Source: Tessaracoccus rhinocerotis
GTDB taxonomy: Bacteria; Actinomycetota; Actinomycetes; Propionibacteriales; Propionibacteriaceae
Length of the DNA stretch: 64,000 nucleotides
Direction: 5' to 3'
NCBI RefSeq assembly: GCF_007197885.1
Contig: NZ_VKKG01000001.1
Coordinates: 580,334 to 644,333 of the forward strand
This document shows positions 1-64,000 of this stretch, piece by piece; the first letter of the stretch is position 1; each line of letters begins with the position of its first letter. A program made the translations under genes and the position numbers. Under the pieces are notes generated by a model. It had not been told where the DNA came from and did not search any database. It was given only the letters and a program-made list of their open reading frames with translations.

Positions 1-1295
1 ACCGTGAGCCGGGCGGCTCGGCGGCCGTCCAGCTCCGAGACGACGAACGTGAACGACATCCCGACGGCTCCCTCCTCCGGTACCGGCCCCGTGCTCTCGA
101 GCGCGACGGTGACGCGGTCCCCGACGGCCGGCAGCCGCCCGAGCCTGGACATCACGTAGCCGGCCACGGTGTCGTAGGGGCCCTCCGGGATCACGTGCCC
201 GCTGGCCTCGGCGAACTCCTCGATGGTGGTGAGGCCGTCGATGCGGTTCACCTCGTCGACGATGGTCTCCCCCACGACGTCGTACTCGTCGGTGATGTCG
301 CCGATGATCTCCTCGATCAGGTCCTCCATGGTCACGATGCCGGCGGTGCCCCCGTACTCGTCACGGACGATGGCCATGTGGGCGCCGGCGGCCCGCATGG
401 AGCTGAGTGCGCGCAGGATGCGGACGGTCTCGGGGAGGCTGAGGATGGGACGCACGATCGAGCGCAGCTCGCCCCGGCGGGCCGCGCCCTCGAGGTCCAT
501 CAGGTCCCGCACGTGCAGGAATCCGATCACCCGGTCGACCGAGCCGTCGGTCACGGGGTAGCGCGAGTGGGGGGCGCCGCGGACCTCGCGGTAGGCGCGC
601 TGCACCGGCATGTCCGCCGGCAGGAAGGTCACCTCGGTGCGCGGCACCATCACCTCGCGCAGGCTGTGCTCCCCGGCGTCGAAGACCTCGTCGACGATGC
701 TGCGCTCGACGCTGCCGAGACTGTGGGAGCCGGCCACGATGGCGCGCAGCTCCTCGTTGCTGACCTCGTCCCTGGCCTGCTTCGGGTCGCCCCCGAGGAG
801 CCGGACCAGCAGGTTGGTGGACACCCCCAGGAGCCAGATCACGGGGCGCATCACGGTCGCGATCCCCGACACCAGCGGGGCCAGCGCCAGCGCGAAGCCC
901 TCGGCGCGCTGCATCGCCAGACGCTTGGCGGTGAGCTCGCCCACGACGATGGAGAAGTAGGAGATCACCACCGTGATCACCACGAGGGAGACCGTCCCTG
1001 CGATCGGCTCCGGGAGTCCCCACTCGACCAGCACCGGCGAGAGCCGGTCCGCGAGCGTGGCGCCACCGAAGGCCGCGGAGAGGAATCCCGCCAGCGTGAC
1101 CCCGATCTGCACCGCGGACAGGAACAGGTTCGGGTTGCTGGTCAGGTTCTCGATCGCCCGGCCACGCTTGCCGCGGGTGGCGAGCTGCTTCACCTGGCTG
1201 TCGCGCAGGCTGACCAGCGCCATCTCGGCCGCGGCGAACACGCCACCGATGAGGATGAACAGCAGGATCAGTGCCGCGTCCGCCAGGACGCTCAT
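1..1295 (-). CDS. CNNM/CorC-type membrane protein (hemolysin family), C-terminus outside window
   Basis: Integral membrane protein of the DUF21-CBS (CNNM/CorC, 'hemolysin C') family, associated in other bacteria with Mg2+/Co2+ homeostasis. The start ATG at 1295 follows a GGAAGG ribosome site. The N-terminus is hydrophobic (ALILLFILIGGVFAAAEMAL) and further membrane segments fill about the first 170 residues. Two CBS-type motifs follow (around VPRTEVTFLPAD and VRDEYGGTAGIVTMEDLIEE), then the beginning of the transporter-associated CorC_HlyC domain. The frame is open to base 1, so the last part is missing. It starts 19 bp after the purU stop on the same strand and may be co-transcribed with it. 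Transport substrate unknown. Confidence 0.9.
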   Translation of the reverse strand, partial: MSVLADAALILLFILIGGVFAAAEMALVSLRDSQVKQLATRGKRGRAIENLTSNPNLFLSAVQIGVTLAGFLSAAFGGATLADRLSPVLVEWGLPEPIAGTVSLVVITVVISYFSIVVGELTAKRLAMQRAEGFALALAPLVSGIATVMRPVIWLLGVSTNLLVRLLGGDPKQARDEVSNEELRAIVAGSHSLGSVERSIVDEVFDAGEHSLREVMVPRTEVTFLPADMPVQRAYREVRGAPHSRYPVTDGSVDRVIGFLHVRDLMDLEGAARRGELRSIVRPILSLPETVRILRALSSMRAAGAHMAIVRDEYGGTAGIVTMEDLIEEIIGDITDEYDVVGETIVDEVNRIDGLTTIEEFAEASGHVIPEGPYDTVAGYVMSRLGRLPAVGDRVTVALESTGPVPEEGAVGMSFTFVVSELDGRRAARLT

Positions 1296-1314
1296 GTCCA
1301 CGCCTTCCGACGGG

Positions 1315-2154
1315 TCATCGGAAGATCACCGTTCGGTTGGCGTCGGCCAGCACCCGGTGCTCGGCGAACAGGCGCACGGCCTCCGCCAGGGTCTGGGACT
1401 CCTGGTTCTGGCCCTTGCGCACCAGCTTCGCCACCGACATGGTGTGGTCCACCCGCACGACGTTCTGCTCGATGATCGGCCCCTCGTCCAGGTCACTGGT
1501 CACGAAGTGGGCCGTCGCCCCGATCAGCTTCACGCCGCGGGTGTGGGCCTGCCGGTAGGGGTTGGCGCCCTTGAATCCCGGCAGGAACGAGTGGTGGATG
1601 TTGATCGCCCGGCCTGCGAGGAAGGCACACAGCTCCGGGCTGAGGATCTGCATGTAGCGCGCCAGCACGACGAGTTCGATGTCCTGCTCCTCGACGACGC
1701 GGCGCACCTCGGCCTCGAAGTCGGCCTTGGTCTCGGGCGTGACCGCGCGGTGGGTGAACGGGACGTCGTAGAAGCCGGCCAGGTCCGCCAGCACGTCGTG
1801 GTTTGCCATGATGCCGCGTACGTCGATGGGCAGCTCCCCGCCGCGCCAGCGGAACAGGAGGTCGTTGACGGCATGTGCGGCCTTCGACGCCAGCAGCAGC
1901 GTCCGCACGGGCTCCCGCGAACCGTGCACCTCGAACGTTGCCCCGAAGCCCGCGGTGGCCGCGGCCACGGCGTCGCGCAGTCGCTCCGCGTCGGGGGCGT
2001 CGAGCTGGATCCTGGTGAAGAACTCACCGGAGTCCGGCGAGGAGAACTGCTGCAGCTCCGTGATGTTCCCACCCGCCTCGACGATGGCGCCGGTGATGGC
2101 GTGGACGATCCCGGGGCGGTCGGGGCACTGCAGTGTCAGGACTAGGTCGAGCAT
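1315..2154 (-). CDS. purU: formyltetrahydrofolate deformylase PurU
   Basis: Hydrolyses 10-formyl-THF to formate and THF, balancing the one-carbon pool and supplying formate. The 279-residue protein has an N-terminal ACT domain (starting LVLTLQCPDRPGIVHAITGA) and a C-terminal formyltransferase-like domain with INIHHSFLPGFKG and the DEGPIIEQ segment typical of PurU. Length is normal for the family. The ATG at 2154 lies 7 nt behind a TAGAGT box, so the mRNA is probably leaderless. It shares folate substrates with folD, purN and purH a few kb away. Confidence 0.95.
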   Translation of the reverse strand: MLDLVLTLQCPDRPGIVHAITGAIVEAGGNITELQQFSSPDSGEFFTRIQLDAPDAERLRDAVAAATAGFGATFEVHGSREPVRTLLLASKAAHAVNDLLFRWRGGELPIDVRGIMANHDVLADLAGFYDVPFTHRAVTPETKADFEAEVRRVVEEQDIELVVLARYMQILSPELCAFLAGRAINIHHSFLPGFKGANPYRQAHTRGVKLIGATAHFVTSDLDEGPIIEQNVVRVDHTMSVAKLVRKGQNQESQTLAEAVRLFAEHRVLADANRTVIFR

Positions 2155-2161
2155 GCCGAGA

Positions 2162-2167
2162 ACTCTA
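2162..2167 (-). promoter_or_regulatory. -10 box of purU, leaderless start
   Basis: TAGAGT on the minus strand ends 7 nt before the purU ATG, placing the expected transcription start at or next to the A of the start codon. No clear -35 is seen. Confidence 0.6.
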
Positions 2168-2188
2168 GTGGGTGGCGCACGTGCAAAG

Positions 2189-2218
2189 AGCCCCGACGGA
2201 CGCGTGTCCGTCGGGGCT
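2189..2218 (-). terminator. terminator after mdh
   Basis: Perfect 12-bp stem (AGCCCCGACGGA with its complement) and a 6-nt loop, followed on the minus strand by CTTTGC. It lies between the mdh stop and the purU promoter. Confidence 0.75.
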
Positions 2219-2232
2219 CCTCCTGCCGGGAC

Positions 2233-3222
2233 TCAGATCAGGCCGAGCTCCGTGACGGCGTTGCGCTCCTCCACCAGCTCGGCGACGGAGGCGTCGATCC
2301 GCGCGCGACTGAAGTCGTTGATCTCCAGGCCCTGGACGATCTCGTACTTGCCGTCGGTGACGGTGCAGGGGAACGAGGAGATGATGCCCTCCGGCACTCC
2401 GTAGGAGCCGTCGGACGGGACGGACATGGAGACCCAGTCGCCCTCGGGGGTGCCGAGCACCCAGTCGCGCATGTGCTCGACGGTGGCGTTGGCTGCGGAC
2501 GCGGCCGACGAGAGGCCGCGGGCCTCGATGATCTCGGCGCCGCGCTTGGCCACCTTGGGGATGAAGGTGCCCTCGATCCAGGCCTGGTCGTCCACGACCT
2601 CTGCGGCGGACCTGTCGCCGATGCGGGCGTTGAACAGGTCCGGGTACTGGGTGGCCGAGTGGTTGCCCCAGATGGTCATGTGCGAGATGTCGGAGACGGC
2701 CACCCCGGTCTTCGCGGCGAGCTGGCTCAGTGCCCGGTTGTGGTCCAGGCGTGTCAGGGCGTTGAAGCGCTCCGCGGGGATGTCGGGGGCGTTCTTCGAG
2801 GCGATCAGCGCGTTGGTGTTGGCCGGGTTGCCCGTGATGAGCACCTTGACGTCGTCGGCGGCGACGGCGTTCAGTGCCTTGCCCTGGGCGGTGAAGATGG
2901 CGCCGTTGGCCGACAGCAGGTCGCTGCGCTCCATGCCGGCCTTGCGTGGCATGGCACCCACGAGCATGGCGAGGTTCACGCCGTCGAAGACCTTGTTCGG
3001 GTCGTCGCCGATCTCGATGCCCGCCAGGTTCGGGAACGCGCAGTCGTCGAGCTCCATGACGACGCCCTCGAGCGCCTTCAGCGCCGGGGTGATCTCGAGG
3101 AGGCGCAGTTCAATCGGGCGGTCACCGAGCAGGGAGCCGCTGGCGATGCGGAACAGCAGGCTGTAGCAGATCTGGCCGGCGGCGCCGGTCACGGCAATCT
3201 TGACGGGAGCCTCTGTGCTCAC
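2233..3222 (-). CDS. mdh: malate dehydrogenase
   Basis: NAD-dependent oxidation of malate to oxaloacetate in the TCA cycle; cytosolic. The 329-residue protein belongs to the long-type Mdh found in Actinobacteria. The Rossmann motif [17 protein letters not shown] is at the N-terminus, [11 protein letters not shown] is near the middle, and the catalytic region reads [13 protein letters not shown] followed by [11 protein letters not shown]. The start is GTG at 3222, preceded by GAAAGAGG. It is a single-gene unit ending in its own hairpin. Confidence 0.96.
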
Positions 3223-3277
3223 GGGGAACCTCTTTCAGGGTTGTTCGGTTGTTGGGTTCGTTCCCGACGATACCGCC

Positions 3278-3571
3278 CTAGGGCGTGCCGGGCACCACCA
3301 GGGCCAGCGTCGCGATGGCGCCGCCGAGCAGGGCCATTCCGGCCACGTCGATCCACCGGCGGCGCACCACCAGCAGACCCGCGATCCGGTCCGGCAGCAC
3401 CAGCCGCAGGAACGCCGCCAGCCAGAGCGCGGCAGCGATCACGAAGGGGCCCCTGCGCCAGCTCCCGACCGAGATCAGCACGACGCCGACGACGGCCACC
3501 GCCACCGCCAGCAGCAGCGGCCAGAGGTTGGACGGGAGCTCCTCGGCCGGCTTGTCAGGCCTGTCCGGCAT
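3278..3571 (-). CDS. DUF3017 small membrane protein
   Basis: A 97-residue protein with about three hydrophobic segments ([54 protein letters not shown]). It matches the DUF3017 family, which in Actinobacteria is typically encoded directly after folD, as here; the two genes overlap by 17 bp. That overlap implies translational coupling. Function unknown. Confidence 0.8.
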
Positions 3572-4415
3572 GCAGCGCTTCCGCCCGGTCGACCACGTTG
3601 GACAGCAGCATGGCGCGGGTCATCGGACCCACACCGCCGGGGTTCGGCGTGACCCAGGAGGCCTTGTCCCACACATCGGGGGCGAGGTCGCCCACGGTCT
3701 TGCCGTCCACGCGCGAGACGCCGACGTCGACGCAGACGGCGCCGTCGGCGATCATGTCCGCGGTGATCATGCCGGGGACGCCGGCCGCTGCCACCACGAT
3801 GTCGGCCATCCGGGTGTGCGAGGCCAGGTCCCGGGTGCCGGTGTGGCACAGCGTGACGGTCGCGTTCTCGCTGCGACGGGTGAGAATCAGTCCGAGGGGG
3901 CGCCCGACCGTGATGCCTCGGCCGACGACGACCACCTCGGCACCCTTCCAGTCCACGCCGTGGCGGCGCAGCAGTTCCACGATCCCACGGGGCGTGCACG
4001 GCAGGGTGGCGGGCTCACCCAGCACCAGCTTGCCGAGGTTGATCGGGTGCAGGCCGTCGGCGTCCTTGTCTGGATCGATCAGCGACAGTGCCCAGTTCTC
4101 GTCCAGGTGTCTCGGGATCGGCAGCTGCACGATGTAGCCGGTGCACGCCGGGTCGGTGTTCAGGGCGTCGATCGCCTGCTCCAGCTGCTGCGCGGTGGTG
4201 TCCTCGGGCAGCTCCACCTGGATCGAGTGGATGCCCACCTCCTCGCAGTCGCGGTGCTTCATCCGCACGTAGTTCTGGCTGGCCGGGTCGGAGCCCACGA
4301 GCACGGTCGCCAGCCCGGGGATGACGCCGTCCGCGCTGAGCGCGGCGACGCGTTCCTTCAGCTCGGCCTTGATGTTCGCGGCGGTGACCTTGCCGTCGAG
4401 TCGCTTCGCAGTCAT
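3555..4415 (-). CDS. folD: bifunctional methylene-THF dehydrogenase/cyclohydrolase FolD
   Basis: Interconverts 5,10-methylene-THF, methenyl-THF and 10-formyl-THF, feeding formyl groups to PurN and PurH. The 286-residue protein has the family signatures [15 protein letters not shown] with the catalytic lysine, [22 protein letters not shown], and the NADP-binding region [20 protein letters not shown]. The start ATG at 4415 is 14 bp downstream of the purH stop, so it is part of the purN-purH-folD operon. Confidence 0.97.
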
Positions 4416-4429
4416 GTCCCAGGTGCCTC

Positions 4430-5986
4430 TCAGTGGAAGAAGTGGCGGGTGCCGGTGAGGTAGAGCGCCACGCCGTTGGCCTTGCAGAGCTCGATGGTCT
4501 CCTCGTCGCGGATGGAGCCGCCCGGCTGCACGATCGCCCTGACGCCGCCCTCGATCAGGATCTGCGGTCCGTCGCTGAACGGGAAGAACGCGTCCGAGGC
4601 GGCCACGGAACCGGCGGCCCGATCCCCGGCGCGCTCGACCGCGAGCCGGCAGGAGTCGACGCGGTTGACCTGGCCCATGCCGACGCCGACGGACGCCCCG
4701 CCGGAGGCGAGGAGGATGGCGTTGGACTTCACGGAACGGCAGGCGCGCCAGGCGAACTCGAGGTCGGCGAGGGTGGCCTCGTCGACGGCGTCACCGGCGG
4801 CGAGGGTCCAGTTGGCGGGGGCGTCGCCCTCGGCGTCGATGCGGTCCGGCTGCTGCAGCAGTGCGCCACCGCTGATCGGCTGCAGGGTGCGCTCGCGGTG
4901 GACGTAGGCCGGCGCCTTGAGGAGCCGGATGTTCTTCTTGCGGGAGAGGATCTCGAGGGCACCCTCCTCGAAGTCGGGCGCGATCACCACCTCGGTGAAG
5001 ATGTCCTTCACGGTCTCGGCCATGGCCACCGTGACCGGGCGGTTGGTGGCGATGACGCCGCCGAAGGCGGAGACCGGGTCGCACTCGTGGGCCTTGCGGT
5101 GGGCATCGGCGACGTCCGCGCCCACGGCGATGCCGCAGGGGTTGGCGTGCTTGACGATGGCCACGCAGGGCTCGTCGAAGTCGTGGGCGGCGCGGTAGGC
5201 GGCGTCACCGTCGGTGTAGTTGTTGTAGCTCATCGGCTTGCCGTGCAGCAGTTCGGCCTGCGTGATGCCCGCGGGCCCGGAGTCGTAGGAGTAGAGCGCG
5301 GCAGCCTGGTGGGAGTTCTCCCCGTAGCGCAGCGAGGAGACCTTGTCCCACGTGCCACCCACCCACGCGGGGAAGCCGTCGTCGGCCTGCTCGACGACGT
5401 TTCGCGCCATCCAGTTGGCGACGGCGACGTCGTAGGCGGCGGTGTGGCGGAAAGCCGCAGCCGCGAGCTCCTTGCGGGCGGCGAGGGTGAATCCGCCCTC
5501 GGCCAGGGCCGAGCGCACACCGTCGTACTGCGCCGGGGAGGTGACCACGGCCACCGACGGGTGGTTCTTGGCGGCAGCGCGCACCATGGTGGGCCCGCCG
5601 ATGTCGATCTGCTCGACGCACTCGTCCTCGCTCGCTCCCGAGGCGACGGTGGCGGCGAACGGGTAGAGGTTGACCACGACGACGTCGAACGGGGCCACGT
5701 CGAGTTCCTCGAGCTGGCGGACGTGGTCGTCGAGGCGTCGGTCCGCGAGGATGCCGGCGTGCACCTTCGGGTGCAGGGTCTTGACGCGGCCGTCCAGGCA
5801 CTCGGGGAAGCCCGTGAGCTCCTCGACTCGGGTGACCGGGATACCGGCGGCGGCGACCCTGGAGGCGGTGGAGCCGGTGGAGACGATTTCGACCCCCGCC
5901 TGGTGCAGTGCGCCGGCGAGCTCCTCGAGGCCGGTCTTGTCGTAGACGGACACGAGTGCCCTGCGCAGCGGGATCAGGTTGGTCAT
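4430..5986 (-). CDS. purH: bifunctional AICAR transformylase/IMP cyclohydrolase PurH
   Basis: Catalyses the last two steps of IMP synthesis. Residues about 1-140 form the MGS-like IMP cyclohydrolase domain ([40 protein letters not shown]). The rest is the AICAR transformylase with the catalytic [11 protein letters not shown]. The chosen start is ATG at 5986 because GGAAAGAGA sits 7 nt upstream; an in-frame ATG at 6001 adds only five residues and would use up that ribosome site. This gives 518 residues, the usual size. It follows purN with a gap of only 15 bp. Confidence 0.97.
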
Positions 5987-6001
5987 CGAATCTCTTTCCA
6001 T

Positions 6002-6583
6002 TCAGTTGCTTGCCCCGGTGCCGGAGGGCCAGTCCCGCACCGCCTGCACGAAGAGTCGGCGCTCCACCACCTTGATGCGTTCGTGGAGGCTCGCGACGTC
6101 GTCATCGGCCAGGACGTCGACGGCTTCCTGCAGCAGGATCCTACCGGTGTCCACCCCCTCGTCCACGACGAAGACGGTGGCGCCCGAGACCTTCACACCG
6201 GCCCGCAGCGCGTCGCGGGGACCGTGCATGCCGGGGAAGCTGGGCAGGAGCGCGGGGTGGGTGTTGATGGTGCGGCCGCCGAAGTCGGCCAGGAAGGCCT
6301 CCCCCACCAGCTTCATGAAGCCGGCCGAGGCCACCAGGTCCGGATTGAAGCGGGCCACGATGTCGCGCAGCTCGACGTCCCAGGCGGCCCTGTCGGAGCC
6401 CTTGGCGAAGGGGTGGGCGAAGGCGGGAATGCCAGCGCGGCGGGCTCGCTCGAGGCCCTCGCACTCCGACCTGTCGGCGACGACGGCCACCACCTGCGCG
6501 TCCACCTCGCCGGCCCCGATGGCGTCGAGCAATGCCTGGAACAGGGTTCCCGACCCGGACAACAGCACGACGACTCTCTTCAC
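6002..6583 (-). CDS. purN: phosphoribosylglycinamide formyltransferase PurN
   Basis: Transfers a formyl group from 10-formyl-THF to GAR in purine synthesis. The 193-residue protein has the catalytic triad regions NTHPALLPSFPG and VDEGVDTGRILLQ. The phosphate-binding loop reads SGSGTLFQ rather than the usual SGSGSNLQ. The GTG at 6583 lies 7 nt behind a TAGGAT box whose TAG is the stop codon of the upstream gene. It heads purN-purH-folD-DUF3017. Confidence 0.95.
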   Translation of the reverse strand: MKRVVVLLSGSGTLFQALLDAIGAGEVDAQVVAVVADRSECEGLERARRAGIPAFAHPFAKGSDRAAWDVELRDIVARFNPDLVASAGFMKLVGEAFLADFGGRTINTHPALLPSFPGMHGPRDALRAGVKVSGATVFVVDEGVDTGRILLQEAVDVLADDDVASLHERIKVVERRLFVQAVRDWPSGTGASN

Positions 6584-6590
6584 GGCGGCA

Positions 6591-6596
6591 ATCCTA
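6591..6596 (-). promoter_or_regulatory. -10 box of purN, overlapping the upstream stop codon
   Basis: TAGGAT on the minus strand, 7 nt before the purN GTG. Its first three bases are the TAG stop of the DUF6350 gene. Confidence 0.55.
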
Positions 6597-7838
6597 CGCA
6601 GGAGTGGCCGCGGGGCGCCTCAGCAGTCCCAGCACCAGCCCGGCCAGCAGCCCCGACAGGCCGAGCACGCTGGGCGCGACGACGAGTACGTCGAGCAGTT
6701 CGGGTCCCAGGTGGGACAGGCGCGACTCACCCAGTCCGCCGGAGGAGACCGAGCACAGCAGCACCACCAGCAACCCGGCGGCCACGCCGGACAGGCCGCC
6801 GACGGCGGCGGTCTCGTCGAAGCGGGCACGGGGGCGTCGCGCCACCACCAGGGCAGCGGCGAGGACGCCCGCGGCCACGCCGACCAGCAGCCAGGCGAAG
6901 GTGGTCTCGGGCGCCAGCCCCGGCTCCGGGATGCCGCCGAGCACCGGGATCGCGGGCAGGAAGCCGACGTCGGTGACGTTCAGGTTGAGCAGTGAGCCGT
7001 CGCCGAGGGTGATGCCGCCCCCGAGCGCCCACGCCGTCCCCCACAGGGCCAGGTTCGGGAGGTAGAGCAGCTGCACGATCACCAGCAGGATGGTGCCGGC
7101 CAGGTCGGGCTGCAGCGCGTCGTGGATGGCCGCCACCCGGTCCTGGTGCAGGAACAGGGTGCTGCCGATCACCGCGGCGCCGCCGGCGAGGCACAGCAGC
7201 AGCGCGGAGCCCATCGCGACGGGCACGGCACGCAGCCACGCGGGCCAGGTCCTGCGGGGGTCGTGCTCGATGGCGCGGCTGGCTCCCCAGAAGCCCGCCA
7301 GCGCGCCCACCACCAAGCCGCCGAGACCGGCGCGCCAGGCGTGGGCGCCGCCGTCGACGGCCATCCCGACGAGCAGCAGCGTGCCAGCCTGGACGAGTGC
7401 GAAGGCCCCGGTGACCCTGAGCACCAGGGACTGGCCGTCAACCCACAGCGCCCCGGTGTCGTCGGGTGTGGCCTGGCGCCGCGCGAGCTGGCGCGCCGCC
7501 ATGGCGGCCACCGGCTGGCCGAGCAGCACGAGCACGAGCGTCAGGGTGAGCGGCGTGAGGGTGACGAGTTGGCCCCCGATCACCACCGGGGCGCCGAAGG
7601 CGAGCAGCAGCACCTGGGTGGCCAGCTCGAGTGCGGAGGTGAGGTCGGCCTCGGGAGAGTTCACCCAGCCCAGCAGCGATGCCCCCGCCATCAGCAACCA
7701 GCCCGCGGCCACGACCGCGACCGCTCCGACGACGGCCACCAGCCACCAGGGCCAGCTCGGCTCCCGAGCCGGCACGTCGCCCGTGGGCTCATCCACGTCG
7801 ACCGCAATGGTGCGATGCCGTGAGGTGCGTTCTGCCAC
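6594..7838 (-). CDS. DUF6350 / PerM-like polytopic membrane protein
   Basis: About 414 residues with a cytoplasmic N-terminus and roughly nine or more hydrophobic segments. The position directly upstream of purN and purH matches mycobacterial perM (Rv0955), a membrane protein tied to cell division and persistence, and the wider actinobacterial DUF6350 family. The preferred start is GTG at 7838 (MAERTSRHR) because GGAG lies about 10 nt upstream; an in-frame TTG at 7859 would add seven residues. Family assignment rests on topology and gene order; function here is inferred. Confidence 0.75.
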   Translation of the reverse strand: MAERTSRHRTIAVDVDEPTGDVPAREPSWPWWLVAVVGAVAVVAAGWLLMAGASLLGWVNSPEADLTSALELATQVLLLAFGAPVVIGGQLVTLTPLTLTLVLVLLGQPVAAMAARQLARRQATPDDTGALWVDGQSLVLRVTGAFALVQAGTLLLVGMAVDGGAHAWRAGLGGLVVGALAGFWGASRAIEHDPRRTWPAWLRAVPVAMGSALLLCLAGGAAVIGSTLFLHQDRVAAIHDALQPDLAGTILLVIVQLLYLPNLALWGTAWALGGGITLGDGSLLNLNVTDVGFLPAIPVLGGIPEPGLAPETTFAWLLVGVAAGVLAAALVVARRPRARFDETAAVGGLSGVAAGLLVVLLCSVSSGGLGESRLSHLGPELLDVLVVAPSVLGLSGLLAGLVLGLLRRPAATPA

Positions 7839-7934
7839 GAGCCCATCTCCCAATCCCAATCAGACCTGCCCCCGGGTCACCGGGTACGCTGTTGCAACGA
7901 ATGTAGGTCCCAGGCAACGAGTTGGAGGTGCAAC

Positions 7935-9776
7935 GTGTCCGAGAGCGGGAGCAATCGCCCGAGGCGGGCCGCCGCCTCCGAACCGCAGGACCTCCGGGAA
8001 CCGAACGCGGCCGACGATACACCGGCCCCGGGCGTCAGCCCGGCCCGACGCGGCGCGCCCGCGGAAGTCGGCTCCCCCGCCACGCCGGACGAGCCGCCCC
8101 TCGACGGTCACGAGGCGGTCGACGCGGAGGACTCGCCCCCCATCTTCCGCTCCTCCCCCGTGAACCCGTTCGCGCGTCCCGGCAGCGCCAGCGCCGGGGT
8201 GCCCGTCTCCGAGCCGGTGCTGCCGCCGCGCGACTTCGAGGACCTGGACGCACCCACCGAGGGGCGCCGCATCAGCGGGCTCACGCCCGCCGCCTTCGGT
8301 GATCCTGCGCCGGCGCCGCGACGCTCCGCCGTCAGCTCCATCACGCCGCCCGAGGACGAGATGATCCCGGCACCCGCCGCACTCACCGGGGGCGGGGACG
8401 GGCCGGACGGAACCCACACCCCGGGCGGCCCCGGCGGGTCGGGCGGCACCGGCGGCAACGGCGGCTCCGGCAGCTGGTTCGAGCACCACCGTCGCACGAT
8501 CCTGATCTGGGTCGTGGGTGCCATCGTGGCGGCACTGGTGATCGTGCTCGGGGCCTACCTGATCACGCGCACCACCACCGGGACCGAGTCCCCCACGCCG
8601 ACCGTCCCCACGCAGTCGCCGTCGCCGTCCGAGTCGAGCTCCCCGGTGCCGGACGCCTCAGTGGAGAACCTGATGACGGTCGCCGACGCGGAGCTCGTGG
8701 TCGCCGACGCCTCGTGGGTGGAGATCGACACCGCCGAGGACAGGGCCGAGGCCGTGGCCAACGCTGCCTGCCTCAGCAGCGAGCGCGACGACGTCAACCC
8801 GACCCAGACCTTCCAGCGCACCCTGGGCACCTCCGACGACGACATGCTGGCCGCGATGCACCAGGTGGACGTCTACGCCAACGTCGAGGCCGCCACCCAG
8901 GTCCAGGCGCAGCGGGTGGCCAGCCTGGCCGCCTGCGATGAGGTGCCCGCGCGCATCATCGGCTCCCTGGCCGTGCACGGCCTGGCAGACGAGGCCCAGC
9001 AGCTCACGATCGCCTACGAGAACGACCCCACCCAGTTCCACACCGTGCTGCTGCTGCGCAACGGACGCGCGCTGACGATCGTCGACGTGACCCGAGACGG
9101 AAGCCCGGTTCCAGCCCAACAGGTGAGCGCCGGAGTGGAACGGTCGATCGCGGAAATGTGTGAGCGCACCGATGGCGCCTGCCCGAGCACTGCCTCCTTC
9201 GGGGAGACCGTCCCGCCGCCTTCGCCGCCGGAGGGCTGGTTGATCACCGCGGACCTGCCGCGCATCACGCCCGGCACCGGTGCGTGGACCGCCAGCGAGC
9301 CCGGCGAGCTGACCAGCCAGGGCATGAACTGCGAGAACCTCCCGCTGGCCACCGAGCCCGGACCGACGGCCCGCCTGCAGCGGACCTACCTCCTCACGCA
9401 GGACGCAGCGGCACCCGCCGGCTTCGGCATGGACGAGATGGTCTTCGAGTTCGAGACCCCTGAGGCCGCCGGGGCGTTCGTCACTAAGCTCGGCAACAAC
9501 ATCGCCACCTGCAAGGACCGCGTCCTGACCGCGACGGTCACGGAGCTGCCGGGGATCTCCGGCGTGGGGGCCGACAACGCCGCGCTCTCGGCCAGGTCCT
9601 TCCTGGTCCAGCAGGCCACCTCCGACGACACCTCCGTGCTCTACCAGCTCTCCGTGGTGGTCACCGGCCAGAAGGTCGCCTACCTGCTGACCACCGTCAC
9701 CGAGGACTTCAGGTTCAGCGACGAACAGTTCGCCGGAGTCGTCCGCCGGGTCGGCGAACGCCTCACCCAGGGCTGA
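7935..9776 (+). CDS. membrane-anchored protein with two tandem extracytoplasmic sensor-like domains
   Basis: A 613-residue protein. Residues 1-185 are disordered, rich in Pro, Ala, Arg and Gly. One membrane helix (ILIWVVGAIVAALVIVLGAY, about 187-209) is followed by a Ser/Thr/Pro linker. Two related outer domains then follow (about 235-415 and 430-610), each with paired cysteines, a conserved FQR/LQR motif and a ...AAGAFV / ...AATQVQ helix. This resembles the PknH-type sensor domain seen in mycobacterial lipoproteins and kinases, but no kinase domain is present. GTG start at 7935 behind GGAGG. It diverges from the DUF6350 gene. Role unknown; ligand binding at the cell surface is a guess. Confidence 0.7.
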   Translation: MSESGSNRPRRAAASEPQDLREPNAADDTPAPGVSPARRGAPAEVGSPATPDEPPLDGHEAVDAEDSPPIFRSSPVNPFARPGSASAGVPVSEPVLPPRDFEDLDAPTEGRRISGLTPAAFGDPAPAPRRSAVSSITPPEDEMIPAPAALTGGGDGPDGTHTPGGPGGSGGTGGNGGSGSWFEHHRRTILIWVVGAIVAALVIVLGAYLITRTTTGTESPTPTVPTQSPSPSESSSPVPDASVENLMTVADAELVVADASWVEIDTAEDRAEAVANAACLSSERDDVNPTQTFQRTLGTSDDDMLAAMHQVDVYANVEAATQVQAQRVASLAACDEVPARIIGSLAVHGLADEAQQLTIAYENDPTQFHTVLLLRNGRALTIVDVTRDGSPVPAQQVSAGVERSIAEMCERTDGACPSTASFGETVPPPSPPEGWLITADLPRITPGTGAWTASEPGELTSQGMNCENLPLATEPGPTARLQRTYLLTQDAAAPAGFGMDEMVFEFETPEAAGAFVTKLGNNIATCKDRVLTATVTELPGISGVGADNAALSARSFLVQQATSDDTSVLYQLSVVVTGQKVAYLLTTVTEDFRFSDEQFAGVVRRVGERLTQG

Positions 9777-9794
9777 CGGGCACAGGAACGGAAA

Positions 9795-9834
9795 ACCGCT
9801 GGGCGGCCGGTCCGGGGACCGACCGCCCAGCGGT
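9795..9834. terminator. bidirectional terminator between the sensor-like gene and sucD
   Basis: A 12-bp perfect stem (ACCGCTGGGCGG with its complement) plus an inner GGTC/GACC pairing, between convergent genes. Confidence 0.75.
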
Positions 9835-9850
9835 CTGGTTCAGCGCTCGT

Positions 9851-10750
9851 TCAGGCGGACTGCTTGTGGCGCAGTTCCGCGATGACGCCGCGGGCCAGTT
9901 CCGCGGCCTGGCTCGGGGTCTCGCCGACGCGAACGCCGGCGGCCTCCAGGGCCTCCTTCTTCGCGGCCGCGGTGCCTTGGCTGCCCGTGATGATGGCACC
10001 GGCGTGGCCCATCGTCTTGCCCGTGGGCGCGGTGAAGCCCGCCACGTAGCCGATTACCGGCTTCGTGATGTTCTCCTTGATGTAGGCCGCGGCCCGCTCC
10101 TCGGCGTCGCCACCGATCTCGCCGATCATGACGATGACGTCGGTCTCCGGGTCCTCCTCGAAGGCCTGCAGGCAGTCGATGTGGGAGGTGCCGATGACCG
10201 GGTCGCCACCGATCCCGACGGCGGTCGAGAAGCCGTGGTCACGCAGTTCGAACATCATCTGGTAGGTCAGCGTGCCGGACTTCGAGACCAGGCCGATGCG
10301 GCCGGCGCCCGCGATGTGGGCGGGGATGATGCCGACGTTGGACTTCCCGGGCGAGATCAGGCCGGGGCAGTTCGGGCCGACGACGCGGGTCCTGCTGCTC
10401 TTGGCGGCCTGGTGGAACTCCAGCGAGTCACGAACGGGGATGCCCTCGGTGATCACCACGCACAGCTCGATGCCGGCCTCCACCGCCTCGAGCACGGCGG
10501 CCTTGGCGAACTTCGGCGGCACGAAGACGACCGAGACGTTGGCCTGCGTGGCCTCGATGGCCTCGGACACGGACCCGAACACGGGCACCGGATCCTCCTC
10601 GAACAGGACGGACTCGCCGCCCTTGCCGGGGGTGACGCCACCGACGACGCGGGTTCCGGACATGATCATGCGCTGGGTGTGCTTGCGGCCCTCACGGCCG
10701 GTCATGCCCTGGACGATCACACGGGAGGACTCGTTGATGAAGATTGCCAT
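9851..10750 (-). CDS. sucD: succinyl-CoA synthetase alpha subunit
   Basis: With SucC, converts succinyl-CoA to succinate with NTP formation in the TCA cycle. The 299-residue protein has a CoA-binding N-terminus ([25 protein letters not shown]) and the phosphohistidine region [24 protein letters not shown] start at 10750, 4 bp after the sucC stop: a two-gene operon. Confidence 0.97.
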
Positions 10751-10754
10751 GGTG

Positions 10755-11930
10755 TCAGTTCCTCTCGCTCGCGAGCTTGGCGGCGGCGCTGGCGGCGCCG
10801 TCCATCGTCGACTCGACCGTGATCAACGGGTGGTTGGCCTCCTCGAGGATGGCCTTGCCCACCTCGACGGCGTTGCCGTCCAGACGGACGACGATCGGCA
10901 GCTTGGCCTCGTCGCCGAGCACCTCGAGGGCGGTCACGATGCCGTGTGCGACGTCGTTGCAGGCGGTGATACCGCCGAAGACGTTCACGAACACCGACTT
11001 GACCTGCGGGTCGCTCATGATGATGCGCAGCCCGTTGGCCATGACGGTGGATGAGGCGCCACCGCCGATGTCGAGGAAGTTCGCGGGCCTCGGCGAACCG
11101 GGCAGGTCCTTGCCTGCGCCGGCGACGACGTCCAGCGTGCTCATGACGAGTCCGGCGCCGTTGCCGATGATGCCGACGGAGCCGTCGAGCTTGACGTAGT
11201 TGAGGTCGAGCTCCTTGGCCTGGCGCTCCAGGTCCACGTCACCGGAGGATGCCTCGTAGGCATCCCAGCCGGGGTGGCGGAACGATGCGTTCGCGTCCAG
11301 GGTGACCTTGCCGTCGAGGGCGAGGACCTGGCCGGAGCCGGTCTTGACGAGGGGGTTGACCTCGACGAGCGTGGCGTCGGAGTTGCGGAACGCCACCCAC
11401 AGCTTCTCCAGTACGGCACCGACGGCGGCGCGGTCGCCCTCCGGGAAGCCCGACTTCTCCACGATCTCCGCGGCCACCTCGGCGGTGACCCCCTCCACGG
11501 GGTGCAGCGGCAGCTTCACGAGTGCCTCGGGGCGTTCAACGGCCAACTGCTCGATGTCCATGCCACCCTCGGTGCTGCACATGGCGAGGTAGGAGCCGTT
11601 GGCCCGGTCCAGGAGGATCGAGAAGTAGTACTCCTCGGCGATGTCGGCGCCGGGGCTGAGCATGACCTGCTCGACGACGTGGCCCTTGATGTCCAGCCCG
11701 AGGATCTCGGAGGCCACCTGCTCCACCTCGTCGGCGCTGCGGGCCAGCTTGACCCCGCCTGCCTTGCCGCGCCCACCGACACGGACCTGTGCCTTGACGA
11801 CGGCGACCTGGGTCCCCAGCCTCTCGTAGGCTTCTCGTGCTTCCCGTGGCGTGCTTGCCACGAGGCCTGGCAGGACAGGTACTCCGAATGACTCGAAGAG
11901 GTCCCTGGCCTGGAACTCGAGGAGATCCAC
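10755..11930 (-). CDS. sucC: succinyl-CoA synthetase beta subunit
   Basis: ATP-grasp subunit that binds nucleotide and pairs with SucD. The 391-residue protein opens [21 protein letters not shown], with [19 protein letters not shown] as the grasp lysine region and EVNPLV and FLDIGGGAS in the C-terminal half. GTG start at 11930, with GGAG 6 nt upstream. About 190 bp separate it from the divergent M23 gene; a convincing promoter for sucC could not be picked by eye. Confidence 0.96.
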
Positions 11931-12054
11931 CTTGACTCCAATCCGTGCGAACGCGTTGCTGTTTCTACTACCCTGGACACACTAGCGCTCGCCACCTCCC
12001 TGGGCCCAACGGTCGACCGTCGGCGAAGACGTCCTCCGCAATCCGGACACGAGT

Positions 12055-12082
12055 TTGAGAAAATCCTGAGAATTGCTAAGGT
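12055..12082 (+). promoter_or_regulatory. sigma-70-type promoter of the M23 peptidase gene
   Basis: -35 TTGAGA at 12055-12060, 16-nt spacer, -10 TAAGGT at 12077-12082 with an upstream TG (extended -10). The expected start near 12089 gives a leader of about 33 nt carrying the GGAG ribosome site. Confidence 0.6.
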
Positions 12083-12121
12083 TTCTCCGGACGTACCCCA
12101 CAACAGTGACCTGGAGACGCT

Positions 12122-13165
12122 TTGAACATGAGGAAGACCACCCGAAACCCTCGCCGGGCTGCAGCGGTCGACCCCATCAGCTCCACCCCCGAAACCGACA
12201 CTGACGTAGAGGTCGTGCTCGAGGATGCCCCCAGGGCGGCACGACGCCGCCGGGTGTCCCGCCTCGGCCGCGGAGTCGTCGGTGCCACCCTCGCAGGCGT
12301 GCTCGCCGCAGGCTCACTGTTCGGATTCGCCTTCTCCCAGCGCGGTGCCTCCGAGGACTTCTCCTCCGAGGAGCTCTCGGTCGAGGTCGCCATCCCCGAG
12401 GCCGCCGCCGCAGCCGCGGCCCAGGGTTTCGCGGACCGCACCCAGGATGCCTCCCGCAACGCCGTCCGCTCCGGACTGACCGGCGCCGTCGCGGGCGAGG
12501 CCGCCAAGACCCGCGAGGAGATCCTCGAGAGCTCCATCGAGGGGGCCCAGGAGGTCATGACCGAGTCGGCGCGCCAGCAGCGCGACGCGGAAATGGACGC
12601 GGACATGGAACTCGTCGCCGCCCAGGCGGACAAGCTGAAGAAGGAGGCCGAGGAGGCCCAGCGCCGCCTCGAGGAGGCCCGCAAGGCCGCCGTCGGCCTG
12701 GACCCGGACCACGTCATCTCCAACGACGACCTCGCCGCAGCCACCTCCGGCGGCGCCTCGATGCCGGTCAAGTCGAACGGCTTCCGCATGGGTGCCAGCT
12801 TCGGCCAGCGCGGCTCGTGGTCGCGCTACCACACGGGCCAGGACTTCCCGGCCCCGGTCGGCACCCCCATCTACGCGGCCGCCTCCGGCATCGTGCTCTC
12901 CCCCACTTCGGGCGGATGGGCCGGGATCAATGTCGTGATCCAGCACAGCAACGGCGGCGCCACGCTGTACGCCCACATGTCCAAGCGCGTCGTCCGCCCC
13001 GGTGAGGCGGTGACCGCCGGCCAGCTGATCGGCTACGTGGGCAACACCGGCCGCTCCTTCGGGGCCCACCTGCACTTCGAGTACTACAAGCCCGGTGTCA
13101 CCCCCGGCGACGTGTACAGCGCTTCCAACCCGATGAGCTTCCTGCGCAGCCTCGGCGTCAACTGA
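12122..13165 (+). CDS. M23 (LytM-type) metallopeptidase, membrane-anchored
   Basis: Predicted cell-wall peptidase or divisome-type activator. About 60 cytoplasmic residues are followed by one helix (VVGATLAGVLAAGSLFGFAF), then an Ala/Glu-rich coiled-coil of about 100 residues, then a C-terminal peptidase M23 domain. The zinc and catalytic motifs are intact: HTGQDFP and HLHFEYY, with TLYAHMS between them. A TTG at 12122 lies 5 nt behind GGAG, while an ATG at 12128 is 11 nt behind; either is possible and they differ by two residues. Substrate peptide unknown. Confidence 0.85.
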   Translation: MNMRKTTRNPRRAAAVDPISSTPETDTDVEVVLEDAPRAARRRRVSRLGRGVVGATLAGVLAAGSLFGFAFSQRGASEDFSSEELSVEVAIPEAAAAAAAQGFADRTQDASRNAVRSGLTGAVAGEAAKTREEILESSIEGAQEVMTESARQQRDAEMDADMELVAAQADKLKKEAEEAQRRLEEARKAAVGLDPDHVISNDDLAAATSGGASMPVKSNGFRMGASFGQRGSWSRYHTGQDFPAPVGTPIYAAASGIVLSPTSGGWAGINVVIQHSNGGATLYAHMSKRVVRPGEAVTAGQLIGYVGNTGRSFGAHLHFEYYKPGVTPGDVYSASNPMSFLRSLGVN

Positions 13166-13184
13166 GAACACCGCGCACCTGAGC

Positions 13185-13211
13185 AACCCCCGGTCTGTCC
13201 GACCGGGGGTT
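13185..13211 (+). terminator. terminator of the M23 gene
   Basis: An 11-bp perfect stem (AACCCCCGGTC with its complement) and 5-nt loop, followed by CTTGCG. It sits between convergent genes and may serve both. Confidence 0.75.
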
Positions 13212-13240
13212 CTTGCGTCAGTGGCGGCGTCGCCGCCGCG

Positions 13241-15664
13241 TCAGAGCTTCTCCATCGGGGCGTGAGCGAGGCTGAGCCGCTTCTTGCCGGCAGAGCCGAA
13301 GTCGACGTCGGCCTTGGCCCTGTCGCCGAAGCCGTCGACGCCGACCACGGTGCCCATGCCGAACATCGAGTGCAGGACCTTGTCCCCCACCTCCACCGCG
13401 GCCACCTTCTTCACCGGCGCGGAACCTGAGCCGAAACTCTGCATCGCGGTGGTCGTCTGGCGGTTTCGCGTGGCCGACGACGCGGCCCAGTTGGTGATGG
13501 CGTCGCCGGTGCGCTGCCAGTCCAACACGTGGGCGGGGATCTCCTTGATGAAGCGGGACTCCGGCGCGTACTGCGGAGACCCGAATACCGTGCGCACGGC
13601 TGAGCGCGACAGGTAGAGCCGCTTGCGGGCACGGGTGATGCCGACGTAGGCCAACCGCCGCTCCTCCTCCAGTTCGTCGTTGTCGGAGAAGGCCCGCTGG
13701 TGCGGGAAGATCCCCTCCTCCATCCCGGTCAGGAAGACGGTGTCGAACTCGAGTCCCTTGGCCGTGTGGAGCGTCATCAGCGTGACCACGCCCTTCTCGT
13801 CGTCGGCGTCGGGCACCTGGTCGGAGTCCGCCACCAGCGCGATCCGCTCCAGGAAGGCTGCGAGCGAGTCGTCGGGCTCTGGCATCCCTGCCACCAGGGA
13901 GGACGTCTCGGCCTCGTCGAGGTCGACGGTGTTGGCAGAGGCCACGAACTCCGCGGCCACGCTGACCAGCTCGTCGAGGTTCTCCAGCCGCGTCTCGTCC
14001 TGTGGGTCGGTGGAGGCACGCAGCTCCGGCACGTAGCCGGAGTCCATCAGGATGGACGTGAGGATCTCGTCCGCCGGCACCCCGGCGGCGACCTTGGCCC
14101 GGTGGATGTTCATCACGTCCACGAAACCCTGGATCTGCTTTGCGGAGCGGGTGGCCAGGGAGGGGGCCTCGTCGGATCGCTGCAGCGCGTCGAAGAACGT
14201 CAGCTGCTCGGCGGTGGCGAGGGCGGAGATGGCGGCCTCCGCCCGGTCCCCGATGCCCCGCTTGGGGACGTTCAGGATGCGCCGAACCGACACGTCGTCG
14301 GCCGGGTTCACGATGGCGCGCAGGTACGCGATGGCGTCCCGGATCTCCCGGCGCTCGTAGAACCGCACGCCGCCGACCACCTTGTACGGGAGGCCGACCC
14401 GGATGAAGACCTCCTCCAGCGCGCGCGACTGGGAGTTGGTGCGGTAGAACACTGCCGTGTCCCCGTACCGGGAGTCACCGGCGTCCGAGAGCCTGTCGAT
14501 CTCGGTGGCGACGAACTGGGCCTCGTCGTGCTCGGTGTCGGCGACGTAGCCGACGATGAGCTCGCCCTCCCCCAGTTCGGACCACAGGTGCTTCTCGCGC
14601 CTGCCCTGGTTGCGGGAGATGACCGCGTTGGCGGCGGTGAGCACGTTCTGGCAGGACCGGTAGTTCTGGTCGAGCACCACCGTCGTCGCCCCTGGGAAGT
14701 CCTCCTCGAAGTCGAGGATGTTGCGGATGGTGGCACCACGGAAGGCGTAGATCGACTGGTCGGAGTCGCCCACCACCATCAGCTCGGCAGGCTCGACCAC
14801 CGGGGTGCCCTCGACCGAGCTCTGGGTCTCCTCGCCGCACAGCTGGCGCACCAGTTCGTACTGGGCGTGGTTGGTGTCCTGGTACTCGTCGACCAGGACA
14901 TGGCGGAATCGGCGCCGGTACTTCTCACGCACGTCCGGGAACGCCTTGAACAGGTTCACGGTGGTCTGGATCAGGTCGTCGAAGTCCAGGGCGTTCGCGG
15001 CGGCCAGGCGGGTCTGGTACTCGCGGTAGGCCTCGGCCTGCTTGCGCGCCTTGGGACCGGCCGCCTGCTCGAGCGCGGTCTCGAAGTCCACGAGCTCGTT
15101 CTTGTGGTTGCTGACCGCGTTCATGAGGCTGCGCACGGGGTACTGCTTCGGGTCCAACTCGAGATCGCGGCACACCAGCGACATCAGGCGCTTGGCGTCG
15201 GTGTCGTCGTAGATCGAGAAGCTCTTGGAGATGCCGAAGCGGTCGATGTCGGTGCGCAGGATCCGCACGCAGGCGGAGTGGAAGGTCGAGACCCACATCA
15301 GCTTGGCCCGGTTGCCGACGAGGTCCATCACGCGGTGCCGCATCTCGGCCGCGGCCTTGTTCGTGAACGTGATGGCCAGGATGGAGCCCGGGTGGACGTT
15401 GCGCTGGCTCACGAGGTGGGCGATGCGGCGGGTGAGCACCCTGGTCTTGCCGGACCCGGCACCGGCCACCACCAGGACCGGGGAGCCCGCGTGCAGGACC
15501 GCCTGCCGCTGCGGAGGGTTCAGGCCGGCGAGCAGTTCGTCCTCGTCGATGTGCCTGCCCCTGGGGGCGGCGGCGCGGTCCTGCGCAGGCGCCTCGGCCC
15601 TTGGGTTGGCGGGGGCGTCGGGCTGGAAGACGGCGAAGAGGTCGGGGAAAAGGGAGTCACTCAT
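13241..15664 (-). CDS. pcrA: ATP-dependent DNA helicase PcrA/UvrD type
   Basis: Superfamily 1A 3'-5' helicase for repair and replication restart. Walker A GAGSGKTRVLT is at about residues 68-78. VDEYQDTN, GDSDQSIYAFRGA, LDQNYRSCQNVL and TLHTAKGLEFDTVFLTGMEEG give the remaining helicase motifs. A C-terminal Tudor-like tail (KKVAAVEVGDKVLH...GMGTVVG) is typical of PcrA. ATG at 15664 gives 807 residues; an upstream in-frame start at 15709 would run into the divergent gene. A TAGGCT box 11 nt upstream predicts a leader of only a few nucleotides. Confidence 0.95.
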   Translation of the reverse strand: MSDSLFPDLFAVFQPDAPANPRAEAPAQDRAAAPRGRHIDEDELLAGLNPPQRQAVLHAGSPVLVVAGAGSGKTRVLTRRIAHLVSQRNVHPGSILAITFTNKAAAEMRHRVMDLVGNRAKLMWVSTFHSACVRILRTDIDRFGISKSFSIYDDTDAKRLMSLVCRDLELDPKQYPVRSLMNAVSNHKNELVDFETALEQAAGPKARKQAEAYREYQTRLAAANALDFDDLIQTTVNLFKAFPDVREKYRRRFRHVLVDEYQDTNHAQYELVRQLCGEETQSSVEGTPVVEPAELMVVGDSDQSIYAFRGATIRNILDFEEDFPGATTVVLDQNYRSCQNVLTAANAVISRNQGRREKHLWSELGEGELIVGYVADTEHDEAQFVATEIDRLSDAGDSRYGDTAVFYRTNSQSRALEEVFIRVGLPYKVVGGVRFYERREIRDAIAYLRAIVNPADDVSVRRILNVPKRGIGDRAEAAISALATAEQLTFFDALQRSDEAPSLATRSAKQIQGFVDVMNIHRAKVAAGVPADEILTSILMDSGYVPELRASTDPQDETRLENLDELVSVAAEFVASANTVDLDEAETSSLVAGMPEPDDSLAAFLERIALVADSDQVPDADDEKGVVTLMTLHTAKGLEFDTVFLTGMEEGIFPHQRAFSDNDELEEERRLAYVGITRARKRLYLSRSAVRTVFGSPQYAPESRFIKEIPAHVLDWQRTGDAITNWAASSATRNRQTTTAMQSFGSGSAPVKKVAAVEVGDKVLHSMFGMGTVVGVDGFGDRAKADVDFGSAGKKRLSLAHAPMEKL

Positions 15665-15675
15665 GTCGACCGCCC

Positions 15676-15681
15676 AGCCTA
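15676..15681 (-). promoter_or_regulatory. -10 box of the pcrA-type gene
   Basis: TAGGCT on the minus strand, 11 nt before the ATG at 15664. Confidence 0.4.
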
Positions 15682-15694
15682 CCTCGCCCTCCAC

Positions 15695-15700
15695 TAAGCT
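15695..15700 (+). promoter_or_regulatory. -10 box of the phospholipase D gene, leaderless start
   Basis: TAAGCT ends 7 nt before the ATG at 15708; no ribosome site lies between them. Confidence 0.55.
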
Positions 15701-15707
15701 GACGCCC

Positions 15708-16940
15708 ATGAGACGGGCACTGACAACACTGCGAAGGGTGCTGCCCTGGGTGGCCGTCTCCCTGTTCCTGGCTCAGTTCTCCGCGATGGTCGGGCTCACG
15801 GCCTACGAGTCGCTGCGGAAGAAGTACCGCAAGCTGCGCAGGTTCCCCCACACCGCGCCTCAACCGATCCCGGTTGCCGACAACGAGGTCACGGTCTACA
15901 CCTACGGCGAGGACCTCTACCGGGACATGCTGCAGGCCATCAACGAGGCCGAGACGGTGATCCACTTCGAGACCTACATCTGGAAGGGCGACTCCACCGG
16001 CCTGGAGTTCAAGCAGGCGCTCGTGAACGCGGCCGACCGCGGCGTGCAGGTCAACGTGATCTGGGACGAGTTCGCGAACCTCGTCGTGCCCCGCGCCTTC
16101 TACCGCCTGCCGCCCAACATCCGTGTCCTGCGCCATCCGGCCTTCCCGCGGCCCTGGAGCCCGAAGCAGTGGGGCCGCGACCACCGCAAGCTCCTCGTCG
16201 TGGACCGAAGGGTGGGCTTCATCGGCGGCTACAACATCGGCAAGCTCTACGCGACGGGGTGGCGCGACACCCACGCCCGCGTCGTCGGTCCCGACGTCGC
16301 CGAGCTGGAGAACGCGTTCGTCGACTTCTGGAACGACCACAACCGCCGTGGCAAGCAGCCCGAACTGGCCAATGACATGGTGCGCAGCTGGCAGACGCCG
16401 CTGGTCCTGCACCGCAACACGCCCCGGATCTCCGTCTACCCGATCCGCAACATGTACCTGGAGGCCATCGACAGGGCCCAGGACCGGATCTGGCTCACCC
16501 ATGCCTACCTGATCCCCGACGACGACCTGGTCACGGCGCTGCGCCAGGCGGTGAAGCGTGGCGTGGACGTGCGGATCATCGTGCCCGCGAAGTCCAACCA
16601 CGTCGTGGCCGACTGGCTCTCGCGGGGCTTCTACACGGAGTTGCTCTCGTCCGGGATCCGGCTGTTCCTCTACCAAGGGGCGATGGTGCACTCGAAGACC
16701 GCCACCATCGACGGCTCGTGGGCGACCATCGGCACCGCGAACCTGGACAGGTTGAGCCTGCTGGGCAACTACGAGGTGAACCTTGAGGTGATCGACGGCG
16801 ACGTGGCCGCCCACATGGAACACGTGTTCCTCGTGGACGAGTCCAACACCGTCGAGATCACCCTCGAGGGGTGGCGGCAGCGGTCGCTGGGCAAGAAGCT
16901 GACGGAGCAGCTGCTGAGTCCGCTCCGCCCGCTCTTCTGA
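15708..16940 (+). CDS. phospholipase D family protein, cardiolipin-synthase-like
   Basis: A 410-residue protein with one N-terminal hydrophobic segment and two PLD domains. Both HKD motifs are complete: HRKLLVVD with His159 and HSKTATID with His328, each followed by the usual GG or GTAN turn. This architecture matches bacterial cardiolipin synthases (ClsA/ClsB type), which join two phosphatidylglycerol molecules or use related substrates. Many actinobacteria use a different cardiolipin synthase (CDP-alcohol type), so the reaction here is not certain. Divergent from the pcrA-type gene, with 43 bp between starts. Confidence 0.85.
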   Translation: MRRALTTLRRVLPWVAVSLFLAQFSAMVGLTAYESLRKKYRKLRRFPHTAPQPIPVADNEVTVYTYGEDLYRDMLQAINEAETVIHFETYIWKGDSTGLEFKQALVNAADRGVQVNVIWDEFANLVVPRAFYRLPPNIRVLRHPAFPRPWSPKQWGRDHRKLLVVDRRVGFIGGYNIGKLYATGWRDTHARVVGPDVAELENAFVDFWNDHNRRGKQPELANDMVRSWQTPLVLHRNTPRISVYPIRNMYLEAIDRAQDRIWLTHAYLIPDDDLVTALRQAVKRGVDVRIIVPAKSNHVVADWLSRGFYTELLSSGIRLFLYQGAMVHSKTATIDGSWATIGTANLDRLSLLGNYEVNLEVIDGDVAAHMEHVFLVDESNTVEITLEGWRQRSLGKKLTEQLLSPLRPLF

Positions 16941-17282
16941 TCACCAGAAGACGGCGATGCCCGCGTTCAGCAGGGTGAGGGCGAACACGCCCCAGAAGAC
17001 GCCGTCCGAGACCTTGTCCTTCTTGCGGTTCATCAGCACGAGGACGAGGATGACGACGAGCACGAGGCTCTTGATCCCGATCTTCATGTGGTTGACGTCG
17101 CCGTCGCCCATCTCCGCGAAGCCGACGAGGATGAGGCCGGTGACGACCTGGGTGAGCGCGCCATGGAACATGGCCGCGTTGATCTTGCGGTTGGGGCCCT
17201 TCAGCTGGGTGAATGCTCCCCCGAAGAGGGCTGCGAAGCCGATGAAATGCAACAGGACGAACACGTTCGACAGGATCTCCAT
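16941..17282 (-). CDS. small four-helix membrane protein, function unknown
   Basis: A 113-residue protein with about four hydrophobic segments (FVLLHFIGFAALFGGAF, LTQVVTGLILVGFAEM, SLVLVVILVLVLM, FWGVFALTLLNAGIAVFW). No enzymatic motif is recognised. The ATG at 17282 lies 6 nt behind TAGCCT, so it is probably leaderless. Its stop abuts the stop of the phospholipase D gene with no gap. Confidence 0.75.
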   Translation of the reverse strand: MEILSNVFVLLHFIGFAALFGGAFTQLKGPNRKINAAMFHGALTQVVTGLILVGFAEMGDGDVNHMKIGIKSLVLVVILVLVLMNRKKDKVSDGVFWGVFALTLLNAGIAVFW

Positions 17283-17288
17283 GTCCAG

Positions 17289-17294
17289 AGGCTA
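17289..17294 (-). promoter_or_regulatory. -10 box, leaderless start of the 113-aa membrane protein
   Basis: TAGCCT on the minus strand, 6 nt before the ATG at 17282. Confidence 0.5.
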
Positions 17295-17394
17295 TCGGCT
17301 GCGCGCAACGGAGCACCAACCGGGAAACCAGCTGCGACACGCCTGAAATGCCCGTTTCCCGGCGCTTGACCCCCCGGGGGTGCATGCTGGATAC

Positions 17395-17673
17395 ATGTTG
17401 TGGACACTGATTATCTGGATCATCGTTGGACTCATTGCCGGCGCAATCGCCAAGGCGATCATGCCCGGCAAGCAAGGTGGTGGCTGGCTGGCCACCATCA
17501 TCCTCGGAATCATCGGTGCCTTCGTGGGCGGCCTCCTCGGTTCGCTCATCTTTGAGGGTGAACTCGATTTCGGGCGTCCAGAGCTCTCCTTCGGAGGCAT
17601 CATCACCGCGGTCATCGGTGCGCTGGTTGTCCTGGCCATCTACGGATGGGTCACCAAGCGCAAGGCTGTCTGA
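17395..17673 (+). CDS. GlsB/YeaQ/YmgE family membrane protein
   Basis: About 92 residues with three membrane helices. It carries the glycine-rich family pattern IIVGLIAGAIAKAIMPGK...GGWLATIILGIIGAFVGGLLG ('transglycosylase-associated' family, often stress-induced). The ATG at 17395 was chosen because members begin just before the first helix; a GTG at 17380 would add five residues. No ribosome site is evident for either. Function poorly defined. Confidence 0.8.
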   Translation: MLWTLIIWIIVGLIAGAIAKAIMPGKQGGGWLATIILGIIGAFVGGLLGSLIFEGELDFGRPELSFGGIITAVIGALVVLAIYGWVTKRKAV

Positions 17674-17695
17674 CCGAGCCGCAACAACCGAACAT

Positions 17696-17732
17696 GAAGG
17701 AGGGGGCCCGCGATCCGCGGGCCCCCTCCTTC
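17696..17732. terminator. strong bidirectional terminator
   Basis: A 17-bp perfect stem with a 3-nt loop (ATC), ending CCTTC/GAAGG, between the convergent GlsB-like and response-regulator genes. Confidence 0.85.
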
Positions 17733-17736
17733 ATCA

Positions 17737-18423
17737 TCAGACCAGGTGGCGGTCAGTCGCCCACTTCGTGAGCTGGTGGCGGTTGCTGAGTTGCAGCTTG
17801 CGCAGCACGCTGGAGACGTGAGTCTCCACAGTCTTGATCGAGATGAACAGCTCGCGGGCAACCTCCTTGTAGGAGTAGCCGCGCGCGATCAGCTTCAGCA
17901 CCTCGCGCTCGCGGGCGCTCAAGCGGTCCAGTTCCTCGTCGATGGAGGAGATGTCCACGGCGCCGGAGAAGGCGTCCAGGACGAACCCGGCCAGTCGCGG
18001 CGAGAACACCGCGTCCCCGGAGGCGACGCGCTGCATGCCCTCGACCAGTTCATCGGAGGAGATGGACTTCGTGACGTAGCCACGGGCACCCGCACGGATG
18101 ACTCCGATGACGTCCTCGGCGGCGTCGGAGACTGACAGCGCGAGGAACTTGACGTCGGGGACGACCTTCGAGACCTGCTTGATCACCTCTGCCCCGCCCC
18201 CTCCCGGCAGGTGCACGTCCAGCAGCACCACGTCCGGGACGGTGTCCACGATGGCCTTGACCGCGGTGGCGACGTCCTCGCCCTCGCCGACGATCCGGCA
18301 CAGCCCGCCGATCTCGTGGCGGACACCTGCCCGGAACATGGCGTGGTCGTCGACGAGGACCACCCGTAGCTCGCTGAGTGGGACGACGGGGCTCTCCGTC
18401 GCCTCCGGTGGCTCCTGGCTCAT
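17737..18423 (-). CDS. NarL/LuxR-type response regulator
   Basis: A 228-residue DNA-binding regulator. The receiver domain has the acidic pair DD at the start, phosphoacceptor Asp69 in LLDVHLPG, and a later Lys in GYVTKSIS. The C-terminal LuxR HTH reads LSAREREVLKLIARGYSYKEVA...KTVETHVSSVLRKL. ATG at 18423 overlaps the kinase stop (ATGA), so it is translationally coupled to the kinase just upstream on the same strand. Likely targets are the adjacent PspC genes. Confidence 0.93.
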   Translation of the reverse strand: MSQEPPEATESPVVPLSELRVVLVDDHAMFRAGVRHEIGGLCRIVGEGEDVATAVKAIVDTVPDVVLLDVHLPGGGGAEVIKQVSKVVPDVKFLALSVSDAAEDVIGVIRAGARGYVTKSISSDELVEGMQRVASGDAVFSPRLAGFVLDAFSGAVDISSIDEELDRLSAREREVLKLIARGYSYKEVARELFISIKTVETHVSSVLRKLQLSNRHQLTKWATDRHLV

Positions 18424-19691
18424 CGAATCATCTCCAGCTTGACCTCGGTGCCCTCGCCCGGGGCCGTGCGGATCCGGGCTCTGCCCCCGCTGCGTTCCAT
18501 GCGGGCACGGATCGATTCTTTCACGCCCTGCCGGTCCGAGCCAATGGTTGCCGGATCGAAACCCTTGCCACGGTCGCGGACGAAGACCTCCACGCGGTCC
18601 GGCTCCACCTCCGCGTACACGTCGATGCGCGCGGCGCCCGAGTGCTTCCCGGCGTTCGTGACGGCCTCCCTGGCGGCGTGGACGAGGGGCTCGGTCACGT
18701 CGTCGACGTCCATGTCCCCGACGCAGACCACCTCCACGGTGATCTCGGGGAAGAGTTCCTCGGCGTCGGCGCGGATCTTCTCCAGCGACCCCTTCAGGGT
18801 CTGGGAGCGGGTCGGCTCGCCGTAGAGCCAGGTCCGCAGCTCGCGCTCCTGGCGCCGCGCGAGGGAGGCGACGGTGGCCGAGTCGTCGGCCTGGCGTTGG
18901 ATGAGCGCGAGGGTCTGCAGGACCGAGTCGTGCAGGTGCGCCGCCATGTCGGAGCGGGCCTCGGCGCGCATTCGTTTCTGCTCCTCGATCCGGACCCGCT
19001 GCCGCATCCGGTACAGCCACGGGGCGGCCACGATCAGCAGGCCACCGACGAGGGCGGCCGAGGCGCCCAGCACGCTGGGCAGTTCGGACAGCCCGATCTG
19101 GGAGGCCAGTATCCAGCTGCTGCCCAGACCCACCAGCAGCAGGCCACCGATCAGGCGGGCGATGCTGGCGGCCCCGGACCCACGGGTGAGCCGGCGCCAG
19201 ATGCTGCCGTCGGTCACGGCGCTGCCCGAGTTGCTGGAACGATCCGCCTGCAGCCACAGGATCACGACCCCGATGCCGGCCAGCAGCAGCGGCCAGAAGT
19301 AGCCCGAGGGGATGAACAGTCCTCCGCTGACGAGCAGCCACAGGATGCCTGCGACGACGAACCCGACCGACATGATGACGCCGACGTCGACGGGGGTGGA
19401 CTGTCGCTGGTGGGGCTCGGGGCGCATCCCGCGCCGGGTGGCGGTCTCCAGCCCGGCAGCCTGCGCCACCGGCATCCCGGAGGGCACCAGCAGCCACATC
19501 AGTGCGTAGAGGAGCACGCCGAGGCCGTCGATGAAGCCCAGCAGGATGAATGCCGCCCGCACCCAACCGGTGCGGACGCCCAGGTGTGCGGCAAGTCCGG
19601 CGGCGACGCCCGCGACGGCCTTGCGCGAGGGGTCGCGGCGCAGCAGCGGGGTCCGTGGCGCAGGCAGGCGGGCAGGGGTCTGAGTTTCCAT
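18420..19691 (-). CDS. PspC-fused sensor histidine kinase
   Basis: A 423-residue kinase with an N-terminal PspC domain (RRDPSRKAVAGVAAGLAAHL, then a hydrophobic hairpin) and four or more additional helices to about residue 240. The HisKA_3 dimerisation domain has phosphoacceptor His254 in AHLHDSVLQTLA, and the HATPase has REAVTNAGKHSG and VRDRGKGFD. Such PspC-HK/NarL pairs in Actinobacteria monitor the cell envelope. ATG start at 19691. A second PspC gene diverges from it across about 140 bp. Confidence 0.92.
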   Translation of the reverse strand: METQTPARLPAPRTPLLRRDPSRKAVAGVAAGLAAHLGVRTGWVRAAFILLGFIDGLGVLLYALMWLLVPSGMPVAQAAGLETATRRGMRPEPHQRQSTPVDVGVIMSVGFVVAGILWLLVSGGLFIPSGYFWPLLLAGIGVVILWLQADRSSNSGSAVTDGSIWRRLTRGSGAASIARLIGGLLLVGLGSSWILASQIGLSELPSVLGASAALVGGLLIVAAPWLYRMRQRVRIEEQKRMRAEARSDMAAHLHDSVLQTLALIQRQADDSATVASLARRQERELRTWLYGEPTRSQTLKGSLEKIRADAEELFPEITVEVVCVGDMDVDDVTEPLVHAAREAVTNAGKHSGAARIDVYAEVEPDRVEVFVRDRGKGFDPATIGSDRQGVKESIRARMERSGGRARIRTAPGEGTEVKLEMIR

Positions 19692-19743
19692 GTCACCGCC
19701 AACACTGGCACGCACACGCGTGCAAGGACAGCGGACCGGGCGC

Positions 19744-19774
19744 AGTTCAGGGCTTTTGGCGGCAGAGTTCAGGG
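19744..19774. promoter_or_regulatory. direct repeat AGTTCAGGG, candidate operator
   Basis: AGTTCAGGG occurs at 19744-19752 and again at 19766-19774, a spacing of 22 bp (about two helical turns). It lies in the divergent promoter region between the kinase and the PspC protein; a partial third copy (TCAGGG) follows near 19780. Plausible binding site for the neighbouring response regulator; inference only. Confidence 0.4.
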
Positions 19775-19832
19775 TCCGGATCAGGGACGGTCCCGATGGT
19801 TGCGGCGGCGCCCGTGCACCAGACTTGTGGAC

Positions 19833-21029
19833 ATGAACTCCCTCGTCGACCTCGGCACGCTGGACCATCGCCTGGTCGGACTCCAGCGCCCGAACGGCAC
19901 CACCTTCACCAGTGGGCTGTGCCGTGCAGTCGCCGCACGGGTCGGGATCGACGTCCTGCTGGTTCGGCTCGCGGTGGTCGCCCTGGTGTTCGCCGCCGGG
20001 CTGGGGCTGGTCCTCTACGCCTGGGCCACGCTCCTCACACCGCGCGAGGGTCGGGTGGCCCCGATCAGGCGGCTCGTCCCGGCCTTCGAGCGCTGGCCCC
20101 GTAACACCCAAGTGGTCGTCATCGGCGCCAGTAGCCTCGTGGTGGTCCTCGCCCTCGCCTCGCAGGGCAACTTCTCACTCTTCCCGGCCATCGTGGTGGT
20201 CGCTGTCTTCCTGCTGATGCGCCGGCGTGCGATCCGCGCCGGCTCCGCCCACCCGGGCACGGGCCAGCACCCCGCCGCCGCGTGGCACGACGCAGCAGCA
20301 CCGACGGCGCCGCCGCCGACGACCGCCACCACCATCGAGGAGTGGCGCTCCCGCCTGGCCGCCCACGCCAGCATCCGCACCGGCCCGGCCGACCCGCTGC
20401 CCGTCGTCGACCTGTACGGACCCGATCCCGATCCCGCGCCCGGTCCCAACCCGGCACCCGCTCACCCGCAGGCGCCCGTGTCGTGGTGGGGCGCCGTCCT
20501 CGTGGTCCTGCTCAGCGGTGGCGCAGCCTCTGCCGCGTTCGCGTTCGGGCTGTCACCCACCTGGCTGTGGGCCTGCGTCCTCGGTACCGGGGTGGCCGGG
20601 GCGACGATGCTCTTCTGGGCGCTGTTGGTGCGCTCCCGCCGACTGCCCGTGGTCGTGCTCGTGCTGGCCCTCGGCGTCGGGGCCACGTCGAGCTGGATGG
20701 TCACGGAGCGATCGGAACCCGCCGAGCGGGTCGCGGTGGAGACAGGCACGCAGGATCTCACCTACGAGTTCATCGCGAACACCGGCGTGGTCGACCTGTC
20801 GGACCTCGACCTGGACGACGCGTCCACCATCACGGTCGAGGCCAACCTGTCCAGCGTGCGGGTCGTCCTGCCCGCCGAGCCCATCCGCTTCACGCAGGAC
20901 GCGGAGATGTCACAGGTGGACGTCGTCCACCCGAGCTCCAGAACCGCCGACGAGGAGCGTCCGCGCAGCAGCGCGACGCTCGTCATCAACGCGGTGATGA
21001 GCACCGTCGAGGTGGAGTACCTGTCATGA
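19833..21029 (+). CDS. PspC-domain membrane protein with C-terminal LiaF-like region
   Basis: A 398-residue protein. The N-terminal PspC domain (FTSGLCRAVAARVGIDVLLVRLAVV) has its helices, then further helices, a Pro/Ala-rich cytoplasmic stretch of about 90 residues, and three more helices. The C-terminal region of about 110 residues (TQDLTYEFIANTGVVDLSDL...) resembles the beta-rich DUF2154/LiaF-type fold that senses or restrains envelope-stress kinases. Divergent from the PspC kinase, so it may be part of that signalling unit. ATG at 19833; no ribosome site is apparent. Confidence 0.7.
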   Translation: MNSLVDLGTLDHRLVGLQRPNGTTFTSGLCRAVAARVGIDVLLVRLAVVALVFAAGLGLVLYAWATLLTPREGRVAPIRRLVPAFERWPRNTQVVVIGASSLVVVLALASQGNFSLFPAIVVVAVFLLMRRRAIRAGSAHPGTGQHPAAAWHDAAAPTAPPPTTATTIEEWRSRLAAHASIRTGPADPLPVVDLYGPDPDPAPGPNPAPAHPQAPVSWWGAVLVVLLSGGAASAAFAFGLSPTWLWACVLGTGVAGATMLFWALLVRSRRLPVVVLVLALGVGATSSWMVTERSEPAERVAVETGTQDLTYEFIANTGVVDLSDLDLDDASTITVEANLSSVRVVLPAEPIRFTQDAEMSQVDVVHPSSRTADEERPRSSATLVINAVMSTVEVEYLS

Positions 21030-21223
21030 ACAAGACACCGCGCATCGACGTCGCCACGCTCGTCACGGGCCTCACCCTGATCGGCTTCGCCGTACTCGGT
21101 GGGCTCGTCGCCTGGGGTCACACCCTGATCCGGCCGGCCAGCCTGTGGTTCGCACTGGTGCTGCTGGCCTCCGGCTCCATCGGCCTGGCGGTCTCACTGA
21201 CCAGGCGCGACGACCGCCACTGA
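21026..21223 (+). CDS. small two-helix membrane protein
   Basis: A 65-residue protein with two hydrophobic segments (ATLVTGLTLIGFAVLGGLVAW and LWFALVLLASGSIGLAV). Its ATG overlaps the stop of the preceding PspC gene (ATGA), so it is co-translated with it. No known family recognised. Confidence 0.7.
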   Translation: MNKTPRIDVATLVTGLTLIGFAVLGGLVAWGHTLIRPASLWFALVLLASGSIGLAVSLTRRDDRH

Positions 21224-21254
21224 ACCGAAACGACCAACCACCAAGGATGGAACA

Positions 21255-21554
21255 ATGAATCTCGACAGAAGGGACTCGAGCATGAAGCTCCAGCGAATTG
21301 ATGAAGGCAAGTGGATCGCGGGTGTGGCCACCGGCCTGTCCGCGAAGCTGGGAATCGACGTGACCATCGTGCGAATCGTCTTCGCAGCGATCTCCGTCTT
21401 CTGGGGAGGCGGCATCGCCCTCTACGTCCTGCTGTGGCTCATCATGCCCCGGCCGGCCGGCGGCACCGTCGCCGAGGAGAGCATCTCCCGGGCGCAGCGC
21501 TGGTACAAGGACAACAAGCGCGGCGGCAACGGCGGCAGCGGCTACGACATCTGA
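21255..21554 (+). CDS. stand-alone PspC domain protein
   Basis: A 99-residue PspC protein (GKWIAGVATGLSAKLGIDVTI, then FAAISVFWGGGIALYVLLWLIMP). Its tail is basic and glycine-rich. ATG at 21255 follows AAGGATGGAACA; an in-frame ATG at 21282 follows AGAAGGGA and is also credible. Third PspC protein of the cluster, 31 bp after the 65-residue gene and probably in the same operon. Confidence 0.85.
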   Translation: MNLDRRDSSMKLQRIDEGKWIAGVATGLSAKLGIDVTIVRIVFAAISVFWGGGIALYVLLWLIMPRPAGGTVAEESISRAQRWYKDNKRGGNGGSGYDI

Positions 21555-21599
21555 GCGGCCGTCGCCCCCCGAGAGCCCTCGGTCACCGACCGGGTGGGG

Positions 21600-23153
<1,554 letters not shown>

Positions 23154-23160
23154 GCCAGCG

Positions 23161-23166
23161 ATTCTA
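23161..23166 (-). promoter_or_regulatory. -10 box of guaA, leaderless start
   Basis: TAGAAT on the minus strand, 7 nt before the guaA ATG. Confidence 0.6.
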
Positions 23167-23235
23167 GGGCTTCGGGACTGGGCCCAGAAAATCATGGCCA
23201 CTGGAAGAGAATCTCGGAATAATCCCCGCACCCCC

Positions 23236-23241
23236 TATGTT
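23236..23241 (+). promoter_or_regulatory. -10 box of cysK
   Basis: TATGTT ends 8 nt before the cysK ATG; the start would be leaderless or have a 1-2 nt leader. Confidence 0.5.
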
Positions 23242-23249
23242 CTTCGGAC

Positions 23250-24179
23250 ATGACCATCTACTCCGATGCAACGGCCCTCATCGGCCGCACTCCCCTCGTA
23301 AAGATCAACCACCTCGCAGGCGACAACGCGAACGTCGTCGCGAAGTTGGAGTTCTACAACCCTGCAAGCTCCGTGAAGGACCGCATCGGCGTGGCCATCG
23401 TGGAGGCGGCGGAGAAGGCCGGCGCACTGCAGCCCGGCGGCACCATCGTCGAAGGCACCAGCGGCAACACCGGCATCGCGCTCGCGATGGTTGGCGCGGC
23501 CAAGGGCTACAACGTCGTCCTGGTGATGCCCGAGACCATGTCCAAGGAGCGCCGCGCGGTGCTGCGCGCATTCGGCGCCGAGCTCATCCTCACCCCCGGC
23601 CCGCTGGGCATGAAGGGAGCCGTGGAGAAGGCCGCCGAGGTCGCCGAGGAGCGCGGCGGCATCGTCGCCAGCCAGTTCGCCAACCCGGCCAACGTCGACA
23701 TCCACCGCCGCACCACGGCCGAGGAGATCTGGAACGACACCGACGGCAACGTCGACATCGTCGTCGTCGGCATCGGCACGGGGGGCACCATCTCCGGGGT
23801 CGGCCAGGTCCTCAAGGAGCGCAAGCCCGAGGTGAAGATCGTGGCGGTCGAGCCCGAGGAGTCGGCGATCCTGTCCGGCAACCCGGCGGGCCCCCACAAG
23901 ATCCAGGGCCTCGGCGCCAACTTCATCCCCGAGATCCTCGACCGTTCGGTCATCGACGAGGTGCTGCCGCGCAACATCGACCAGGCGCTAGACTTCTCAC
24001 GTCGTTCCGCGAAGGAGGAGGGCCTGTTCGTGGGCATCTCGTCCGGGGCAGCCCTGGCCGCGGCCGCAGAGGTCGCGAACCGTCCCGAGAACGCCGGCAA
24101 GAACATCGTCGTGGTCCTGCCCGACTCCGGTGATCGCTACCTGTCCACCATTCTCTTCGAAGGACTCCTCGACCAGTGA
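23250..24179 (+). CDS. cysK: cysteine synthase (O-acetylserine sulfhydrylase)
   Basis: PLP enzyme forming cysteine from O-acetylserine and sulfide. The 309-residue protein has the PLP lysine at Lys43 in [11 protein letters not shown], the substrate loop [13 protein letters not shown], and the phosphate-binding [12 protein letters not shown]. The C-terminus ends with [15 protein letters not shown]. Its stop overlaps the GTG of cysE, giving a tight cysK-cysE operon that matches the physical CysK-CysE complex known in other bacteria. Confidence 0.97.
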
Positions 24180-24733
24180 CGTTCATCAGCCGCCTCAAGC
24201 TTGTCACCGCCCGGATGTCGGAGGACCTCGACGCAGCCATGCGCGAGGACCCGGCAGCGCGGAGCAAGCTCGAGGTGGCTGTGGCGTACCCGGGCATCCA
24301 CGCGGTCTGGATCCACCGCATCGCGCACGCGCTGTGGAGCCGCTCGACAGCCCTGCAGCCGGTGGCGCGCATCATCAGCCAGATCGCACGGACCCTCACC
24401 GGCATCGAGATCCATCCAGGTGCCGTGATCGGCCGCCGGTTCTTCATCGACCACGGCATGGGCGTTGTCATCGGCGAGACCGCGGTCGTCGGCGACGACG
24501 TGCTGATGTACCACCAGGTGACGCTGGGTGGCCGGGCCCGCGGCCGGTTCAAGCGGCACCCGACGATCGGGGACCGGGTACTGCTCGGCGCAGGCGCGAA
24601 GATCATCGGCAACATCCACGTCGGCGACGACGCGAAGATCGGCGCCAACGCCCTGGTCGTCAAGGACGTGGCGGCAGAAGCGGTCGTCATCGGCATCCCG
24701 AGCCAGCTGCACGACGGCGACGTCATAGCCTGA
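24176..24733 (+). CDS. cysE: serine O-acetyltransferase
   Basis: Makes O-acetylserine for CysK. The 185-residue protein has an N-terminal helical part followed by left-handed beta-helix hexapeptide repeats ([40 protein letters not shown]). The conserved FIDHGMG and YHQVTLGG motifs are intact. GTG start at 24176 overlaps the cysK stop. The C-terminus [10 protein letters not shown] lacks the terminal Ile often needed to bind CysK. Confidence 0.95.
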
Positions 24734-24741
24734 GCAAGATG

Positions 24742-24780
24742 CGAGGAGAGCCCGGTCCGAATCGGACCGGGCTCTCCTCG
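24742..24780. terminator. terminator of cysK-cysE, bidirectional
   Basis: An 18-bp perfect stem with a 3-nt loop (AAT), between convergent cysE and the chorismate mutase gene. Confidence 0.85.
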
Positions 24781-24787
24781 TCGGGTC

Positions 24788-25090
24788 TCAGTCCCGGCGT
24801 TCCTTGGCGATCTGCTCGTGGTGGCGGACCACCTCGGCGACGATGAAGTTCTGGAACTTCTCCGCGAGTTCGGGATCCAGCTCGGCATCGATCGCCAACG
24901 CCCGCAGCCGACGGATCTGCGCAGCCTCCCGCTCCGGATCAGCCGGCGGCAGTCCGGCGGCGGCCTTCAGCCGACCGACGCGCTGCGTCACCTTGAACCG
25001 CTCCGCCAACAGGTGGACGAGCGCGGAGTCCATGTTGTCGATGCTCCCGCGCAGCTCGGACAGCGCCCTGAGCGCCTCTTCCCGGTCCAT
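24788..25090 (-). CDS. chorismate mutase, AroQ type
   Basis: A 100-residue all-helical mutase converting chorismate to prephenate for Phe/Tyr. The family pattern is LRGSIDNMDSALVHLLAERFKVTQRVGRLKA with the expected Arg, Lys and Glu positions. It is a monofunctional, leaderless-secretion (cytosolic) type like mycobacterial Rv0948c, which is activated by DAHP synthase. The ATG at 25090 is 3 bp after the guaB3 stop, so it is co-transcribed with guaB3. Confidence 0.88.
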   Translation of the reverse strand: MDREEALRALSELRGSIDNMDSALVHLLAERFKVTQRVGRLKAAAGLPPADPEREAAQIRRLRALAIDAELDPELAEKFQNFIVAEVVRHHEQIAKERRD

Positions 25091-25093
25091 GGC

Positions 25094-26197
25094 TCAGTGG
25101 ACGAGCAGGTCGATGCGCTGGAAGGACTTGACGTCGGTGTAGCCCGTGAGGGCCATGGCCTTGCGCAGCCCCCCGACGAGATTCATGGTGCCGTCCGGCA
25201 CGTGTGAGGGGCCCGAGACGACCTCCTCGAAGGAACCCACCTGGTCGAAGAAGACACGCTCGCCGCGGGGCAACTTCTCGTGCCAGGCCTCGGGACCCCA
25301 GTGCCAGCCCCGACCGGGCGCCTCGGTGGCGCGCGCCAGCGGGGAGCCAACCATGACGGCGTCGGCCCCGCACGCGATGGCCTTGGCGATGTCACCGGAA
25401 CGCCCGACGGCGCCGTCGGCGATGAGGTGGACGTAGCGGCCCCCGGACTCCTCGAGGTAGTCACGACGGGCCTCGGCGAGGTCCGCGACGGCCGAGGCCA
25501 TCGGCACCTCGATGCCGAGCACCGAGCGGGTGGTGTGGGTGGCCCCGCCGCCGAAACCGACGAGCACGCCGGCGGCACCGGCACGCATCAGGTGCAGGCC
25601 CATCCGGTAGGTGGCGCAGCCGCCGACCAGCACGGGGGTGTCGAGGCGGTAGATGAAGTCCTTGAGGTTCAGCGAGTCCTCGCCGCCGTCGACGTGCTCG
25701 GCGGAGACGGTGGTGCCGCGGATGACGAAGAAGTCCATCGGGGAGCGCTCGATGACCTCCGCGAACTGCTGCGTCCGTGCGGGAGAGAGCGCACCGGCCA
25801 CGGGCACGCCGGCCTCGCGGATCTCCGTCAGGCGCTGCTCGATCAGCTCGGGCTTGATCGGCTCCGAGTAGATCTGCTGCATGCGACGGGTGGCGGTGAC
25901 CTGGTCCATGGTGGCGGTCAGCTGCTCGTACTGGCTGGTGGGGTCCTCGTAGCGGGTCCACAGTCCCTCGAGGTTGAGGACGCCGAGGCCGCCCAGCTGC
26001 CCCATCCGGATGGCGGTGGCAGGGGACATCACCGAGTCCATCGGCGCCGCCACGATGGGCGCGTCGAAGGTCACGGCGTCGATGCGCCACGACAGGTCCA
26101 CCTCGGACTCGCTTCGGGTGCGGCGGGCAGGGGCGATGGCGACGTCGTCGAAGCTGTAGGCGCGGTTGACGCCCTTGCTGCGTCCAAACTCGTACAT
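25094..26197 (-). CDS. guaB3: GuaB3-family IMP dehydrogenase-related protein
   Basis: A 367-residue IMPDH-like barrel without CBS domains. It opens KGVNRAYSFDDVAIAPARR and has PIVAAPMDSVMSPATA and DGAVGRSGDIAKAIACGADAVM. In guaB the catalytic loop is GSICTTR; here the aligned loop is GGGATHTTRSVLGI, with no cysteine. So the reaction is not simply predicted from the family; the physiological activity of actinobacterial GuaB3 is not settled to my knowledge. ATG at 26197 behind AGGAGAGA; 22 bp after guaB, so guaB-guaB3-chorismate mutase form one run. Confidence 0.88.
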   Translation of the reverse strand: MYEFGRSKGVNRAYSFDDVAIAPARRTRSESEVDLSWRIDAVTFDAPIVAAPMDSVMSPATAIRMGQLGGLGVLNLEGLWTRYEDPTSQYEQLTATMDQVTATRRMQQIYSEPIKPELIEQRLTEIREAGVPVAGALSPARTQQFAEVIERSPMDFFVIRGTTVSAEHVDGGEDSLNLKDFIYRLDTPVLVGGCATYRMGLHLMRAGAAGVLVGFGGGATHTTRSVLGIEVPMASAVADLAEARRDYLEESGGRYVHLIADGAVGRSGDIAKAIACGADAVMVGSPLARATEAPGRGWHWGPEAWHEKLPRGERVFFDQVGSFEEVVSGPSHVPDGTMNLVGGLRKAMALTGYTDVKSFQRIDLLVH

Positions 26198-26219
26198 GCG
26201 GAAGTTCTCTCCTGGTTGG

Positions 26220-27770
<1,551 letters not shown>

Positions 27771-27916
27771 CTACCCCGCGCGCGGTGGCCCTCCGACCAA
27801 GCCCACTGCCAGTGGAACCGTGCCCGTCGGGGGGCCCGGTCGCGTCGGGCCGCCGGGACAGGGCAAGCTACATACGGGCACCGACGCCGACTCGTCGGCT
27901 GCGCAGGAAGGCAGGC

Positions 27917-28999
27917 ATGAGCACATTCACCATTGAGAGCGGATCCGGACGCAGCGCGACGGTCAGGGAGGAGATCCTCGCCGACCCCGGTTTCGGCAGC
28001 AACTTCAGCGACCACATGTCGCGCATCGACTGGACCGCGGAGGAGGGTTGGCACGGCCACCGGGTGGAGCCTTATGCGCCGTTCGTGCTGGATCCGGCCA
28101 GTGCCGTGCTGCACTACGCCCAGGAGGCCTTCGAGGGACTCAAGGCCTACTCCCACTCAAACGGCTCCGTGTGGCGGTTCCGGGCGGAGGTGAACGCCGA
28201 GCGGTTCCAGCGCTCCTGCCGTCGCCTCGGGCTGCCCGAACTGCCCGTCGACGACTTCCTGGCCAGCGTCGACGAACTCGTGCGCATCGATCGCGAATGG
28301 CTCCCCCGCGGCGCCGAGCAGAGCCTCTACCTGCGCCCGTTCATGGTGGCCGTCAGCCCGAACCTGTCGGTCAAGCCGGCCACGCGGGTCACCTACGCCG
28401 TGATCGCGAGCCCGTCGGGAGCGTACTTCGGCGGCAGCGGCGTCCAGCCCGTGGACATCTGGTTCACCCGCGACTTCAGCAGGGCTGCCCCCGGCGGCAC
28501 CGGGGCGGCCAAGTGCGGCGGCAACTACGCCGCCTCGATGCTCGCGCAGCGGGAGGCAGAGGCGCACGGCTGCTCACAGGTCGGCTTCGTCGACGCCACC
28601 GAGCACAAGTACGTGGAGGAGCTCGGCGGCATGAACCTGTTCGTCGCCACCGCCGACGGGGCGCTCACGACGCCCGCGCTGACCGACACCATCCTCGAGG
28701 GGGTCACGCGCTCCGCGGTCATCCGGCTGGCCCGCGACCGGGGACTCGACGTGAGCGAGCGCCGCATCACCCTGGACGAGCTGTACGAGGGGATCGACTC
28801 CGGGCGCGTGACGGAGGTGTTCGCGTGCGGGACCGCGGCCGTGATCACCCCCGTCGCATCGCTGCGGGACGCCGCCGGCGAGCACGTGGTCAACGGCCGT
28901 GAGCCCGGCCGGGTGACCCTCGAACTGCGGCGCCGGCTCACCGACATCCAGTACGGGCTGCAGCCTGACCCGCACGGCTGGATGCACCGGATCGCCTGA
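27917..28999 (+). CDS. ilvE: branched-chain amino acid aminotransferase
   Basis: Class IV PLP aminotransferase for Leu, Ile and Val. The 360-residue protein has the PLP lysine Lys199 in TGAAKCGGNYAASM, the motif EAFEGLKAY near residue 70, and YVEELGGMNLFVA. ATG at 27917 follows AGGAAGGCAGGC. It is divergent from guaB; the 182-bp gap between them shows no clear promoter beyond a TACATA-like -10 near 27870. Confidence 0.96.
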   Translation: MSTFTIESGSGRSATVREEILADPGFGSNFSDHMSRIDWTAEEGWHGHRVEPYAPFVLDPASAVLHYAQEAFEGLKAYSHSNGSVWRFRAEVNAERFQRSCRRLGLPELPVDDFLASVDELVRIDREWLPRGAEQSLYLRPFMVAVSPNLSVKPATRVTYAVIASPSGAYFGGSGVQPVDIWFTRDFSRAAPGGTGAAKCGGNYAASMLAQREAEAHGCSQVGFVDATEHKYVEELGGMNLFVATADGALTTPALTDTILEGVTRSAVIRLARDRGLDVSERRITLDELYEGIDSGRVTEVFACGTAAVITPVASLRDAAGEHVVNGREPGRVTLELRRRLTDIQYGLQPDPHGWMHRIA

Positions 29000-29009
29000 G
29001 GCAAGACCA

Positions 29010-29042
29010 AAGGGGCCCCACCGCCGAGCGGTGGGGCCCCTT
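29010..29042. terminator. bidirectional terminator, ilvE and groEL
   Basis: A 15-bp perfect stem (AAGGGGCCCCACCGC with its complement) and a 3-nt loop, between convergent ilvE and groEL. Confidence 0.85.
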
Positions 29043-29063
29043 CGCTTCTCGGCAGGGAGCCGA

Positions 29064-30665
<1,602 letters not shown>

Positions 30666-30962
30666 TTACTTGGAGACTACGGCGAGGATGTCACGGGCGT
30701 TGAGGAGCAGGAGCTCCTTGCCGTCGTACTTGACCTCGGTGCCGCCGTACTTGGAGAAGATGACGACGTCACCCTCGGCGACGTCCAGCGGGACGCGCTG
30801 TCCGTTGTCGTCGATGCGGCCGGGCCCGGTGGCCACGACGCGGCCCTCCTGCGGCTTCTCCTTGGCGGTGTCCGGAATGACCAGACCCGAAGCAGTGGTC
30901 TGGACAGCCTCCAGCGGCTCGACGAGGACGCGGTCCTCGAGCGGCTTGATCGTGCTTGCCAC
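30666..30962 (-). CDS. groES: co-chaperonin GroES
   Basis: A 98-residue lid of the GroEL chamber. It has the conserved [51 protein letters not shown] and a C-terminal DILAVV. First gene of the operon; about 112 nt of leader separate it from the promoter, and two CIRCE operators lie at the promoter. Confidence 0.97.
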
Positions 30963-31047
30963 GTCAAACCCCTTTCTGTGGTTTCCCGGCAGTGCCGGAT
31001 GAGTTTCGGTCTGAGTGTCCGGACGCCGTCGCGGTGCCGCCCGGGCG

Positions 31048-31074
31048 TTGGCACCCGACGGGGCCGAGTGCCAA
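31048..31074. promoter_or_regulatory. CIRCE operator 2 of groES-groEL
   Basis: TTGGCACCC-N9-GAGTGCCAA, matching the HrcA operator consensus TTAGCACTC-N9-GAGTGCTAA with two changes in the left arm and one in the right. It begins at the expected groES transcription start. Confidence 0.8.
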
Positions 31075-31081
31075 GTCCCAA

Positions 31082-31108
31082 GCTATACCCCAGTTAGCAC
31101 TCAGGCAA
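31082..31108 (-). promoter_or_regulatory. groES-groEL promoter
   Basis: On the minus strand: -35-like TTGCCT (31103-31108), 15-nt spacer, -10 TATAGC (31082-31087). The -35 lies inside CIRCE 1, and CIRCE 2 covers the start, so HrcA would block initiation at both places. Confidence 0.55.
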
Positions 31109-31120
31109 GTGGAGTGCCAA
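31094..31120. promoter_or_regulatory. CIRCE operator 1 of groES-groEL
   Basis: TTAGCACTC-N9-GAGTGCCAA, only one change from the HrcA consensus. Overlaps the -35 of groES. Spacing between the centres of the two CIRCE elements is 46 bp. Confidence 0.88.
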
Positions 31121-31134
31121 CGCGTTCGCGGGGC

Positions 31135-31284
31135 GTGGTTGCGCGCCACCTGGAACAGCCAGGCCAGGGGTGCGTCGGGCACCCGCGTCGCGCCGACGCC
31201 ACGCCGTCGCGAACACCTCGGCGACGACGTCTGCTGGCCTTCGCCGTGCGACGCGTGGGGCACGACTGCGCCGAGGAAGTGTGA
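31135..31284 (-). pseudogene. decayed ECF sigma factor region 2, inverted relative to its region 4
   Basis: Not an intact gene. Read on the minus strand, three pieces of an ECF sigma region 2 occur in order: HFLGAVVPHA (31284-31252), RRRPADVVAEVFATAWRRRD in a different frame (about 31246-31187), and VPDAPLAWLFQVARNH back in the first frame (31182-31135). Two compensating single-base shifts are needed. No start codon or region 4 follows on this strand; the sequence runs into the groES promoter. The match to the pieces missing from the plus-strand fragment at 31426-31796 is close in content and size. Confidence 0.65.
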
Positions 31285-31389
31285 GCAACGAACCGCTCCT
31301 CGCCGGGCCCCCAATCGCGACAGCAACAGGCGGGGGGCACCGGGTGCCCTCCCCGACGAGAGATTCGGCGGGTCGGGTAGAGGTGTGAC

Positions 31390-31405
31390 GGCTGGGGCCC
31401 CAGCC
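31390..31405. repeat. 16-bp perfect palindrome
   Basis: GGCTGGGGCCCCAGCC, in the unassigned stretch 31285-31425 between the two sigma fragments. The rest of this stretch holds no gene I recognise. Confidence 0.5.
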
Positions 31406-31425
31406 GGGAACAATCCAAGAACCGG

Positions 31426-31796
31426 GACCACCGCTGGCTGGAGGCGCTCTTCGACGCGCACCACCGTACTGCACGAGTACCGGTCGAAGGGCCGCCGCTC
31501 CCGGTTGCAGGACCCTGTTGGCCCTCCACCGGCCGGACACTGCCGACGACCACAGCCGCGTCGAGGTGGACTCGGTGCTGGACCACCTCTCTCCCGACGA
31601 CGCCGAGATCCTGCGGCTCACCATCTGGGAGGAACTCACCCCCTCCGAGATCGCCGAGGTGCTCGACATCAGCCCCGGTGCCGCCCGCAACCGCCTGATG
31701 CGCGCCCGCGCCAAGGCCCAACGAATCCACGAGTTGTCCTCGTCCGACGACGAACCCGAACCTGCCTCCGGCTGGCAGCCGGAGCCACTGATTTAA
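31426..31796 (+). pseudogene. ECF sigma factor fragment: N-terminal tip plus region 4, region 2 missing
   Basis: 31426-31467 reads DHRWLEALFDAHHR, the usual opening of an ECF sigma. After about 5 nt the frame changes and the sequence resumes as RRAAAPGCRTLLALHRPDTADD and an intact region 4 (LSPDDAEILRLTIWEELTPSEIAEVL...GAARNRLMRARAKAQ). About 45-60 residues, exactly region 2, are absent. A TTG at 31518 could still express a 92-residue region-4-only protein, whose stop is 9 bp before the next gene. Intact relatives precede a CU044_5270-type membrane protein, as here. Confidence 0.7.
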
Positions 31797-31805
31797 GGAG
31801 CCACC

Positions 31806-32837
31806 ATGAACCAGACATTCGAGGAACTCATGAGGACAGCTGATCCGGCACGCGACGTCGGCCCCCTCCCCCCGGCGCGCCGCGCCGCTGTCCTGGAGGC
31901 AGCGACCACCGCACGGCCCGTCCCGATCCGGCCCGGCCGCCGGCCGCTGAGGTGGGTGGCTGCCGCAGCCGCGTTGGCGTTCGTGGGTGGCGCAGCCGCG
32001 CTCCAGTTCAGGGGCACCCCCGCAGCCGAGGCACGGGCGGACGAAGTACTCGAGACCGCCGCCATCAACGCGACCGATCCCGCAGTCACACCCGGCCAGT
32101 ACTGGGCGGTCACCACGTCGACGACAGGGGTGATGGGGGTGTGCGAGACCGAGAGCAACGAGGACTGCTACAACGGCTACGTGTACCGCAGCACCCGAAC
32201 CGACTACATCGAGGTGACCGGATCACTGCCGAGTTGGCACGTGGACGGCGAGATCGAGGTGGTCGAGGTCCTCGACGAAAGGGCTGCGAATCCACTCCAC
32301 CCTGACCCCAACGTGTGGACCACGAATCTCGCCCCCAACGACTTCCCGGGCGGCTGGCAGCAGACGTCGCCGGCCTGGCTCGCCGCACTCCCACGAGACC
32401 ATGAGCTCCTCAGGGAGCGGCTCTACGCCGAGAGTGCGCAGGGCAACGACAAGTCCGCATTCACCTATGCCACGGACCTGCTCCGGAGCGGTCTCGTCCC
32501 CGCAGACCTCCGGGCCTCGCTGTTCGAGGTGATCGCCTCCATCCCCGGCACGATCGTCACCGAGGAGGTGGCCACCGTCGACAGCAGGGAGGGCGTTGCG
32601 ATCGGGAGGATCGAGGACGGGGAGGTGAAGTCCGAGATCATCATCGATCCCGAGGTCGGCCAGGTGATCGCCGAGCGGGGCTACAGCGAGGACCCGGTGG
32701 TCAGGCAGTGGGATCTGGGCACCACCTATGACCGCCGACTGGTGGACTCCATCCCGCAGGAGGTCTCCGAGATTGCAGTCCGGCAGGTCTGCACCCCGCC
32801 CACCAGCGACAATGCAACCACCTGTGAGGTCGAGTAG
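31806..32837 (+). CDS. CU044_5270-like membrane protein, partner of the ECF sigma gene
   Basis: A 343-residue protein with a cytoplasmic N-terminus of about 50 residues, one helix (LRWVAAAAALAFVGGAAAL), and a large extracytoplasmic domain. That domain includes a CETESNEDCYNGYVYRS segment and ends in Cys-containing VRQVCTPPTSDNATTCEVE. Proteins of this type follow ECF sigma genes in Actinobacteria and are thought to act in the same signalling unit, possibly as anti-sigma or sensor. ATG at 31806 behind AAGGAG at the sigma fragment's stop. Its sigma partner is broken, so present function is uncertain. Confidence 0.75.
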   Translation: MNQTFEELMRTADPARDVGPLPPARRAAVLEAATTARPVPIRPGRRPLRWVAAAAALAFVGGAAALQFRGTPAAEARADEVLETAAINATDPAVTPGQYWAVTTSTTGVMGVCETESNEDCYNGYVYRSTRTDYIEVTGSLPSWHVDGEIEVVEVLDERAANPLHPDPNVWTTNLAPNDFPGGWQQTSPAWLAALPRDHELLRERLYAESAQGNDKSAFTYATDLLRSGLVPADLRASLFEVIASIPGTIVTEEVATVDSREGVAIGRIEDGEVKSEIIIDPEVGQVIAERGYSEDPVVRQWDLGTTYDRRLVDSIPQEVSEIAVRQVCTPPTSDNATTCEVE

Positions 32838-32840
32838 TCC

Positions 32841-33986
32841 TCAGAGCCGGTTGGCCACCACTGCGACGGCGCCGTTCGGGGTCCGGGTGAGCACCAGCGT
32901 TGCGCTCCCGGGCCCCGACGGCTTGAGCTTGCGGCGCAGGTGCGCGGGGTCGACGTCGATGCCCCGTACCTTGATCTCCAAGGTCCCGATCCGCTGTTCC
33001 CGCACGTGGGCCCTGATGGCCTTGGCGTCGTAGGGCAGGACGGCGGTCACCTCGAAGCAATCGGCCAGCGGGGTGTCCACCGCCTCGTCGCTGGATAGGT
33101 AGGCGAGGTGTGGGTCGACCAGCCAGACGTCCTGCCCGGGCGCCACCTCGGCGACCAGCCCGGCCCGGATGACCGCGTTGTCCGGTTCGAGGAGGTACTT
33201 GCCCACCTCCCGGACCTCCAGTTCGCGCGGGGTCTCGGGGGCCCTGAGTTCCACGGGTTCGGCCGCGCCCCTCGGGAACACGATCGCCGAGTAGCCCGCG
33301 GGCTCCCGGTTCCAGAGCGAGACCTCGACCACCGACCCCTGCTCCGAGACCCAGGTGGCGGCGACGCCGTCGGGGATCAGCTCCTTCGGAAGCCCGGGAC
33401 CGAGCTTCACACAGGTGAAGTGGTCCCCGGCGAGGTAGTGCTCCACCAGGGACCACGGGGGCGTGAAGTCCGCGACGTCCCAGGTACGGCCGCGGGCGGT
33501 CCTGCGGGCCGGGTCGAGGAAGACACCGTGCCCCTGTGGAACCTCCACGTCCTCGGCCAGTGCCCGGGCCACGGGCGCACCGCCGACGAGGGCGAGGTTC
33601 GCCGTCGCGTAGGCCGCGGTGGTGGCGTCGGCCTCTACGCCGTGGGCCGTGAGTCCCTCCTGCTGGAACGCCATGGCGTCGGCCCCCAGTCCGCAGCCGA
33701 GGTCCCAGACCTCGATAACGCCCGCCCCGGCGAACCGTCGCGCCCGCCACGCGGCGACGGCCGGTCGGGTGGCCTGCTGCAGCCCGTCGGAGGTGAGGAA
33801 CATCTCGTCGGCGCGCGGGAACTTGTCCCGGGCGCGACGCCGCAGCGCCACCTGGGTCAGCGCCTCGGCTGCCAACTCGGGAGGGAACTCGCGCCGCAGG
33901 CGTTCGGCGGCGCCGAGCGACGTCGGGTCCCGCTCGGCGGCCGCGGCCGCGAGGGCGGCCCGTCCCCGCTCGGTCAGAATCTCCAC
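32841..33986 (-). CDS. class I SAM-dependent methyltransferase with THUMP-like domain
   Basis: A 381-residue protein. The Rossmann SAM-binding motif is VWDLGCGLGADAMAF and is followed by GVEADATTAAYATANL. The region FLDPARRT matches the DPPR/DPPY-type catalytic motif position. The C-terminal half (VDPHLAYLSSDEAVDTPL..., then IKVRGIDVDPAHLRRKLKPSG) is the THUMP-like domain of this family. Probably an RNA methyltransferase; target unknown. GTG at 33986 lies 6 nt behind TACGGT; upstream in-frame starts would run into the divergent S4 gene. Confidence 0.85.
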   Translation of the reverse strand: MEILTERGRAALAAAAAERDPTSLGAAERLRREFPPELAAEALTQVALRRRARDKFPRADEMFLTSDGLQQATRPAVAAWRARRFAGAGVIEVWDLGCGLGADAMAFQQEGLTAHGVEADATTAAYATANLALVGGAPVARALAEDVEVPQGHGVFLDPARRTARGRTWDVADFTPPWSLVEHYLAGDHFTCVKLGPGLPKELIPDGVAATWVSEQGSVVEVSLWNREPAGYSAIVFPRGAAEPVELRAPETPRELEVREVGKYLLEPDNAVIRAGLVAEVAPGQDVWLVDPHLAYLSSDEAVDTPLADCFEVTAVLPYDAKAIRAHVREQRIGTLEIKVRGIDVDPAHLRRKLKPSGPGSATLVLTRTPNGAVAVVANRL

Positions 33987-33992
33987 GTACCC

Positions 33993-33998
33993 ACCGTA
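33993..33998 (-). promoter_or_regulatory. -10 box of the THUMP-like methyltransferase, leaderless start
   Basis: TACGGT on the minus strand, 6 nt before the GTG at 33986. Confidence 0.5.
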
Positions 33999-34035
33999 GG
34001 CGGTGGTGACGCCGTTCCGGTTCCGGCCCCGCCAG

Positions 34036-34041
34036 TACGCT
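34036..34041 (+). promoter_or_regulatory. -10 box of the S4 protein gene
   Basis: TACGCT, about 21 nt before the GTG at 34063; the leader carries GAGGAGG. Confidence 0.4.
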
Positions 34042-34062
34042 TGGACGGGACGAGGAGGCGAA

Positions 34063-34443
34063 GTGACGAGGCTGGACGTGTGGTTGTGGTCGGTGCGGCT
34101 GTTCAAGACGCGCTCCTTGGCCACCAACGCGGTCAAGGGCGGCCACGTCCGCCTGAACGGCGACCCGGTGAAGCCGGCGCACTCCGTGAAGCCCGGGGAC
34201 AGGGTCAGCGTGAAGGAGCCCGGCTGGGTACGCGAGTTCGAGGTGGTGGAACTGCTCAAGAAGCGCGTCGGCGCCCCCGTGGCGGTGAAGGCCTACCTCG
34301 ACCACTCCCCCGAGCGCCCCGCCCACCTGTCCAACCCGGTGGCCCGCCGCGACCGGGGCGCCGGCCGCCCCACCAAGCGGGACCGGCGCGCGATCGACAA
34401 GTTGATGGGACTGCACGACCCGTACGCGTCGGACGAGGACTGA
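34063..34443 (+). CDS. S4-domain RNA-binding protein, Hsp15-like
   Basis: A 126-residue protein. The S4 domain is RLDVWLWSVRLFKTRSLATNAVKGGHVRLNG, followed by a basic C-terminal part (RRDRGAGRPTKRDRR). Hsp15 in E. coli binds stalled 50S-nascent chain complexes; the role in Actinobacteria is less clear. GTG at 34063 has GAGGAGG 5-8 nt upstream. Confidence 0.88.
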   Translation: MTRLDVWLWSVRLFKTRSLATNAVKGGHVRLNGDPVKPAHSVKPGDRVSVKEPGWVREFEVVELLKKRVGAPVAVKAYLDHSPERPAHLSNPVARRDRGAGRPTKRDRRAIDKLMGLHDPYASDED

Positions 34444-34456
34444 GCGGCCCGGCGAG

Positions 34457-34462
34457 TAGACT
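34457..34462 (+). promoter_or_regulatory. -10 box of the ABC permease, leaderless start
   Basis: TAGACT ends 6 nt before the GTG at 34469. Confidence 0.55.
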
Positions 34463-34468
34463 CGGCCG

Positions 34469-35263
34469 GTGCTCGCCCACGGAAGGATCATCGCCGCCTC
34501 CTTCCGGCAGTACTCCACCTACCGGATGGCCACCGCCGCCGGAGTGTTCACGAACACTGTCTTCGGGTTCATCCGCGCCTCCATCATGTTCGCCGCCATC
34601 GCTGCGGCCGGCGGCGAGCTGGGCGGGTACACCGCGCTCCAGGCCGCCACCTACGTGTGGCTCGGACAGGCCCTGCTCGCGCCGGTGGAGGCGTTCGGGA
34701 CCAGGGAGGTCTCGCAGCGCGTCCACCAGGGCGACGTCGCCGTCGACCTGCTGCGCCCCATCGGTTTCCTGTCCCTCTACTACGCGCAGAAGCTGGGCCG
34801 CGCCGGCTTCCTCGTACTGGGCCGCGGGATCCCGCCCCTGGTGGTCGGTGCCCTGGTCACGGGTCTGGCCCTGCCGGAGGATCCCCGTTCCTACCTCCTG
34901 GGTGCCGTGTCGGTGCTGCTGGCCATCACGGTCGCCTTCATGGCGGACATGATGCTCAACCTGGCCGCGTTCTGGGTGATCGAGACCCGCGGGCTCAGCG
35001 TCGTGTACCTCGCGGTGATGAACCTGCTCTCGGGGTTCCTGATCCCGATCGTCTGGTTCCCCGACTGGCTGCTCGGCATCGCCCGGGCCACGCCGTTCCC
35101 CTCGATGATCCAGACGCCGATCGACACCCTCTCGGGTCGGGTGCCGCCGGCAGAGGCGTTGCCGCTGGTGGGGACGCAGCTGGTCTGGGTCCTCGCACTG
35201 GCCTCAGGGGCCAGCCTGATGCTGCGCGCCGGGCAGCGCAGGTTGGAGGTGCAGGGTGGCTGA
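34469..35263 (+). CDS. ABC-2 type permease (first of two)
   Basis: A 264-residue permease with six hydrophobic segments, resembling the COG4587 ABC-2 family. VAVDLLRPIGFLS is the conserved segment of the family. It overlaps the next permease by 8 bp, and the ATPase follows, so the exporter operon is permease-permease-ATPase. Substrate unknown. Confidence 0.85.
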   Translation: MLAHGRIIAASFRQYSTYRMATAAGVFTNTVFGFIRASIMFAAIAAAGGELGGYTALQAATYVWLGQALLAPVEAFGTREVSQRVHQGDVAVDLLRPIGFLSLYYAQKLGRAGFLVLGRGIPPLVVGALVTGLALPEDPRSYLLGAVSVLLAITVAFMADMMLNLAAFWVIETRGLSVVYLAVMNLLSGFLIPIVWFPDWLLGIARATPFPSMIQTPIDTLSGRVPPAEALPLVGTQLVWVLALASGASLMLRAGQRRLEVQGG

Positions 35264-36080
35264 GTCCACGGACCGTCCGGTCTCGCTGCCGCGGATGGTG
35301 GCGACGCTGTACGGGTCGCGCATCCGCTCCCAGGCGAGCTTCCGCACCAGCTTCGTGGCCGACGTGCTGGGCCAGGTCCTGATCGTCGGCACCGAGTTCC
35401 TCGAGCTGTGGGTGATCCTCGCCCAGGTGGGGGTCCTCGGCGGCATGGACCTGACCCAGGTCGCCGTCGTCTACGGGCTGGGCGCGCTGGCCTTCGGTAC
35501 CGCGGACCTGTTCTTCGGCGAGATCGACGGGCTGTCCAACCTCGTCCGCAGCGGGAAACTCGAGACCCTGCTGGTACGGCCCGTTCCCGTGCTGCTGCAG
35601 CTCTCCAGCCTCGACCTGTCCCTGCGCAGGATCGGGCCGATCGGGGTGGGTCTGGCCATGTACGTCACAGCGCTCAACCTGTCCGGCTTCGCGCCCGGTC
35701 CGGCGGAGCTGCTGCTCGCGGTCGTCGCGCCACTGGCGGGAGCGGCGGTGTTCGGCGCCCTGCTGACGATGGCGGGCGCCATGCAGTTCTGGCTCGTCGA
35801 CGGCCGCGAGTTCGCCAACGCGTTCACCTATGGCGGAAACTACGTCGCCACCACCCCCGGCGCGGTGTTCTCGTTGCCGTTGCGCGCGTTCTTCACCTTC
35901 GTGATCCCGGCCACGCTCGTGGCCTACACCCCGACCCTCGCGCTCCTCGACCTGCCCGGCCCGGCGCTGCTGCCGCAGTGGTCAGGCTGGTTGGGGCTGC
36001 CCGCGGCCGCAGTCCTGTGGCTCGTGGCAGCGCTGCTGTGGCGCGCGGGGGTCCGCAGATACACAGGAGCAGGCGGATGA
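35256..36080 (+). CDS. ABC-2 type permease (second of two)
   Basis: A 274-residue permease of the COG3694 type, six hydrophobic segments, with LVRSGKLETLLVRPVPVLLQL as the conserved cytoplasmic loop. Start GTG at 35256 is inside the end of the first permease, and its stop overlaps the ATG of the ATPase. Partner of the permease before it. Confidence 0.87.
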   Translation: MAESTDRPVSLPRMVATLYGSRIRSQASFRTSFVADVLGQVLIVGTEFLELWVILAQVGVLGGMDLTQVAVVYGLGALAFGTADLFFGEIDGLSNLVRSGKLETLLVRPVPVLLQLSSLDLSLRRIGPIGVGLAMYVTALNLSGFAPGPAELLLAVVAPLAGAAVFGALLTMAGAMQFWLVDGREFANAFTYGGNYVATTPGAVFSLPLRAFFTFVIPATLVAYTPTLALLDLPGPALLPQWSGWLGLPAAAVLWLVAALLWRAGVRRYTGAGG

Positions 36081-37063
36081 GCACACCAGAGGACGTCCCG
36101 GCGATCTCGTTGCAGGACCTGAGTCGTGAGTACGTGGTCCGCACCCGGCGGCCGGGCAGGCTCGGTCGCACCCGTGGAGTCGTGCGCGCCGTCGACGGCA
36201 TCACCCTCGACGTCGCCGCTGGCGAGTCCGTCGGCTTCGTGGGCGCCAACGGTGCCGGCAAGTCCACCACCATCAAGATGATGACCGGCATCCTCCAGCC
36301 CACCGGCGGAGGTTTGCGCGTGCTCGGTCGCAGCCCCGTGCCGGAGCGTCGGCAACTGGCGCGCGAGGTGGGCGTGGTGTTCGGGCAGCGCTCGCAGCTG
36401 TGGTGGGACCTGCCGCTGCGGGACTCCTACGGGATCCTCGCGGCCATGCACAGGCTGACTCCCGCCCAGCACGAGTCGCGGCTGGCCCGCCTGGTGGTGG
36501 GGCTGGACCTCTCGGGCTTCCTCGACCGGCCGGTGCGCCAACTCTCGCTCGGACAGCGGATGCGCGGCGAGCTCGCCGCCGCCCTCCTGCACTCGCCCCG
36601 GCTTGTGATCCTCGACGAGCCGACGATCGGCCTGGACATGGTCTCGAAGGAAGGCCTGCGCCGCTTCCTGCGGCAGGACCGCGCCGAGCGGGGCACCACG
36701 TTGTTCCTGACCACCCATGACATGACCGACGTGGAGCGGCTCTGCGACCGGCTCGTCGTCGTGAACTCCGGCACCGTCGCCTACGACGGTGCGCTCGACG
36801 GGTTCCGCGAGGCACTCGGGGCTCCGCGGGAACTGGTGGTTGACCTGGCCGAACCCCGCCGGGAGATCTCTGTTCCCGACGGCGTCACCGTCATGGCCGT
36901 GGAGGCCGACGGCATCCGGCACCGCATCCAGTTCAACGGAGGCGAGCACAAGGTGCCAGCCCTGCTGGCCCACATCGGCGCCCAGGCCGAGATCGCGGAC
37001 CTGACGCTGGGCGAGCCGGCGATCGAGGACCTGGTGCGGGAGATCTACGCCCGGGGGCGCTGA
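36077..37063 (+). CDS. ABC transporter ATP-binding protein
   Basis: A 328-residue ATPase of the COG4586 type. Walker A is GANGAGKSTTIKMM, the signature LSLGQRMRGELAAAL, Walker B LVILDEPTIGLD, and the H-loop TTHDM. The C-terminal extension of about 80 residues is typical of the class. It pairs with the two upstream ABC-2 permeases; the substrate is unknown. ATG at 36077 overlaps the permease stop. It converges with tsaD, leaving only one base between. Confidence 0.92.
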   Translation: MSTPEDVPAISLQDLSREYVVRTRRPGRLGRTRGVVRAVDGITLDVAAGESVGFVGANGAGKSTTIKMMTGILQPTGGGLRVLGRSPVPERRQLAREVGVVFGQRSQLWWDLPLRDSYGILAAMHRLTPAQHESRLARLVVGLDLSGFLDRPVRQLSLGQRMRGELAAALLHSPRLVILDEPTIGLDMVSKEGLRRFLRQDRAERGTTLFLTTHDMTDVERLCDRLVVVNSGTVAYDGALDGFREALGAPRELVVDLAEPRREISVPDGVTVMAVEADGIRHRIQFNGGEHKVPALLAHIGAQAEIADLTLGEPAIEDLVREIYARGR

Positions 37064-37064
37064 A

Positions 37065-38111
37065 CTACCGGACGACGACCGTGGAGACCGGCAGGCTCGA
37101 GTGGCCGCCGAAGTCCATCGGCGACGGCGCCAGTCCGGCCCGGACCACCTCGGAGCCGACGGCGGCGATCATCGCGCCGTTGTCGGTGCACAGTCCGGGG
37201 CGGGGACGGCGAAGTTCGATGCCAACGGCGTTGGCACGCTCCTCCAGCAGGGTCCGGAGCCGCGAGTTCGCCGCCACTCCCCCACCCAGCAGGATGGTCC
37301 CGGTGCCGTGGTGCTGCGCCGCGTCGACGGCCTTGGACGTCAGCACATCGCACACCGCCTCCTGGAAGCTGGCCGCCACGTCCGCCACCGGCACGTCGAG
37401 TCCGTCGAGGCGGCGCTGTTCCACCCACCGGGCGACCGCGGTCTTGAGCCCGGAGAAGCTGAAGTCGAAGCGGTGCTCGACCAGGTCGTGGCGGGCGGTC
37501 AGGCCACGCGGGAAACGGATGGCCCTGGGGTCACCGTCGGCGGCGATCCGGTCTATCACGGGGCCGCCGGGGTAGCTCAGCCCGAGCAGGCGGGCCACCT
37601 TGTCGTAGGCCTCGCCCGCGGCGTCGTCGATCGTGGAGCCCACCTCGACGATGTCGGTCGCGATGTCTTCCACGTGCAGCAGCGAGGTGTGGCCGCCGGA
37701 GACGAGCAGAGCCGTGCTGGGCATGGGCAGCTCACCGTGGTCGAGCAGGTCCACCGCGACGTGGCCGACCAGGTGGTTGACGCCGTAGAGGGGCTTGTCC
37801 AGGTACGCGGCGAGGGCCTTGGCTGCGGAGATGCCCACCAGCAGCGCCCCCATCAGGCCCGGGCCGGCGGTGACGGCGACGGCGTCCACCTCGGCGAGGT
37901 CGACGTCGGCGGTCTCGGCCGCCCGCCGCAGGGTCGGAATGATGGCGGACAGGTGGGCCCGGCTCGCCACCTCGGGCACGACACCGCCGAAGCGGACGTG
38001 CAGGTCCACCGAGCTGGCCACCTCGTTGGCGAGCAGTTCCCGGCCGCGGACGATGCCGATGCCGGTCTCGTCGCAGGAGGACTCGATGCCGATGATCAAG
38101 GGCTCGCTCAC
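37065..38111 (-). CDS. tsaD: tRNA N6-adenosine threonylcarbamoyltransferase TsaD
   Basis: Transfers threonylcarbamoyl to A37 of ANN-decoding tRNAs. The 348-residue protein has [16 protein letters not shown] at the N-terminus, the metal-binding NHLVGHVAV region, and the ASKH-fold [14 protein letters not shown] at 38111 overlaps the rimI stop. Last gene of tsaE-tsaB-rimI-tsaD, all joined by overlaps of 4 bp. Confidence 0.96.
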
Positions 38112-38611
38112 TGGGCCACCTCCGTTCCCCAGGCGCCGACGGCGTCGAGATCCAGACCCGTCAGCACCAGTTCCATCACCAGTGCGTGCGCGCCGGCGGC
38201 GTAGTAGTCGCGGCGTTCCCCGATCACGAGGAAGCCGAGGTCGCTGTAGAACGCCACCGCAGCGGCGTTGTCGTGGCGTACCTCCAGCAGCAGCCTCGAG
38301 GCACCCGAGCCCTTCGCCCAGTGCAGGCCGGTCACCACCATCACCCGCGCGAAGCCACGACGACGGTGCTGTTCAGCCACCACCACCCGGTGCAGGTCGG
38401 CGGTGTCCCCGACCAGCTGGAACGTCGCGGCCCCGACGAGGTCGCAGGAGCGGCCGTCGAGGTCGCTCAGGTGTGCGGCCAGCACCAGCCTGTCGGCGGC
38501 GGCCAGTTCGTCGGACCAGAGCTGATCGTTCCAGCGCTCGCCCGCCGGGAAACCCGTCTCGAGCGCGACGATCCCGGGCAGGTCGTCGCGGGTCGCGGTC
38601 TCGATGTTCAT
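38108..38611 (-). CDS. rimI: GNAT N-acetyltransferase, RimI-like
   Basis: A 167-residue acetyltransferase. The acetyl-CoA site has [15 protein letters not shown], and [20 protein letters not shown] is the typical GNAT C-terminal half. Placed between tsaB and tsaD, where RimI (acetyltransferase of ribosomal protein S18) usually lies in Actinobacteria. Specific substrate is inferred. Confidence 0.85.
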
Positions 38612-39252
38612 CGCCTCACTCGCAGCCTCGGCAGGGTGGACTTCGGTGGCCCACCCACGGTGGCGTCGGCCGGGCGGAGGTAGTAGGGCTCGTCCCCGGC
38701 CGGGGGCAGCTCCCCCCAGCGGGCCGCCATCACGGACGGGTCGAGGACCGTCGGCCCCTCGGAGTCCCAGTCCAGGTCCGGACGGAACTTGTCCGGGACC
38801 GGACCACCAACGGGCAGCTCAGGCAGCTCGCCCGGCGCGGTGACCCGAGGTTCGCCGATGCGTCGGCCGGCCACGTAGCGCGCCCAGTACAGCTCGCTGC
38901 GGCGGGCGTCGGAGGCCACCACGAACTCGGCGGGTGCCGTCACGCCCCACTGCAGCGCGAGGACGTCGAGCGAGCAGACGCCGTGCGGCTGCCTGCCCGC
39001 GAGTTCGGCCAGCGTCCAGGCGGCCGCGACACCGACGCGCAGTCCGGTGAAGGGACCCGGTCCCATGCCGACGACGAACTCATCGACGTCGGTCAGCACC
39101 ACGTGCCGCGCGCACAGTTCCTGCACGGCCGGGACCAGCGCCTCGGCGTGCGCCCGGGTGTCGGGCACCACCGTGAAGGCGACGGGCACGCCGTCGTGGG
39201 CGAGACCGACGGCCACGTGGAACGAGGTGTCGATCGCTAGGGTCCAGGTCAT
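38608..39252 (-). CDS. tsaB: t6A biosynthesis protein TsaB
   Basis: TsaB is a non-catalytic TsaD paralogue in the t6A complex. The 214-residue protein starts MTWTLAIDTSFHVAVGLAHD and has VVGMGPGPFTGLRVGVAAA, the glycine-rich family motif. The ATG at 39252 overlaps the tsaE stop; longer readings upstream would cover tsaE. Confidence 0.93.
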   Translation of the reverse strand: MTWTLAIDTSFHVAVGLAHDGVPVAFTVVPDTRAHAEALVPAVQELCARHVVLTDVDEFVVGMGPGPFTGLRVGVAAAWTLAELAGRQPHGVCSLDVLALQWGVTAPAEFVVASDARRSELYWARYVAGRRIGEPRVTAPGELPELPVGGPVPDKFRPDLDWDSEGPTVLDPSVMAARWGELPPAGDEPYYLRPADATVGGPPKSTLPRLRVRR

Positions 39253-40172
39253 CGCAGCTCCCTGAGCGGTTCCAGGGCGTCGGCCCAGCGTGGTCCGACG
39301 CCGTCGAGCAGCACCGTGCGCACGTCGTCGCCCTCGCTGCGTTCGATGGTGATCTCGAGCCTGTCGTCGGCCAGCCACTCCGCCATGCCCTCGCCCCACT
39401 CCACCATGGTGACGGAGTCCGCGAGGGACTCGTCGAGGTCGATGTCGGCTAGTTCGGCGCCGCCGCCGAGGCGGTAGGCGTCGACGTGCACGAAGGACGG
39501 GCCGTCGGCGGTGGCCTCGTGGAAGCGGGAGATGATGAAAGTCGGCGAGGTGACCTGCCCGTCGACGTGCAGCCCCTCCCCGATGCCCTGGGCGAGTGTG
39601 GTCTTGCCGGCCCCGAGCCCGCCCGTGGCGATGATCACGTCGCCCTTGTGCAGCAGGGCCGCGATCCGCAGTCCGAGCCGGTGCATGTCCCGGGCGGTCG
39701 GGACGTCGATGAGGAGCGGCAGCGGACGCGCCAGGACGTAGCCGTCCTCAGCCTCGCGCACGACGCGGAAGCCGTGGCGCTGCCACCAGGCCAGCAGCTC
39801 GGGGAACTCGCGGCGGCTCAGCAGTTCGACGGTGCGGCAGCCGAGGTCGGAGGCCACGGACGCGGCGCCCTCGATCAGCTGGTGCGCATGCCCCGATCCG
39901 GAGTGCTCCGGCAGCACGCTGACCCGTCGGAACGTGGCGACGTCGCCGTCCACGCTGACCAGCAGGCAGGCGATCAGTTCCCCGTCGAGCTCCAGGCAGA
40001 CACCGTGGCCGTCCCGGATCGCGGACTCGATGTCTGCAACGGTGTCGGACAGCGCCGCAGCCGGCGGATCCACCGGCCTCCGGGCCGCGAAGGCGGTCCG
40101 GATGACCTCGAACATTGCAGCGGCGTCCCCCGCGGCTGCGAGCCGGAGGGACGCCTCAGGAGAAGCATTCAT
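39249..40172 (-). CDS. tsaE: GNAT-TsaE fusion protein
   Basis: A 307-residue fusion. Residues 1-150 form a GNAT acetyltransferase (FRRVSVLPEHSGSGHAHQLIEGA, VELLSRREFPELLAWWQRHGF). Residues about 155-307 form TsaE, the P-loop ATPase of t6A synthesis: Walker A GGLGAGKTTLAQG, VTSPTFIISRF, VHVDAYRLGG, VEWGEG. Stand-alone TsaE is about 150 residues, so the N-terminal domain is an addition. ATG at 40172; TAGAAT is 9 nt upstream. Confidence 0.92.
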   Translation of the reverse strand: MNASPEASLRLAAAGDAAAMFEVIRTAFAARRPVDPPAAALSDTVADIESAIRDGHGVCLELDGELIACLLVSVDGDVATFRRVSVLPEHSGSGHAHQLIEGAASVASDLGCRTVELLSRREFPELLAWWQRHGFRVVREAEDGYVLARPLPLLIDVPTARDMHRLGLRIAALLHKGDVIIATGGLGAGKTTLAQGIGEGLHVDGQVTSPTFIISRFHEATADGPSFVHVDAYRLGGGAELADIDLDESLADSVTMVEWGEGMAEWLADDRLEITIERSEGDDVRTVLLDGVGPRWADALEPLRELR

Positions 40173-40181
40173 AGGGAGACG

Positions 40182-40187
40182 ATTCTA
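40182..40187 (-). promoter_or_regulatory. -10 box of the tsaE operon
   Basis: TAGAAT on the minus strand, 9 nt before the ATG, so the leader would be about two nucleotides. Confidence 0.5.
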
Positions 40188-40195
40188 CCCCTGCA

Positions 40196-42430
40196 TCACC
40201 AGTTGTCGCGACGACGACCCTGCCCGCGGTAGCCACCGCTGCGACCGCCGCGGCTGCCGCCGAAGCCGCCGCGCTTGGGGCCACGACGCTGCTGCTGCTT
40301 GGGTGCGATGATCCGCTGGAAGTCGTCCTCGGCGATGGGCGTCTCGGAGACGGTGCGTGCGCCCGTCGCCTCGCGGAGTTCCACGCTGCCCGGCTGGACC
40401 TGGATGGGCGTGGCGCGCACACCGGCCTGGTCCGCGATCCGGCGGACCTGCTTGCGCTGGTGCGGCAGCACGACGCTGACGACGGCGCCGCTCTCACCTG
40501 CGCGGGCGGTGCGTCCGGCGCGGTGCAGGTAGTCCTTGGGGCCCATCGGCGGGTCAACCTGCAGCACGAGGGTGATGTCGTCGACGTGGATGCCGCGGGC
40601 GGCGACGTCGGTGGCCACCAGGACCTTGAGCTTGTCCTCCTTGTAGGCCTCGAGCACCCGGGCGCGGGCGCCCTGGGTGAGGCCACCGTGGAGGGCGCCG
40701 GCGAGCACGCCGGCCTCACGGAGCTGGCCGGCGATGCGGTCCGCGCCCATCTGGGTGCGGGCGAAGATCAGCGTCTTGGCCTCGCGGTTGGCGATCTCGG
40801 CGGTCACCAGGTTCTTGTGGTGCGGCGCCAGCTCGAGGAAGTGGTGCGTCATCGTCGTGACGGAGGCCTGGCCGGAGTCGACCTCGTGGGTGACGGGGTC
40901 GGACAGGTACTGGCGCACCAGACGGTCGACGGCGCGGTCCAGGGTGGCGGAGAACAGGAGTCGCTGGCTGCCCGCGGGGGTGGCGTCGAGGAGCGTGGAG
41001 ACATCCGGCAGGAAGCCGAGGTCGCTCATGTGGTCGGCCTCGTCGAGGATGGTCACCTGGACCTGGGAGAGGTCCGCGGCACCCTGCTCGAGGAGGTCGA
41101 TCAGGCGGCCGGGGGTGGCCACGACGATGTCCACGCCGCGCTCGAAGGCGCGGATCTGCGGACCGTAGGACATGCCACCGGCGATGAGCGTGAGGTCCAG
41201 CCCGACTGAGGCGGCCAGCGGGGACAGGTTGTCCGCGATCTGGAGCGCGAGCTCACGGGTGGGGGTCAGGATCAGCGCACGGGGCGAACCCACTGCTTCG
41301 CCCTGCGAGAGCCGGGTCAGCGTCGGCAGCCCGAAGGCGAGGGTCTTGCCGGAGCCGGTGCGGCCACGGCCGAGGACGTCGCGGCCGGCGATCGCGTCGG
41401 CGATCGTGGCGCTCTGGATCGGGAAGGGCTCCACGATCCCCTTCGACGCGAGGGTGGCGACGATGGGCAGCGCGACGCCGAGCTCGGCGAAGCCGGACTT
41501 CTCGTCGGCCTCGGAGACCTGGAGATCCTGCGCCTCGGCGGCCTGCCAGCTCATCTGGTCGGCCTCGGGGGCGCCGCCGTCGAAGTCACGGGGACCCGAG
41601 TCGCGCCAGGAGTTGTTGTGCTCGCGGTGGTGCTTGCGGGGGGCGTGGTCGTGGAAGTCGCGGGCGGGGCCACGACGGTCACGGCCCTCGCCGGAATCGG
41701 CGAAGTGGCGCTTGTTCGGACGGTCCGAGCGGTCGTCGTTCCACTTGTTGCGGGGACGCTCGTCACGGTTGTTGCTGGGCCCGCGGTCGTCCCGGTTCCA
41801 GGGACGACGCTCGTCGCGCCCACCGCGGTCGTCACGGTTGAACGGGCGGCGGTCGTCGCGGGCGGGACCGCGCTCGGCGCGGTCGTCACTCCACTTGTTG
41901 CGGGGGCGCTCGTCCCTGTTGAAGGGCCGACGGTCGTCGCGGTTGAAGGGCCGACGGTCGTCGCGGTTGAAGCCGCGGTCACCGCGCTCGTCGCGGTTGA
42001 AGCCGCGGTCGTCACGGTTGAACGGACGACGATCATCGCGGCCGGGACCGCGCTCGGCGCGGTCGTCGCGGCCGGTGGGGCGGCGGTCGTCGCGGTTGAA
42101 GCCGCGCTCACCACGATCGTCGCGGCTCCATGGGCGACGCTCGTCGCGCTTGGGACCGCGGTCATCGCGGAAGGTGCTGCGACGCTCGGGGTTGAATGAG
42201 CGCTCGCCGCGGTCGTCGCGGGTGAAGCTGCGCTCGCCGCGATCGTCGCGGGCGAAGGTGCGCTTGTCGCCGTCGCGGTTGAAACCGCGGGTCTCGCCGT
42301 CGCGGCTGTTCTGGCCACCGCGGGTGCGTGGGCCGTGGCCGCGGGCGGCGCGCTCAGTCGAGCTCCAGCGCTTCTTGGGGGTGCCGTCGGCCTTGTGTGA
42401 CTTTGCAGCCTTCTTCTTGGGCATGGCCAT
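40196..42430 (-). CDS. DEAD-box RNA helicase with RDDR-repeat N-terminus
   Basis: About 744 residues. The N-terminal ~310 residues are disordered and charged, with 13 RDDR and 5 RDER units, many as [14 protein letters not shown]-type blocks. The helicase core follows: Q-motif region [14 protein letters not shown], motif [32 protein letters not shown] and [10 protein letters not shown]. The C-terminus is a short RGG-rich tail ([15 protein letters not shown]). Probably assists RNA folding or decay; the tails likely bind RNA. ATG at 42430 (or 42424) behind AAGGA. Confidence 0.93.
41730..42265 (-). repeat. tandem DNA repeat coding for RDDR units
   Basis: Degenerate repeats of roughly 18-24 bp built on CGN-GAC-GAC-CGN, in the helicase N-terminal coding region. 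The plus strand also stays open over this stretch as a by-product of the repeat composition. Confidence 0.7.
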
Positions 42431-42460
42431 GATGTATGGGTCCTTCGTGTTTCGAGGCGG

Positions 42461-42483
42461 GCCCAGCAACTGTTGCGCTGGGC
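42461..42483 (-). repeat. hairpin in the helicase leader
   Basis: GCCCAGC...GCTGGGC with an inner AAC/GTT pairing, about 30 nt before the helicase ATG. No U-tract follows, so not a terminator. May act in mRNA folding. Confidence 0.35.
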
Positions 42484-42656
42484 GTGGCGCGTCTCGTCAC
42501 ATCACGAATATCAAACACAAGACGGCCGGTGGACGCGCCGCAGTGGGGCGCATCGCTTGGTGCTGGCTGGGGGCGGTTCAATGTCCGCGAGCCCCGGGAA
42601 GATCTCTGATACCGAAGCCAGGTCGGGATCCGTCGACCAGAGTGGCCGACCTGTCC

Positions 42657-42686
42657 ACCTTACCCTGCCCCAGCCGATTCTCCCAA
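42657..42686 (-). promoter_or_regulatory. promoter of the DEAD-box helicase, long leader
   Basis: Minus strand: -35 TTGGGA (42681-42686), 18-nt spacer, -10 TAAGGT (42657-42662). The start near 42650 gives a leader of about 220 nt without an ORF. The 345-bp gap 42431-42775 holds this leader and the glycosyltransferase promoter; no gene was found in it. Confidence 0.5.
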
Positions 42687-42762
42687 ACCGGGTGCCACCC
42701 ACTGCTCACGGACCGTTCACCCGCAGTTGGCCTTCCCTTCGCGGATCGGTCACCTGCGGGAC

Positions 42763-42768
42763 TAGAAT
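42763..42768 (+). promoter_or_regulatory. -10 box of the glycosyltransferase, leaderless start
   Basis: TAGAAT ends 7 nt before the GTG at 42776. Confidence 0.6.
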
Positions 42769-42775
42769 CGAAGAT

Positions 42776-43912
42776 GTGCGAGTCGCAGTTGTGGCGGAGT
42801 CCTTCCTCCCGCAGGTCAATGGCGTGACCAATTCCGTCCTGCGGACGCTGGACCATCTCCGCGAGAACGGGCACGAGGCGATGGTGATCGCGCCCGCCGA
42901 CGGGGACCGGACTCCCGGCCAATACCGCGGCTTCCCGGTCCACGTCATGAGCTCGATCGGCCTTCCCGGCTACGACATCGTCCGCGTGGTCACCACCCCG
43001 TCGTACTACCTCGAGAAGCTGCTGGCGGACTTCCGGCCCGACGTGGTGCACCTGGCCGCTCCGATCATCCTCGGCTACAAGGCGGCGACCGTGGCCGCGA
43101 AGTTGGGCATCCCGATGGTGGGCATCTACCAGACCGAGGTGCCCTCCTACGCGGCCCGGTACGGCTTTCCCCAGCTCGAGTCCCTGTTCTGGCACCACCT
43201 ACGCCAGGTGCACTCGCTGGCCACCTTGAACTTCGCCCCGTCGACGTTCGCACGGGACCAGTTGCTGGCCCACGACATCCCTCGGGTCGGGGTCTGGGCC
43301 CGCGGGGTGGATTCGGTCCGGTTCAGCCCGCTGAAGCGCTCGGAGGAACTGCGTCGGCGGCTGGCCCCCGAGGGCCAGCGGTTGATCGGCTACATGGGAC
43401 GACTCGCCAGCGAGAAGCAGGTGGCGGACCTCGCGGTGCTGTGCGACGTCCCCAACACGCGGCTGGTGGTCATCGGGGAGGGGCCGGAGCGGCGGCGGCT
43501 CGAGCAGTTGCTGCCCGGCGCGAGGTTCACGGGCCAGCTCTCGGGTGAGGAGCAGGCAGCCACGCTCGCGTCGCTGGACCTGTTCGTCCACACGGGCGAG
43601 CTGGAGACCTTCTGCCAGTCGATCCAGGAGGCCAAGGCCTCGGGTTTGCCGGTGGTCGCGCCGCGCCGTGGTGGGCCGATCGACCTGGTGGACCAGTCCC
43701 GCACCGGCTGGCTCTACCGGCCCGGTGACCTGGCGGCCCTGCGCGGACACGTCGTCGACCTGATCGGCGACGACGCCAAGCGGCGCGCGTTCGGCGTCGC
43801 CGCGCGCCACTCGACCCTCGACCGGACCTGGACGAACCTCTGCTCGGAGTTGGTGGACCACTACCGGGAGGCCACCCGCCTGTCCGTGCGGCGCCGCGTG
43901 GGCGTCGTCTGA
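42776..43912 (+). CDS. GT4 glycosyltransferase, MgtA-like alpha-mannosyltransferase
   Basis: A 378-residue GT-B enzyme. The N-terminus [20 protein letters not shown] closely follows the mycobacterial and corynebacterial MgtA pattern (GDP-mannose dependent, mannosylates a glycolipid anchor for lipomannan-like polymers). The C-terminal donor site has [12 protein letters not shown] and the EX7E-type [24 protein letters not shown] start with no ribosome site, 7 nt behind TAGAAT. Acceptor is inferred. Confidence 0.85.
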
Positions 43913-43919
43913 GCCCCGC

Positions 43920-44897
43920 TCAGGGGATGAGGACCAGCTTCCCGGTGGTCCGTCGTCCCTCCAGCGCGTCGTACGCCTCGGCGGCCCGCGCGAATGGGAA
44001 GCGACCGCCGATGGACAGTTCCACAGCCCCGGTACGGATCCACTCGAACAGCTCCGCGGAGCGGGAGAGGAACTCGTCGCGCTCCTCCACGTAGTGCGCC
44101 AGAGAGGGGCGCGTCACGTACACCGACCCGGCCGAGTTGAGGCGCTGCAGGTCGAACGGCGGCACCTGCCCGCTGGCGCCGCCGAACAGCACCAGCATCC
44201 CGCGCCTGCGCAGCGAGGCCAGGGACGCGTCGAAGGTGTCCTTCCCGACGCCGTCGTAGGCGACGTGGACGCCGCCGCCGGCGGCCTCACGGATCGCCGC
44301 GGCGAGGTCGCCGACCTCCCGGTAGTTGATGGTGTGCCGCGCTCCCCTGCCGCGGGCGATCGCGAGCTTCTCCTCGCTGCCGGCCGTCGCGACGACGATG
44401 CCCCCACGGTTGCGGATCATCTGCACCAGCAACTGCCCCACCCCGCCGGCCGCGGCGTGCACCAGCGCCACGTCGCCCTCGCGCACCGGGTAGGTGGAGG
44501 TGACCAGGTAGTGGGCGGTCAGGCCCTGCAGCATCGCGGCCGCCGCGTCGACGAGGTCCACCCCGTCCGGGACGGGGACCACTTTCGCGGCCGGCACGTT
44601 CACGAGCGTGGCCTGGCTGGAGCCGGACTGGCCCCACGCCACCCGGTCCCCCACGGCGACGTCTTCGACGCCCGCGCCCACCGCCACCACGGTGCCCGAG
44701 CCCTCGTTGCCGAGGACGAACGGCGTCGGCGTCGGGTAGACGCCCTGCCGCACGTAGACGTCGTAGAAGTTCACGCCCGCGGCCGCGAGCTCGACCTGGA
44801 CCTCACCGGGGGCGGGTTCGGGAACCTCGCGCTCCAGGACCTCCAGGACCGAGGTGTCCCCGGGCTCGGTGACGACTACCGCGCGTGCTGTACTCAT
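43920..44897 (-). CDS. zinc-independent quinone oxidoreductase (MDR family)
   Basis: A 325-residue NADPH:quinone oxidoreductase-like protein. It has the GroES-like N-terminal domain ([18 protein letters not shown]) and the Rossmann motif [15 protein letters not shown]. The zinc ligands of alcohol dehydrogenases are absent, as in QorA. ATG at 44897, 6 nt behind TAGGGT. Substrate is not certain. Confidence 0.88.
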
Positions 44898-44903
44898 GGT
44901 CCC

Positions 44904-44909
44904 ACCCTA
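44904..44909 (-). promoter_or_regulatory. -10 box of the quinone oxidoreductase, overlapping the nnrD stop
   Basis: TAGGGT on the minus strand, 6 nt before the ATG at 44897. Its TAG is the nnrD stop codon. Confidence 0.5.
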
Positions 44910-45689
44910 CGACTGGGGAAACAGCCTTCCCAGGACGTCCGCGAATCCCTCGGCCAGCCGGTCGGGCGGGTGCGGACCCGGGAACGCGACGGCTGCCATC
45001 GCCTGAAGCGACGCCGCGAGCAGGCCCGCGCGCTCAGCCCCCACCCCGGCGGCGAGCAACGCGCCGCACGCGCCGGCGAGGACGTCGCCGGAGCCTGCCT
45101 GGGCGGTCCACGAGGGGCCGCCGACCGCCGTGCTGACGGCCCCCTCGGGGGTGCAGACGTACTGGGTGGGTCCCTTCAACAGCACGGTCGCCCCGTAGTG
45201 CTCGGCTGCCTCCCGCGCATGCTCAGCCGGCTCGGCCTCCACCCGCCTGCGCTCGGTCCCCAGGAGCCGGGCGAGTTCCCCGGCGTGTGGGGTCAGCAGG
45301 CAGTCGGCCGGCAGCTCGTCGGGCAGCAGCCCCAGTGCATCCGCGTCGACCACGAGGGGGACGCCGCGCTCGAGCGCGGCGTCCATGCGTGCCTGTGCGG
45401 CTCCCTCGCCCCACCCCGAGCCGAGAACCATCGCCTGCACCCGCCCGTCGGCCGTCACGACGCTCGGGAACCGCAGGAGCACCAGCCGCGCCGGAGCCTC
45501 CCCGAGGTAGCGGACCATGCCCGCGCCCGCGTGCAGGGCACCCGCGCAGCCGAGGAGGGCAGCGCCCGGGTACTGCTGCGAACCGGTGTCCAGACCGACG
45601 ACGCCGCGGCTGTACTTGTCGCTGTCCACGCGCGGGACCGGCCACCAGCGTTCGACGTCTTCCGGGGTTGTCGACGTGATCTCGTCCAT
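44907..45689 (-). CDS. nnrD: ADP-dependent NAD(P)H-hydrate dehydratase, stand-alone
   Basis: Repairs hydrated NAD(P)H. The 260-residue ribokinase-like protein has [53 protein letters not shown] and the anion-hole [16 protein letters not shown]. The NnrE epimerase domain often fused in front is absent; the start [12 protein letters not shown] at 45689 leaves no room for it. Confidence 0.9.
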
Positions 45690-45715
45690 GGCCCCAGTCA
45701 ACCACCGCCGGTGGC

Positions 45716-45721
45716 TATGGT
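45716..45721 (+). promoter_or_regulatory. -10 box of mscR
   Basis: TATGGT, about 31 nt before the ATG at 45753; the leader contains GAGGAGGA. Confidence 0.45.
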
Positions 45722-45752
45722 GGGTCCAACCGGCGATGAGGAGGAAGCTGCG

Positions 45753-46841
45753 ATGATGCACAGGGTCAGGGGTGTCGTGGTCCACGGCAAGGGCGAACCG
45801 GTCTCGGTGGAGACGATCCTGGTGCCCGATCCCGGGCCGGGCGAGGCGCTGGTGGACATCCTGACCTGCGGGGTCTGCCACACGGACCTCGCCTACCAGC
45901 AGGGCGGCATCAACGACGAGTACCCGTTCCTGCTCGGCCACGAGGCCACCGGTGTGGTGGCCGCCGTCGGTGACGACGTGACGGAGGTGGCCGTCGGGGA
46001 CAGGGTGATCCTGAACTGGCGGGCCGTGTGCGGCCAGTGCCGCGCCTGCCGCCGCGGCGAGCCCCAGTACTGCTTCGACACCCACAACGCCACCCAGAAG
46101 ATGACGCTCGAGGACGGGACCGTCCTCAGCCCCGCGCTCGGGATCGGCGCGTTCGCAGAGAAGACCCTCGTGGCCGCGGGACAGTGCACGCGGGTCAGCG
46201 AGGCCGCGGACCCCGCCGCGGTGGGGCTGCTCGGCTGCGGCGTCATGGCGGGAATCGGGGCTGCCATGAACACCGGCGGGGTGCAGCACGGCGACTCAGT
46301 GGCCGTCATCGGCTGCGGTGGGGTGGGCACGGCGGCCGTCGCAGGAGCGAGGCTGGCCGGGGCCACCACGATCATCGCCGTCGACATCGACGACGACAAG
46401 CTGGCCAGGACCCGAAACTTCGGGGCCACCCACACGATCAACTCGCGCAACCAGGACCCGGTGGCGGCCATCCGGGAGCTGACCGGCGGCAACGGCGCCG
46501 ACGTCGTGATCGAGGCGGTCGGAAGACCCGAGACGTACGAACAGGCCTTCTACGCACGGGACCTGGCGGGGGTCGTGGTGCTGGTGGGGGTACCGACCCC
46601 GGACATGAAAATAGAGCTGCCCTTGCTGGAGGTGTTCGGCCGCGGGGGTGCCCTCAAGTCCTCCTGGTACGGCGACTGCCTCCCCTCGCGCGACTTCCCC
46701 ATGTTGGTGCAGCACTACCTCAACGGGAACCTGGACCTCGACGGCTTCGTCACCGAGCGGATCGGCATCGACGACGTCGAGGCCGCGTTCGAGAAGATGC
46801 ACACCGGCAACGTCCTGCGTTCGGTGGTGGAGATCTCATGA
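45753..46841 (+). CDS. mscR: S-(hydroxymethyl)mycothiol dehydrogenase
   Basis: A 362-residue zinc-dependent medium-chain dehydrogenase. It has CGVCHTD and GHEATG for catalytic zinc, the structural zinc site [15 protein letters not shown], and the NAD motif [17 protein letters not shown]. It is closest in pattern to MscR/AdhE2, which oxidises the formaldehyde-mycothiol adduct. Followed by an overlapping MBL hydrolase gene. ATG at 45753 (or 45756) behind GAGGAGGA. Confidence 0.88.
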
Positions 46842-47458
46842 GGATCCAGAACGCGGTCACCTCCGGCACCTTCTCACTCGACGGCGGCACCTGGGAGGTG
46901 GACAACAACGTCTGGGTGGTGGGCGACGACCACGAGTGCGTCATCATCGACGCACCGCACGACCCGGGGCCGATCCTCGAGGTGGTCGGGGACCGCACGG
47001 TCCTGGGCATCCTGCTGACCCACGCCCACGACGACCACATCGGGGCCGCCCTCGCACTCCGGGATGCCACCGACGCACCCGTGCACCTCAACGCGGCCGA
47101 CCGGATGCTGTGGGACCGGGTGCACGACGAGGCCCCGGACGCCGAGGTGGCCGACGGAGACCGCTTCACGGTGGCCGGCGCCGACCTCCTGGCGCTGCAC
47201 ACCCCGGGGCACTCCCCCGGCTCGACCAGCTACCTGCTGGCGGCCGAGTCGACCGTGTTCACCGGGGACACCCTGTTCAAGGGTGGTCCGGGCGCGACGG
47301 GGCGCTCGTTCAGCGACTTCCCGACGATCATCTCCTCGATCAGGGAGAAGCTCCTCACGCTGCCGCCGGAGACGGTGGTGCGCACCGGCCATGGCGACTC
47401 GACCACGATCGGCGACGAGGCCCCCCACCTCGAGGAGTGGATCTCCCGCGGGCACTGA
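46838..47458 (+). CDS. MBL-fold hydrolase, probable S-formylmycothiol hydrolase
   Basis: A 206-residue metallo-beta-lactamase fold protein. The metal motif THAHDDHIG (HxHxDH), then [16 protein letters not shown] and a C-terminal GHGDSTTIG are intact. ATG overlaps the mscR stop (ATGA). The pairing with mscR in Actinobacteria suggests it hydrolyses the formyl-mycothiol product; inferred from context. Confidence 0.82.
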
Positions 47459-47461
47459 TCC

Positions 47462-47812
47462 TCAGGCCTCGCAGACCACCATCGCGGTCGCGAACCCGCC
47501 ATCATGGGAGATCGACAGGTGCAGCCGCTCGATCCCCAGTTCCGCCACGCGGGCAGCGACGGTCCCCGAGACCACGAAGCTCGGAACCCCGTGATCGGAC
47601 TTGACCACCTCGCAGTCGAGCCAGCGCATGCCGCCGGGCGACTGCAGTGCCTTGGCCAGCGCCTCCTTGGCCGCGAAGCGCGCGGCCTGGGACTGGATGG
47701 ACAGCTGGCGCTCCGATGGTGTCAGCAGTCGCTCCCGCAGGCCCGGGCGACGCTCCAGCATGGCCTGGAAACGCTCCACCACGCACAGGTCAGTGCCGAC
47801 GCCCACGATCAT
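47462..47812 (-). CDS. acpS: holo-[acyl-carrier-protein] synthase
   Basis: Attaches 4'-phosphopantetheine from CoA to ACP. The 116-residue protein begins MIVGVGTDLCVVERFQAML and has the second signature FAAKEALAKAL with the Mg-binding Glu. ATG at 47812 is 7 nt behind TAGGCT. It lies just after glmS on the same strand; only 10 bp separate them. Confidence 0.94.
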   Translation of the reverse strand: MIVGVGTDLCVVERFQAMLERRPGLRERLLTPSERQLSIQSQAARFAAKEALAKALQSPGGMRWLDCEVVKSDHGVPSFVVSGTVAARVAELGIERLHLSISHDGGFATAMVVCEA

Positions 47813-47819
47813 GCGTCGC

Positions 47820-47825
47820 AGCCTA
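47820..47825 (-). promoter_or_regulatory. -10 box of acpS, overlapping the glmS stop
   Basis: TAGGCT on the minus strand, 7 nt before the acpS ATG. Its TAG is the glmS stop codon. Confidence 0.55.
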
Positions 47826-49664
47826 TTCGACGGTGACGGACTTCGCGAGGTTGCGGGGCTGGTCCACGTCGTGGCCCTTCAGGGTGGCCAGTTCGCAGGC
47901 GAACAACTGCAGCGGCAGGATCGCCAGCAGCGGCTGGACGAGGGTCGAGACCTTCGGGAGGGGGATGAACACCTCGGCGTGCGCGCGCGCCTGGTCGTCG
48001 TCGGCGTCTCCGAGCACGATGGTCTTCGCACCGCGTGCCCGCACCTCGGCGATGTTGGAGATCACCTTGTCGCGCAGCTGGTCGCGCCCGCGCGGGGGGA
48101 CCACCACGAAGATCGGCAGGTCCTGGGAGACGAGCGCGATGGGACCGTGCTTGAGCTCACCGGCGGCGAAGCCCTCGGCGTGGATGTAGGCGAGCTCCTT
48201 GAGCTTCAGGGCACCCTCGAGGGCCACCGGGTAGCCGACGTGGCGACCCAGGAACAGCACCGAGGTGGCGTCCTTGAGCTGCTCGGCCAGCTCCAGCACG
48301 CCCTGTCGCTCGTCGAGGAGTTGCTGCAGTGCGGCGGGCATGCGCTCCAGCTCGGCGAGCAGCGCAGCGATCTCGTCGCCGTACTTCATCCCGCGCACCT
48401 GCGCGAGGTAGAGGCCGAGGAGGTAGCAGGCCACCAGCTGGGTGGTGAAACCCTTCGTGGAGGCGACGCCGATCTCGGGTCCGGCGTGGGTGTAGATGAC
48501 TGCGTCGGACTCGCGCGGGATGGTGGCGCCGTTGGTGTTGCAGATCGCGATCACCTTCGCCTGCTGCTCGCGGGCGTGGCGGATCGCCATCAGGGTGTCG
48601 GCGGTCTCCCCCGACTGGGAGATCGTGACCACCAGGGTCATCGGGTCGATGATCGGGTCGCGGTAGCGGAACTCGCTGGCCAGCTCCACCTCGCAGGGGA
48701 TCCGCGTCCAGTGCTCGATGGCGTACTTGGCGACCAGGCCGGCGTAGAAGGCGGTGCCGCAGGCGACGATGACGATCTTATTCACGCGGCGCAGCAGCTC
48801 GGGGCTCATCCGGAGCTCGTCGAGCACCAGCTCGCCACGCTCGTTCAGCCGGCCGAGCAGCGTGTCGGCCACGGCCTTCGGCTGCTCGAAGATCTCCTTG
48901 CGCATGAACCAGTCGAAGCCCTGCTTCTGCGCGGCCTCGAGGTCCCAGTCCACACGGAACTCGGTGGTCTCGGCGGGGCCGCCGTCGAAGTCGGTGACGT
49001 TGACGCCGTCCCGGGTGAGCTCCACGATCTGGTCCTGGCCCAGCTCGATGGCGTCGCGGGTGTGTTCGATGAACGCGGCGACGTCGGAGGCGAGGAAGTA
49101 CTCGCCCTCGCCGACGCCCACCACCAGCGGGGAGTTCCGGCGGGCCGCGACGATGCGGTCGGGGTCCTGCGCGTCGACGGCCACCAGCGTGAAGGCACCG
49201 TCGAGACGGGCCACCGCCCGGCGCATGGCCTCGACCAGGTCCGCGCCCGCCTTGACCTCGTTCGCGATCAGGTGGGCGGCGACCTCGGAGTCGGTCTCGG
49301 AGGTGAAGATGGCGCCGGCGGCCTCGAGTTCCGTCCGCAGCGGGGCGTGGTTCTCGATGATGCCGTTGTGCACGATCGCAACCCGCTCCTCCGCGACGTG
49401 CGGGTGGGAGTTCGCGTCGGTGGGCGCGCCGTGGGTGGCCCAGCGGGTGTGCCCGATGGCGGTGCCGGTACGCGGCACCGGGTTCTGCTCGATCTCGGCG
49501 GCGAGATTGGCGATCTTGCCCTGCTTCTTGCGCCACTCCAGCCGGCCGTCGCCGGCGAGCGCTATGCCCGCCGAGTCGTAGCCCCGGTACTCCAACCGGC
49601 GCAGGCCGGCGAGCACGATTTCAAGTCCGTCACGGTCACCCAGGTACCCAACAATTCCACACAC
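47823..49664 (-). CDS. glmS: glutamine-fructose-6-phosphate aminotransferase
   Basis: Makes glucosamine-6-P. The 613-residue protein has the N-terminal Ntn amidotransferase with Cys2 after the start (MCGIVGYLGDRDG), GHTRWATHG and HNGIIENH. The two SIS isomerase domains carry SQSGETADTL and ASTKGFTTQL, and the C-terminus is NLAKSVTVE. GTG at 49664 is required to put Cys at the N-terminus; it is 7 nt behind TACGGT, so leaderless. No glmS ribozyme was seen upstream. Confidence 0.96.
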   Translation of the reverse strand: MCGIVGYLGDRDGLEIVLAGLRRLEYRGYDSAGIALAGDGRLEWRKKQGKIANLAAEIEQNPVPRTGTAIGHTRWATHGAPTDANSHPHVAEERVAIVHNGIIENHAPLRTELEAAGAIFTSETDSEVAAHLIANEVKAGADLVEAMRRAVARLDGAFTLVAVDAQDPDRIVAARRNSPLVVGVGEGEYFLASDVAAFIEHTRDAIELGQDQIVELTRDGVNVTDFDGGPAETTEFRVDWDLEAAQKQGFDWFMRKEIFEQPKAVADTLLGRLNERGELVLDELRMSPELLRRVNKIVIVACGTAFYAGLVAKYAIEHWTRIPCEVELASEFRYRDPIIDPMTLVVTISQSGETADTLMAIRHAREQQAKVIAICNTNGATIPRESDAVIYTHAGPEIGVASTKGFTTQLVACYLLGLYLAQVRGMKYGDEIAALLAELERMPAALQQLLDERQGVLELAEQLKDATSVLFLGRHVGYPVALEGALKLKELAYIHAEGFAAGELKHGPIALVSQDLPIFVVVPPRGRDQLRDKVISNIAEVRARGAKTIVLGDADDDQARAHAEVFIPLPKVSTLVQPLLAILPLQLFACELATLKGHDVDQPRNLAKSVTVE

Positions 49665-49671
49665 GCGGACA

Positions 49672-49677
49672 ACCGTA
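49672..49677 (-). promoter_or_regulatory. -10 box of glmS, leaderless start
   Basis: TACGGT on the minus strand, 7 nt before the GTG at 49664. Confidence 0.55.
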
Positions 49678-49770
49678 CAGCACCGATGAGCGATTCTTGA
49701 CATTCGCGCGCCGGGCGCTCGTGCGCTGTCGCCACGGGTCGGCGGCCGTCCCCGTGACCGGCCGCGCGGC

Positions 49771-49776
49771 TAGCCT
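49771..49776 (+). promoter_or_regulatory. -10 box, leaderless start of the DUF2207-like gene
   Basis: TAGCCT ends 7 nt before the GTG at 49784. Confidence 0.5.
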
Positions 49777-49783
49777 ACAAGGC

Positions 49784-50935
49784 GTGCCCGATCCATTCGA
49801 AGTCATCGCCTTCCTCCTGATCGCAGCGGTTCCGGTACTTGTCGGCCTGTTGATCGCGGGCATCGCCCGCGCGGTCGCGAACCGGCTGCCGGCCTCCCCC
49901 GTCGTGGAGTTCCTCCCGCCGCAGGAGGGCAGCATCTTCGAGCACGCTCTGGCGGTCCGGGCGGACCGACGCGTGCTCACGGCGGCGCTCATCGAACTCG
50001 CCGTGCAGGGCAAGGCGCGAGTGCTCACCACCGACGGCCGGCGCGGGCCGGTGGCCGTGCAGGTGAGACCCGGCGCAGCGCTCACTGGGGAGCAGCGCGA
50101 GTTCCTGCGGGCCTTCCGGCCATCGCACATGGGGCCGCGCCAGGAACGCCGCTACCTGAGGGCACTGGGCGATCTCGGGATCGAGTCCGCGAGCCTCGCG
50201 GAGGCGCCGGAGGTCTTCTTCGTCCGGGGGCACGGCACCTTCCGCCGTCACAGGCGCCGCCACCTGAGTGAGTTCCTGGACAACACCCGCAGGCGTATGA
50301 CCTCCGACGGCTACACCCGCCGCAACCCCATTTCGGTGCACCTGGTTCTGCTCTCGCTGCTGTTCCTGGCAGTTCTCGTGGTGGGCCTGGTGCTGCTGCT
50401 CGGGGCGGTGGTGGACGGATCCTGGCTGGGCGCCGTGGCCGTGGTGGCCGAGGTGGCCCTGGTGTTCTGGGTCCTGACGATCGCACCCGGGCCGCTGCTG
50501 CGGTTCACCGACCGAGGCAGAGAGCTGCGCCGCCACCTGGCGGGCCTGCGCTCCTACATGGAGTTGGCCGAGCAGGAACGGCTCCGCGTGCTCCAGTCAC
50601 CGGAGGGCGCCCTGCGCACTCCCGCGGGGGCGCTGACCGTGGGCGGGCAGGTGCTGGGGCTGGAGGCGCAGCCGGTGGCGGGCGACCCGGTGGCCCAGTC
50701 CAGGCTCGACCGGTTCGTGCTGACCGAGAAGCTGCTGCCCTATGCCGTGCTCTTCCGGCAGGAGAAGCAGTGGAGCAAGGAGTTCGAGCGGCTGGGTGGC
50801 GGCGTGAACGTCTCACAGCACATGCGCATGCTGGGGACGACCTTCGAGACCACCGTCGCGGTGGTGCAGGCGATCGCCATCGTCATCGAGGTCATCCGCC
50901 TCGTCGGTGGCCTGCTCTCGCTGTTCCGCAACTGA
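49784..50935 (+). CDS. DUF2207-like membrane protein
   Basis: A 383-residue protein. An N-terminal helix (VIAFLLIAAVPVLVGLLIAG) is followed by a winged-helix-like cytoplasmic part (TAALIELAVQGKARVLTTDGR), then two helices in the middle (VHLVLLSLLFLAVLVVGLVL). A region LRRHLAGLRSYMELAEQERLRVLQSP, matching the C-terminal half of DUF2207 proteins, comes next, and a last helix ends the chain. Function unknown. Confidence 0.72.
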   Translation: MPDPFEVIAFLLIAAVPVLVGLLIAGIARAVANRLPASPVVEFLPPQEGSIFEHALAVRADRRVLTAALIELAVQGKARVLTTDGRRGPVAVQVRPGAALTGEQREFLRAFRPSHMGPRQERRYLRALGDLGIESASLAEAPEVFFVRGHGTFRRHRRRHLSEFLDNTRRRMTSDGYTRRNPISVHLVLLSLLFLAVLVVGLVLLLGAVVDGSWLGAVAVVAEVALVFWVLTIAPGPLLRFTDRGRELRRHLAGLRSYMELAEQERLRVLQSPEGALRTPAGALTVGGQVLGLEAQPVAGDPVAQSRLDRFVLTEKLLPYAVLFRQEKQWSKEFERLGGGVNVSQHMRMLGTTFETTVAVVQAIAIVIEVIRLVGGLLSLFRN

Positions 50936-50941
50936 ACGGGC

Positions 50942-51919
50942 TCACTGGCCCTCGGCCAGGAACAGCTCAGCGGTCTCGGTGATGGAGTCGTCGGTGTTGC
51001 GGGGCCGCCAGTCGAGTTCCCGGCGCGCCCGCGAACTGTCGTGCACCACTTCCGTCTCGGAGCCGATCGGTGGCCGATCCTGCTTTGGCGCCAACCAACC
51101 CACGACGGTGGCCCTCCATCCGGACAGCTCGGTGGTGGGAACGTTTCTGGCCCGCTCCCCCAGCCGGTCGCGAAGGACCCGCGCGATCTCGATCATCCAG
51201 TAGAACTCTCCCGGCAGCAGGTACCGCCCCGACGCCCTTGGGTTCACCAGGGCCGAGACGTGCGCGTGCGCCACGTCACGGACGTCCACCACCTCCACGC
51301 CCCGCCTCGGGACGTCGCCGGCGCGGCCGTGGATCAGGTCACCGACGACCCAGAGCCGGTCCAGGCCGCCCTCGCCCACCGGCGAGCCGACCATGTGCCC
51401 GGGCAGCAGCGTGACCAGGTCGACACCGAGCCGCTCAGCAGCCTCGACGGCGGCCCGCTCCACCGCCGCGGCGATCGCGCCGTCGCCGTCGGTGTCGGTC
51501 GGATCGGTCCAGACGGACTCGTCGGAGCTGGTGGACCCGTCGGCCGGTCTCGCGGCGCCGATGGTGGAGGTGAGCACGACGCGCTGCACCCCTGCGGCCC
51601 GCGCCGCCTCCAGCACCCGCAGGGCCACCCGCTGGTTGACCCCGGACTCCGACTCACGGGCGGCCACGTGGCCGGTGTGGAGCACGTAGGTCGCCCCCCT
51701 GGCGGCATCGGCCCAGCCGGCGTCGGCCAGCGGGTCCAGCACGACGGTCTCCAGCTTCCCCGCAACCCCGACCCTCGCCGAGACGGCTCCCAGGATCTCG
51801 GGGACCGCAGCCACCGACGGCGCCACGGCCCGCACCCGCAGGCCCCGGCGGATGGCCTCGACGATGCACCACTGCGCCAGGTACCCGACGCCATCAGTGA
51901 CCAGAACCAGTGCCGACAT
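50942..51919 (-). CDS. SDR-like NAD(P)-binding protein with degenerate active site
   Basis: A 325-residue protein with the extended-SDR (dihydroflavonol reductase-like) fold. VLTSTIGAARPADG is the catalytic-serine segment, and VEVVDVRDVAHAHVSALVNP is the substrate-domain segment. The nucleotide motif TGxxGxxA is TDGVGYLA. The YxxxK pair is not present: the aligned region reads IAAAVERAAVEAAE. So an ordinary SDR reaction is unlikely; it could be a regulator or scaffold. ATG at 51919 behind TAGCTT (6 nt). Confidence 0.75.
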   Translation of the reverse strand: MSALVLVTDGVGYLAQWCIVEAIRRGLRVRAVAPSVAAVPEILGAVSARVGVAGKLETVVLDPLADAGWADAARGATYVLHTGHVAARESESGVNQRVALRVLEAARAAGVQRVVLTSTIGAARPADGSTSSDESVWTDPTDTDGDGAIAAAVERAAVEAAERLGVDLVTLLPGHMVGSPVGEGGLDRLWVVGDLIHGRAGDVPRRGVEVVDVRDVAHAHVSALVNPRASGRYLLPGEFYWMIEIARVLRDRLGERARNVPTTELSGWRATVVGWLAPKQDRPPIGSETEVVHDSSRARRELDWRPRNTDDSITETAELFLAEGQ

Positions 51920-51925
51920 GCCGCA

Positions 51926-51931
51926 AAGCTA
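51926..51931 (-). promoter_or_regulatory. -10 box, leaderless start of the SDR-like gene
   Basis: TAGCTT on the minus strand, 6 nt before the ATG at 51919. Confidence 0.5.
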
Positions 51932-51962
51932 GCGCAGTGCGTTGTGGGCGCGGGGCCGCTGT

Positions 51963-51968
51963 TAGGCT
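51963..51968 (+). promoter_or_regulatory. -10 box of coaA
   Basis: TAGGCT; the expected start near 51975 gives a leader of about 30 nt with GAAAGGG before the GTG at 52006. Confidence 0.5.
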
Positions 51969-52005
51969 TTGGCCCCAAACCAATGACATCGCGAAAGGGT
52001 GGACG

Positions 52006-52938
52006 GTGGCTCGTCCCTACGTACTGCTGCGCAGAAGGGCCTGGGCGGCATTGGCCGACAACACCCAGATCGCCCTCGACGAAGGGACACTCGAGCGACT
52101 GCGCGGCCTCGGTGACCCGACCTCGCGCGACGACGTGCGGGAGATCTACCGGCCGCTGACCCAGTTGCTGCACCTCTACATGGCCAACACCGGCAACCTC
52201 GTCAAGGACAGCAACCGGTTCCTCAACCTCAAGGTGCGCCGGACCCCGTTCGTGATCGGCGTCGCGGGCTCGGTGGCGGTCGGCAAGTCGACCACCTCTC
52301 GCGTGCTCCAGGAACTGTTGCGCCGCGCCCCCGGCCATCCGAAGGTCGACCTCGTCACCACCGACGGCTTCCTCCACCCGAACGAGGAACTGATCCGGCG
52401 CGGGCTGCTGGAGCGCAAGGGCTTCCCCGAGTCCTACAACCGGCGAGCGCTGCTGAAGTTCGTCACGGACGTGAAGTCCGGCGTGCCGTCCGTGAGCGCC
52501 CCGGTCTACAGCCACATGGTCTACGACATCGTCCCGGACGAGCACATCGTCGTCGAGAGCCCGGACATCCTGATCGTCGAGGGCCTCAACGTCCTCCAGC
52601 CGGCCAGGGTCGACTCCGAGGGCCGCGCCGGGGTGGCCGTGAGCGACTTCTTCGACTTCACCGTCTTCGTCGACGCGGCCGAGGCCGACATCAAGACCTG
52701 GTTCCTGGACCGGTTCATGCAGCTGCGAGCCACCGCCTTTCGCGACGAGCGCAGCTTCTTCCGTCGCCTCACCGAGATCTCCGACGAGGAGGCCGTGGCG
52801 CGGGGCAGCCACATCTGGGAGTCCATCAACGGGCCGAACCTGCGCCAGAACATCGCCCCCACCCGGGAGCGCGCAACCGCGGTGCTGCGCAAGGGTGCCG
52901 ACCACAGCGTCGAGACGATCGCGATTCGCAAGCTGTAG
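52006..52938 (+). CDS. coaA: type I pantothenate kinase
   Basis: First step of CoA synthesis. The 310-residue protein has the P-loop GVAGSVAVGKSTTSRVLQ and the family motifs TTDGFLHPNEEL, RKGFPESYNRRALLKFVTDVKSG and PVYSHMVYDIV, then IVEGLNVLQ. GTG at 52006 was chosen for the ribosome site; an upstream in-frame start would overlap the promoter. Confidence 0.95.
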   Translation: MARPYVLLRRRAWAALADNTQIALDEGTLERLRGLGDPTSRDDVREIYRPLTQLLHLYMANTGNLVKDSNRFLNLKVRRTPFVIGVAGSVAVGKSTTSRVLQELLRRAPGHPKVDLVTTDGFLHPNEELIRRGLLERKGFPESYNRRALLKFVTDVKSGVPSVSAPVYSHMVYDIVPDEHIVVESPDILIVEGLNVLQPARVDSEGRAGVAVSDFFDFTVFVDAAEADIKTWFLDRFMQLRATAFRDERSFFRRLTEISDEEAVARGSHIWESINGPNLRQNIAPTRERATAVLRKGADHSVETIAIRKL

Positions 52939-52954
52939 GACCCGCCCCTGTCCC

Positions 52955-52960
52955 TAGACT
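52955..52960 (+). promoter_or_regulatory. -10 box, leaderless start of the AI-2E family gene
   Basis: TAGACT ends 7 nt before the ATG at 52968. Confidence 0.55.
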
Positions 52961-52967
52961 GCCGACC

Positions 52968-54113
52968 ATGGCAGACGAACCCGAGCTCGTGCCCGCGGAC
53001 CAGCAAGTCACCGCCCCCGTCCGACGACGGCCCCGCAAGCTGGTGGCTGCCAGCCTGAGCAATCCGTTCGCCTGGGGGTTCCTGGCGACCTTCGGCGGCC
53101 TGGTGGCGATCTGGCTGGGCGGCGCCCTGTCGTCCCTGGCCACGGTTCTGATCTCGGTGGGAGTGGCGCTGTTCATCGCCATGGCGCTCGACCCGCTGGT
53201 GCGATGGTTGGAGCGCCACAGGCTGAGCCGCGGCCTGGCTATCGGCGTCGTGTTCCTGCTGTTCGCGATCGTAGTGGCGGCCCTCCTTGCCCTCGTCATC
53301 CCGACCGCCGTGATCCAGATCACCGAGTTCGCGAAGTCGTTCCCGAGGTACCTGACCGACATCCAGGACACCGCGTGGTTCCAGCGGATCGTGGAGACCA
53401 CGGGCCAGGAGGAGGTCTACGAGGGGATCATCTCCAGTGTCCGGGACTGGATCTCCAACCCGGCCAACATCCTCGCGATCGGCGGCGGCGCCCTGGCCGT
53501 CGGATCGGGCCTGGTCAACGGGGTTTCCGGCACCCTGATCGTGCTGGTCCTGACGCTGTACTTCCTCGCCTCGCTGAACACCTTCAAGGGGGCGATCGTG
53601 CGCACCGCACCGGCGTACGGCCGGCCACAGGTTGCCCGCCTCACCGAGCAACTCACCTCGTCGGTGGGCAGCTACGTCTCGGGCATGGCGATCCTGGCGT
53701 TCTGCAACGCGGTGTTCACGCTGGTCCTGATGACGAAGCTGGGCGTGCCCTTCGCTCCCCTGCTGGCCGTCCTGGCGCTGTTCATCACGATGATCCCGAT
53801 GATCGGTTCGGTGGCGTTCTGGGTGATCGCCTCCGTGGTCTCCCTGCTCACCATCGGCTGGCTCGGCCTGGTCTTCGTCGGGGTCTACTTCGCCTACATG
53901 CAGGTCGAGGCCTACGTGATGACGCCGCGCGCGATGTCCAAGGCGGTCTCCATCCCCGGCTCCCTGGTGCTGATCGGAGCCATGGTGGGCGGCACCCTGC
54001 TCGGCCTGCTCGGCGCGCTGGTCGCCGTGCCCGTGACGGCCTCGATCCTCACGATCTACAAGGAGGTGTTCCTGCCCCGGCAGGACGCCAAGCTGGTCCC
54101 GGACGACGACTGA
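52968..54113 (+). CDS. AI-2E family (UPF0118/PerM-type) membrane protein
   Basis: A 381-residue polytopic protein with about seven to eight helices. The family core MALDPLVRWLERHRLSRGLAI, TLYFLASLNTFKGAI and PVTASILTIYKEVFLPRQ are all recognisable. Family members export AI-2 or ions; substrate here is unknown. It is transcribed in the same direction as coaA with a 29-bp gap. Confidence 0.88.
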   Translation: MADEPELVPADQQVTAPVRRRPRKLVAASLSNPFAWGFLATFGGLVAIWLGGALSSLATVLISVGVALFIAMALDPLVRWLERHRLSRGLAIGVVFLLFAIVVAALLALVIPTAVIQITEFAKSFPRYLTDIQDTAWFQRIVETTGQEEVYEGIISSVRDWISNPANILAIGGGALAVGSGLVNGVSGTLIVLVLTLYFLASLNTFKGAIVRTAPAYGRPQVARLTEQLTSSVGSYVSGMAILAFCNAVFTLVLMTKLGVPFAPLLAVLALFITMIPMIGSVAFWVIASVVSLLTIGWLGLVFVGVYFAYMQVEAYVMTPRAMSKAVSIPGSLVLIGAMVGGTLLGLLGALVAVPVTASILTIYKEVFLPRQDAKLVPDDD

Positions 54114-54132
54114 GGCCGCCGGGAGTGCCGGG

Positions 54133-55485
54133 TCAGCGCCCCAACCGGACTCGAACCTTGTCGGAGAGCCGGTCGGCGATCTCCCGCGCCTGCTCAACGG
54201 TCGGCGCCTCGACCATGACGCGCACGAGGGGCTCGGTGCCCGAGGGGCGCAGCAGGACGCGGCCGGACGAGCCGAGCTCCTCCGCGGCCGCGGCGACGGC
54301 GCCAGTCACCTCCGTGTCGATGCCGGCGCGCAGCTTGTCCACGTTCCCGACGTTGACCACCACCTGCGGAAGCACCTCCATCACGGATGCGAGTTCCTTG
54401 AGGGTCTTGCCCGTCTGGGCCATCCGGGCGGCCAGGTGCAGGCCGGTGAGGACCCCGTCGCCGGTGTTGGCGAACTCGCTGAGGATCACGTGTCCCGACT
54501 GCTCGCCGCCGAGCGCGAAGCCGTTGGCGTTCATGGACTCCAGCACGTAGCGGTCGCCCACCTTGGTGCGGTCCACCTTGATGCCGTGGGCCGCCATGGC
54601 GTTGGTGAGGCCGAGGTTGCTCATCACGGTGGCCACGACGGTGTCCGCGTGCAGTTTGTGGTTCTCGGCGAGTTCGAGCGCGAGGATCGCGAGGATCTGG
54701 TCCCCGTCCACGACGTTGCCCTCGTGGTCGACGGCCAGGCAGCGGTCGGCGTCGCCGTCGAGGCCGATCCCGAGGTCGGCGCCGGTCTCACGCACCTTCT
54801 CCCGCAGGGATCCGAGGTGCGTGGAGCCGCAGTTGTCGTTGATGTTCAGGCCGTCCGGCTCGGCGTGGATGGCGACCACGTCGGCGCCCTGTGCCGCGAA
54901 CGCGCTCGGCCCGGTCATCGCGGCCGCCCCGTTGGCGCAGTCGACGACCACCTTGATCCCGTGCAGCGAGCCCTCGTTCCCGAGGGACCCCACGAGGTGT
55001 GCCACGTAGGCCTCCACCATGCCGTAGTCGGCCCGGATGCGGCCGACGTCGGCCCCGGTGGGACGGTTCCACTCCTCGCCCATCCGCTTCTCGATCGCGT
55101 CCTCGAGGAAGTCGTCGAGCTTCACCCCGCCCTTGGAGAAGAACTTGATGCCGTTGTCGGGCATGGCGTTGTGCGAGGCCGAGATCATGACGCCGAGGTC
55201 CGCGTCCATCTCGTTGACGAGGTGCGCGACGGCCGGCGTGGGCAACACCCCGAGGCGGACGACGTCGATCCCTGCGGAGGCGAGACCTGCGACGACGGCG
55301 GCCTCAAGGAACTCCCCGCTGGCGCGCGGGTCGCGGCCCACCAGGGCGGTGGCACGGCGGCCGTTGAAGACACCGGCCTCCCCCAGGATGTGGGCTGCCG
55401 CGACCGACAGGTCGAGGGCCAGTTCTGCAGTGAGTTCGACGTTGGCCCTGCCACGAACGCCGTCGGTTCCGAAGAGTCTTTCCAT
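54133..55485 (-). CDS. glmM: phosphoglucosamine mutase
   Basis: Converts glucosamine-6-P to glucosamine-1-P, the step after GlmS. The 450-residue protein has [14 protein letters not shown], the phosphoserine loop [44 protein letters not shown], and the C-terminal [17 protein letters not shown] at 55485 is 7 nt behind TAGAGT, so a leaderless start; longer upstream readings are not supported. Confidence 0.96.
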
Positions 55486-55492
55486 GCGCGCC

Positions 55493-55498
55493 ACTCTA
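55493..55498 (-). promoter_or_regulatory. -10 box of glmM, leaderless start
   Basis: TAGAGT on the minus strand, 7 nt before the ATG at 55485. Confidence 0.6.
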
Positions 55499-55548
55499 GT
55501 GGCGCACACTGGGATTGAGCGATTTCACCCACCGTGGGGCAATGCAAC

Positions 55549-55577
55549 AGTCCCCGCCGGCTGGGCCGACGGGGACT
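55549..55577 (-). terminator. terminator of rplM-rpsI
   Basis: Stem AGTCCCCG/CGGGGACT with an inner CGG/CCG pairing, located after rpsI and before the glmM promoter. Only a weak T-run (GTTGCATT) follows. Confidence 0.6.
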
Positions 55578-55608
55578 GGAGCGGAAGTTGCTGCAGAGCA
55601 GCGCTGGA

Positions 55609-56142
55609 TCAGCGCTTGCTGTACTGGGGCGCCTTGCGGGCCTTCTTGAGTCCGGCCTTCTTGCGCTCCTTGATGCGGGCGTCGCGGGACAGCATGCCGG
55701 CCTTCTTCAGGGCGGGGCGGCTGGCCTCGGCGTCCACGGCGTTGAGCGCACGGGCCACGCCCAGACGCAGGGCGCCGGCCTGGCCGGTGATGCCGCCGCC
55801 GTCGATGCGGGCGATGACGTCGTAGGCGTCCACCACGCCGGCGGTGGCGAACGGGTCGCTCACGAGCTGCTGGTGCACCTTGTTCGGGAAGTAGTCGTCC
55901 AGGGTGCGGCCGTTGATGGTCCACTTGCCGGAGCCCGGGGTGATCCGGACGCGGGCGACGGCCTCCTTGCGGCGGCCGGTGGCGGCACCGGGGGCGACGA
56001 CTGCCTGGCGGGCGGACTCGCCGGAGGCGGTGGCCGGGTTCGAGTCGGAGCGGTAGGCGATCTCGCGATCCTGCTCGTCCGTGAACGGCTTGATCTCGTC
56101 GCCGACGGTCTCTTCGACTTCAGCGGTCTGGGTCTCAGTCAT
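55609..56142 (-). CDS. rpsI: 30S ribosomal protein S9
   Basis: Small-subunit protein whose C-terminal SKR tail reaches the P site. The 177-residue protein has the conserved [42 protein letters not shown] and [22 protein letters not shown]. An acidic N-terminal extension of about 50 residues precedes the conserved part; other Actinobacteria also have a long N-terminus. ATG at 56142, 15 bp after rplM in one operon. Confidence 0.96.
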
Positions 56143-56157
56143 TTGTCAGTCCTCGGC

Positions 56158-56601
56158 TCACTGTGCGATCTGGGTGATCTCGAAGGGCTGCGGCTTCTGC
56201 GCAGCGTGCGGGTGCTCCGGGCCGGAGTAGACCTTGAGCTTGCTGATCAGCTGGCGGCTCAGCTTGTTCTTGGGGAGCATGCCCCAGACAGCCTTCTCGA
56301 CGGCCTTGCGCGGGTCCTTGGCGAGCAGGTCGCCGATGGAGATCGACTTCAGGCCTCCGGGGGTACCGGTGTGGCTGTAGCGGAGCGAGTCCTCGCGCTT
56401 GTTGCCGGAAAGGGCGATCTTGGAAGCGTTGACGACGACGACGAAGTCACCGCCATCGACGTGGGGTGCGAACGTCGGCTTGTGCTTGCCGCGCAGCAGC
56501 GTGGCCACCTGGGTGGCGAGACGGCCAAGGATGACGTCTTCAGCATCAATCACATGCCAGTTCCGGGCGATCTCGCCTGGCTTTGGGGTGTACGTGGACA
56601 C
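56158..56601 (-). CDS. rplM: 50S ribosomal protein L13
   Basis: Large-subunit protein; 147 residues, the usual length. It starts [21 protein letters not shown], with [20 protein letters not shown] and [22 protein letters not shown] at 56601 fits the family start; an in-frame TTG at 56634 would add 11 residues not seen in relatives. No good ribosome site precedes the GTG. First gene of rplM-rpsI. Confidence 0.95.
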
Positions 56602-56705
56602 GGACGCAGACCAACTTCCATACGTTGTCAACAAAATGTGGTGATTGCGCAGCGGGCTGACCCGGTGAATCCACCAGGAGCCGACACGGCGCGCAACAGC
56701 TACCG

Positions 56706-56734
56706 ATCTTACGTCCGATCGCCCTCGTCGTCAA
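56706..56734 (-). promoter_or_regulatory. promoter of rplM-rpsI
   Basis: Minus strand: -35 TTGACG (56729-56734), exactly 17 nt, -10 TAAGAT (56706-56711). Start near 56699, leader about 98 nt. The best sigma-70-like match in the window. Confidence 0.8.
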
Positions 56735-56766
56735 AACGGGGCGACCGGAGGCCGCCGGGCGACGGC

Positions 56767-57459
56767 TCAGGAACCCGGGCCCCGGAGGAGGTTCTTGAAC
56801 GAGACCACCTCGAGGGGTTTGGGCTCCCCCCGGGAACGCCGTGGCCGCGGCTTGAGCCGGGCCACGACGGAGGCGAAGTCCTCGCCGGCATCGAGGATAC
56901 GCGACTGCAACGGGCTGGTGCGGCTGGACTCGGCCGCCCCCACCACCTCACCCCAGTCGTCGGAGGCCGCGAAGACGGCCGTCGGGATGGTCTTGGCCTT
57001 CAGGTACCCGAACAGCGGACGCATGGCGTTGTCGATCATCAGGGAGTGTCGTGACGTGCCGCCGGTGGCCCCGAGCAGGACGGGGACGTTCACGATTCCC
57101 TGGTCGTCGACGAGATCCCAGAAGGACTTGAACAGACCCGAGTAGGTGGCCTTGAACGTCGGGGCGGTGGTGATGATCCCGTCGGCCTGCTCGACCTGGT
57201 CGATGGCATCGGCCAGCGCCGGGGAGTTGTTGTGCGTGACCAGTGCGTCGGAGATGGCGGTGGCCAGCTCGCGCAGCTCGATGACGTGCACCTCGGGGAC
57301 GATCCCCTCCTGCGACAGCGCCGCGGTGGCGGCCTCGGTCAGCCGGTCCGCGAGCAGCCTCGTCGAGGACGGGTCCCCCAGACCGCCCGCGACGACGGCG
57401 ATGTGGCGCGCCTCGGGCGTGAACGGGTCCGTGTTCACCGGGGCGAAGCCGTCACTCAC
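56767..57459 (-). CDS. NADPH-dependent FMN reductase (CE1759-type), partner of the LLM oxidoreductase
   Basis: A 230-residue flavodoxin-like reductase. It has VVAGGLGDPSSTRLLADRL, TTAPTFKATYSGLFKSFWDLV and LLGATGGTSRHSLMID. This type of reductase is found paired with an LLM flavin monooxygenase as a two-gene unit. GTG at 57459 overlaps the end of the LLM gene by 8 bp. Probably supplies reduced flavin to it. Confidence 0.88.
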   Translation of the reverse strand: MSDGFAPVNTDPFTPEARHIAVVAGGLGDPSSTRLLADRLTEAATAALSQEGIVPEVHVIELRELATAISDALVTHNNSPALADAIDQVEQADGIITTAPTFKATYSGLFKSFWDLVDDQGIVNVPVLLGATGGTSRHSLMIDNAMRPLFGYLKAKTIPTAVFAASDDWGEVVGAAESSRTSPLQSRILDAGEDFASVVARLKPRPRRSRGEPKPLEVVSFKNLLRGPGS

Positions 57460-58609
57460 CGCGACCCTCGCTCTCCTGCTCGTCGATCCACGCCTGCGAG
57501 CCCTCCCGACCGCCGGGCACCGGCTGCTCGCCACGACGGCGGCGCTCCACGAGCCACTCGTGCGTTGGCGCCTCGGGGACGTCGTCGGGCTTGAGCGCCG
57601 CGAACTCCCTGCGGAGCACGGGCAGCACCTCGGAGCCGAAGAGGTCGAGCTGCTCGAGCACCTTCTTCAGGGGCAGGCCGGCATGGTCGATGAGGAACAT
57701 CTGCCGCTGGTAGTCGCCAACCCAGTCACGGAACGTCAGCGTGCGCTCGATGACCTGCTGCGGGGAGCCGACCGTGAGCGGGGTCATGCGGCTGAAGTCC
57801 TCCAGGGAGGGGCCGTGGCCGTAGACGGGCGCGTTGTCGAAGTACGGGCGGAACTCGCGCACCGCGTCCTGGGAGTTCCTGGCCATGTAGGCCTGACCGC
57901 CCAGCGCCACGAACGCCTGGTGACGCTGGCCGTGGCCGTAGTACTCGTAGCGCTGGCGGTAGAGGCTCACCATCTGCTTGACGTGCTCGAAGTTCCAGAA
58001 GATGTTGTTGTGGAAGAAGCCGTCGCCGTAGTAGGCGGCCTGCTCCGCGATTTCGGGCGAACGGATCGAACCGTGCCACACGAACGGGGCGACGCCGTCG
58101 AGGGGCTGCGGGGTGACCGTGAAGCCCTGCAGGGGCGTGCGGAACTGTCCGCGCCAGTCCACGGCGTCCTCGTTCCACAGCCGGTACAGCAGGTGGTAGT
58201 TCTCGACGGCCAGCGGGATGCCCTGGCGGATGTCCTTGCCGAACCACGGATACACCGGGCCGGTGTTGCCGCGCCCCATCGTGAGGTCCAGGCGGCCGCC
58301 CGCGAGGTGCTGCAGGTAGGAGTAGTCCTCCGCGATCCGGACGGGATCGGTGGTGGTGATCAGCGTCGTGGCGGTGGAGAGCTGCAGCTTCTCGGTCTGT
58401 GCGGCGAGGTAGCTGAGCAGCACCGGCGGGCTCGCGGGCGCCACGAACGGCGGGTTGTGGTGCTGGCCGGTGGCGAAGACCTCGAAGCCCACCTCCTCGG
58501 CGTGCCGGGCGATCGCGATCGTGTTGCGGATGCGCTCGTTCTCGGTTGGGGTGGTGCCGTCGGTGGGGTCCTGGGTGATGTCCCCGATGGTGAAGACTCC
58601 GAACTGCAT
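57452..58609 (-). CDS. LLM class flavin-dependent oxidoreductase (CE1758-type)
   Basis: A 385-residue luciferase-like monooxygenase. It starts MQFGVFTIGDITQDPTDG and has ATGQHHNPPFVAPASPPVLLS, LAGGRLDLTMGRGNTGPVYPWFG and APFVWHGSIRSPEIAEQAA. First gene of the LLM-reductase pair. Substrate unknown; a TGAAAGTT-A-AACTATCA palindrome upstream suggests local repression. Confidence 0.9.
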   Translation of the reverse strand: MQFGVFTIGDITQDPTDGTTPTENERIRNTIAIARHAEEVGFEVFATGQHHNPPFVAPASPPVLLSYLAAQTEKLQLSTATTLITTTDPVRIAEDYSYLQHLAGGRLDLTMGRGNTGPVYPWFGKDIRQGIPLAVENYHLLYRLWNEDAVDWRGQFRTPLQGFTVTPQPLDGVAPFVWHGSIRSPEIAEQAAYYGDGFFHNNIFWNFEHVKQMVSLYRQRYEYYGHGQRHQAFVALGGQAYMARNSQDAVREFRPYFDNAPVYGHGPSLEDFSRMTPLTVGSPQQVIERTLTFRDWVGDYQRQMFLIDHAGLPLKKVLEQLDLFGSEVLPVLRREFAALKPDDVPEAPTHEWLVERRRRGEQPVPGGREGSQAWIDEQESEGRGE

Positions 58610-58638
58610 GGTGCTCCTGCCGTATCTCGTATCGTTGT

Positions 58639-58655
58639 TGAAAGTTAAACTATCA
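58639..58655. promoter_or_regulatory. near-perfect 17-bp palindrome upstream of the LLM gene
   Basis: TGAAAGTT-A-AACTATCA: arms match at 7 of 8 positions. The sequence is AT-rich in a GC-rich window and lies 30-46 bp before the ATG. Typical of a MarR- or TetR-sized operator; no regulator gene of that kind is in the window. Confidence 0.6.
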
Positions 58656-58693
58656 TGTCCAACGCACGTTCCGCAGGTTTGTTCCCCGTCGGT

Positions 58694-59104
58694 TCAGATC
58701 GAGTGCAGGGGGCGCTGGCCTGGGTGCAGCGACCCGCGGTCCACGATCCGCTTGCCGAAGGGGAAGCACGTGACGGGGATCATCTTCAGGTTCACCACGG
58801 CGTCCAGGATCCCGATGACGGTCAGCGACTGCGCGATGGCAGTGGCGACATGGGCCAGCGCCAGCCACCAACCCGCGACGAGGAACCAGATCACGTTGCC
58901 GATACCGGACACCACACCAGCGTCAGGACGCTGCACGACGGCCTTGCCGAAGGGCCACAGGACGTAGCGCGCCATCCGGAAGGAGGCGATGCCGAACGGG
59001 ATCGTGATGATGAACACGCAGGCGATGATGCCTGCGAGGAAGTAGAGCGCGGCGAGCCAGATACCGCCGAACATCAACCAGATGACGTTTAGAATGGTGC
59101 GCAT
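58694..59104 (-). CDS. YccF-family inner membrane protein
   Basis: A 136-residue protein with four hydrophobic segments. The YccF pattern is clear: LNVIWLMFGGIWLAALYFLAG, then ITIPFGIASFRMARYVLWPFGK, repeated as VIWFLVAGWWLALAHVA and VTCFPFGKRIV. ATG at 59104 behind AGGGAG. Function unknown. Confidence 0.88.
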   Translation of the reverse strand: MRTILNVIWLMFGGIWLAALYFLAGIIACVFIITIPFGIASFRMARYVLWPFGKAVVQRPDAGVVSGIGNVIWFLVAGWWLALAHVATAIAQSLTVIGILDAVVNLKMIPVTCFPFGKRIVDRGSLHPGQRPLHSI

Positions 59105-59141
59105 GGGACTCCCTGCCTTCGGGCGCGAACTGTCCCTTCCG

Positions 59142-59147
59142 AGCCTA
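59142..59147 (-). promoter_or_regulatory. -10 box of the YccF gene
   Basis: TAGGCT on the minus strand, start near 59135, leader about 30 nt with AGGGAG. Confidence 0.4.
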
Positions 59148-59214
59148 CGCGCGCACACCCGCCCCCACATCGGGAATCCCCCGGGTCGACACCTGAACCG
59201 ACACCCCGAGCACG

Positions 59215-60075
59215 TCAGCCGACGCGCAGCCTGAGCTCGTTGCGCCAGGGGTCGAGCACCGTGAGGCTGCCCCCATCGAGGGTGGAGTCGACGCCTCGGG
59301 CCTCGAGACGGTCCCGGGCGGCGAGGAGCTCGTCCTCGGTCGGGACGATGATGTCGACGACACCCATGCCGAGGGTGTTGAGGCGCGGGCCCGCCCCCGC
59401 GGAGTTCCACACGTTCATCGCCATGTGGTGGTGGTAGCCCCCCGCGGAGACGAACAGCGCCGAGCTGCCGAACTCCGCCGTGGCGTCGAAGCCCAGCGTG
59501 TCGACGTAGAAGTCCCTGGCCGAGGCGACGTCGCCCACCTGGAGGTGGACGTGCCCCAGCACACCGGAGAGGTCGCCGTCGGCGTAGTTGGTACGCACGA
59601 AGTCGACCGGGTCGAGCCACAGCGTGGCCATCTGCACCTGCCCGTTGTCCCACCTCCACTCGTCGCGGGGGCGATCGTGGTAGAGCTCCACACCGTTGCC
59701 CTCGGGGTCGGTGAAGTAGAAGGCGCGCGAGACCAGGTGGTCGCCGGCGCCGGTGTAGGTCTGCGGAACCTTGGTGAGCATCGACTCCATCGACCTCGCG
59801 AGCGCGGCGGCCGAGTCGAACAGGACCGCGGTGTGGAACAGGCCTGCGTCACCGGAGCGCCCCGGGCGCAGATCCTTCGCCTCCGACAGGCGCAGCACCT
59901 CAGTGCCGCCGAGCCCGAGCACCGCGGCTCCAGGCTCCGTGCGCAACGGGACCAGCCCGACGCCCTCGGTGTAGTACCTGACCATCGTCTCCATGTCGCG
60001 CACCCGGAGTTCGAGGCGATCCATGGTGGTGCCCGCTGCGAGCCGGCCTGCCGAGTGCTGTGTTCCTGTGTTCAT
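59215..60075 (-). CDS. VOC-family protein, catechol-2,3-dioxygenase-like (CatE type)
   Basis: A 286-residue protein with two VOC modules. The first begins MDRLELRVRDMETMVRYYTEGVGL and contains FYFTDPEGNGVELYHDRP with a metal-binding Glu. The second begins GVLGHVHLQVGDVASARDFYVDTLGF, with His at the metal position, and ends LTVDPWRNELRLRV-like. Likely a ring-cleaving or quinone-detoxifying dioxygenase. ATG at 60075 behind AGGAGGT. Confidence 0.82.
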   Translation of the reverse strand: MNTGTQHSAGRLAAGTTMDRLELRVRDMETMVRYYTEGVGLVPLRTEPGAAVLGLGGTEVLRLSEAKDLRPGRSGDAGLFHTAVLFDSAAALARSMESMLTKVPQTYTGAGDHLVSRAFYFTDPEGNGVELYHDRPRDEWRWDNGQVQMATLWLDPVDFVRTNYADGDLSGVLGHVHLQVGDVASARDFYVDTLGFDATAEFGSSALFVSAGGYHHHMAMNVWNSAGAGPRLNTLGMGVVDIIVPTEDELLAARDRLEARGVDSTLDGGSLTVLDPWRNELRLRVG

Positions 60076-60095
60076 GCCCGTGACCTCCTGAAGGG

Positions 60096-60132
60096 TTGAC
60101 GCTTCAAGTATTCCATGAGGTACAAGATTCAA
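60096..60132. promoter_or_regulatory. candidate operator/promoter of the VOC gene
   Basis: TTGACGCTTCAA (60096-60107) is a short imperfect palindrome; 15 bp further lies GTTGAATCTTGTAC on the minus strand. The latter shares GTTGAAnnTTnnAC with the LLM operator. Minus-strand -35 TTGAAT and -10 TACTTG with a 16-nt spacer fit here. Confidence 0.35.
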
Positions 60133-60228
60133 CAAGACCGGTGCCCCGGTTTGGCCACGCAGGGAGCGAGACGGCACAGCACGACCCTCGACCAGGACCT
60201 CGCGGCATCAGCCGGCCGGCGGGCTGGC

Positions 60229-60462
60229 TCAGTCCCCCGCTTCGGCCAGCGCGCGCTTCACGCCTGGCTTGAACCGCTGCTGAGCGCCCTGTTTCGTGAG
60301 GCCGTAGAGCTCACCGATGCGCGACCAGGAGACACCGGCCTCCCGCGCGGAGAGCACGGCAGCACGCTCGGCCGCCTCGGCCGACTCCCGACCCGCGCGC
60401 GCCTGATCCAGCTCGGCCAACGCCTCCGTCTTCGAGCCATCGCCCGACTGCTTCCTCGCCAT
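60229..60462 (-). CDS. small HTH-like protein
   Basis: A 77-residue cytosolic protein. A charged N-terminal helix (LAELDQARAGRESAEAAERAA) is followed by an HTH-like segment: LSAREAGVSWSRIGELYGLTKQGAQQRF. ATG at 60462 is 7 nt behind TACGAT; an in-frame GTG at 60480 lies upstream of that box. It is divergent from the lysine-rich gene across repeats at 60492-60540, so it could regulate both. Confidence 0.7.
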   Translation of the reverse strand: MARKQSGDGSKTEALAELDQARAGRESAEAAERAAVLSAREAGVSWSRIGELYGLTKQGAQQRFKPGVKRALAEAGD

Positions 60463-60469
60463 GCCCCGA

Positions 60470-60475
60470 ATCGTA
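60470..60475 (-). promoter_or_regulatory. -10 box, leaderless start of the HTH-like gene
   Basis: TACGAT on the minus strand, 7 nt before the ATG at 60462. A TTGACG lies 15 nt further upstream and overlaps the repeats at 60492. Confidence 0.55.
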
Positions 60476-60491
60476 TCCACAACACGCCTGC

Positions 60492-60540
60492 GTCAACCAG
60501 AGGTTGACAGCCACAGGGGTGAGTGGTTGAGTGATGTCAA
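60492..60540. promoter_or_regulatory. GTTGAC/GTCAAC inverted repeats in the divergent promoter
   Basis: GTCAACC-AGA-GGTTGAC (60492-60508) is a perfect 17-bp inverted repeat. GGTTGA-GTGAT-GTCAAC (60525-60540) is a second. A further GTTGACC lies at about 60547-60553. TTGACA at 60504-60509 could double as a -35 for the lysine-rich gene. Confidence 0.6.
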
Positions 60541-60570
60541 CATTCCGTTGACCAGACAAGGAGGCCACCA

Positions 60571-60828
60571 GTGGCCAAGAAGAAGGACGCCAAGAAGGCT
60601 GACAAGGTTGAGGACAAGAAGAAGGACGTGAAGGCAGCCAAGGCCAAGTCGGCCGAGAAGGCAGCATCGAAGTCCTCGAAGAAGAAGGACGCACCCAAGA
60701 AGGTCGCAGCCAAGAAGGACTCCTCCAAGGCGGCCAAGAAGAAGGACGCACCCAAGAAGGTCGCGGCCAAGAAGGACTCCGCCAAGGCGGACAAGATGTC
60801 GGCGAAGAAGTCGTCCAAGAAGAAGTGA
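60571..60828 (+). CDS. lysine-rich H1-like basic protein
   Basis: An 85-residue protein, about 40% Lys plus Ala, Asp and Ser, with no hydrophobic core. Two copies of KKKDAPKKVAAKKDS are present. It resembles the Lys/Ala/Pro-rich tails of histone H1-like and actinobacterial HU proteins and probably binds DNA or RNA. GTG at 60571 behind AAGGAGG. Confidence 0.8.
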   Translation: MAKKKDAKKADKVEDKKKDVKAAKAKSAEKAASKSSKKKDAPKKVAAKKDSSKAAKKKDAPKKVAAKKDSAKADKMSAKKSSKKK

Positions 60829-60859
60829 ACCGAAGGGGCGCGCCGCCCCGTTCGATCGA

Positions 60860-60893
60860 GCAGGCCGGTCACCGACTCGTCGGGCCGGCCTGC
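60860..60893 (+). terminator. hairpin after the lysine-rich gene
   Basis: A 9-bp stem GCAGGCCGG/CCGGCCTGC with an inner CCGAC/GTCGG pairing. Followed by GGTCGTTCC. Confidence 0.6.
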
Positions 60894-60917
60894 GGTCGTT
60901 CCCGGCGACGTCCACGA

Positions 60918-60923
60918 TAGGCT
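60918..60923 (+). promoter_or_regulatory. -10 box of trmB, leaderless start
   Basis: TAGGCT ends 6 nt before the GTG at 60930. Confidence 0.55.
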
Positions 60924-60929
60924 CGGGCA

Positions 60930-61649
60930 GTGGTCAACAAGGTATCCCGCCCGCACCGCGGCGTCGTCAGTTTCGTGCGCCGCAGCACCCGCATGAACGA
61001 GTCCCAGCAGAAGGCGTGGGAACGCCTGGCGCCGAGGTTCGTCGTCGACGTCCCCGCGGCAGAACTGGATACCTCCGTGGCCGATGACGCCCACGTCGAC
61101 TGGGACGCGGCGTTCGGGCGCACCGCCCCCCGGATCGTCGAGATCGGCTCGGGCAACGGGGAGTCGCTGGTGGCGATGGCCGCCGCCAGACCGGAGACCG
61201 ACTTCATCGCCTTCGAGGTCTTCGAGCCGGCGGTGGCCTCCACCCTGGGACGGATGGGCCGCGAGGGTGTGGACAACATCCGCGTCGTCCTCGCCGACGG
61301 CGCTCGCGGGCTCGAGGTGCTCTTCGGGTCCGGCGTACTGGACGAGGTCTGGACGTTCTTCGCCGACCCCTGGCACAAGACCCGCCACCACAAGCGCCGC
61401 TTGGTCAACCCGGGATTCGCCGACGTCGTCGCCGACCGGCTCGCCCCCGACGGACTGTGGCGGCTGGCGACCGACTGGGAGGACTACGCGCTCTGGCAGC
61501 GGGAGGTCCTGGACGCCCACCCAAGCCTGGTCAACGTCCACGGCGACTGGGCACCGAGGTTCGCCGAGCGCCCCGTGACCAAGTACGAGGCCCGCGGGCT
61601 CGCAGCCGGGCGCGAGGTGCACGACCTCACCTACCGGAAGCGCACCTGA
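60930..61649 (+). CDS. trmB: tRNA (guanine-N7)-methyltransferase TrmB
   Basis: Makes m7G46 in tRNA. The 239-residue protein has the SAM motif VEIGSGNGESLVAMA, the DPWHKTRHHKRRLV catalytic segment, and a C-terminal RPVTKYEARGLAAG. GTG at 60930 is leaderless. Its stop overlaps the ATG of truA (TGATG), so two tRNA-modifying enzymes are coupled. Confidence 0.95.
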   Translation: MVNKVSRPHRGVVSFVRRSTRMNESQQKAWERLAPRFVVDVPAAELDTSVADDAHVDWDAAFGRTAPRIVEIGSGNGESLVAMAAARPETDFIAFEVFEPAVASTLGRMGREGVDNIRVVLADGARGLEVLFGSGVLDEVWTFFADPWHKTRHHKRRLVNPGFADVVADRLAPDGLWRLATDWEDYALWQREVLDAHPSLVNVHGDWAPRFAERPVTKYEARGLAAGREVHDLTYRKRT

Positions 61650-62458
61650 TGCGCTGGCGGATCGACCTCGCCTACGACGGCACCGACTTCCGTGGCTGGG
61701 CACTCCAGCCCGGGCACCGGACCGTGCAGGGGGTGTTGGAGGGCCACATCGCACAGGTGCTGCGCCTAGCCGAACGGCCCGCCCTGGTGGTGGCGGGTCG
61801 CACCGACGCCGGCGTTCACGCCGCCGCGCAGGTCTGCCACGTGGACCTCGACGGTGACGAGGACATCGCAGCCACCCTCCTGCGCCGGCTCACCCGCGTG
61901 CTGCCGGACGACGTCGTGGTGCGCCGCGTCTCCCCCGCACCGGCGGGCTTCGAGGCCCGCTTCTCCGCGCTCTGGCGCCGCTACTGCTACCGACTCGTGG
62001 ACACCGACCACTCCCCAGACCCCCTGCAACGCCACCGCGTGGCACCCGTCCGCCACCCCGTCGACGTGGAACTCTTCAACGAGGCCGCCGGGCTCCTGCG
62101 CGGGCTGCGTGACTTCGCTGCCTTCTGCAAGCCCCGCGAGCGCGCCACCACCATCCGGGACCTGCGCGAGGTCTCGGCCACCCGGACCAGCGACGGCGTC
62201 GTCGAGGTGCACCTGCTGGCGGATGCGTTCTGCCACTCGATGGTGCGCTCGGTGGTGGGGGCGCTGACGGCCGTGGCCGGAAGGCGTCGCAGCATGGAGT
62301 GGTTGGCCGATGCCAGCGCAAGCACCACCCGCCACAACGAGATCCTCGTGATGCCCGCGCGAGGGCTCACGCTGGAGGAGGTCGGCTACCCCGCCGACGA
62401 CGAACTCGCCGTCCGCGCCGAGCAGGCGCGGGCCGTGCGGACCCTGGAGGACCGATGA
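61649..62458 (+). CDS. truA: tRNA pseudouridine synthase TruA
   Basis: Modifies U38-40 in the anticodon arm. The 269-residue protein has LAYDGTDFRGWALQPGHRTVQG, the catalytic Asp in AGRTDAGVHAAAQ, and RYCYRLVD, FCKPRERAT. ATG at 61649 overlaps the trmB stop; its stop overlaps the next ATG. Confidence 0.95.
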   Translation: MRWRIDLAYDGTDFRGWALQPGHRTVQGVLEGHIAQVLRLAERPALVVAGRTDAGVHAAAQVCHVDLDGDEDIAATLLRRLTRVLPDDVVVRRVSPAPAGFEARFSALWRRYCYRLVDTDHSPDPLQRHRVAPVRHPVDVELFNEAAGLLRGLRDFAAFCKPRERATTIRDLREVSATRTSDGVVEVHLLADAFCHSMVRSVVGALTAVAGRRRSMEWLADASASTTRHNEILVMPARGLTLEEVGYPADDELAVRAEQARAVRTLEDR

Positions 62459-63060
62459 GCCACTACTTCACCAACGACGCAGGCCCGATGGTCACCCGCG
62501 AGGTGGACGCGACGATCTTCGGCATCGACCACACGTTCACCACCGCCAACGGGGTCTTCTCAGGCAGCCGGCTGGACCTGGGCACCAGCGTGCTGCTGCG
62601 CACCGTCGCACCGCCCCAGGAGGGTCACGTGCTCGACCTGGGTTGCGGTTTCGGGCCGATCGCAGTTGGGGTGGCCGCCGCGTCCCCCGGGGTCACCGTC
62701 GACGCCGTCGACGTGAACGAACGCGCCCTGCTCCTCACCGAGCGCAACGCCGAGGCCGCTGGGGTGGCCGCGCGCGTGGCGGCCAGGCTCCCCCACGAAG
62801 TCGGGGAGAGGACCACCTACGACCAGATCTGGTCCAACCCGCCCATCCGGATCGGCAAGGAGGCCTTGCACGACCTGCTGCTGCACTGGCTCCCCCGGCT
62901 CAAGCCGGAGGGAACGGCCTGGCTCGTGGTCAGCAAGAACCTCGGCGCCGACTCGCTCGCCGTCTGGCTGACCGAGCAGGGTTGGCCAACAGCGAAACTG
63001 GCCTCGGCCAAGGGGTTCCGCATCCTGAAGACCACGCACCGTTTGGACCCGGATGCCTAG
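62455..63060 (+). CDS. class I SAM methyltransferase, RsmC/RlmG-like C-terminal domain
   Basis: A 201-residue methyltransferase. The SAM site is [18 protein letters not shown], and the [15 protein letters not shown] motif marks the RsmC/RlmG class, which methylates guanine N2 in rRNA. The N-terminal domain of E. coli RsmC is absent, as often in Gram-positives. ATG at 62455 overlaps the truA stop; third member of the trmB-truA unit. Confidence 0.9.
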
Positions 63061-63063
63061 GAT
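63058..63063 (+). promoter_or_regulatory. -10 box of sodA
   Basis: TAGGAT, with a start near 63070 and a leader of about 46 nt carrying GAAGGGA before the GTG at 63116. It includes the TAG stop of the methyltransferase gene. Confidence 0.45.
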
Positions 63064-63115
63064 GGGCAGGGAACGCGCGGTGACACCGCGGAACGACGGA
63101 GAAGGGACAAGCAAA

Positions 63116-63730
63116 GTGAACTACACACTGCCGGATCTGGACTACGACTACGGTGCGCTCGCGCCGCACATCGCCCCCGAGATCATGGAGCTGCACCACA
63201 GCAAGCACCATGCCACCTACGTCAAGGGCGCCAACACCGCCCTCGAGCAGCTGGCCGAGGCCCGCGCCAACGGCGCCCTCGGCAACGTCAACAAGCTGGA
63301 AAAGGACCTGGCCTTCCACCTCGGCGGCCACATCAACCACTCCGTGTTCTGGAAGAACATGTCCCCGGACGGCGGTGGCCGCCCCGAGGGTGAGGTCGCT
63401 GCAGCCATCGACGAGTTCTTCGGCGGCTTCGACGCCTTCCAGGCCCACTTCAACGCCGTCGCCAACGGCGTGCAGGGCTCCGGCTGGTCCATGCTCGTCT
63501 GGGACACCTTGGGCCAGCGCCTCAACGTGAACCAGCTGTTCGACCAGCAGGGCAACCTGCCGTCGGGGCAGATCTCGCTGCTCCAGCTCGACATGTGGGA
63601 GCACGCCTACTACCTGCAGTACAAGAACGTGAAGGGCGACTACGTCGATGCGTGGTGGAACGTCGTGAACTGGAACGACGTCGCCGAGCGCCTCACCAAG
63701 GCGAAGGCAGCCTCCGCAGCCCTCGCCTGA
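63116..63730 (+). CDS. sodA: superoxide dismutase, Fe/Mn type
   Basis: Dismutes superoxide. The 204-residue protein begins [22 protein letters not shown]; metal ligands are in the [22 protein letters not shown] and [11 protein letters not shown] segments. [16 protein letters not shown] is the usual core. Mn or Fe use cannot be read safely. GTG at 63116 behind GAAGGGA. Confidence 0.96.
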
Positions 63731-63747
63731 CTCAGTCGAGAGTCCAA

Positions 63748-63778
63748 CCGGCCCCGGTCCATCACGGACCGGGGCCGG
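63748..63778 (+). terminator. terminator of sodA
   Basis: A 13-bp stem CCGGCCCCGGTCC with its complement, 5-nt loop, then CTTGTCTC. Also serves the convergent gene beyond. Confidence 0.75.
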
Positions 63779-63811
63779 CTTGTCTCACGGGGCCGACGCC
63801 ACCTCAGCGGG

Positions 63812-64000
63812 TCACTCGTCAGCCTCGACGGTGGGTACCTCCTCGGGCTCGAGCGAGGGCGTCGACTCAGGCGTGGGCGTCGACTCAGGCTCCGGCGTCG
63901 GTTCTGGCGTGGGCGTCGACTCAGGCGTGGGCGTCGACTCAGGCTCTGGCGTCGGCTCCGGCGTCGGTTCCGGCGTGGGCGTCGGCTCCGGCGTCGGTTC
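63812..64000 (-). CDS. C-terminal end of a Pro-Glu-Thr repeat protein (start outside window)
   Basis: On the minus strand an open frame enters at base 64000 and ends at TGA 63812-63814 after 62 codons. It reads as degenerate EPTPEPTP/ESTPTPEP repeats followed by SLEPEEVPTVEADE. Such acidic Pro/Thr repeats usually are spacers in surface or secreted proteins, or tethers at the C-terminus. The frame is convergent with sodA and follows a shared terminator. The domain it belongs to is not visible. Confidence 0.65.
   Translation of the reverse strand, partial: EPTPEPTPTPEPTPEPTPEPESTPTPESTPTPEPTPEPESTPTPESTPSLEPEEVPTVEADE

Follow-up and report, generated by a model that had tools for sequence, protein, structure and literature searches.

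ECF sigma factor genes paired with a gene of the CU044_5270 family are the systems closest to the locus described here, and share with it the sigma–partner order, region 4 and a GGGAA motif 14 nt before the sigma start. In the ten relatives with an intact sigma gene the sigma factor is one open frame, whereas in the window (the whole 64,000-nt stretch analysed, G000:C1:580334-644333 of a 3.55 Mb draft genome in 49 contigs) region 2 is no longer in its place, is divided and in part inverted, and the gene lacks a start codon. Judged from the family alone, an intact pair would consist of an ECF sigma factor held by the membrane protein of the adjacent gene. Our literature searches for CU044_5270, by name alone or paired with ECF sigma, found no report. 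The two-subunit sigma factor SigO-RsoA resembles the window in that region 4 lies on a separate open frame, but it has a separate region 2 protein (PMC8103513), whereas the region 2 code of the window lies in pieces on both strands. Short coding segments are also turned over in the template-switch spacer inversions of yeast, of which ten cases have inverted spacers of 2–5 bp (PMC8604942); in the window, by contrast, pieces of 45 and 97 bp were moved and one of them was turned, and nearby repeats are near chance level. We consider it likely that the window holds a recently inactivated ECF sigma factor gene, reshuffled while the 141 nt of its pieces B and C, described below, were kept.

The locus lies between the groESL operon and a gene for a THUMP-like domain protein. 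The minus-strand groES (Cpn10, 30666-30962, Pfam Cpn10 E 4.9e-35) is followed on the same strand by groEL (Cpn60, 30653-29064, Pfam Cpn60_TCP1 E 1.9e-71). In the groESL control region stands an intact inverted repeat at 31094-31120, which we take to be CIRCE. Its motif, TTAGCACTC-N9-GAGTG, occurs once in the window and in none of 100 shuffles, and an element of this kind is also readable before groES in G026, G007, G025 and G032. The closest rearrangement breakpoint is about 14 bp beyond the repeat. Downstream of the broken gene, an intact CU044_5270-family partner is encoded on the plus strand at 31806-32837 (NCBIfam NF038083, 103.1 bits against a cut-off of 100), which bears out the earlier note in its statement that region 4 is coupled to such a partner. 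The partner has a single hydrophobic stretch at about residues 50-67 (by eye) and a weak match to an anti-sigma profile (E 4.1e-5, 23.7 bits; model cut-off 100), and it is probably a membrane anti-sigma protein. No convincing relative of solved structure was found for it (best E 0.38), an initial scan of the genome contigs with the partner found no relative, and a plasmid search for a closer partner returned 32 records, with identities of 34% or less in the best 10 of the 32. The THUMP-like gene on the minus strand at 32841-34259 was identified by Pfam (PF18096, E 9.3e-23), with tblastn and synteny as further evidence; in 8 of 30 loci of the genus it is found no more than 1.5 kb from groES.

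The sigma gene was read with a profile of 180 positions made from ten intact homologous sigma factors of the genus and family. Intact sigma loci were gathered via the partner or region 4 (for example L002, L099 and L100). Left out of the profile were L018 (a near copy of L004), L019 (the same gene as L075), the more distant L101, L008, L010, L011 and L020, and L021, which has no sigma match. The piece nearest to groES is piece C, a part of region 2 inverted onto the minus strand at 31135-31231, which corresponds to profile positions 38-69. One extra base in a GGG run puts it in two frames (positions 38-53 and 54-69), so that the minus strand reads ADVVAEVFATAWRRRD and then VPDAPLAWLFQVARNH; the raw alignments of the halves cover positions 30-53 (22.7 bits) and 52-69 (12.8 bits). 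Piece B, also of region 2, follows at 31231-31275 on the plus strand and is not inverted (positions 23-37, 14.2 bits; tblastn, plus strand, E 0.016). Its peptide, LLAFAVRRVGHDCAEEV at 31231-31281, corresponds to positions 23-39, the similarity extending to 39. Since B and C lie on opposite strands, region 2 was not inverted as one block. The earlier note had region 2 inverted and displaced upstream as a whole; the displacement holds, as does the inversion of piece C, and piece B, which the note overlooked, is the part that does not conform. The peptide HFLGAVVPHA, which had been taken for a sigma piece, is covered by no profile match and is the antisense of plus-strand piece B. The minus-strand sigma piece has one frame break rather than two frameshifts.

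Segment X, at 31276-31405 on the plus strand, has no second copy in the genome and is presumed to be the former upstream (promoter) region of the sigma gene, an origin read directly only at its junction with the GGGAAC element. A perfect 18-bp palindrome, CGGCTGGGGCCCCAGCCG, forms the end of the segment at 31389-31406 and runs into that element. Piece A, with the N-terminal residues (31406-31470, plus strand, positions 4-22, 12.5 bits), carries the retained GGGAAC at its head (31406-31411). Its peptide, DHRWLEALFDAHHR, stands on the plus strand at 31426-31467, just where it had been reported. The linker part of piece D (31466-31517, plus strand, positions 70-86) scores 8.0 bits, which is weak and by itself unremarkable, and we name it a linker from its place between piece A and region 4. 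Its peptide, VLHEYRSKGRRSRLQD, is in a frame that differs from those of piece A and region 4. The sequence after piece A had been read as RRAAAPGCRT; it is instead the sigma factor's own linker in another frame, after which a further frame break leads to region 4. The remainder of piece D is region 4, an intact open frame at 31518-31796 on the plus strand (Sigma70_r4_2 E 3.8e-14; 93.6 bits, positions 95-165). As the earlier note had recognized, region 4 is intact and the residues of region 2 are absent between piece A and piece D; we put their number at about 47. Compared with a functional ECF sigma factor, region 4 is present, and no region 2 stands in one open frame with it.

In a profile scan of 31121-31425, three matches were obtained, namely the first half of C (22.7 bits), B (14.2 bits) and the second half of C (12.8 bits), while 1000 dinucleotide shuffles reached at most 8.6 bits and 202 further 305-nt tiles from the window at most 5.4 bits. 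Piece A (12.5 bits) and the linker (8.0 bits) were scored without a shuffle test of their own. With the sigma factors of two intact relatives as queries, tblastn placed B, C (both halves) and D on the strands given by the profile; the halves of C had E values of 0.001 and 0.002, the second half being found via one of the two queries only. The pieces tile the profile, with A at 4-22, B at 23-37 (39), C at 38-53 and 54-69, and D from 70. The raw alignments overran the joints by a few residues into foreign sequence and were trimmed by eye. At the three internal cuts the pieces agree to one residue, or to two at B/C. In all ten intact relatives, profile positions 23-69 comprise exactly 47 residues without a gap, or 141 nt. 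The stretch 31135-31275 of the window, made of C and B, is also 141 nt long, and contains one extra base in the GGG run and one base at the C/B joint that either piece may claim. At the A/D joint up to 5 bases are common to both sides (by eye). From the agreement of 141 nt in the window with 141 nt in the relatives it follows that the rearrangement was balanced and that material was kept within a few bases. The possibility, raised earlier, of other copies of the pieces in the genome came to nothing: besides the locus itself there are 36 weak matches up to E 1 and no second copy, the best of them covering 52 bases at 77% identity (E 0.0011) in the region 4 part.

The broken sigma gene is very probably dead, judging from its sequence. 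No ATG, GTG or TTG occurs in the frame of piece A between the upstream stop and the end of the frame. In all of 11 relatives (L002, L003, L004, L018, L007, L071, L075, L076, L099, L100 and L102; starts assigned by eye, L018 being a near copy of L004) a GGGAA motif precedes the sigma start codon by 14 nt, and in eight of them it reads GGGAAC; in the window, the expected start position after the retained GGGAAC at 31406-31411 is occupied by AAC. In sequence the GGGAA motif is like a -35 element of the ECF type, whereas its distance from the sigma start is that of a ribosome site; the gene may have been autoregulated. Piece A, the linker and region 4 are in three different frames. Two frame breaks, one inside C and one between linker and region 4, come in addition to those produced by the new joints. 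The loss of the start codon together with these two extra breaks argues for a pseudogene and not a switch, and in this the suggestion of the earlier note that an ECF gene was dismantled is supported. No working sigma factor would be made, and the intact partner would be left without its client.

The age of the break can be judged from the intact relatives. Identity to L099 and to L100 is 66% for the region 2 pieces (41/62 each) and 64% for region 4 (36/56 each); with the other eight, the values are 44 to 61% for the region 2 pieces and 45 to 66% for region 4. Among the 45 pairs of intact relatives, region 2 averages 6.5 points (sd 6.6) below region 4, and between the window and the ten relatives the mean difference is about 4 points (calculated by hand). 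As these values give no indication of a stronger decay of region 2 than of region 4, the break looks recent.

The genus was surveyed at groES, which is present in 36 of 39 genomes; 30 loci were obtained, including that of the window (three of the 30 were shorter), and the other six remained unread. Traces of the pair within 1.5 kb upstream of groES occur in 2 of the 30 loci, the window and G025. In G025 roughly the last 68 residues of the partner remain (36.0 bits, the next best partner match in another genome scoring 5.8). This stub (L040; L064 8360-8557) is 47% identical to the window partner and adjoins the groES control repeat, with no sigma gene beside it. Comparison with related genomes, as the earlier note proposed, supplied ten intact sigma factors, and at groES only the partner stub of G025 among the other loci of the genus. 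A groES-groEL tree of the 30 loci joins the window genome with G026 (support 0.98) and then with G007 (0.90), while G025 groups with G032 (1.00), the union of the two groups having a support of only 0.64. No trace of the pair was found at groES in G026 or G007. One old pair at this place, lost several times, is the simplest reading, the alternative being two separate arrivals. The pair may be leaving this locus, as the related G025 would illustrate. Between groES and the THUMP-like gene, L064, L065 and L066 (G025, G026 and G007) carry about 6.5-7 kb of genes that by eye resemble ABC peptide transporter genes, and in G030 and G005 groES adjoins the THUMP-like gene. Elsewhere in the genus, all eight loci that were read, from seven genomes (G020, G030 twice, G011, G016, G008, G028 and G012), have the sigma factor as an open frame. 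Partner matches with an internal stop were seen at G008:C1:1431004-1431792 (TGA), where the sigma frame is open, and at G215:C1:1013823-1014788 (TAG).

Several other explanations of the locus were weighed against a broken gene. ECF genes are numerous and often decay, and on such general grounds the upstream pieces might be remnants of a second, divergent ECF gene, the main gene having merely lost its region 2. This reading, which the earlier note offered as an alternative, is very improbable and we reject it, as B and C are the complement of the gap between A and D to 1-2 residues (141 of 141 nt) and L099 and L100 are as close to the region 2 pieces as to region 4 (about 65% identity). C and B also lie on opposite strands, and neither another N-terminus nor another region 4 matches the profile in 31121-31850. 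A living protein of region 4 only, acting with or on the partner, for instance as a decoy, is somewhat easier to imagine and still quite improbable. The region 4 frame is open for 92 codons, beginning at a TTG 5 nt downstream of AGGA, a possible ribosome site, so that a residual product is conceivable. The frame stops 9 nt before the partner start, and SigO-RsoA (PMC8103513) is a precedent for a two-subunit sigma factor. The halves of SigO-RsoA are both proteins, however, and the region 2 counterpart here is scrambled; moreover, region 4 is no more similar to the relatives than are the dead region 2 pieces, so that it was not specially kept. The open frame for the 92-residue protein proposed in the earlier note is there; a conservation of region 4 above that of the scrambled pieces was not seen. 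A programmed, reversible DNA switch of the inverton or shufflon type would agree with pieces flipped with little loss and with the five tyrosine recombinase matches encoded in the genome. The nearest of these on the contig is about 0.48 Mb away, however, and the other four are on other contigs; no resolvase/invertase-family serine recombinase was found in the genome by a search that finds one in 10 of 14 controls, and the junctions share none of the 13 direct-repeat families and none of the 25 inverted pairs listed out of 48. With the start lost and the frames broken, flipping alone gives no open gene. We reject the switch, which is hardly credible in view of the lost start codon, the frame breaks and the lack of a nearby recombinase. 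It is also improbable, though less so, that the strain has an intact sigma gene and that the order arose as an artefact of assembly or sequencing. In favour of this, the genome is a draft of 49 contigs, the partner is intact and the scrambled pieces show no extra decay; such an error is the main caveat to our reading. On the other hand, the three new junctions fall within about 145 bp, which ordinary reads should span, a wrong order explains neither the lost start codon nor the two further frame breaks, and decay of the pair is seen at the corresponding place in the related G025.

The path from an intact gene to the broken one can be constrained by the order of the pieces. If G denotes the groES side and XA piece A together with its upstream stretch, the locus went from G XA B C D to G -C B XA D; as assembled, it reads groES, inverted C, B, upstream region with A, linker with region 4, and partner. 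The coding sequence was cut after profile residues 22, 37/38 and 69, and there was one more cut upstream. The shortest inversion path takes three steps, for which six paths exist; the two nested inversions suggested in the earlier note are insufficient, since piece B is not inverted and the inversion distance then comes to 3. Traced by hand, the adjacencies, four old and four new, close into a single alternating cycle, so one four-break event would also suffice. The rearrangement needs at least three inversions, or one four-break event. Less surely, the shuffle would have been a cutting and rejoining of DNA, either as one four-break event sealed by end joining or as three small inversions that reused breakpoints. 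The genome encodes Ku and three LigD-type polymerase domains, one of them in an 819-residue open frame, so that end joining is probably available, which does not imply that it acted here. Tentatively, and without thinking it the probable course, we propose a single concerted four-break event within 340 bp, in which the 5' half of the gene would have been severed at four places and its three fragments rejoined by Ku/LigD, changed in order and orientation, by way of microhomology of a few bases and losing next to nothing. For end joining, free fragments as short as 45 and 97 bp would be odd substrates, and such an event is out of the ordinary, as are three inversions with reuse of breakpoints.

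Replication template switching, in which a polymerase copied C backwards, then B, then X and A and finally skipped to D, is a real but rather doubtful alternative to cutting and rejoining. According to PMC8604942, template switching between short inverted repeats can turn over the spacer that separates them. Imperfect repeats of 80% are present in the window around B (31216-31230 and 31262-31276) and near the ends of C (31116-31130 and 31208-31222). Repeats of this quality are near chance level here, however, and a near-repeat within the gene accounts for the pair flanking B as soon as B and C have opposite orientations. The 771-bp region contains 14 inverted 15-nt pairs with at least 12/15 matches, whereas 60 shuffles average 9.4 (sd 3.6); as 9 of the 60 shuffles reach 14, inverted repeats are near chance level, and on this ground the pairs at B and close to the ends of C were retained as a cause of the inversions only under template switching. 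Three 15-nt pairs with at least 14/15 matches exceed all 60 shuffles; one is the palindrome 31389-31406. Away from the joints lie the 14/15 pairs 31330-31344/31674-31688, between X and region 4, and 31210-31224/31651-31665, between C and region 4, the latter joining two AEV-coding stretches. Of pairs with at least 17/21 matches the region has 2, whereas 60 shuffles average 0.5, with 6 of them also reaching 2. An inverted copy of one CIRCE half at 31517-31537 stands at the beginning of the region 4 frame, and the two copies bracket the scrambled stretch, possibly by chance. The repeat of the CIRCE half 31101-31121 at 31517-31537 (17/21) was considered as an inversion site and rejected, as by reasoning flipping there would not restore the order of the pieces, and pairs of this quality occur in shuffles as well. 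Independent jumps would also predict duplications or losses, yet each piece is present once and neighbouring ends coincide. Cutting and rejoining fits better than copying with independent jumps, as pieces once adjacent have matching ends, give or take a few bases.

The rearrangement resembles what we take to be a chromothripsis-type process of cutting and rejoining, in that four breakpoints form one closed cycle and almost nothing is lost. It differs in its scale of 340 bp within a single bacterial gene, and the likeness does not imply that it occurred as one event. A search of the literature by title for bacterial chromothripsis, template-switch short inversions, invertons and bacterial microinversions found no like case among the titles listed. 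As a gene, the locus is a pseudogene of an ordinary kind, and the manner of its breakage is more interesting than its function. The unusual feature is a balanced reshuffle that left every position of region 2 legible, on two strands and with coinciding ends. Annotation would see a region 4 fragment and an intergenic gap and would be expected to miss the gene, so the number of such events may be underestimated. Should several loci of this kind come to light, comparing how often they occur in genomes that have Ku/LigD and in genomes that lack it would put the origin of short complex bacterial rearrangements to the test. A concerted four-break event, if true, would be a miniature bacterial analogue of chromothripsis.
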